Shown one piece after another: positions 1 to 21,362 of a stretch of DNA of 21,362 bases (position 1 is its first letter; every line of letters begins with the position of its first letter). The stretch lies in IMG/VR virus record IMGVR_UViG_3300025137_000357, positions 1 through 21,362 of that record. One strand, written 5' to 3'. Both the position numbers and the translations under genes were made by a program. The notes under the pieces were generated by a model that searched no databases, was not told the origin of the DNA, and saw nothing but the letters and a program-made list of their open reading frames with translations. The DNA is from a virus.

Positions 1-1
1 A

Positions 2-163
2 TGTCGTCTTGAAGAGTATGAAAAAGTAGATAAAGAATGGCATTGTTATTATTTAGGAGCTAACAAAACCCGCACTTCTATGGTTATTAGTGAGTTTTGT
101 CCTAGTAGCTATATGTGTGAGTATGATCCTAATTCAAAAAGTAAAATAACTAAATTTAGATAA
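2..163 (+). CDS. 3' end of a rightward gene, product unknown
   Basis: An open frame enters the window at base 2 and ends at TAA 161-163, giving the last 53 residues of a protein whose start lies outside. The fragment is rich in charged and aromatic residues (WHCYYLGAN near its start, several Lys and Ser at the end). I recognise no domain. It runs rightward and overlaps the end of the leftward helicase gene by 8 bp, so the two genes converge tail to tail with no room for a conventional bidirectional terminator. It could be a chance open frame, but amino-acid composition and tight packing favour a real gene. Confidence 0.5.
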   Translation, partial: CRLEEYEKVDKEWHCYYLGANKTRTSMVISEFCPSSYMCEYDPNSKSKITKFR

Positions 164-1601
164 TCCATTCTTTATACCCCTCAGCAAGCACACGGCTACT
201 GATATCAATTTTATTCCGTAAGGCACGGATAACTTTTTCATCTACAGTTTTTTCAGCTATGATATCTATGTAGGTAACTTTGTTTGTTTGCCCAATACGG
301 TGCGCTCTATCTTCACTTTGTAACCTAACTTCAAGATCGTACCCATTACTGTAATATATAACTGTTTTAGCTTCTGTAAGAGTCAACCCATAACCGCCTG
401 TGCGGGGTTGCCCCACAAAAAATCGTAAAGGGTTGGCAGGGTCTTGGAACCGTTCTACAATAAGCTGGCGTTCCTCTGAAGGGGTAGCACCATAGAATAA
501 TTCCACACTTTCTTCACCATATTCTTTAGCAAGAGATTTTTGTATTATCTGTAAATCATGTGTGAAGTTACCCCATATAATAACTTTACCATCGGTTTCT
601 TCAAGAACAGACATTAGTTCAGGTAACTTATTACTTGGAACTTCAACCATTCTACCATCTTCAAGTTTAGCAAACCCCGAGCATACTTGTTGCAATCTGA
701 GTATTTGAGTTAGCACAGTAGGCGCAGATATAAGCCCACCATCATCTCCTTCTACAATGGCAAGAGCCATAGTTTTCATTTGCTCATACAGTTTCTTTTG
801 CTCGGTGGTGAGTTCTACTGTTCTGCGAGTATAGACTTTATCTGGTAGATCTAAACAATCTTCTTTACGCACCCTGTAACTAAACCCTTCTATCATACCA
901 TTTAATTCATCTAAGTTTTGGTATCCAACAATTTGATTAAAGCTGTGCGCCCCCATTGTACGACGCATCATTTTAGCGTACCTGTTTTGGAATGTCCAGA
1001 AACTGCCTTGCCCAAGGATATAGTGTTCTAAAAACTCACACTGAGTGTATAAATCAAGAGGTGATTTAGTAACTGGAGAACCTGTAAGTATCCTACGATA
1101 CGGTGCGTTTTTACCTATTCTTATCAAATTTTTAGTACGTTGGGCTGTCCTACTTTTTATAGTAGTGCTTTCATCTACTGCAAGCATAGCTCTATGTGTA
1201 AGCAAAAATTTATCTGCTGCTTCTAAACCACGTTTAGTGCTAAGAGCTTCTACATTCATAAGGAATATTTGTAAGTCTTCAGTAACTTGCCTGAGTGTAT
1301 CTAACTCTTTTCTTTTCTTTTGAGTTTGTTCAGGTGACCATGTTACAATGTTCATATTAATATGGTCAGGCATATGGGTTGGTAACTCTTTACGTTCCCA
1401 GTTTCTATACACACCTTTAGGTGCAATAATTAGAGCACTATCAAGTTCACCTTTATCGTACAACATAGCTATTGTATCGATAAGAACTTTAGATTTGCCC
1501 GTACCCATATCCATAAACAAAGCGTAATATGGTTTATTCCATGATCTTGTTAAAGCCTCGAGCTGATGCTCATAGGGCTTATACTTAAACTTGTACCTCA
1601 T
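156..1601 (-). CDS. SNF2-family (SF2) DNA helicase/ATPase
   Basis: Encodes a 481-residue SF2 helicase of the SNF2/RapA type, an ATP-driven DNA translocase likely acting in phage replication, recombination or repair. Motif I is MDMGTGKSK (residues 30-38), motif II is the DEAH-type box DEST (143-146) and motif III is LTGSP (172-176). The second RecA lobe carries RTGGYGLTLTEA (about 401-412) and the arginine-finger motif VI QSEDRAHRIGQ (428-438), which is characteristic of SNF2 proteins. The length is that of a compact phage helicase with no accessory domains. The start at 1601 follows a good ribosome site (AGAGGA) on the minus strand and a sigma70-like promoter lies just upstream. It is the only leftward gene in the window, divergent from the replication operon. 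Helicase identity is secure; the precise role is inference. Confidence 0.93.
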   Translation of the reverse strand: MRYKFKYKPYEHQLEALTRSWNKPYYALFMDMGTGKSKVLIDTIAMLYDKGELDSALIIAPKGVYRNWERKELPTHMPDHINMNIVTWSPEQTQKKRKELDTLRQVTEDLQIFLMNVEALSTKRGLEAADKFLLTHRAMLAVDESTTIKSRTAQRTKNLIRIGKNAPYRRILTGSPVTKSPLDLYTQCEFLEHYILGQGSFWTFQNRYAKMMRRTMGAHSFNQIVGYQNLDELNGMIEGFSYRVRKEDCLDLPDKVYTRRTVELTTEQKKLYEQMKTMALAIVEGDDGGLISAPTVLTQILRLQQVCSGFAKLEDGRMVEVPSNKLPELMSVLEETDGKVIIWGNFTHDLQIIQKSLAKEYGEESVELFYGATPSEERQLIVERFQDPANPLRFFVGQPRTGGYGLTLTEAKTVIYYSNGYDLEVRLQSEDRAHRIGQTNKVTYIDIIAEKTVDEKVIRALRNKIDISSRVLAEGYKEWII

Positions 1602-1629
1602 AACTTCCTCTTTCTACTGGAATATGTTT

Positions 1630-1658
1630 ATTCTACTGTTTTTACATATTGTGTGCAA
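1630..1658 (-). promoter_or_regulatory. sigma70-like promoter for the SNF2 helicase
   Basis: On the minus strand, TTGCAC (plus 1653-1658) and TAGAAT (plus 1630-1635) are separated by exactly 17 bp. Transcription would start near 1623, giving a leader of about 20 nt before the helicase ATG at 1601. Confidence 0.6.
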
Positions 1659-1672
1659 GTTTCATTTTATCC

Positions 1673-1830
1673 ACTTTACTATATAGGATGGAAACGACAA
1701 CGAGTGAAAATTTGTTTTTTAACATTTTCCGATATCACCAAAAAATATATATAACTTTCTCTGTCCGCGCGATAATTTCAGAAAACTTTTTTGTTTTGTT
1801 TCAATGTGTTTTAGCCCCTATTATAAAAAG
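1673..1830 (+). promoter_or_regulatory. multi-block regulatory element, copy A
   Basis: Four blocks recur near 19 kb. They are ACTTTACTATATAGG (1673-1687), AAATTTGTTTTTTA (1708-1721), GTCCGCGCG (1763-1771) and CCTATTAT followed by AAAG (1817-1830). Spacing of block 1 to 2 (35 bp) and block 3 to 4 (54 bp) is identical in both copies; only the middle interval differs (55 versus 111 bp). The last block contains TATTAT, preceded at 17 bp by TTGTTT, so it may be a -10 box. Position upstream of the replication operon suggests a module-level promoter/operator. Confidence 0.65.
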
Positions 1831-1871
1831 TTCGGATATATTGGATATACTTAATTTTTACCAGACCAAAC

Positions 1872-1900
1872 TTGACAAGCATGTTTTGCCAATATATGTT
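1872..1900 (+). promoter_or_regulatory. sigma70-like promoter for the replication operon
   Basis: TTGACA (1872-1877), a 17-bp spacer and TATGTT (1895-1900) form a good host-type promoter reading into the gene at 1946. The -35 box is a perfect consensus. The predicted leader is about 40 nt. Confidence 0.6.
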
Positions 1901-1945
1901 AAACCTTAAAAATAATGCGTAACCATGTGGAGAAAGGCATGAACA

Positions 1946-2275
1946 ATGACAGTATATATAACACAGGAGATGCGGGGTCGTGATATTACGGATGCCACAA
2001 GTTTTGGAGATATCGAAATACTGCTTCCCGCAGGAGAGCAAGCCAGCTACTCTACACAGCCTACTATTAGAAAACTGGGTAGAAAGCTCGGCAAGTTTAC
2101 CGACGAAGATTACTTACTTCTTGCAGGAGATCCCGCAGCTATTGCTTTAGCTGCCGCTGTAGCTGCTAGAGCTAATGGTGGCAGGTTTAAAATGTTGAAG
2201 TGGGATAGGCAGGAGGGTAAATACTTCCCTCTTATAGCAGACCTTAACTTTCGTCCAGGAGATAACGATGGTTGA
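1946..2275 (+). CDS. conserved phage protein, unknown function (109 aa)
   Basis: First gene of the rightward replication operon. ATG 1946 is chosen because GAGAAAGG ends 8 nt upstream; an out-of-frame ATG at 1939 gives only a 14-codon peptide. The protein opens with MTVYITQEMRGRDITDATSF and contains an alanine-rich stretch (about 63-76) and an aromatic/basic C-terminal part (KMLKWDRQEGKYFPL). No signal peptide, membrane segment or catalytic motif is visible. Similar proteins occur beside replication genes in other phages as far as I recall, but no function is known to me. It overlaps the next gene by 8 bp, so the two are probably co-translated. Confidence 0.8.
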   Translation: MTVYITQEMRGRDITDATSFGDIEILLPAGEQASYSTQPTIRKLGRKLGKFTDEDYLLLAGDPAAIALAAAVAARANGGRFKMLKWDRQEGKYFPLIADLNFRPGDNDG

Positions 2276-2819
2276 TTTTGAAAGTGTGGCAGCTAAACTC
2301 AGTACGATTGATGAGTCTGGTTTAAGCCAAGTAAGTAAACTGGCTCAGTTACAATTACAACTTGAGCAGCGTGTTTACGATTTAGAAGCTGATCTGAAGC
2401 AAGCAAAAATAGATTTAAAACAAGTAGCTGAAGACCAACTTCCAGCAGCGATGGCTGAGCATAACGTAACTGAGTTTAAACTAGCTGATGGTTCTAGTAT
2501 CAGTGTAGCTAAATTCTACAGTGCAAGCATCCCAAAAGATAGATCGGATGAGGCGTTTACTTGGTTAGTGCAAAACGACCACGGTGATTTGATTAAAAAT
2601 CAGGTTGCTACTAATTTTGTACGTGGTCAAGAAGAGCAAGCTGAAAAGTTTGCAAATGAGTTGGCTGGGCGAGGTATGCCTGTCAACACAAAAAAATGGG
2701 TCGAACCCATGACTCTTAAGGCTTGGGTTAGGGAAAAAACTGAAGATGGTTCAAATATACCACACGATTTGTTTGGTGTGTTTATTGGTGAAAAATCTAA
2801 AATTACGAGGAGTAAGTAA
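2268..2819 (+). CDS. conserved phage protein with N-terminal coiled coil (183 aa)
   Basis: A soluble 183-residue protein. Residues about 15-60 form a heptad-rich Leu/Gln/Lys helix (QLQLEQRVYDLEADLKQ), a likely coiled coil. A globular part follows, with conserved-looking segments FKLADGSSISV (about 69-79) and MTLKAWVRE (about 147-155). The C terminus is basic. It starts at ATG 2268 behind AGGAG, overlapping the previous stop, and its TAA overlaps the next ATG (TAATG at 2817-2821), so the first three operon genes are translationally coupled. Placement next to the SSB-like gene suggests a DNA-metabolism accessory role, possibly oligomeric. I cannot assign a function. Confidence 0.8.
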   Translation: MVDFESVAAKLSTIDESGLSQVSKLAQLQLQLEQRVYDLEADLKQAKIDLKQVAEDQLPAAMAEHNVTEFKLADGSSISVAKFYSASIPKDRSDEAFTWLVQNDHGDLIKNQVATNFVRGQEEQAEKFANELAGRGMPVNTKKWVEPMTLKAWVREKTEDGSNIPHDLFGVFIGEKSKITRSK

Positions 2820-3622
2820 TGAGTGAAGGAAAACAAGTGGCTACTAAAAGTAGCACTGATATAGCTGTATCTGCACAGTTTGAAGAATTTGGTAATGCTG
2901 GTTTCAGTGAGGTTACTTCTGAAGATTTATCCATTCCTTTTATTAGGGTATTGGCGCAGCTTAGTCCACAAGTAAATAAGCGTGATGGTGCCTATGTAGA
3001 AGGTGCCGAAGCAGGAATGCTTTTTAATACTGTTTTAAACGAAGTTTACGATGGTGTAGAAGGTGTTGAGGTAGTGCCGTGCCACTATAACCGTAGATTC
3101 GTCGAGTGGAAGCCACGCGAGCAGGGAGGGGGTTATGTACAATCGTATGAAACTACCGACCCTATCGTAAACACTACAACTAAAAACGATGTGGGGCAGG
3201 ATGTATTACCATCTGGTAATTTGTTGAGTAATACAGCGCAGTTTTTCGTTTTGCTAGTACACCCTGAATTAGGAGCGCAACGTGCTTTAATAACCATGTC
3301 TTCCACACAGCTTAAAAAGGCTAGAAAGTGGATGACCCAAGCACAGTCAATGACTGCTCAGGGTAAAAATGGCGTTTATACTCTGCCACTAATGTCACAG
3401 GTTTATAGAGTAGGCACAGTGCAAGAGCAGAATGATAAAGGTACATGGTTCGGGTTTGATATTACTCGGGTGCGTGGCCTTGACCTTGCAAGCGAGGATG
3501 ACAAACAACTGTTCGCTACTGCTTTACAGTTTGCAGAATCTATTAAAGCTGGTGATGTGCAAGTAAAAGAAGACAAATCCGCTAACACAGAAAAAGACGG
3601 TGACGACGACATACCGTTTTAG
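2819..3622 (+). CDS. probable phage single-stranded DNA-binding protein
   Basis: A 267-residue acidic protein whose last eight residues are DGDDDIPF. This matches the C-terminal tip of E. coli SSB (DDDIPF), the peptide that docks onto host and phage replication partners. It is preceded by a low-complexity charged linker (about 240-260), the usual architecture of SSB-type proteins. The N-terminal region up to about residue 235 is a folded domain with many aromatic and basic residues (HYNRRFVEWKPRE, 95-107). I do not recognise a classical OB-fold signature, so the DNA-binding role rests mainly on the tail and on position directly before the primase. Start ATG 2819 follows GAGG and overlaps the preceding TAA. 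It could instead be another replication protein that borrows the SSB docking tail. Confidence 0.7.
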   Translation: MSEGKQVATKSSTDIAVSAQFEEFGNAGFSEVTSEDLSIPFIRVLAQLSPQVNKRDGAYVEGAEAGMLFNTVLNEVYDGVEGVEVVPCHYNRRFVEWKPREQGGGYVQSYETTDPIVNTTTKNDVGQDVLPSGNLLSNTAQFFVLLVHPELGAQRALITMSSTQLKKARKWMTQAQSMTAQGKNGVYTLPLMSQVYRVGTVQEQNDKGTWFGFDITRVRGLDLASEDDKQLFATALQFAESIKAGDVQVKEDKSANTEKDGDDDIPF

Positions 3623-3624
3623 TT

Positions 3625-3654
3625 CAACGAGGGGGGTTGATCGCCCTTTCGTTG
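3625..3654 (+). terminator. RNA hairpin after the SSB-like gene
   Basis: CAACGAGGGGG (3625-3635) pairs with CCCTTTCGTTG (3644-3654), giving 11 bp with two G-U pairs and an 8-nt loop, directly after the SSB-like stop codon. No U-tract follows, so it may be an RNA-processing or stability element rather than a true terminator. Confidence 0.5.
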
Positions 3655-3655
3655 C

Positions 3656-3693
3656 GGAGCGGTGTACTTTCGCTTGCGATTGTACACCGTTCC
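3656..3693 (+). terminator. second, long RNA hairpin before the primase
   Basis: GGAGCGGTGTAC (3656-3667) pairs with GTACACCGTTCC (3682-3693), 12 positions with one G-U. The loop contains a further TCGC/GCGA inverted repeat. It is followed by ACCATTTTG, a weak U-tract, then the primase ribosome site. It could be an attenuator limiting transcription into the primase or a processing site. Confidence 0.55.
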
Positions 3694-3714
3694 ACCATTT
3701 TGTTGGAGGATACG

Positions 3715-5238
3715 ATGTCACTTGCACAAAGATTTTATGATTTATTTAAAGGTAGCGATATTGCTCATGGCACATATGTCGTAAAGGGTAGTCGTAGCAC
3801 TGATGGCAAAAAGCAGGGTCAGGCCACGGTTTTGCGTGAGCCAACCACTGTAGATATGTGGGAAGAACATTTAAAAGGTGGCACAGGATTAGGCATTATA
3901 CCTATCCGTAGTGATAACCTTTGCCAGTGGGGTGCAATAGATATAGACCAATACGATGTTAGCCATAAAGATTTAGTAACAGTATTAAAAGATAATAAGA
4001 TACCAGCCGTTGTCGGTAGGACTAAATCGGGTGGAGCGCATATATGGGCATTTCTAACTGAACCAATTGAAGCTGAAGATGTGCAAAGGCGCATGACAGA
4101 ATTAAGCGCAGCTCTTGGCTATTCAGGTAGTGAAATATTCCCTAAACAAACAACCATATTAAAAGACCGTGGTGATACAGGTAACTTTTTAAATATGCCT
4201 TATCATGGTGGTGATAATTCTACACGTTATGCGTTTAACCAAGATGGTGAAGCATTGAGTGCAGAACAATTCCTAGAGTATGCACAATCATTTATTCTTA
4301 CACCAAATAAATTCTTAAAAACTACTATGAGTTTTGGAACTAAAGATGGTGTGTTAAAAGAAGGTCCCCCATGTTTGCAGCATCTATGCAGTAAGGGTTT
4401 TGGAGAAGGCTCACGCAACAATGCCCTTTTCAATCTTGGTGTGTATGCACGAATGTTTGATGAAGAAAATTGGGAAGTGTTAGTGCAACGATACAACATG
4501 GATTACTTACACCCACCCCTTAGTCATAATGAGGTAGGTGTAGTTATTCGCCAGCTTAAAAAGAAAGATTACTTTTATAAATGTGATGACCAACCAATAA
4601 AACCTTTCTGTGATAAAGAAATATGTAAGGGCAGAAAGTATGGTGTTGGACCAACAGGTGTTGGCAATGATATGTCAAGTCTCACAAAGATTGATGGTGA
4701 TCCACCTATCTGGATTCTTGATGTAGATGGTGAAAGGCTAGAGCTTTCTACTAATGGTTTGACTAGCCAAGCACAGTTTCAAAAAGAATGTGTTTCGCAA
4801 ATAAATAAGTTCCCTGTAGTTGTAAACCAGAGAGCATGGCAGACCCGAATACAAATGTTGTTAGATAATTTAACTATTGTGGAAGTACCACCTGACGCCA
4901 CTATAAAAGGTGAGTTTGAAGATTTACTTCATGCTTTTTGTTGTGAGAGAGCTAAAGGTGAAGACCGTGAAGATGTACTGCAAGGCGTTGCCGTTTGGGT
5001 AGAGGGTAGGGTGTTTTTCCAAGTAAAAGATATTAAAAAGCACTTGTCTGTAAATGATTTTACACATTACAGTTCTAATAAGATCACATTGCGATTACAG
5101 AACATAGAAGCAGAAAAGATGTTCTGGCGTGTGAGGGGAAAAGGTGTTCACGTTTGGTCGTTACCCCAAGAGTTTTTTCAAGGGGAAGATTCTGATATTC
5201 CTTTGCCAGATCTTCCAGTTGCCGATGGGATTATATAG
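3715..5238 (+). CDS. archaeo-eukaryotic-type primase (TOTE-like AEP with PriCT-like domain)
   Basis: A 507-residue DNA primase that would synthesise primers at the phage fork. The AEP catalytic signature is present: IDID (75-78) with two metal-binding aspartates, SGGAHIWAF (105-113) for the Ser/His motif, and EIFPKQ (140-145). NFLNMPYH (157-164) follows, as in TOTE-type primases. A PriCT-like helical segment spans about 220-285 (CLQHLC..., GSRNNALFNLGVYAR). A Cys cluster (C290, C299, C304) in a segment running to about residue 311 looks zinc-binding. The C-terminal 190 residues are unassigned. I chose ATG 3715 because TTGGAGGA lies just upstream; the frame is open back to 3637, but that extension runs through two RNA hairpins. 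The stop overlaps the helicase GTG by one base. The AEP family is confident; the TOTE subtype is likely. Confidence 0.88.
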   Translation: MSLAQRFYDLFKGSDIAHGTYVVKGSRSTDGKKQGQATVLREPTTVDMWEEHLKGGTGLGIIPIRSDNLCQWGAIDIDQYDVSHKDLVTVLKDNKIPAVVGRTKSGGAHIWAFLTEPIEAEDVQRRMTELSAALGYSGSEIFPKQTTILKDRGDTGNFLNMPYHGGDNSTRYAFNQDGEALSAEQFLEYAQSFILTPNKFLKTTMSFGTKDGVLKEGPPCLQHLCSKGFGEGSRNNALFNLGVYARMFDEENWEVLVQRYNMDYLHPPLSHNEVGVVIRQLKKKDYFYKCDDQPIKPFCDKEICKGRKYGVGPTGVGNDMSSLTKIDGDPPIWILDVDGERLELSTNGLTSQAQFQKECVSQINKFPVVVNQRAWQTRIQMLLDNLTIVEVPPDATIKGEFEDLLHAFCCERAKGEDREDVLQGVAVWVEGRVFFQVKDIKKHLSVNDFTHYSSNKITLRLQNIEAEKMFWRVRGKGVHVWSLPQEFFQGEDSDIPLPDLPVADGII

Positions 5239-6755
5239 TGCAGATTGTACTCGGACCTCCAGGAACAGGTAAGACAACTAAGTTACTCAACTTAGTTGAA
5301 CAGTACATGCAATCTGGAGTGCCACCAGACCGTATCGGTTACTTTGCCTTTACACGTAGGGCTGCAACAGAAGCCGTAGACCGCGCTTGTACTAAGTTCA
5401 ATTTAACGAAAAAAGAGTTACCATACTTCCGCACTCTACATAGTTTAGCTTTTTTCATGTCAGGTATGAAGCACTCACAAGTTATGACAGGTGAGAAATA
5501 CCAAGAAGTTGCTGAGTGGTTAAAAATAGGTAAGTTTTTTGGTGGGGGAGTAGTTGACCAAGGACCATACAAAGATTTCGGGTATGGCGATAAATTCCTT
5601 GAAATTATAAATGTATCTCGTATTCTGCGCCAACCATTACGCCAAGTTTATAATGAAAGTATTGTCCCCTTAAAAACAGATTGGGCAAGGGTAGAATATG
5701 TTAGCCGAGGATTACAGCATTGGAAAAAAGCATATGGGTTACAAGATTATGCGGGGATGTTAGAAACTTTCGTAGACCAAGAATTATGCCCACGATTAGA
5801 AGTAGTTTTTATTGATGAAGCACAAGATTTATCTCCCCTTCAGTGGGAGATGGTAAGATTACTAGAGCAAAATAGCCAGATGTGCTATGTCGCTGGAGAT
5901 GACGACCAAGCCATTTTTCGTTATGCTGGAGCAGACGTAGATCATTTTGTAGGACTCCAAGGGGAAGTCACCCTCTTGAATAAGTCCTATCGTATTCCCT
6001 CCTTGCATCATGCACTTAGTCACAAAGTTATAAAGCGCATCGTAGGAAGGCGGGACAAAATTTTTGAACCCAAAGAAGGTGATGGTGGTATGTTCTGGCA
6101 TAGGCACTCCGAAGAAGTAGATTTAAGTTCGGGTGATTGGCTGTTACTTAGCCGCACTACTCGTGGCGCACAGCAAATAGAGGAAGAAGTACGCCGAAGA
6201 GGACACCTCTATATTTACAATGGTTCAACAAGTATAGATAGTAAAGTGTTAGAGGCAGTACGTTACTGGGAACATTTACGAGAAGGCCATCGTTTAAATA
6301 CAGAGCAGGTCAAACTTGTTTACAAACACATGCTTTTAAATACTCAGGTAGCTTATGGTTATAAGACCATGCCTGATGGCGATGATTCTAGTTTTTATAG
6401 CCTTGAAGATTTACAAAAAGATCATGGTTTAATGCACAGTCAGCCTTGGGATGTGGGGCTGGGTAAAATAAATGAACGTGACCGCACTTACATAAAAGCC
6501 TGTTTACGTAAAGGTGAAAGCCTAACTGATACGCCACGTTTACGAATATCTACTATTCATTCCTCCAAAGGAGCGCAAGCTACAAATGTAATGCTGTTAA
6601 CTGATACTATGCGTAGACCTTACAGTATGTGGAGGAAAATAAATAACCATGTAGAAGATGAAGCTAGGGTGTTTTATGTAGGTTTAACAAGAGCTACAGA
6701 TAATTTACATTTGATTCACCCCATGTTTAGTCAAGGGTATGCTCTTCCTAGCTGA
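5238..6755 (+). CDS. UvrD/Rep-like superfamily 1 DNA helicase
   Basis: A 505-residue SF1A helicase. Motif I is GPPGTGKTT (6-14), motif Ia AFTRRAATEA (37-46), motif Ib RTLHSLAF (65-72), motif II FIDEAQDLS (191-199), motif III GDDDQAIFRYAGAD (from 220), motif IV LNKSYRIP, motif V STIHSSKGAQ (about 438-447) and motif VI FYVGLTRATD (about 479-488). It lacks the large C-terminal extension of UvrD, so it is a compact phage form. The start is GTG 5238, sharing a base with the primase TAG (TAGTG), so translation is probably coupled and the two proteins may act together at the fork. No DnaB-type helicase occurs in this window, so this protein or the SNF2 protein may be the fork helicase (inference). 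Confidence 0.93.
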   Translation: MQIVLGPPGTGKTTKLLNLVEQYMQSGVPPDRIGYFAFTRRAATEAVDRACTKFNLTKKELPYFRTLHSLAFFMSGMKHSQVMTGEKYQEVAEWLKIGKFFGGGVVDQGPYKDFGYGDKFLEIINVSRILRQPLRQVYNESIVPLKTDWARVEYVSRGLQHWKKAYGLQDYAGMLETFVDQELCPRLEVVFIDEAQDLSPLQWEMVRLLEQNSQMCYVAGDDDQAIFRYAGADVDHFVGLQGEVTLLNKSYRIPSLHHALSHKVIKRIVGRRDKIFEPKEGDGGMFWHRHSEEVDLSSGDWLLLSRTTRGAQQIEEEVRRRGHLYIYNGSTSIDSKVLEAVRYWEHLREGHRLNTEQVKLVYKHMLLNTQVAYGYKTMPDGDDSSFYSLEDLQKDHGLMHSQPWDVGLGKINERDRTYIKACLRKGESLTDTPRLRISTIHSSKGAQATNVMLLTDTMRRPYSMWRKINNHVEDEARVFYVGLTRATDNLHLIHPMFSQGYALPS

Positions 6756-6771
6756 AAACAAAAGAGTTATC

Positions 6772-6814
6772 GTTTGTTACGGCTTAGTGCATTGTTAGGT
6801 TGCTGGTAACAAAC
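6772..6814 (+). repeat. inverted repeat abutting a ribosome-binding site
   Basis: GTTTGTTAC (6772-6780) and GTAACAAAC (6806-6814) are perfect 9-bp inverted arms around a 25-nt loop, and the second arm touches AGAAAGGAG (6815-6823). The 13-base string AAAAGAGTTATC plus CTTAGT downstream also occurs near 20352-20380 at another gene boundary. In RNA it could set access to the ribosome site; in DNA it could be an operator. Confidence 0.5.
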
Positions 6815-6828
6815 AGAAAGGAGCCACC

Positions 6829-7089
6829 ATGCAAGTGAAGTACTTTAACAAAGCGTCTCTGCTAGATGCGAACAATGAAGCTATATTATCTGAGCGTAAC
6901 CGTTCTTTGCATAATGAAAAAATTGTTGATATTGCAGATGACACCTTATTCCCCATCGTTTTTAGTATGCCACATAACGATGTGGAAATGCGGGTTGAAC
7001 TTATGCTTGACCCCACAACAAAGGTTTGGTTAGATATGCCTTTTGAAGCATATGAAGCCTTACCTTCAGTAGACTACCCAACACAGTAA
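6829..7089 (+). CDS. hypothetical protein (86 aa)
   Basis: A small acidic soluble protein behind a near-ideal ribosome site (AGAAAGGAG, 6815-6823). It starts MQVKYFNKASLLDANNEA, has a mixed alpha/beta look and a Met/Pro/aromatic C-terminal half (WLDMPFEAYEALP). No motif, membrane segment or signal is visible. It is the first gene after the primase/helicase pair and lies directly upstream of the DUF932 gene (24-bp gap), with which it is probably co-transcribed. Function unknown. Confidence 0.75.
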   Translation: MQVKYFNKASLLDANNEAILSERNRSLHNEKIVDIADDTLFPIVFSMPHNDVEMRVELMLDPTTKVWLDMPFEAYEALPSVDYPTQ

Positions 7090-7113
7090 TACTCTAGAAA
7101 GGAGTAATTTATA

Positions 7114-8142
7114 ATGGCACATTTAGTTGAGACTATGGCGTATGCAGGACAAGTTCCTTGGCACGGTTTAGGAACCGCTGTTGATGGTAATATGTCACCC
7201 CAAGAAATGTTGGTTGCGGCTGGCATTGACTGGACAGTTAGTAAGCGTCCTGCTTATACAGTTGATAAACCTAACTGTTGGAATATTATCGATCCAACTG
7301 GTGAGGCTGGTTTTATCCGCGCACCAGATGCACACTTCCTTGTACGGGATAGCGATAACAAAGTGCTTTCGCATTGTGGTGATGGTTATGTACCTTTCCA
7401 AAATGCTGAAGTTATGGACTTCTTTAAAAAGTTTACCGATGCTGGGCAAATGTCCATGGAAACAGCGGGTAGCTTGAAAGAAGGTAAGGATATATGGGGG
7501 CTGGCAAAGCTAACTGATAAGTTTAGCCTTGGCGGTGATGATGAAGTTAAGGGGTACTTGCTTTTGAATAACAGCCACCAAGTAGGCAAAGCGATGACTA
7601 TTATGTTCACCCCTATTCGTGTTGTGTGTAACAATACTCTTACACAGGCTATGAGCATGGAGGGCAACCGCTTCCGCGTACTACATCTGCAAATGTTCGA
7701 TGAAGAAATACAGAAAGCCGCTGAAGAGGCTTTGGGTATTAGCGGTCAGCAAATGAACAAGTTCAAAGAGCAGTCTGAGTTCTTAGCAAAGAAACGTGCA
7801 AAAGAGTTCGATGTTGATAACTTTATTGCTGAGTTATTCCAACCCCACTTGTTGATTGAGCGAGCCAAGGCTTCTGTAAAAGATGACTTGCCACCCTTAC
7901 GTGATGAGTTTAAGCGTACTGCCGAACTTGTTGAAGAAGCATTACACACGAGTCCTGGTGCGAGTATGAAGTCTGCCAAGGGTACTTGGTGGGGTGCGCT
8001 CAATGCAGTAACTTATGTAGTAGATCACCAGAAGCGTTCACAAGCTGAAGGTAACGCACTGCACTCTGCATGGTTTGGTTCTGGCGCGAATACAAAACGC
8101 AAGGCTCTAGCTAAAGCACTAGAATATGCTGATGCAGCATAA
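7114..8142 (+). CDS. DUF932 / TIGR03299 phage-plasmid protein
   Basis: A 342-residue member of the DUF932 (phage/plasmid-like TIGR03299) family. The N-terminal signature MAYAGQVPWHGLGTAVDG (9-26) is typical, as are GKDIWGLAKL (about 124-133) and the RVVCNNTL segment (about 170-177), followed by a long helical C-terminal part. Length matches the family. The family is widespread in phages and plasmids, often beside replication or recombination genes; its biochemical role is not established to my knowledge. The start follows AGAAAGGAG with 9-nt spacing. A promoter/palindrome follows the gene, so it probably ends the transcription unit begun at 6829. Confidence 0.88.
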   Translation: MAHLVETMAYAGQVPWHGLGTAVDGNMSPQEMLVAAGIDWTVSKRPAYTVDKPNCWNIIDPTGEAGFIRAPDAHFLVRDSDNKVLSHCGDGYVPFQNAEVMDFFKKFTDAGQMSMETAGSLKEGKDIWGLAKLTDKFSLGGDDEVKGYLLLNNSHQVGKAMTIMFTPIRVVCNNTLTQAMSMEGNRFRVLHLQMFDEEIQKAAEEALGISGQQMNKFKEQSEFLAKKRAKEFDVDNFIAELFQPHLLIERAKASVKDDLPPLRDEFKRTAELVEEALHTSPGASMKSAKGTWWGALNAVTYVVDHQKRSQAEGNALHSAWFGSGANTKRKALAKALEYADAA

Positions 8143-8157
8143 TTGACAAAGTAGTTC

Positions 8158-8197
8158 TTGTCTTGGCATGGTTCGTTTACTAAAATGAATCATGCCA
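8158..8197 (+). promoter_or_regulatory. promoter inside an 11-bp palindrome
   Basis: TTGTCT (8158-8163), 17 bp, TAAAAT (8181-8186) form a sigma70-like promoter. The arms TGGCATGGTTC (8164-8174) and GAATCATGCCA (8187-8197), 11 bp with one G-U, flank the -10 box exactly. As DNA this resembles an operator over a promoter; as RNA it is a hairpin followed by TTTT, so a terminator for the DUF932 unit is the alternative reading. Confidence 0.55.
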
Positions 8198-8221
8198 TTT
8201 TCCATAGAAAGGGAGATTAAT

Positions 8222-8818
8222 ATGTTTTATGCAATATGTGAAGGGGTTCCAGGAAGTTCTGGTCCAGCCTACGTTATCTACAAGTTTAACTCTTTGGAAA
8301 ACATTAAAGAGTGTGAGGCAGTTAACGAATACAGCATTGTGTACAATGGCGAATCACCCCGACAGTTAGTAGAGTTTTGTTCTGTAGAGGAGCTACACGA
8401 AATTGCTGTCGCAATAGGTGGGGATTTAACTTATGTTTCCCACCAACAAGCGGCTGACTATGTGCATCAAGCAGTAGTTAAGAAAGCCAAAAACTGGAAA
8501 CCCCAAGAGGAGCCTAATATGTCTGCTGTTCACGTAGATCAGTTTAATAATAAAGCGCAAAAGCATGAGGCAACCGAAAAGAAAAAACAAGTTCGCACTC
8601 GTTTCAGAAACGATGCTCGTATCATTGTGTTGAAAGATACACCCACTGTACGTGAGGGTACTAATCGTTTTCGTAATATGAAGGTTATTATGGAAAGTGC
8701 TACAGTTGGTGAAGCGATAGCTAAACTTCGCGCACTTACCCCTGCTCCAGGATCTGGGGTGGATATTAGGATAGCATGTGAAGCGGGTGTTATAAAACTA
8801 GACTGGCAAGAGGAATAG
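8222..8818 (+). CDS. hypothetical protein, possible dual start (198 aa)
   Basis: First gene of the presumed base-modification unit. ATG 8222 (MFYAICEGVPGSSG) is chosen because AAAGGGAG sits 8 nt upstream; the frame is open 10 codons further but without a ribosome site. The N-terminal half (to about residue 95) is a small alpha/beta domain. A Lys/Gln-rich linker follows, then a basic C-terminal part with RTRFRNDARIIVL and a hydrophobic helix. A second in-frame ATG at 8519 has its own GAGGAG site 7 nt upstream and would yield just the C-terminal 99 residues, so the gene may make two products. I recognise no family with confidence. Three bases separate it from the next gene. Confidence 0.75.
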   Translation: MFYAICEGVPGSSGPAYVIYKFNSLENIKECEAVNEYSIVYNGESPRQLVEFCSVEELHEIAVAIGGDLTYVSHQQAADYVHQAVVKKAKNWKPQEEPNMSAVHVDQFNNKAQKHEATEKKKQVRTRFRNDARIIVLKDTPTVREGTNRFRNMKVIMESATVGEAIAKLRALTPAPGSGVDIRIACEAGVIKLDWQEE

Positions 8819-8820
8819 CT

Positions 8821-9717
8821 ATGTTACCCGAAGCTGTAGAAAGTTACTTCGGCTGGATAAATGAGCGGCACTCGATATACCAGCGTAGGTTATCGGGTGC
8901 GCCACCACCTTGGACTAATGACCCTATCCTACAAGAGTTTAAGTTTACAAACCCTTTCCGTGAAAATGATAGGGTTACTGTATGGATGCGTGAAAACTGG
9001 ACAAAGCCAAATGGTAATCGCTTCCATGGAGAAATACTGTTTAACTGTTGTTTGTTCCGTATGGTTGGCACAAGTGAGTTTGCTGAAAAGCATGGCTGGG
9101 CAGAAGAGTTTAACCCTGCTCGTACAAAAGAATTAATACAAACTAGAATTGACAATGGTTTACGGACATTTACTGGTGCTTATATAATCACTAACCAAGG
9201 ACTCAAAGCACCAAAATCAGAGGTAGTAGTTGATCACTTCCTTTCGCCCATCTGGAAAAACAAAGAAACGTTGGCGCAGATTGCCGCTGATACGCAGTCG
9301 CTCCAAGCGTTACATGAAGCGATGGGTGCGTATAAAGGGTGGGGAGGAGGAGGTTTTATGTCATACGAGGTGGTTACCGACCTCAACCACACACCTGTAT
9401 TGGACAAGGCAAAAGACCGTTTTAGTTGGGCGAATGCAGGTCCAGGAGCAATACGAGGATTAAACCGTATTTTAGGCATCCCCCTGAAAAAGGGTATGAC
9501 TCAACCTATTGCTAATGAGCATATGATCAGGTTGTTAAAAGCAGCTAAATTTTTTGTATTACCCCACGTCCCACTTGAAGAAGTAGATATGCGTACGATT
9601 GAGCATAGCCTATGTGAGTGGGATAAGTATGAGCGTGTAAGGCTGGGGCAAGGTAGACCAAGAAGTATTTATAAAGCCAGTTTAATAAACGATATGCCGA
9701 AAGGAGCTGTAGAATGA
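8821..9717 (+). CDS. putative DNA base hypermodification protein (HMUDK-helical / aGPT-Pplase-like)
   Basis: A 298-residue mainly helical protein. Its N terminus carries the pattern WINERHSIYQRRLSG (12-26) followed by PPPWTNDPILQ, FKFTNPFREND: a W-x-x-E-R, P-W-T-x-D-P-I-L and N-x-x-R-x-x-D arrangement. I associate this with the thymine-hypermodification families described by Iyer, Aravind and colleagues (5-hmdU DNA kinase helical domain and alpha-glutamyl/putrescinyl-thymine pyrophosphorylase groups). No P-loop kinase domain is fused. A glycine-rich insert, GWGGGGF (near 174-180), stands out. The gene overlaps the glycosyltransferase by ATGA and lies upstream of a TS-family enzyme, the expected neighbourhood. 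It probably acts on hydroxymethylated thymine in DNA, but the exact reaction cannot be read from sequence, and the family call is from memory of the motif. Confidence 0.65.
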   Translation: MLPEAVESYFGWINERHSIYQRRLSGAPPPWTNDPILQEFKFTNPFRENDRVTVWMRENWTKPNGNRFHGEILFNCCLFRMVGTSEFAEKHGWAEEFNPARTKELIQTRIDNGLRTFTGAYIITNQGLKAPKSEVVVDHFLSPIWKNKETLAQIAADTQSLQALHEAMGAYKGWGGGGFMSYEVVTDLNHTPVLDKAKDRFSWANAGPGAIRGLNRILGIPLKKGMTQPIANEHMIRLLKAAKFFVLPHVPLEEVDMRTIEHSLCEWDKYERVRLGQGRPRSIYKASLINDMPKGAVE

Positions 9718-10988
9718 AGTTTCTAATGACAATGTTTCAAATACAAGATTATGGTGGGATTATTAACCATGCTGAGTATCTTGCAAAAGGTTTAAAAGAA
9801 TTAGGTCACGAGGTTGATTTTACTATGCTTGTGCCTAAACATAAAGTAGCCAGTAAAAGTCCCCCACCAAAAAACTTTGACCAATACCGTAAAGTTGGCA
9901 CAGGATACTTACACCATCAAGCCAGAGGTTGGGCGGGTTTACCTAAGATTCCTTACCTTTCTAAATACCATAGGGATTTGTTTAAACAGAAGTGCAGTAA
10001 ATACGATGCTGTTTTATGGCACATCCCTGTACCTACTATGAGTAAGGAAAATAAGGGCATTACTGAATGGTTAGATTTGTACAATCACGGCACTAAGAAC
10101 ATAGCCATTATACATGATGGTAACCTACCTGAGTTGTACCCCCACTTAATCCATGTGCGCGAGATGTTCCATTCTGCTGTATGTGTACATGAGTCAGCTA
10201 TGATTTCTGGTAGTATGCTACCCATACCCCGCAAGCTGATAGTAAATCCGTTTGATGTTAGTATGGCAGATGGTTGGACTGACTTTGAAAAACGTGATGG
10301 TTTTGCAGCGGTGCAAGTTTTTAAAGCATGGAAGCGTGTGGATACTTTAGTTCGCGCGATTAGATACATGCAGAATACTGAACAAAAGCTCGTAGGTGGC
10401 GAAGGTATAGAGTACCGCTACATGACTAGCCCCGATAAATGTAAGCCTAAGTATTTTGATGAGGTGGGTGAACGTATTTGGGATAGAGCCAAGCGTTTCG
10501 GCATGGAGCATTTAGGAACAGTGCCAAATGATAAAGTGTTTGAAATACTAAAACAGGTCAAATTACAGATTGACCCGAGCTATAGTAAAAAGTATTCTAG
10601 TTTTGGCGCACACTTTAATAGAACAACTGTGGAAGCAATAATCTGTGGTGCAGTGCCTATGGCTACTGATTGGGGTATGCGGGATAGTGAGATATTTAAA
10701 GCAGGACAGAACTACATACAAATCCCAGCAGAGTGTAAATCGTTTGTGTTTGCCGATATTGTGGATAATGCAGTGCATGATAAAGATCAATGGATTCGTA
10801 TAAAAGAAAATAACTTAAAATTATTAGAGTTGTTTGATATGCGTAATGTAGCTCAAAGCTATGTTGATCTGGTAAACAATACACAAGAACTGCTTATCGG
10901 CACTCCAGATGCTAAAGCCATGCAAAAATGCCATAAAAACCTAGAGTTCTTCGGCATTGGCTCTTCAGACATTGCTCGAGTGGTTTAG
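9714..10988 (+). CDS. GT-B fold glycosyltransferase (GT4-like), possible DNA-base glycosyltransferase
   Basis: A 424-residue two-domain glycosyltransferase. The N-terminal Rossmann lobe has the GT4-type acceptor loop YGGIINHAEYLAKGLKELG (13-31), and the C-terminal lobe has FNRTTVEAIICGAVPMATD, matching the E-x7-type nucleotide-sugar site of GT4 enzymes. No signal peptide or membrane anchor is seen, so it is cytoplasmic. ATG 9714 overlaps the previous TGA (ATGA) behind AAAGGAG, so it is co-translated with the hypermodification protein and sits just before the TS-family gene. That context points to sugar transfer onto a hydroxymethylated base in phage DNA, analogous in role, not in family, to T4 glucosyltransferases. 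Glycosylation of a surface or structural component is the main alternative. Confidence 0.8.
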   Translation: MKFLMTMFQIQDYGGIINHAEYLAKGLKELGHEVDFTMLVPKHKVASKSPPPKNFDQYRKVGTGYLHHQARGWAGLPKIPYLSKYHRDLFKQKCSKYDAVLWHIPVPTMSKENKGITEWLDLYNHGTKNIAIIHDGNLPELYPHLIHVREMFHSAVCVHESAMISGSMLPIPRKLIVNPFDVSMADGWTDFEKRDGFAAVQVFKAWKRVDTLVRAIRYMQNTEQKLVGGEGIEYRYMTSPDKCKPKYFDEVGERIWDRAKRFGMEHLGTVPNDKVFEILKQVKLQIDPSYSKKYSSFGAHFNRTTVEAIICGAVPMATDWGMRDSEIFKAGQNYIQIPAECKSFVFADIVDNAVHDKDQWIRIKENNLKLLELFDMRNVAQSYVDLVNNTQELLIGTPDAKAMQKCHKNLEFFGIGSSDIARVV

Positions 10989-11047
10989 TATTGTTTAGGT
11001 CACATACCTACCACCCCTAACCCTTAACCACGTCGAGGAGGCGTTGT

Positions 11048-12025
11048 ATGCAGTCAATTAATGCAAGAGGAGTAAGTGAAGCTCTGTTTTTAGGCCAACA
11101 AGCCTTATTTTCGTCAGGTAAAGAAGTAAATACCCGAAATGGTTTAGCACTTGAGTTTCCTACCCCTGTAATCACTACTTATACCCATAGCAGGGAACGA
11201 GTTTTGTTTTACCCTGAACGCGATGCTAATCCTTATTTCCACTTAATGGAAAGTTTATGGATGTTAGCAGGGAGGAATGATGTTGATTGGATAAGCCAGT
11301 TTAACGGCAGGATGAATACATACAGTGATGATGGTAAAACTTTTCACGGTGCGTATGGATATAGATGGCGAAACTGGTTTGGCATGGATCAACTTAAAAC
11401 AATCCAGTTTAGGTTATCTACTTACCATAATGACCGTAGGGCTGTTCTTGGTATATGGGATCCACATCAAGATTTAGTTCAAACAAATGATGGTAAGGAT
11501 TACCCCTGCAATACACAGATATATTTTTGGGAGCGTGATGAAAAACTTAACATGACTGTAACTAACCGCAGTAATGATATGATCTGGGGTGCGTATGGGG
11601 CTAACGCAGTTCATATGTCTGTGCTTTTAGAATATATGGCAGGGATGCTCGGCTATGCAGTAGGGACATATTACCAGTTTTCTAATAACCTTCATGCTTA
11701 TGTAAGTGTTTTAGAAAAACTAAAAGATATGCAACCAGAGTACGAGCCTTACCTAACTATAGCTGATGATGGTTTGAGTTATAACCCACCAGCTTTGATT
11801 GATGATGCAGATTCATTTGATGAAGAGTTACTGGCTTGGTTTGAGGATGAAAACCGTGCAGATTACAATAACTCTTATCTTTCTAGCACTTGTGGCGAAA
11901 TGAGAAAATCATGGCGGTATTGGAAAGCAAAGAATTTCCCTAGCGCATACCATCATGCCGATAAAATAGAAGACCGTGCTTGGCGCAAGGCTTGTATAGA
12001 ATGGTTAGATAGGAGATTAAGGTGA
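11048..12025 (+). CDS. thymidylate synthase family enzyme, possible dUMP hydroxymethylase
   Basis: A 325-residue TS-fold nucleotide methyl/hydroxymethyltransferase. Landmarks are YGYRWR (103-108), the arginine pair RR (130-131) with LGIWDP, the catalytic cysteine in YPCNTQ (Cys154), NRSNDMIWG (173-181) and YYQFSNNLHAY. Classic ThyA has PPCH and FNIASY at the active site; here they read YPCN and GANAVHM, as in divergent phage TS proteins and base hydroxymethylases. About 100 residues extend past the core, with no ThyA-type C-terminal tail. The product could be dTMP or 5-hydroxymethyl-dUMP. Its neighbours (glycosyltransferase, hypermodification protein, Nmad1-like protein) favour hydroxymethylation, as for phage SPO1-type enzymes, but sequence alone does not settle this. 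It starts at ATG 11048 behind GAGGAGG. Confidence 0.85.
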   Translation: MQSINARGVSEALFLGQQALFSSGKEVNTRNGLALEFPTPVITTYTHSRERVLFYPERDANPYFHLMESLWMLAGRNDVDWISQFNGRMNTYSDDGKTFHGAYGYRWRNWFGMDQLKTIQFRLSTYHNDRRAVLGIWDPHQDLVQTNDGKDYPCNTQIYFWERDEKLNMTVTNRSNDMIWGAYGANAVHMSVLLEYMAGMLGYAVGTYYQFSNNLHAYVSVLEKLKDMQPEYEPYLTIADDGLSYNPPALIDDADSFDEELLAWFEDENRADYNNSYLSSTCGEMRKSWRYWKAKNFPSAYHHADKIEDRAWRKACIEWLDRRLR

Positions 12026-12375
12026 AAAGGCATGAGAAATATATGAAAGATAAAATGAAAGAAGAAGAAGTAAGCTCTGTTATTAAACAGGTTGGTAAGC
12101 TCAGTGTTCTAGACCATGTTAAGTTGGAAGAAGCTGAACAATCTTACGGTGATAGCTGGAAGCAGCGTGGTGGTGTTGGTGCTTTTATGATGTTAGCTCG
12201 TAAATGGGATAGGCTTGAAAAACAAGTAACAGAACATAATTATGATGTGTTTAAAGCTATACAGGGAGATAACAGGCAGGAAGGTATAATAGATGATATA
12301 CGTGATCTGCGTAGGTATTTATTTCTTGTAGAAGCGGAGATGATTTTACGCGGCAATGTCAGAAAACAAAAGTAA
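12022..12375 (+). CDS. Nmad1/DUF1599-like nucleotide-modification-associated protein
   Basis: A 117-residue helical protein. The motifs SYGDSW (about 41-46), MLARKWDRLEKQ (about 57-68) and DDIRDLRRYLFLVEAE (about 92-107) resemble the all-alpha Nmad1/DUF1599 domain. Iyer and colleagues linked that domain to phage DNA-modification operons. The pattern of acidic and basic residues recalls MazG-type nucleotide-binding helices, so handling a modified dNMP or dNTP is plausible. GTG 12022 overlaps the TS stop (GTGA) behind TAGGAG, which makes it part of the same translational unit as the TS-like enzyme. The family match is from motif memory and moderate; the tight coupling to the TS-like gene is directly visible. 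Confidence 0.65.
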   Translation: MKRHEKYMKDKMKEEEVSSVIKQVGKLSVLDHVKLEEAEQSYGDSWKQRGGVGAFMMLARKWDRLEKQVTEHNYDVFKAIQGDNRQEGIIDDIRDLRRYLFLVEAEMILRGNVRKQK

Positions 12376-12532
12376 TTTAGATAAAGAAGTATTAGCCGAG
12401 TGCGAGTGCGGAAGAGAAACGAAGATTGTTACTTTCCGTAATCTTAAAAATAGATGGCCGATATGCAGTAAGTGCAAAAGGCCGATGAAAGTAAAAGGTA
12501 ATGCAATACCCATTATTTCAACCACCGACTGA
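12356..12532 (+). CDS. small zinc-ribbon protein (58 aa)
   Basis: A 58-codon open frame overlaps the end of the Nmad1-like gene by 20 bp and the start of the polymerase gene by 32 bp. It encodes CEC (C16, C18) and, 18 residues later, CSKC (C37, C40), a four-cysteine knuckle typical of small zinc ribbons, in a Lys/Arg-rich context that suits nucleic-acid binding. ATG 12356 has only a weak upstream ribosome site, so expression may rely on coupling. It fills an otherwise empty 125-bp gap in a tightly packed operon, which supports it being real. Partner and role are unknown. Confidence 0.55.
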   Translation: MSENKSNLDKEVLAECECGRETKIVTFRNLKNRWPICSKCKRPMKVKGNAIPIISTTD

Positions 12533-14429
12533 GTGGGTTATGCCTGATGGCTACCCTGATATTTCTAGTTCTAAAGAAGTTGCTATTGATCTAGAAACAC
12601 GCGACCCTAACCTTACGACGATGGGAAGTGGTTGGCCTAGAAAAGATGGTCACATTATTGGGATAGCTGTGGCGGTAGAAGGTGACCAATGGTACTTTCC
12701 CATCAGACACGAGATTGGTCCTAACTTTGATGTAAAAAGAACTTTAGGGTGGTTAGCAGATGTTTGTAAAATTGATAGGACTTACGTTTTTCATAATGCT
12801 CCTTACGATGTCGGTTGGATGCTCGCAGAAGGTGTGCGTGTACAAGGAAAAATCATTGATACAATGGTCGTTGCGCCACTGTTAGATGAAAACAGATTCA
12901 GTTATGCTTTAAATGCTATTGGTAGAGATTACCTACAAGAGCGCAAAAGTGAAGTTGAGTTAAGGGAAGCAGCCGAGGCTTTTGGTGTAAATGCTAAAAG
13001 TGAGATGTATAAACTTCCTGCTCACCATGTAGGGAAATACGCTGAACAAGATGCTGCGCTAACATTAAAACTCTGGCAGCATTTTAAAACATTAATAATA
13101 AAAGAAGATATTAAAGATATCTTTGAACTTGAAATAAATGTTCTTAAAACAATTATACCAATGCGCGAGCGTGGTGTCAGGGTTGATTTAGATAAATGTG
13201 AGCGTATAAAGAAAGAGTTACTACAAAAAGAGCAACAACTATTAGGGCTAATAAAAAGAGCAACAGGAGTAGAAGTAGAAATATGGGCGGCTGAAAGTGT
13301 TTCTAGGGCTTTTGATGCTTTAAGTCTACCTTACAGTAAAACAGAAAAGACAGGTGCGCCTAGCTTTACTAAAGGGTTCTTAAGTAATCACCCCCATGAA
13401 GTCCCGCAAATGATTGTACAGGCTAGGGAATATCAAAAAGCGCGTAGCACTTTTGTAGACACTATACTTAAACACCAAGTAGACGGACGTATACATGCTG
13501 AGTTACACCCCCTACGTAATGATGGGGGAGGCACGGTGACTGGTAGATTTAGTTATAGCAACCCTAATCTTCAACAAATACCAGCAAGGCATGGCGAAAT
13601 AGGTCCAATGATACGCAGCTTGTTTATACCAGAACAAGACTGTTTATGGGGCGCATTCGACTACTCCAGCCAAGAACCACGTATTGTTGTGCATTATGCT
13701 AAACTCATGGGCTTTAGGGGGGCTTCAGACTTTGCTGAGCAATACAACGCTGACCCCCGCACTGATTTTCACCAAATGGCGGCTGATATTGTAGGCGTCC
13801 CACGTAAACAGGCAAAAGATATCAACCTTGGTTTGTTTTATGGGATGGGTAGTAAAAAGCTGGCGGCAAGTCTTGGTTTAGAGTTTGAAGATGCTCAAGA
13901 ACTGTTCGCCACATACCATGATAAAGTACCCTTTGTGCGTGAGCTTAGTGATTACAGCACTAACCGAGCTAATTCTCGTGGTGTTATCCGCACATTATTG
14001 GGGCGTAGGTGTAGATTCGATAAGTGGGAGCCTAATAAGTATGGGACTTGGAAACCCATGACATACCAAGAAGCCTACGCAGAGCATGGTCCTGGAATTA
14101 AAAGAGCGTTTACATACAAAGCTCTTAATAAACTCATACAAGGTAGCGCGGCAGATCAAACAAAAGCAGCGATGGTTGCTCTAGCTGATGAAGGCATACT
14201 ACCCATGATTCAAGTTCACGATGAACTAGATGTATCTGTTGAGTCAGAAGAACAAGCAAAAAAGATAACTGAAATAATGCAAGATTGTGTTAAATTAGAA
14301 GTTCCTTCTATAGTGGATGCTGAGTTTGGTCCAAACTGGGGGGAAGCAAAACAAACCTTCACGGAAAAACCGTGGATAAGAGGATTAAAAGATGGCAGCA
14401 CAGAAATGCAGCACAACATCACGAATTAA
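12501..14429 (+). CDS. polA: DNA polymerase I, family A, with 3'-5' exonuclease
   Basis: A 642-residue replicative-type phage PolA. Proofreading motifs are intact: DLE (D30, E32), HNAPYD (N99, D103) and YAEQD (Y180, D184). Polymerase motif A is FDYSSQE (D387, E392), motif B RKQAKDINLGLFYG (R435, K439, Y447) and motif C VHDE (H573, D574, E575); TGRFSYSNPNLQQIP (348-361) is also typical. There is no 5'-nuclease domain. The residue aligned with E. coli Phe762 is Leu443, a variant reported in environmental phage PolA surveys and linked there to slower or temperate replication. ATG 12501 has a short AAAGG site very close upstream; the N terminus FQPPTEW agrees with phage homologues as I remember them. 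The end overlaps the HD nucleotidase by 38 bp. Confidence 0.95.
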   Translation: MQYPLFQPPTEWVMPDGYPDISSSKEVAIDLETRDPNLTTMGSGWPRKDGHIIGIAVAVEGDQWYFPIRHEIGPNFDVKRTLGWLADVCKIDRTYVFHNAPYDVGWMLAEGVRVQGKIIDTMVVAPLLDENRFSYALNAIGRDYLQERKSEVELREAAEAFGVNAKSEMYKLPAHHVGKYAEQDAALTLKLWQHFKTLIIKEDIKDIFELEINVLKTIIPMRERGVRVDLDKCERIKKELLQKEQQLLGLIKRATGVEVEIWAAESVSRAFDALSLPYSKTEKTGAPSFTKGFLSNHPHEVPQMIVQAREYQKARSTFVDTILKHQVDGRIHAELHPLRNDGGGTVTGRFSYSNPNLQQIPARHGEIGPMIRSLFIPEQDCLWGAFDYSSQEPRIVVHYAKLMGFRGASDFAEQYNADPRTDFHQMAADIVGVPRKQAKDINLGLFYGMGSKKLAASLGLEFEDAQELFATYHDKVPFVRELSDYSTNRANSRGVIRTLLGRRCRFDKWEPNKYGTWKPMTYQEAYAEHGPGIKRAFTYKALNKLIQGSAADQTKAAMVALADEGILPMIQVHDELDVSVESEEQAKKITEIMQDCVKLEVPSIVDAEFGPNWGEAKQTFTEKPWIRGLKDGSTEMQHNITN

Positions 14430-14925
14430 AACACTCACAACAGTTTGGGATGCTCAGTTTTTATTGAGGTATCACACTGTTGCGAATCAATCAGAAAGGC
14501 AGACCGTGGGAGCACATTCATATGCAGTAAGTGTTTTAATAGACCAATTATGGCCTGACAGCACTAAACAATTGATAATGGCGGCACTGTATCATGATGT
14601 GCCAGAAATAATTTTAGGTGATATCCCAGCTACAGCTAAGTGGGCTTATCCAGAAATACAACAAGCCTTTGATAAAGCTGAGAAAAAAGTGTTTGACGAT
14701 CTTGGATTGATATTTGTACTTAGCCCAGAAGAAAAAGCAAGACTCAAAATGGCAGATATGCTTGAGTTAGTTTTGTACACACATCGGCATTCACAGGGCA
14801 GTGATCAAATGAAAATGATTATGCACTCTGGTATAAATTATTTATACGAAAAGTTTTCTTCACATAAAGACTTTGAACCGATAAAAAAAGTTCTAGCTCA
14901 CTATAATCTGGGAGGGATACCGTGA
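14392..14925 (+). CDS. HD-domain 5'-deoxynucleotidase (YfbR-like)
   Basis: A 177-residue HD phosphohydrolase. Metal ligands fit the HD family: H42 in AHSYA, H68-D69 in LYHDVPE, and D122 in MADMLE. GDIPATAK (76-83) follows the E. coli YfbR pattern, an enzyme that removes the 5'-phosphate from dNMPs. In a phage with a base-modification cassette, such an enzyme could drain a canonical deoxynucleotide pool or recycle nucleotides, which is inference. The start at 14392 follows AGAGG and overlaps polA by 38 bp; the end overlaps the next gene by GTGA, so it is co-translated on both sides. Family assignment is strong; the preferred substrate is unknown. Confidence 0.88.
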   Translation: MAAQKCSTTSRIKTLTTVWDAQFLLRYHTVANQSERQTVGAHSYAVSVLIDQLWPDSTKQLIMAALYHDVPEIILGDIPATAKWAYPEIQQAFDKAEKKVFDDLGLIFVLSPEEKARLKMADMLELVLYTHRHSQGSDQMKMIMHSGINYLYEKFSSHKDFEPIKKVLAHYNLGGIP

Positions 14926-15206
14926 ACTGCATCAAATGTGGCAATAAAAGTAAAGTTTATGACAGTCGACCCCACAAAGATAGCGTAAAACGCCATCGAC
15001 AATGTTTAAAGTGCGGTCATAGATACGCCACATTAGAAGTCATGTTTATTGTAGAAGAGTTGCCTAAAGCAGAGCCAAAACCACCTAAATTAAAATTAGT
15101 GAAAAAACCTGTAAGAAAAAAGAAAATGAAATTTGAAGATCTAGATCTAGCTTCTATGACAGATGAAGAGATAGAAGTAGCTATATCTAGTGGTAATTAT
15201 CTATAA
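14922..15206 (+). CDS. NrdR-type zinc-ribbon protein (94 aa)
   Basis: The N-terminal 40 residues copy the zinc ribbon of the ribonucleotide-reductase repressor NrdR: C3-x2-C6, DSR (14-16), a basic KRHRQ run, C28-x2-C31 and YATLE (35-39). The NrdR ATP-cone that follows in bacteria is missing. Instead there is a Lys/Pro-rich linker (about 50-70) and a short acidic tail (DLDLASMTDEEIEVA). It might bind nrd operators without nucleotide control and so raise or lower host dNTP synthesis, or simply bind nucleic acid; this is inference. It starts with GTG 14922 behind a strong GGAGGG site and overlaps the nucleotidase stop. Confidence 0.8.
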   Translation: MNCIKCGNKSKVYDSRPHKDSVKRHRQCLKCGHRYATLEVMFIVEELPKAEPKPPKLKLVKKPVRKKKMKFEDLDLASMTDEEIEVAISSGNYL

Positions 15207-15253
15207 GAGCAAAAAAGAACAGTCTTTGTTGCGCCATTATTGTAAAAATAGGT

Positions 15254-15751
15254 ATGAATATATTTATCATCGACTGGAACCACACTATCTGCGCTCAATG
15301 GCATTGTAATAAGCATGTTGTCAAAATGCCACTTGAGACAACCCAAATGCTCAGCACTATTCACCATAGGTACAGTAATGATGGACCATACTTACCTGTT
15401 CATCAAAAACATCCTTGCACATTATGGGCTGGTCAAACGGTAGAAAACTACCGATGGCTTTGGCAGTTAGGTATCGCATTATGCAAAGAATACACTTATC
15501 GTTATGATAAAACTCATGGTTGTGAGCGTATTCTTGCAATGTTACGCTGTCCACCAGTAGAATTGACTGCGAGGGGGTTTACAAAACCAGCTCAGGCAAT
15601 GCCCGATGAGTATAAGCATTCTGACACGATAATTGCATACCAAGATTATTATATAAACGAAAAAGCGAGGATATGCTCATGGCGCAAAAGACCAATACCG
15701 CCCTTCATGGAGGAGATAATGTCATCCCCTTCATACCGAGAGACAGGTTAA
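15254..15751 (+). CDS. conserved phage protein, unknown function (165 aa)
   Basis: A 165-residue soluble protein with many conserved-looking His, Cys and Trp residues. Its segments are CAQWHCNKHVVKMPLETTQM (about 13-32), HPCTLWAGQTVENYRWLW (about 53-70), MPDEYK and AYQDYY, with ICSWRKRPIPPFM near the C terminus. I recognise this as a family recurring across marine and other phages, with no function known to me. The clustered His/Cys near the N terminus could bind a metal. ATG 15254 has only a weak upstream GG. The end overlaps the next zinc-ribbon gene by about 70 bp. Confidence 0.8.
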   Translation: MNIFIIDWNHTICAQWHCNKHVVKMPLETTQMLSTIHHRYSNDGPYLPVHQKHPCTLWAGQTVENYRWLWQLGIALCKEYTYRYDKTHGCERILAMLRCPPVELTARGFTKPAQAMPDEYKHSDTIIAYQDYYINEKARICSWRKRPIPPFMEEIMSSPSYRETG

Positions 15752-15924
15752 CCCATCATAGAGGAGAGAGCCAAATTGTCACAGAACATGAAGTAGAAAT
15801 TTTACTCTGCTCGCTCTGTGGTTCCAAATCTTTCCACCTCATATCTGGTATGGATGGACAGATAGGATGCGGGGAGTGCGGATATCTAGTTGGAGCTAAA
15901 TGGACATCTAACACAGAAGAATAA
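15679..15924 (+). CDS. small zinc-ribbon protein (81 aa)
   Basis: Residues C44-x2-C47 and C64-x2-C67 form a four-cysteine zinc ribbon in the C-terminal half, with GCGECGYLVGAKW typical of transcription-factor-like ribbons. The N-terminal 40 residues are polar and basic and contain NVIPFIPRDRL. Of two nearby ATGs (15673, 15679) I chose 15679 because GCGAGG lies 8 nt upstream. The gene overlaps the preceding one by 73 bp. It may bind nucleic acid or a polymerase; no family assignment is possible. Confidence 0.65.
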   Translation: MAQKTNTALHGGDNVIPFIPRDRLTHHRGESQIVTEHEVEILLCSLCGSKSFHLISGMDGQIGCGECGYLVGAKWTSNTEE

Positions 15925-15933
15925 ACAAGATAT

Positions 15934-15968
15934 TATAGGTATGGTCTATCAATAAGTCCATACCTATA
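15934..15968 (+). terminator. perfect 11-bp inverted repeat, terminator or operator
   Basis: TATAGGTATGG (15934-15944) and CCATACCTATA (15958-15968) are perfect arms around a 13-nt loop, 10 bp after a stop codon. Only TTAATAAAT follows, so as an intrinsic terminator it is weak. It separates the polA-region operon from the small-gene cluster. Confidence 0.55.
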
Positions 15969-15986
15969 TTAATAAATGTAGTTAAA

Positions 15987-16005
15987 CAACGCTCGTAGAA
16001 AGGAG
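15987..16005 (+). promoter_or_regulatory. repeated leader motif with ribosome site
   Basis: CAACGCTCGTAGAAAGGAG belongs to the recurring leader CAAC-N6-AGAAAGGAG found at six small genes in this window. It ends 6 nt before ATG 16012. No clear TATAAT lies 11 bp upstream here, unlike the copies at 19834, 20387 and 21045. Confidence 0.6.
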
Positions 16006-16011
16006 CAAGAT

Positions 16012-16392
16012 ATGCAAACTATTGATTTATCTGGGTTTACTGGTACTACTGATAAGTATGTCCATAGCCTACCAATGACCCCCGACCTGTTACTTACGGA
16101 GGGAGTTAAATACTTTGCCGAAGAAGCTGGAGCCTACTGGTTTATGGATATTGTGGCTACTGAGTTTGTTCCTAAACTCAGTGACGAAGATTATATTATC
16201 TTTATCCAAGTAACTGTTGATAGCGATAATGGTGCTGTTATTATAGGTAGCGATGGTGATAAGGGTGATGGTCCTGTAATACTGCATACTCGCACTATTG
16301 AGTATACTGACCTACCCACTAACTCTACTTTCAATTTCATATTGACGGTAGATTACCAAGGTAATACGTTGCTATTACCGAGTGAGTACTAA
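16012..16392 (+). CDS. DUF6876-like protein (126 aa)
   Basis: A 126-residue acidic protein whose opening IDLSGFTGTTDKYVHS, middle LLTEGVKYFAEEAGAYWFMD (about 27-46) and final LLLPSEY match my memory of the DUF6876 family, found in phages, plasmids and bacteria and uncharacterised. The body is mainly beta with many Asp. No signal or membrane segment is present. It is the first gene of the small-gene cluster, behind the shared leader and AGAAAGGAG, and overlaps or abuts the next gene. Confidence 0.7.
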   Translation: MQTIDLSGFTGTTDKYVHSLPMTPDLLLTEGVKYFAEEAGAYWFMDIVATEFVPKLSDEDYIIFIQVTVDSDNGAVIIGSDGDKGDGPVILHTRTIEYTDLPTNSTFNFILTVDYQGNTLLLPSEY

Positions 16393-16393
16393 A

Positions 16394-16660
16394 ATGTACT
16401 CGGCTGAAGTTTACTATAACTCGCGTGAGGGGTATTCCCTCACGCCTATATATCCTAAAATCGGGTTGATAGAAACTTATCTTCATTATACTGGTTTAGT
16501 TGATAATGTTGATGACATCAAAGAAATTGTAATCTTAAAAGGTGGGCGTCGTAAGATGCCCACTATCCACGGTTATTATGACTGGGTTAAAGGTAAACTC
16601 AAATTAGATAAGAGTAAGCCAGTCATGATCCATAACATTTTGTATGGGTTAGGAGATTAA
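16394..16660 (+). CDS. hypothetical protein (88 aa)
   Basis: A small basic protein (MYSAEVYYNSREGYSLTPIY at its start) with a Tyr-rich N-terminal half and a Lys-rich C-terminal half. I chose ATG 16394, one base after the previous stop; the frame also opens at GTG 16382, but neither start has a strong ribosome site, so translation is probably coupled. No known domain is seen. It continues into the gene at 16664 with a 3-bp gap. Confidence 0.65.
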   Translation: MYSAEVYYNSREGYSLTPIYPKIGLIETYLHYTGLVDNVDDIKEIVILKGGRRKMPTIHGYYDWVKGKLKLDKSKPVMIHNILYGLGD

Positions 16661-16663
16661 AAT

Positions 16664-16855
16664 ATGGTTGAGTGGGCAGATTCAAGATTGAATCTTCAAA
16701 CTGTTGTACCTTATAAGGTGCAAGAAAATGGTTTTATCTATGGTGAGTTTCATCGGTTAAAGTACGCAATCGTTTTTGCCAAAGCTCTGCAAAAAGAGTT
16801 AGGTACTGATGTGAGTATACATGGACCAAATGGATGGGAGGAGTACGATGGGTAA
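16664..16855 (+). CDS. hypothetical protein (63 aa)
   Basis: A 63-residue protein starting MVEWADSRLNLQTVV, with a helix FHRLKYAIVFAKALQKELG (about 29-47) that could be amphipathic. ATG 16664 follows TAGGAG with suitable spacing. The stop overlaps the next ATG (ATGGGTAA). No family recognised. Confidence 0.65.
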   Translation: MVEWADSRLNLQTVVPYKVQENGFIYGEFHRLKYAIVFAKALQKELGTDVSIHGPNGWEEYDG

Positions 16856-17066
16856 AGTAAAAGAGCTTTGGATGAACGAGCTTGAAAAGTTGCAAGATGA
16901 TTACCATAACGCTAGCATTACTGAAGAAAAGTTCAGACGCGGTATGGCTAGTCTTGGGGTAGATTATATAGATATTGAATGTTTTATGATAGAATCCCAA
17001 CCACTGAGGGCGGTTAATCAAGCATTTAAACCGTTTTTTGATACTGATGGCAAACCTAAAGTGTGA
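16848..17066 (+). CDS. hypothetical protein (72 aa)
   Basis: A 72-residue mainly helical acidic protein (MGKVKELWMNELEKLQDDY at its start). ATG 16848 is preferred over an earlier in-frame ATG at 16821 because GGGAGGAG lies 5 nt upstream, and it then overlaps the previous stop by 8 bp, like its neighbours. The C-terminal half has several aromatic residues and ends KPKV. No known domain. It overlaps the next start by 20 bp. Confidence 0.65.
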   Translation: MGKVKELWMNELEKLQDDYHNASITEEKFRRGMASLGVDYIDIECFMIESQPLRAVNQAFKPFFDTDGKPKV

Positions 17067-17232
17067 TAAATGCAATAATGAAGCAGAGGTGCAAGAACCA
17101 ATCGGTCACCTCTGCTATCCTTGTTGGGTTTACTTATACGCTCAACTCTCTAGAAAGGAGACACGGCATTATGGAAATGGATTTAGTAACAGCTCTATCT
17201 CTACTTCTTCTGTTAATCGGGCTTTAAGTTAA
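17047..17232 (+). CDS. small zinc-finger protein (61 aa)
   Basis: The first 30 residues carry CDKC (C6, C9) and CYPC (C23, C26), a compact four-cysteine zinc finger. The remaining part (from about residue 38) is Ser/Asn-rich and reads through the promoter-like leader of the next gene, so it looks like an over-run tail rather than a domain. ATG 17047 lies inside the previous gene's end and lacks a ribosome site, implying coupling. A perfect inverted repeat lies in its coding sequence (17082-17116). The zinc finger looks real; the exact C terminus is less sure. Confidence 0.5.
   Translation: MANLKCDKCNNEAEVQEPIGHLCYPCWVYLYAQLSRKETRHYGNGFSNSSISTSSVNRALS
17082..17116 (+). repeat. perfect 10-bp inverted repeat within a small gene
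   Basis: AGCAGAGGTG (17082-17091) and CACCTCTGCT (17107-17116) are perfect arms with a 15-nt loop, followed 27 bp later by the shared leader motif. Since the repeat plus leader arrangement recurs at gene boundaries here, it may be a regulatory hairpin embedded in the end of the zinc-finger gene. Confidence 0.5.
17143..17160 (+). promoter_or_regulatory. repeated leader motif with ribosome site
   Basis: CAACTCTCTAGAAAGGAG is a copy of the leader motif with one base less between CAAC and AGAAAGGAG. Upstream GTTTACTTATAC resembles the -10 zone (GTTTACTTTATAAT) of the copy near 20387. It serves ATG 17171, not the larger gene at 17233. Confidence 0.5.
17171..17227 (+). CDS. 18-residue hydrophobic peptide, possible leader peptide
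   Basis: The best ribosome site in this stretch (AGAAAGGAG, 17152-17160) points to ATG 17171, which opens an 18-codon frame encoding MEMDLVTALSLLLLLIGL. An acidic start is followed by about 13 uninterrupted hydrophobic residues. It stops at TAA 17225-17227, five bases before the ATG of the DnaJ-type zinc-finger gene, which has no ribosome site of its own. It may be a leader peptide coupling translation of that gene, or a membrane micropeptide. Its reality rests only on the site and spacing. Confidence 0.45.
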   Translation: MEMDLVTALSLLLLLIGL

Positions 17233-17475
17233 ATGTCAGGCAAAGTACCAGTAGATGATAACCTCACACATATACCATGCCCCGAGTGTGGTGGTGAGGG
17301 GCATTGTGAGTATGAACGCGCTGTAGTTGATTACAATCGCGGTGGGTATTTAGAAGCATATTATGCCGATTGTGAAGAATGTAGAGGATCTGGCGAAGTA
17401 GAGCTTGACCCTGAGCGTGATTGTACAGTTGATGAATATGGTAATCTGTACTGGAAAGATGAGCCGAAGTTCTAA
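17233..17475 (+). CDS. DnaJ-type zinc-finger protein (80 aa)
   Basis: Two CxxCxGxG motifs, CPECGGEG (C16, C19) and CEECRGSG (C47, C50), make a half-size version of the DnaJ central zinc domain, which normally has four repeats. No J domain or substrate-binding domain is present. The rest is acidic, ending in an Asp/Glu-rich tail. Such domains bind unfolded proteins or partner enzymes, so it may be an adaptor to host chaperones or to a phage enzyme (inference). ATG 17233 lacks a ribosome site and follows the 18-residue peptide by 5 nt, so it is probably translationally coupled. Confidence 0.75.
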   Translation: MSGKVPVDDNLTHIPCPECGGEGHCEYERAVVDYNRGGYLEAYYADCEECRGSGEVELDPERDCTVDEYGNLYWKDEPKF

Positions 17476-17524
17476 GATAAAATAAATTGGCTCATCAATA
17501 CAATCTGGCATAAAACTGTGTTAC

Positions 17525-17583
17525 TATAATAATAGGCGAGGGGCAGTCTCTTGTCTACCACGTACAACCGCTCAAGAAAGGAG
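17525..17583 (+). promoter_or_regulatory. -10-like box and repeated leader before 17590
   Basis: GTTAC-TATAAT (TATAAT 17525-17530) lies in a 114-bp gap. The shared leader CAACCGCTCAAGAAAGGAG (17565-17583) ends 6 nt before ATG 17590. Here the box is 40 bp from CAAC rather than 11, so either the promoter has shifted or only the leader is used. No convincing -35 box. Confidence 0.45.
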
Positions 17584-17589
17584 TAGGTT

Positions 17590-18081
17590 ATGAATGAGAA
17601 AGTAAATGCAAATGATCCTTTATGTGATATGTCTGGTGCTGCTACTGCTGTGCCTGAGGATAGCGAGGTAGGTGCTGTATGTACAGACATTGCTGCCCGT
17701 GATGAGTGGCGGCACCTTGTTGACCCTACTAAGAATGTAGAGTATGCACAGCAAGAGGCACAGTACCAGCGTATAAGTGATGTACGTTCTAGGTTTGAGA
17801 ACCTTGGTGCTGATATGCAGCATATTATGAATGCGATCTACAGCTTGCAAAAAGAGGTAAAAGCTCTACGCATAGGCCAAGAGAATATGACAGCGGCTGG
17901 TACAACAGTTGATGATGTGTATGTGCGTATGATTGAAGTTGAAGCCAAAGTTGAAGAGCTGTCTAACACAGCCATTAGCAGTAATGATTACGACCCTGAA
18001 GAGTGGGTGCATATAAGTGACTTTGCTGACCGTGTGCGTGACTTACGCTTTACGGTAACTGCTGAAGTTGAAGTAGACTAA
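17590..18081 (+). CDS. hypothetical protein with central coiled coil (163 aa)
   Basis: A 163-residue acidic protein. An N-terminal polar, Ala/Asp-rich stretch (to about 50) is followed by a long helical part (about 55-130) with heptad-like spacing (MQHIMNAIYSLQKEVKALRI), probably a coiled coil, and an acidic C terminus. No known domain. It has an ideal AGAAAGGAG site at 6-nt spacing and its TAA overlaps the next ATG (TAATG), so it is the first gene of a three-gene unit ending in the regulator at 18319. Confidence 0.7.
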   Translation: MNEKVNANDPLCDMSGAATAVPEDSEVGAVCTDIAARDEWRHLVDPTKNVEYAQQEAQYQRISDVRSRFENLGADMQHIMNAIYSLQKEVKALRIGQENMTAAGTTVDDVYVRMIEVEAKVEELSNTAISSNDYDPEEWVHISDFADRVRDLRFTVTAEVEVD

Positions 18082-18356
18082 TGGCTACCTACAGTGATAT
18101 CAGGAGTAGTGTCAGCTACTTTATAAACCTTGACAAACGACAGTTCATTCTTGAACGAGGTGAAAATGCAAACTATGGGGATGACCGCGTAAGCGGTCAA
18201 CTCGCCTATACTTTAGCTTCAGTCTGTTTCCGCAGCCCTGAAGCTCGCTCTGTTTTAGAAAGTATGATAGCTACCCGCGCCAGAGAGGTAGCCATAGCCG
18301 AAGAAAGGACTAAGAAAAATGGCCGATCCAGAAAACTACAAATCGATATCGCTTGA
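18081..18356 (+). CDS. hypothetical protein (91 aa)
   Basis: A small, mostly helical, basic protein starting MATYSDIRSSVSYFINLD and ending in an Arg/Lys-rich tail (ERTKKNGRSRKLQ). It has no ribosome site; ATG 18081 shares a base with the previous stop, implying coupling. The coding sequence contains a 7-bp hairpin with a GTAA loop (18182-18199), probably fortuitous. It overlaps the regulator gene by 38 bp. No family recognised. Confidence 0.65.
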   Translation: MATYSDIRSSVSYFINLDKRQFILERGENANYGDDRVSGQLAYTLASVCFRSPEARSVLESMIATRAREVAIAEERTKKNGRSRKLQIDIA

Positions 18357-18795
18357 CCTTGATACCTATAACCTGTTGAAAACTGTGGCAGAAGCTGAGT
18401 GCCGCAGTATCGGTATGCAAGTACGTTGGATGATTAAACAGGGGATGGTAAATCCACCTAGTCCTAATGTAACCGCGATGCCTACCGCCTCTGCGACTGT
18501 TAAAGCAGTAGTCAAACCGCGTGGTAAGATATTTACTAATAGTGGGACTGCACAAATCTTGATGCGGTTTTACGAGACTAATGCTACTCTATCCGTCGCC
18601 GATTTCCAGGATGTTGGCGTAGAAGATGTGTACAAAACCCTAGTCAATATTGAACAAAAGGGCGAGCTACGCAGAATAAGTCATGGTAAACCCGGACTTT
18701 GGCATATTACTCCTAGTGGAGTAGCTAAAGCCCGTGAAATTATCAGGCGTCGTAATGAAGAAGATGCTTGTAAACAAGTATTCAATACAGGGTGA
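18319..18795 (+). CDS. ribbon-helix-helix plus winged-helix transcriptional regulator
   Basis: A 158-residue putative DNA-binding regulator. Residues about 7-45 (KSISLDLDTYNLLKTVAEAE followed by a basic helix) fit a ribbon-helix-helix domain: an alternating beta strand and two helices. After a Val/Ala/Pro linker, residues about 75-145 fit a winged helix, with the recognition-helix region VEDVYKTLVNIEQKGELRR and a wing GKPGLWHIT. The combination of two DNA-binding folds in one small protein is unusual. It starts at ATG 18319 behind AAAGGA, inside the previous gene. Two related 15-bp palindromes lie from its stop codon onward, so it probably controls the following region and perhaps itself (inference). 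Confidence 0.75.
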   Translation: MADPENYKSISLDLDTYNLLKTVAEAECRSIGMQVRWMIKQGMVNPPSPNVTAMPTASATVKAVVKPRGKIFTNSGTAQILMRFYETNATLSVADFQDVGVEDVYKTLVNIEQKGELRRISHGKPGLWHITPSGVAKAREIIRRRNEEDACKQVFNTG

Positions 18796-18808
18796 GGTTC
18801 CGTACCTC
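18794..18808. promoter_or_regulatory. 15-bp palindrome 1, candidate operator
   Basis: GAGGTTCCGTACCTC has perfect 5-bp arms (GAGGT/ACCTC) and overlaps the regulator stop codon. It agrees with palindrome 2 at 10 of 15 positions, and the changes are compensatory across the dyad. Confidence 0.55.
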
Positions 18809-18840
18809 CGTTAAATTTAGTATGGTGTTTCTTGATAAAT

Positions 18841-18855
18841 GTGGTACTGTATCAC
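18841..18855. promoter_or_regulatory. 15-bp palindrome 2, candidate operator
   Basis: GTGGTACTGTATCAC is a dyad with 7-bp arms and one G-T pair. Joint consensus with palindrome 1 is GWGGTWCYGTAYCWC. The two start 47 bp apart, consistent with sites for one regulator, most simply the one encoded at 18319. Confidence 0.55.
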
Positions 18856-18888
18856 ACTCATGATAAACTCCTCCCTTATGAGAACTTA

Positions 18889-18919
18889 CCCCCAATCAGC
18901 AATGGTTGGGGGTCTTTTT
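18889..18919 (+). terminator. intrinsic terminator
   Basis: CCCCCAATCA (18889-18898) pairs with TGGTTGGGGG (18903-18912) over a GCAA tetraloop, 10 bp with one G-U, followed by TCTTTTT. This is the strongest terminator in the window and separates the early/replication genes from the packaging region. Confidence 0.9.
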
Positions 18920-19020
18920 ACCTATAAACAGGGTTCATGACCTAAAAAAGAGGCTGCTCAGACGCCACTCGATTGTCTCTAATGTAGTGGGTGGTAGGGT
19001 AGGCACCCCCTAAAAAAGCG

Positions 19021-19234
19021 ACTTTGCTATATAGGGGCAAAAGATGGATGGGAGTAAATTTGTTTTTTATGATTTGATAATATACAATATCTCACTATAC
19101 ACATATCTTCAATGGGTTAGGTGAGGTTGATGGTTCAATAAACAATATCTCAAGTAAAGTATTTCCGTCCGCGCGGTCTAATCTATGATAAATTTAAATT
19201 TAACAAAATTCATTTTTGGTCCTATTATGCAAAG
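19021..19234 (+). promoter_or_regulatory. multi-block regulatory element, copy B
   Basis: Blocks match copy A (1673-1830): ACTTTGCTATATAGG (19021-19035), AAATTTGTTTTTTA (19056-19069), GTCCGCGCG (19167-19175), CCTATTAT plus AAAG (19221-19234). Spacings of 35 and 54 bp are identical to copy A. The middle interval is 56 bp longer here and contains an 11-bp direct repeat 58 bp apart. TATTAT at 19223-19228 could be the -10 box for terS, 37 bp upstream of its ATG. Confidence 0.65.
19084..19152 (+). repeat. 11-bp direct repeat inside copy B
   Basis: ACAATATCTCA occurs at 19084-19094 and 19142-19152, 58 bp apart. This nearly equals the 56-bp excess of copy B over copy A, which suggests the middle interval grew by insertion or duplication. 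Confidence 0.7.
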
Positions 19235-19264
19235 TGTTCCATCATGTAGGAGGAGAAGACTCAC

Positions 19265-19801
19265 ATGGCTTTAGCAAAAGCGACCCACAAGCCTACACTT
19301 GATATCGTCGCAAATCCGCGTAAAGAAAAATCCATCACTCCCAAGCAAGAAGAATTTGCACGACTCTATGTCTGTGAGGATATTTCACAAACTGAGGCGG
19401 CTGTCCGTGCGGGGTTTAGTGTGAAGTCAGCCCATGCCATTGCTTCACAATTACTCAACGGTGTGCGATATCCCCATGTGGTAGAGAGGATCCGTGAGTT
19501 AAAGCAAGAGTTGGCTCGTAAATATGAGGTCAGTTTTGAGGGTCATGTAAAAAAGTTAGCTGAGATCCGTGATGCTGCGATGACAGGAGGAAATTTTGCT
19601 GCTGCCGTTGCTGCTGAAAAATCACGAGGCCAAGCTGCTGGGATCTATATTGATCGTAAAGAAATCTTGCATGGTAAAATTGATCAGATGAGTCGTGATG
19701 AAGTTATGAGAGAAATAAAAAGGATACAAGAGGAGTTCCCTGCTTTGGCTGTCGTTGCCGAGGGCAATATAATGATTGATCATGATGAGGGTGACAATTA
19801 A
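19265..19801 (+). CDS. terS: terminase small subunit
   Basis: A 178-residue protein of the Terminase_2 type, which recognises phage DNA and guides the large subunit in packaging. The N-terminal DNA-binding part has the family pattern TPKQEEFARLYVCED (about 25-39), TEAAVRAGFS (45-54), SAHAIASQLLN and VVERIRELKQE, followed by a helical oligomerisation region (about 85-135) and an acidic C terminus. ATG 19265 follows GGAGGAG. It is the first gene after the strong terminator and behind copy B of the regulatory element, so it probably opens the late region. The expected large-subunit gene does not follow; at least 1.5 kb of small genes comes next. Confidence 0.88.
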   Translation: MALAKATHKPTLDIVANPRKEKSITPKQEEFARLYVCEDISQTEAAVRAGFSVKSAHAIASQLLNGVRYPHVVERIRELKQELARKYEVSFEGHVKKLAEIRDAAMTGGNFAAAVAAEKSRGQAAGIYIDRKEILHGKIDQMSRDEVMREIKRIQEEFPALAVVAEGNIMIDHDEGDN

Positions 19802-19833
19802 AGACTTATCATTACAACTCACCTGTGGCACTA

Positions 19834-19862
19834 TATAATTGTAACAACGGTCATAGAAAGGA
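19834..19862 (+). promoter_or_regulatory. repeated promoter/leader cassette, copy at 19834
   Basis: CACTA-TATAAT (19834-19839), CAAC (19845-19848) and AGAAAGGA (19855-19862). The spacings of 11 and 10 bp equal those of the copies at 20387 and 21045. A transcript starting near CAAC would have a leader of about 27 nt before ATG 19872. No good -35 box. Confidence 0.65.
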
Positions 19863-19871
19863 CCCATTACG

Positions 19872-20144
19872 ATGAACTACTTTAAACAAACTAACGACGC
19901 CGTATTAGACGGCTGGGTTGACTATCACGCAATACAGCCAACACACCTTGAGGTCAATGATGACAAGGTGCTATGTTGCCTTGACGATTTGAGGCAAATA
20001 ACTATTGTTGGTTTTGAGCACCAAACGCACGTCACTATTACTAATACTAATAATGATGACGACAAGGTTACTTGCGAGGCAGCTTTTATAGTTGCTGAGG
20101 AGTTACACCTATTTGCACTCAAGCAGTTTTTGCGTGACTACTAA
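19872..20144 (+). CDS. hypothetical protein (90 aa)
   Basis: An acidic 90-residue protein (MNYFKQTNDAVLDGWVDY at its start) with an Asn/Asp/Thr-rich middle (TNTNNDDDK, about 57-65) and a helical C terminus (AEELHLFALKQFL). It lies directly after terS behind its own promoter/leader. Ribosome site is AGAAAGGA with 9-nt spacing. No known domain. Its stop overlaps the start of the next gene. Confidence 0.65.
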   Translation: MNYFKQTNDAVLDGWVDYHAIQPTHLEVNDDKVLCCLDDLRQITIVGFEHQTHVTITNTNNDDDKVTCEAAFIVAEELHLFALKQFLRDY

Positions 20145-20337
20145 GCCAAAAAAGTTAGGACGTCCTAAAGGGTCAGCCCAGTATACGGACGTCCCAACTA
20201 TGGTGCATATTGGTGGACGCGAGACGCTCCAAAATTTGCACGCTATCCGTGAGGTGTTAGAGGAACAGACAGGTATGGAGGTCACCTACCCTAATGTCGT
20301 TAACTACCTTATCAACTTTTACCTCAAAGAACGGTGA
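20134..20337 (+). CDS. small AT-hook/ribbon-helix-helix-like protein (67 aa)
   Basis: GTG 20134 opens a 67-residue basic protein. KKLGRPKG (about 6-13) contains the AT-hook core GRP, which binds AT-rich minor grooves. The C-terminal part (about 28-67; ETLQNLHAIREVLEEQTG, then PNVVNYLINFYLKER) has the strand-helix-helix look of a ribbon-helix-helix repressor. I chose GTG because it overlaps the previous stop by 11 bp and the upstream extension looks non-coding, but there is no ribosome site. Possible DNA-binding regulator. Confidence 0.55.
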   Translation: MTTKPKKLGRPKGSAQYTDVPTMVHIGGRETLQNLHAIREVLEEQTGMEVTYPNVVNYLINFYLKER

Positions 20338-20343
20338 TACAAC

Positions 20344-20375
20344 GGGACAGTAAAAGAGTTATCATTTACTGTCCC
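20344..20375 (+). terminator. perfect 11-bp hairpin, likely terminator
   Basis: GGGACAGTAAA (20344-20354) and TTTACTGTCCC (20365-20375) pair perfectly around a 10-nt loop, 6 bp after a stop codon, followed by T-rich TTAGTTTACTTT. The right arm also supplies TTTACT 16 bp before the next TATAAT, so terminator and promoter are interleaved. Confidence 0.7.
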
Positions 20376-20386
20376 TTAGTTTACTT

Positions 20387-20416
20387 TATAATTATAGCAA
20401 CACTCACAGAAAGGAG
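20387..20416 (+). promoter_or_regulatory. repeated promoter/leader cassette, copy at 20387
   Basis: TATAAT (20387-20392), CAAC (20398-20401), AGAAAGGAG (20408-20416), then ATG 20422. Same 11- and 10-bp spacings as the other two full copies. Confidence 0.7.
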
Positions 20417-20421
20417 CCGCT

Positions 20422-20637
20422 ATGATAAAACCTAAAGCTGAAACCCACGAGTTCAATGATGGTAGATCTCAAACCATACTGGACTTTTCCCGCGTCAATG
20501 AAGCATGGCTCGTGTGGCGTCAGGATCCCGGAAGTCAGGGTAATGTAAAAATCCACCCTAGTTATGATGAGGCCAAGCGCGATTACGATAACCGCGTTGA
20601 TGCCATACAAATGATGGAGGCACACAATGCTGCATGA
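20422..20637 (+). CDS. hypothetical protein (71 aa)
   Basis: A 71-residue polar protein (MIKPKAETHEFNDGRSQTI at its start) with a Trp-containing middle (AWLVWRQDPG, about 28-37) and a charged helical C terminus (YDEAKRDYDNRVDAIQMMEA). Own promoter/leader and ideal ribosome site. Overlaps the next ATG by 11 bp. No known domain. Confidence 0.65.
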   Translation: MIKPKAETHEFNDGRSQTILDFSRVNEAWLVWRQDPGSQGNVKIHPSYDEAKRDYDNRVDAIQMMEAHNAA

Positions 20638-20815
20638 GTGGACAAAAAAGCTAGGTCAGCAACACTGGTCTATTCCTGGATCCTTTGAGGGTACTCTTTG
20701 TGGGATGCCGATGCTCGGTAATAATTATGCGAAGCATATAGATGAGGAAGACAAAACACCTTGTCCGCAGTGTGCTCATCAAGCGCAGTTGTATCGGTTA
20801 GATGAGTCAGCTTGA
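20627..20815 (+). CDS. small Cys-containing protein, possible zinc site (62 aa)
   Basis: A 62-residue protein with C25, C46 and C49 (CPQCAHQ) plus nearby His, a possible three- or four-ligand zinc site. ATG 20627 follows GGAGG at 7-nt spacing and lies inside the previous gene; the end overlaps the next start by 14 bp. No family recognised. Confidence 0.6.
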   Translation: MLHEWTKKLGQQHWSIPGSFEGTLCGMPMLGNNYAKHIDEEDKTPCPQCAHQAQLYRLDESA

Positions 20816-21008
20816 TTACATAGTACAGGATACCCAGACGGGCAAAAAGTTCGTCTGGGGTTTACGTCGTGTACTGAAAGAAATTAATGAAACAGCTCCC
20901 GATCCTTGGAATAACTATGATGAAACTGATTGGACACAGGGTTGGACTTCTTGGATTGTACCATTAGAAGATTACAAGATAGTCGGGTTTGTCAGCAAAA
21001 CAAGATAA
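20802..21008 (+). CDS. hypothetical protein (68 aa)
   Basis: A 68-residue Trp-rich protein (six Trp, including WTQGWTSW) starting MSQLDYIVQDTQTGKKFVWG, probably a small beta-rich fold. ATG 20802 lies within the end of the preceding gene with no clear ribosome site, so coupling is likely. No known domain. It is the last gene of the unit begun at 20422. Confidence 0.6.
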   Translation: MSQLDYIVQDTQTGKKFVWGLRRVLKEINETAPDPWNNYDETDWTQGWTSWIVPLEDYKIVGFVSKTR

Positions 21009-21044
21009 CAAAAGAGGTGTCTTCTATTGTCTGCACTGCTACTT

Positions 21045-21074
21045 TATAATTACAACAACGCTCGCAGAAAGGAG
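21045..21074 (+). promoter_or_regulatory. repeated promoter/leader cassette, copy at 21045
   Basis: TATAAT (21045-21050), CAAC (21056-21059), AGAAAGGAG (21066-21074), then ATG 21082. Matches the copy at 20387 through TTTATAATTA, CAAC and AGAAAGGAGC, with identical spacing. Confidence 0.7.
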
Positions 21075-21081
21075 CTGACTA

Positions 21082-21362
21082 ATGATACAGTTTGTAGATA
21101 TGAATGAAGATGGTGATATGGTGGTTACTAATGAAGACGCTAGCCGCCTCATGTTGTTAACGACTTTATGGTTTACGGATACCACTATGGTTGATGGCAC
21201 ACCATTTACACCTGAGCCTGAGGTGGGCATGGTATCGTGGACAGATGAGTCAAGGCAACGTGCCGAGTTGGCAAATCGCATCAATACCCATAACGAGTGG
21301 GCAAGTGAGCAGGAGGGTAGGCCAGTTGTCAAGTTTGCCAAGCAACAAGTCGTGCTCATTAC
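21082..21362 (+). CDS. 5' part of a hypothetical gene, running off the window
   Basis: ATG 21082 behind AGAAAGGAG opens a frame with no stop to the window end, giving at least 93 residues. It starts MIQFVDMNEDGDMVVTNEDA and is acidic with Met, Thr and Glu-rich stretches, then turns helical and charged (RQRAELANRINTHNEW, about 59-74). No domain recognised. It has its own promoter/leader cassette. Its start and frame are convincing; the product is unknown. Confidence 0.7.
   Translation, partial: MIQFVDMNEDGDMVVTNEDASRLMLLTTLWFTDTTMVDGTPFTPEPEVGMVSWTDESRQRAELANRINTHNEWASEQEGRPVVKFAKQQVVLI

Follow-up and report, generated by a model that had tools for sequence, protein, structure and literature searches.

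Organisation of the locus

The window (the whole stretch of 21,362 nucleotides that was analysed) contains a cassette of four consecutive + strand ORFs (298, 424, 325 and 117 aa; 8821-12375), followed by polA and then by a YfbR/HD gene, which confirms the consecutive arrangement described in the initial annotation of this DNA. The genes and features referred to below are:

8164..8197, + strand: terminator-like stem (15 pairs; consensus scan only)
8222..8818, + strand: conserved 198-aa protein, no family over cut-off (ORF caller start 8192, 208 aa)
8821..9717, + strand: HMUDK_hel (PF18723), 298 aa (Pfam profile; AF2 model with HhH-GPD DNA-glycosylase fold)
9714..10988, + strand: GT-B (GT4-like) glycosyltransferase, 424 aa, called from predicted structure; exchangeable gene
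9719..11006, no strand: homology gap between the window and the relative L002 (aligned parts of window 6801-14500: 1-2918 and 4207-7621)
11048..12025, + strand: TS-superfamily enzyme, predicted dUMP 5-hydroxymethylase, 325 aa (profiles, motif, tree)
12022..12375, + strand: small conserved protein, 117 aa, no Nmad1 profile match
12501..14429, + strand: family A DNA polymerase with 3'-5' exonuclease, polA (profile)
14392..14925, + strand: HD-domain YfbR-like 5'-deoxynucleotidase (YfbR-like profile, E 4.6e-11)

An ATGA overlap (9714-9717) joins the HMUDK_hel gene to the glycosyltransferase gene, and a GTGA overlap (12022-12025) joins the TS gene to the 117-aa gene; the two ATGA/GTGA pairs had been recognised previously, but the accompanying count of three joined genes out of four has to be corrected to all four. 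Upstream, the stem at 8164-8197 is a possible operon boundary between DUF932 and the cassette, with terminator-like sites across the region numbering 6 against 6.2 in shuffles, i.e. no excess. Position 8222 is the better start for the 198/208-aa gene, given the purine-rich AGGGAG stretch just before it. Of the 80 relatives described below, 63 hold a homologue of its protein.

A near-identity search of the window against the phage collection gave no match. The same gene set nevertheless recurs in tens of phage records, and the cassette is therefore more than a chance assembly. As relatives we used the best 80 of 125 stretches from an HMUDK_hel search, a set that leans towards the window's kin; whole records were searched for 39 of these, picked by hand, and the remaining 41 consist largely of shorter stretches or close copies.

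HMUDK_hel and the TS-family enzyme

The 298-aa protein had been assigned to a helical hypermodification family, and PF18723 bears this out: the match (E 1.7e-48, residues 5-275 on positions 3-276 of the 281 in the profile) is to a full-length HMUDK_hel, and no unrelated family was found. Its predicted structure has the HhH-GPD (DNA-glycosylase) fold. The top VIA match of the model is the PaMx11 5-PmdU glycinyltransferase (8z2n, Z 11.7, 231 residues), a score that for a mostly helical model may, as the tool warns, reflect common helix arrangement, and a run of HhH-GPD glycosylases stands below it. Foldseek alone returned nothing at E<=0.001, and the fold claim rests on VIA-align together with the ADDT (amino acid:DNA transferase, PF18724) profile, which gives weak matches to the C-terminal half of HMUDK_hel in six of the 39 relative records (E 3e-6 to 7e-4, none over cut-off). 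Comparing 17 members drawn from the GT, TAGT, c5 and c23 types (see below) and the kinase type, 25 residues are invariant, including the polar residues R16, D34, N44, R47, D50, R80, Y121, D187, D199, E266 and K269; the GPG motif at residues 207-209 is unchanged in 17/17 sequences. The candidate catalytic Asp for base excision, D256, is Glu in four of six kinase types and Asn in L079. We propose that HMUDK_hel recognises and presents 5-hydroxymethyl-dU (5-hmdU) in DNA. Four polA relatives lack HMUDK_hel; in these, helicase and polA lie side by side or almost so.

The 325-aa protein matches the TS profiles PF00303 (E 1.3e-20) and phrog_5131 (E 4e-104). Its motif NRSNDMIWGAYGAN has a form common to the window, SPO1 gp29 and M6 gp58 and absent from the TS enzymes of Kuttervirus CBA120 and K489. 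Among the best 50 of 1080 phage matches, M6/YuA-like phages come top at 43%, with SPO1-like CampHawk (38%) and ViI-kind Kuttervirus (35-38%) lower. Among solved structures, CMP 5-hydroxymethylases come closest (E 1.8e-17, versus 9e-11 for the best ThyA). A tree including T4 gp42 and Send513 splits the enzyme from ThyA/td at 82/95; the tree was rebuilt without these two because of their long branches (10 and 5.4, respectively), and the split then stands at 100/100. SPO1, M6 and the window were not recovered as a single clade, and holding them together was not rejected (AU p 0.236). On sequence, then, the enzyme falls with the SPO1 and M6/YuA enzymes and apart from ThyA, upholding the non-ThyA pattern noted earlier; a grouping with ThyA was looked for and did not occur. 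It carries Asn aligned with ThyA Asn177, a position at which Asp presumably marks dCMP enzymes, and we predict it to be a dUMP 5-hydroxymethylase.

The glycosyltransferase

By sequence profile, the 424-aa protein gives a weak Glyco_transf_4 match (7.8e-4, under cut-off), and the earlier GT-B call is made firm by its structure model. VIA places T4 DNA alpha-glucosyltransferase (AGT) on top (Z 25.9, rmsd 3.9, 332 residues aligned) and HepE at Z 25.8, and the top rows include AGT-DNA complexes with an HMU base; three enzymes with targets other than DNA (HepE, BshA and PimA) match the model about equally to AGT (Z 23-26). PF20691 (TET-associated glycosyltransferase, TAGT) gave no match to this protein, and a search of cultured phages with it gave none at E<=0.01.

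Loci anchored on this glycosyltransferase hold HMUDK_hel in 49 of 53 cases and TS in 51 of 53, a linkage that extends to four phages whose polA shares no more than 26-30% with the others. The gene is outside the slot described below in L066 and L069, ending ~5.4-5.6 kb upstream of HMUDK_hel. We rejected a bacterial donor: a search of bacterial genomes gave one relative among 32 stretches, on a contig recorded under a Flavobacteriaceae MAG; since it carries HMUDK_hel-GT-TS-polA, this contig looks like phage.

An exchangeable slot between HMUDK_hel and TS

The glycosyltransferase position is an exchangeable slot among related phages. Exactly one of four alternatives is present in 79 of 80 relatives, lying between HMUDK_hel and TS in 71: the window's GT class in 31, TAGT (usually with a radical SAM gene) in 30, and the unassigned families c5 and c23 in 14 and 4, with two of the four classes never together in the 80 loci. 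The 39 whole records divide, again without overlap, into GT 17, TAGT 11, c5 8 and c23 the remaining 3. The exchange is seen most directly against L002, whose homology with the window ends at the end of HMUDK_hel and restarts 41 bases before TS (90.8% before the gap, 81.0% after), the glycosyltransferase being the sole replacement within 6.8-14.4 kb. Using sequences less than 95% identical to each other (33 polA, 42 HMUDK_hel), slot class changes number 6 on the best polA tree and 11 on the HMUDK_hel tree, where the minimum possible is 3.

The alternative gene c1 matches TAGT (PF20691), and for the TAGT in L013 PHROGs give phrog_842, beta-glucosyl-HMC-alpha-glucosyltransferase, at E 1.8e-42; in L061 to L064 and L067 TAGT was located by tblastn, and in L061 and L064 also by profile. 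Profile similarity of c5 to the GT is weak (hhalign E 8e-4, probability 24%). The c23 gene, found in four viral loci only (the records of L074, L075, L079 and L080), was also considered as a glycosyltransferase; Pfam, PHROGs, PDB sequences and profile comparison gave no support. Sequence support for reading every alternative as a glycosyltransferase is thus weak for c5 and nil for c23.

Absence of the 5-hmdU kinase and ADDT

The 5-hmdU kinase (PF18748) has 0 matches in the window and was found in 0/39 relative records, in the latter even at E<=1, absences read from fragments, the window being one of 21 kb and the other records possibly incomplete. As a control, the same search found 4/4 kinase-type records, two over the cut-off of 27 (M6, Sonora) and two below it (Ab18 15 bits, AIIMS 17.9 bits). 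A divergent kinase in the relatives was sought both with this profile and with M6 gp54 as query, and none was found, the latter giving nothing in the 39 at E<=0.01. ADDT exceeds its cut-off in 0/40 (the window and 39 relatives) versus 5/5 kinase-type phages, its six weak matches in the relatives all lying inside HMUDK_hel. The earlier remark that no kinase is seen, so that the chemistry may differ, holds for the window and these relatives alike.

Elsewhere, the PF18748 kinase is present in 8/8 other HMUDK_hel phages (M6, Sonora, Ab18, AIIMS, RHph_I72, Goe26, CBA120 and K489). In Goe26 HMUDK_hel is fused as the C-terminal half of the kinase; in CBA120 the two lie tens of kb apart, and so are not always neighbours. 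GT, c5 and TAGT were found in 0/6 of the kinase-type phages searched, six of these eight.

Flanking genes

The 117-aa protein had been called Nmad1-like, an identity that profiles do not support. Pfam assigns no Nmad family to any of 17 homologues, the best match being YnfE (E 3e-4; YnfE in 2/17), and PF07659/DUF1599 (Nmad1) gave no match at E<=5 in 14 records; its PHROG match is a weak one to a replication protein (E 5e-4).

The named relatives closest to the window PolA are HTVC023P-type pelagiphages and DSL-LC04 (50-56%). The polymerase is nearest DpoZ, below cut-off, and together with the HD gene this suggested a 2-aminoadenine (Z) genome, a candidate that we rejected, PurZ (PF00709) being present in 0/43 records, window included. 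The YfbR-like nucleotidase reported after polA was recovered by profile; it is a 33% homologue of M6 gp59, which adjoins the M6 TS, and could drain dTMP or dTTP. A dCMP deaminase, present in M6, has 0 matches in the window and 39 relatives.

A proposed pathway and its alternatives

In all likelihood the cassette attaches a sugar to modified thymine within the DNA of the marine-type phage itself. Thymine hypermodification with glycosylation, as the initial annotation had proposed, remains the best-supported reading once its Nmad1 component is dropped and two elements that it lacked, the slot exchange and the HhH-GPD fold of HMUDK_hel, are added. The TS-like enzyme would convert dUMP to 5-hmdUMP, as its family suggests; the YfbR-like nucleotidase would lower dTMP/dTTP, and further kinases would yield 5-hmdUTP for PolA to insert opposite A. 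On the new DNA, HMUDK_hel, with its base-flipping type of fold, would recognise and expose 5-hmdU. The GT-B enzyme, in the kinase's stead, would then use a host nucleotide-sugar to glycosylate the 5-hydroxymethyl oxygen, and the resulting thymine sugar, similar to base J, may shield the DNA from host nucleases. We hold the hmdU step with considerable confidence, and action of the glycosyltransferase on hmdU in DNA, its sugar and substrate both being predicted, is probable; that HMUDK_hel is its partner is an even call, and the complete scheme of a 5-hmdU DNA glycosylation cassette is somewhat favoured. Points that weigh against the scheme are the equal fit of non-DNA enzymes to the glycosyltransferase model, the gene's place outside the slot in L066 and L069, the separation of kinase and HMUDK_hel in CBA120, the lack of dCMP deaminase matches, and the TS motif and tree, which do not unite all the hypermodification enzymes compared.

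The T4 record has 0 HMUDK_hel matches, yet T4 glycosylates its DNA, and so a glycosyltransferase need not have such a partner. HMUDK_hel might instead be an enzyme performing a separate 5-hmdU step, with the glycosyltransferase working alone as in T4 and the two genes neighbours only through a common pathway. Its closest structural match is indeed a catalytic DNA-base transferase, and polar residues are among the 25 invariant in all 17 members; however, HMUDK_hel is fused to the kinase in Goe26 and is kept whatever the partner chemistry, which better suits a shared platform, and we regard a separate enzyme as rather unlikely.

More distant accounts alter the target, the route or the base. The glycosyltransferase could modify a non-DNA target (host surface or protein), with TS only supplying 5-hmdU or dTMP. 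Non-DNA GT4 enzymes fit its model about as well as AGT does, and PMC9599517 lists further glycosyltransferases able to modify DNA or proteins; but the linkage to HMUDK_hel and TS across divergent polA backgrounds, and the exchange with TAGT, which belongs to a family connected with the transfer of sugars to DNA bases (PMC13390438), make this improbable. Equally hard to sustain is an M6-type pathway in which the kinase is too divergent for the profile or lies off the fragments, and the glycosyltransferase adds a further decoration: accepted kinases do score low and the records may be incomplete, but the profile that recovered every kinase-type record, the M6 gp54 query and the ADDT cut-off all came back empty for the relatives. 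Finally, the affinity of the TS-like enzyme to CMP hydroxymethylases of solved structure would be explained if it acted on dCMP and the sugar were placed on 5-hmdC. Its Asn at the ThyA Asn177 position, where dCMP enzymes presumably have Asp, speaks against this. So do its closest homologues, which sit in 5-hmdU phages (in part PMC6449724), and we give this account very little credence.

Returning to the preferred glycosylation of 5-hmdU, a broader and more tentative version of it has HMUDK_hel as a general 5-hmdU-flipping platform that licenses interchangeable enzymes: a kinase elsewhere and, here, exchanged glycosyltransferases of unrelated families, such that near-identical phages would bear different thymine sugars and evade modification-dependent restriction. 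Some of these sugars would perhaps carry methyl groups added by FkbM or changes made by radical SAM enzymes. We consider this generalisation possible, if some way short of probable.

Relation to known systems

The thymidine hypermodification clusters of Pseudomonas phage M6/YuA, Ab18 and Stenotrophomonas phage Sonora resemble the window in that HMUDK_hel, a similar type of TS and PolA follow one another; M6, Ab18 and AIIMS also place an HD nucleotidase close to TS. For HMUDK_hel, TS, PolA and HD, the window shares 33-43% identity with M6 and Ab18. In those clusters, however, the kinase lies directly upstream of HMUDK_hel and is accompanied by ADDT with PLP/radical SAM or other genes, whereas the window and its relatives have neither kinase nor ADDT over cut-off and carry a GT-type slot gene instead. 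The fused kinase of Goe26 shares the PF18723 domain, but the HMUDK_hel of the window stands alone, overlapping the glycosyltransferase gene; SP10-like 5-hmdU kinase also carries a fused helical domain. T4 AGT and T6-type TAGT systems share the GT-B fold match to AGT and the order of TS-family hydroxymethylase followed by a glycosyltransferase on DNA, but T4 acts on 5-hmdC, without HMUDK_hel, and its dCMP enzyme lies outside the window TS group on a very long branch. Base J of kinetoplastids would likewise be a 5-hmdU sugar, but is made by thymine oxidation in DNA and not by a nucleotide hydroxymethylase.

Thymidine hypermodification in M6, ViI and phiW-14 is thought to pass via phosphorylated 5-hmdU (PMC6449724). 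A 2022 paper on 'partner AMGs' of HTVC023P-type pelagiphages noted a glycosyltransferase near such genes, its available text mentioning neither loss of the kinase nor exchange in a slot, and no GT-B alternative, fold or mechanism (PMC9599517). We found no published description of a glycosyltransferase-for-kinase exchange in a search whose coverage of the likeliest primary papers is incomplete.

If correct, our reading would extend thymidine hypermodification by a glycosyl branch, and the helical 'kinase domain' would have a function of its own, without the kinase. It would also mean that phages swap the gene that adds the sugar and keep its surroundings intact, a pattern that modification-dependent (type IV) nucleases would be expected to select for, and DNA labelling would be a candidate use of the new thymine sugars.

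Layout of the cassette

The window is a virus record of 21,362 bases. The cassette and its neighbours on it read as follows:

Upstream of the cassette: DUF932 gene, then a terminator-like stem
8222-8818, + strand: 198-aa protein, family not assigned (ORF)
8821-9717, + strand: HMUDK_hel, helical protein (PF18723, E = 1.7e-48, near whole length)
9714-10988, + strand: GT, GT-B glycosyltransferase (ORF and AlphaFold model)
11048-12025, + strand: TS, thymidylate synthase-superfamily gene (PF00303, phrog_5131)
12022-12375, + strand: 117-aa protein, family not assigned (ORF)
12501-14429, + strand: polA
14392-14925, + strand: HD gene (YfbR-like profile match)

The initial annotation had called the 117-aa product Nmad1-like, an assignment that fails. 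DpoZ, the aminoadenine polymerase model, gives PolA its highest score (345.6 bits against a cut-off of 500), yet a search of 43 records turned up no gene of PurZ type. The 94-aa product of 14922-15206 matches an NrdR-type zinc ribbon only; its homologues lie between HMUDK_hel and TAGT (PF20691) in many TAGT-type relatives. The 165-aa product of 15254-15751 has a strong match (E = 3e-58) to phrog_624, covering its first half, and one just below cut-off (E = 1.5e-4) to PF03013, pyrimidine dimer DNA glycosylase.

Gene exchange between HMUDK_hel and TS

For the position between HMUDK_hel and TS (the slot), tblastn was run on 80 viral loci, the top-ranking ones of 125 stretches found via HMUDK_hel. 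GT occurs in 31 (relatives only, the window being a further case), TAGT in 30, family c5 in 14, family c23 in 4 and no slot gene in one, whose contig stops just past HMUDK_hel (L029); two classes occur together in 0 of 80. In 71 of 80 loci the slot gene is flanked by HMUDK_hel and TS; GT is upstream instead in L066 and L069, and in seven TS lies beyond the contig. Whole records of 39 of these relatives (GT 17, TAGT 11, c5 8, and c23 in L074, L075 and L079) yielded no 5-hmdU DNA kinase (PF18748; 0/39). A slot of glycosyltransferases only is countered by c5, weakly supported as such, and by c23, which is not supported.

Comparison of the window with its relative L002 gives a direct view of a slot-gene exchange event: DNA identity is 90.8% as far as the HMUDK_hel stop codon, homology is absent across the GT gene, and 81.0% identity resumes 41 bases before TS. 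On the best polA tree (33 sequences) the slot class must change 6 times and on the HMUDK_hel tree (42 sequences) 11 times, the latter a figure that weak branches may inflate; the minimum is 3. With only the well-supported branches counted, 3 to 4 changes are still required for GT, and likewise for c5.

In 28 of its 30 loci TAGT, which a passage of PMC13390438 regards as the probable enzyme behind the second sugar of T6-like phages, comes with a radical SAM/SPASM gene; the remaining two loci are cut short. The radical SAM gene is not bound to TAGT, since the phage L153, whose polA is distant (26%), carries at 5108-9786 a run of four genes: HMUDK_hel, GT (39%), radical SAM (44%) and TS. Of the 80 loci, 7 have FkbM methyltransferases of family c14 next to the slot or TS; an FkbM-type methyltransferase (31-32%) followed by GT, HMUDK_hel and TS in L154:4153-7820 and L155:5378-9487 makes a methylated sugar possible there.

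Linkage and genomic site

A search seeded with the GT alignment gave 52 new locus ids plus L056 among viral contigs, and one contig among genomes. In the fetched DNA of the 53 new GT loci (L105-L157), HMUDK_hel is present in 49 and TS in 51, although these are not samples independent of the HMUDK_hel-based search because many loci are the same records. Where HMUDK_hel is lacking (L146, L150-L152), the retrieved DNA ends at most 174 bases from the GT start; L129 and L130, the two loci lacking TS, correspond to records L066 and L069, in which TS is further away. The linkage of GT, HMUDK_hel and TS outlasts synteny, as it is kept in L153-L156, whose polA is just 26-30% alike and in three of which GT precedes HMUDK_hel. 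L157 (PANU01000095.1), filed in a Flavobacteriaceae MAG, carries HMUDK_hel-GT-TS-polA and is probably a phage contig binned into the MAG.

Phages 023Pt_psg01, DSL-LC04, HTVC027P and HTVC023P have PolA 50-56% identical to that of the window. Since HMUDK_hel is found in 0 of these 4 sisters, and their UvrD-type helicase gene adjoins polA or is separated from it by small genes, the cassette occupies a site that is empty in them.

We take aG/PT-PPlase1, a name used in sequence records here for such proteins, to be the older name of PF18723. As a passage of PMC9599517 uses it, we count co-location of the cassette genes as partly published; that passage describes no kinase absence, slot exchange, GT-B, c5 or c23 alternatives, fold or mechanism.

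HMUDK_hel and the kinase

The HMUDK_hel model (pLDDT 89.6) aligns best with the PaMx11 5-PmdU glycinyltransferase (VIA-align Z 11.7, 231 residues), followed by many DNA glycosylases of the HhH-GPD type together with queuine salvage enzymes (DUF2419). Independently of the model, the amino acid:DNA transferase profile (ADDT, PF18724), whose family includes M6 gp51, finds below-cut-off matches (E = 3e-6 to 7e-4) within the HMUDK_hel of 6 relatives out of 39, in all six in the C-terminal half (positions hand-converted from contig ranges). Twenty-five residues are invariant over 17 HMUDK_hel sequences of slot and kinase types.

All eight other HMUDK_hel phages examined have the kinase, Ab18 and AIIMS below the Pfam cut-off only. 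In Goe26 the HMUDK_hel domain (312-597) is fused behind the kinase (35-193) in a 636-aa protein; M6, Ab18, Sonora, AIIMS and RHph_I72 encode it as a gene of its own, immediately or shortly downstream of the kinase gene; the two genes are ~2 kb apart in K489 and tens of kb in CBA120. GT, c5 and TAGT were absent from the six of these eight that were searched, and HMUDK_hel was not found in SPO1 or T4. According to a passage of PMC6449724, 5-hmdU phosphorylation by a DNA kinase is thought common to M6, ViI and phiW-14.

Four genes are annotated 'terminase small subunit' (L083:11686-12249, M6 gp54; L082:7541-8110; L087:2246-2908; L089:97-756). Of proteins so named, M6 gp54, CBA120 orf074 and that of K489 match PF18748 over cut-off (E = 7.7e-18, 5e-113 and 1e-55), and Ab18 ORF12 weakly (E = 0.006).

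The TS-family enzyme and GT

Among the best 50 of 1080 records, the top phage homologues of the window TS are M6/YuA-like (43%); Kuttervirus phages (ViI-kind) and the SPO1-like CampHawk rank lower. CMP 5-hydroxymethylases rank first among solved structures. In an alignment taking in six relatives, the form NRSND-x-x-WG-x-x-GAN is common to the window, those relatives, M6, Ab18, Sonora and SPO1 gp29, annotated as a dUMP hydroxymethylase; the enzymes of CBA120 (Kuttervirus) and K489 (Vibrio) lack it, and E. coli ThyA has RSCDVFLG-LPFN instead. ThyA, T4-like td and GoCrazy stand apart from the remaining rows of the tree at 100/100 with two long-branch rows removed and at 82/95 with both retained. 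Within those remaining rows, a single clade of SPO1, M6 and the window was not recovered, though it is not rejected either (AU p = 0.236).

The GT model (pLDDT 87) is a GT-B enzyme whose top VIA-align match is T4 AGT (Z 25.9, 332 residues); structures of AGT bound to DNA with an HMU base also rank near the top. As HepE (25.8), PimA (25.3) and TarM (25.2) nearly tie with T4 AGT, fold alone cannot separate DNA from other acceptors.

Proposed mechanism

The families, folds, fusion, exchange and linkage are computational observations, and the comparative evidence for the cassette is good. HMUDK_hel as a platform is an idea against which it counts that T4 manages without it. In the pathway we propose, dUMP would be the substrate of TS and 5-hmdU would be incorporated; HMUDK_hel may then expose the base for sugar transfer, which would occur in DNA, with protection as the presumed result.
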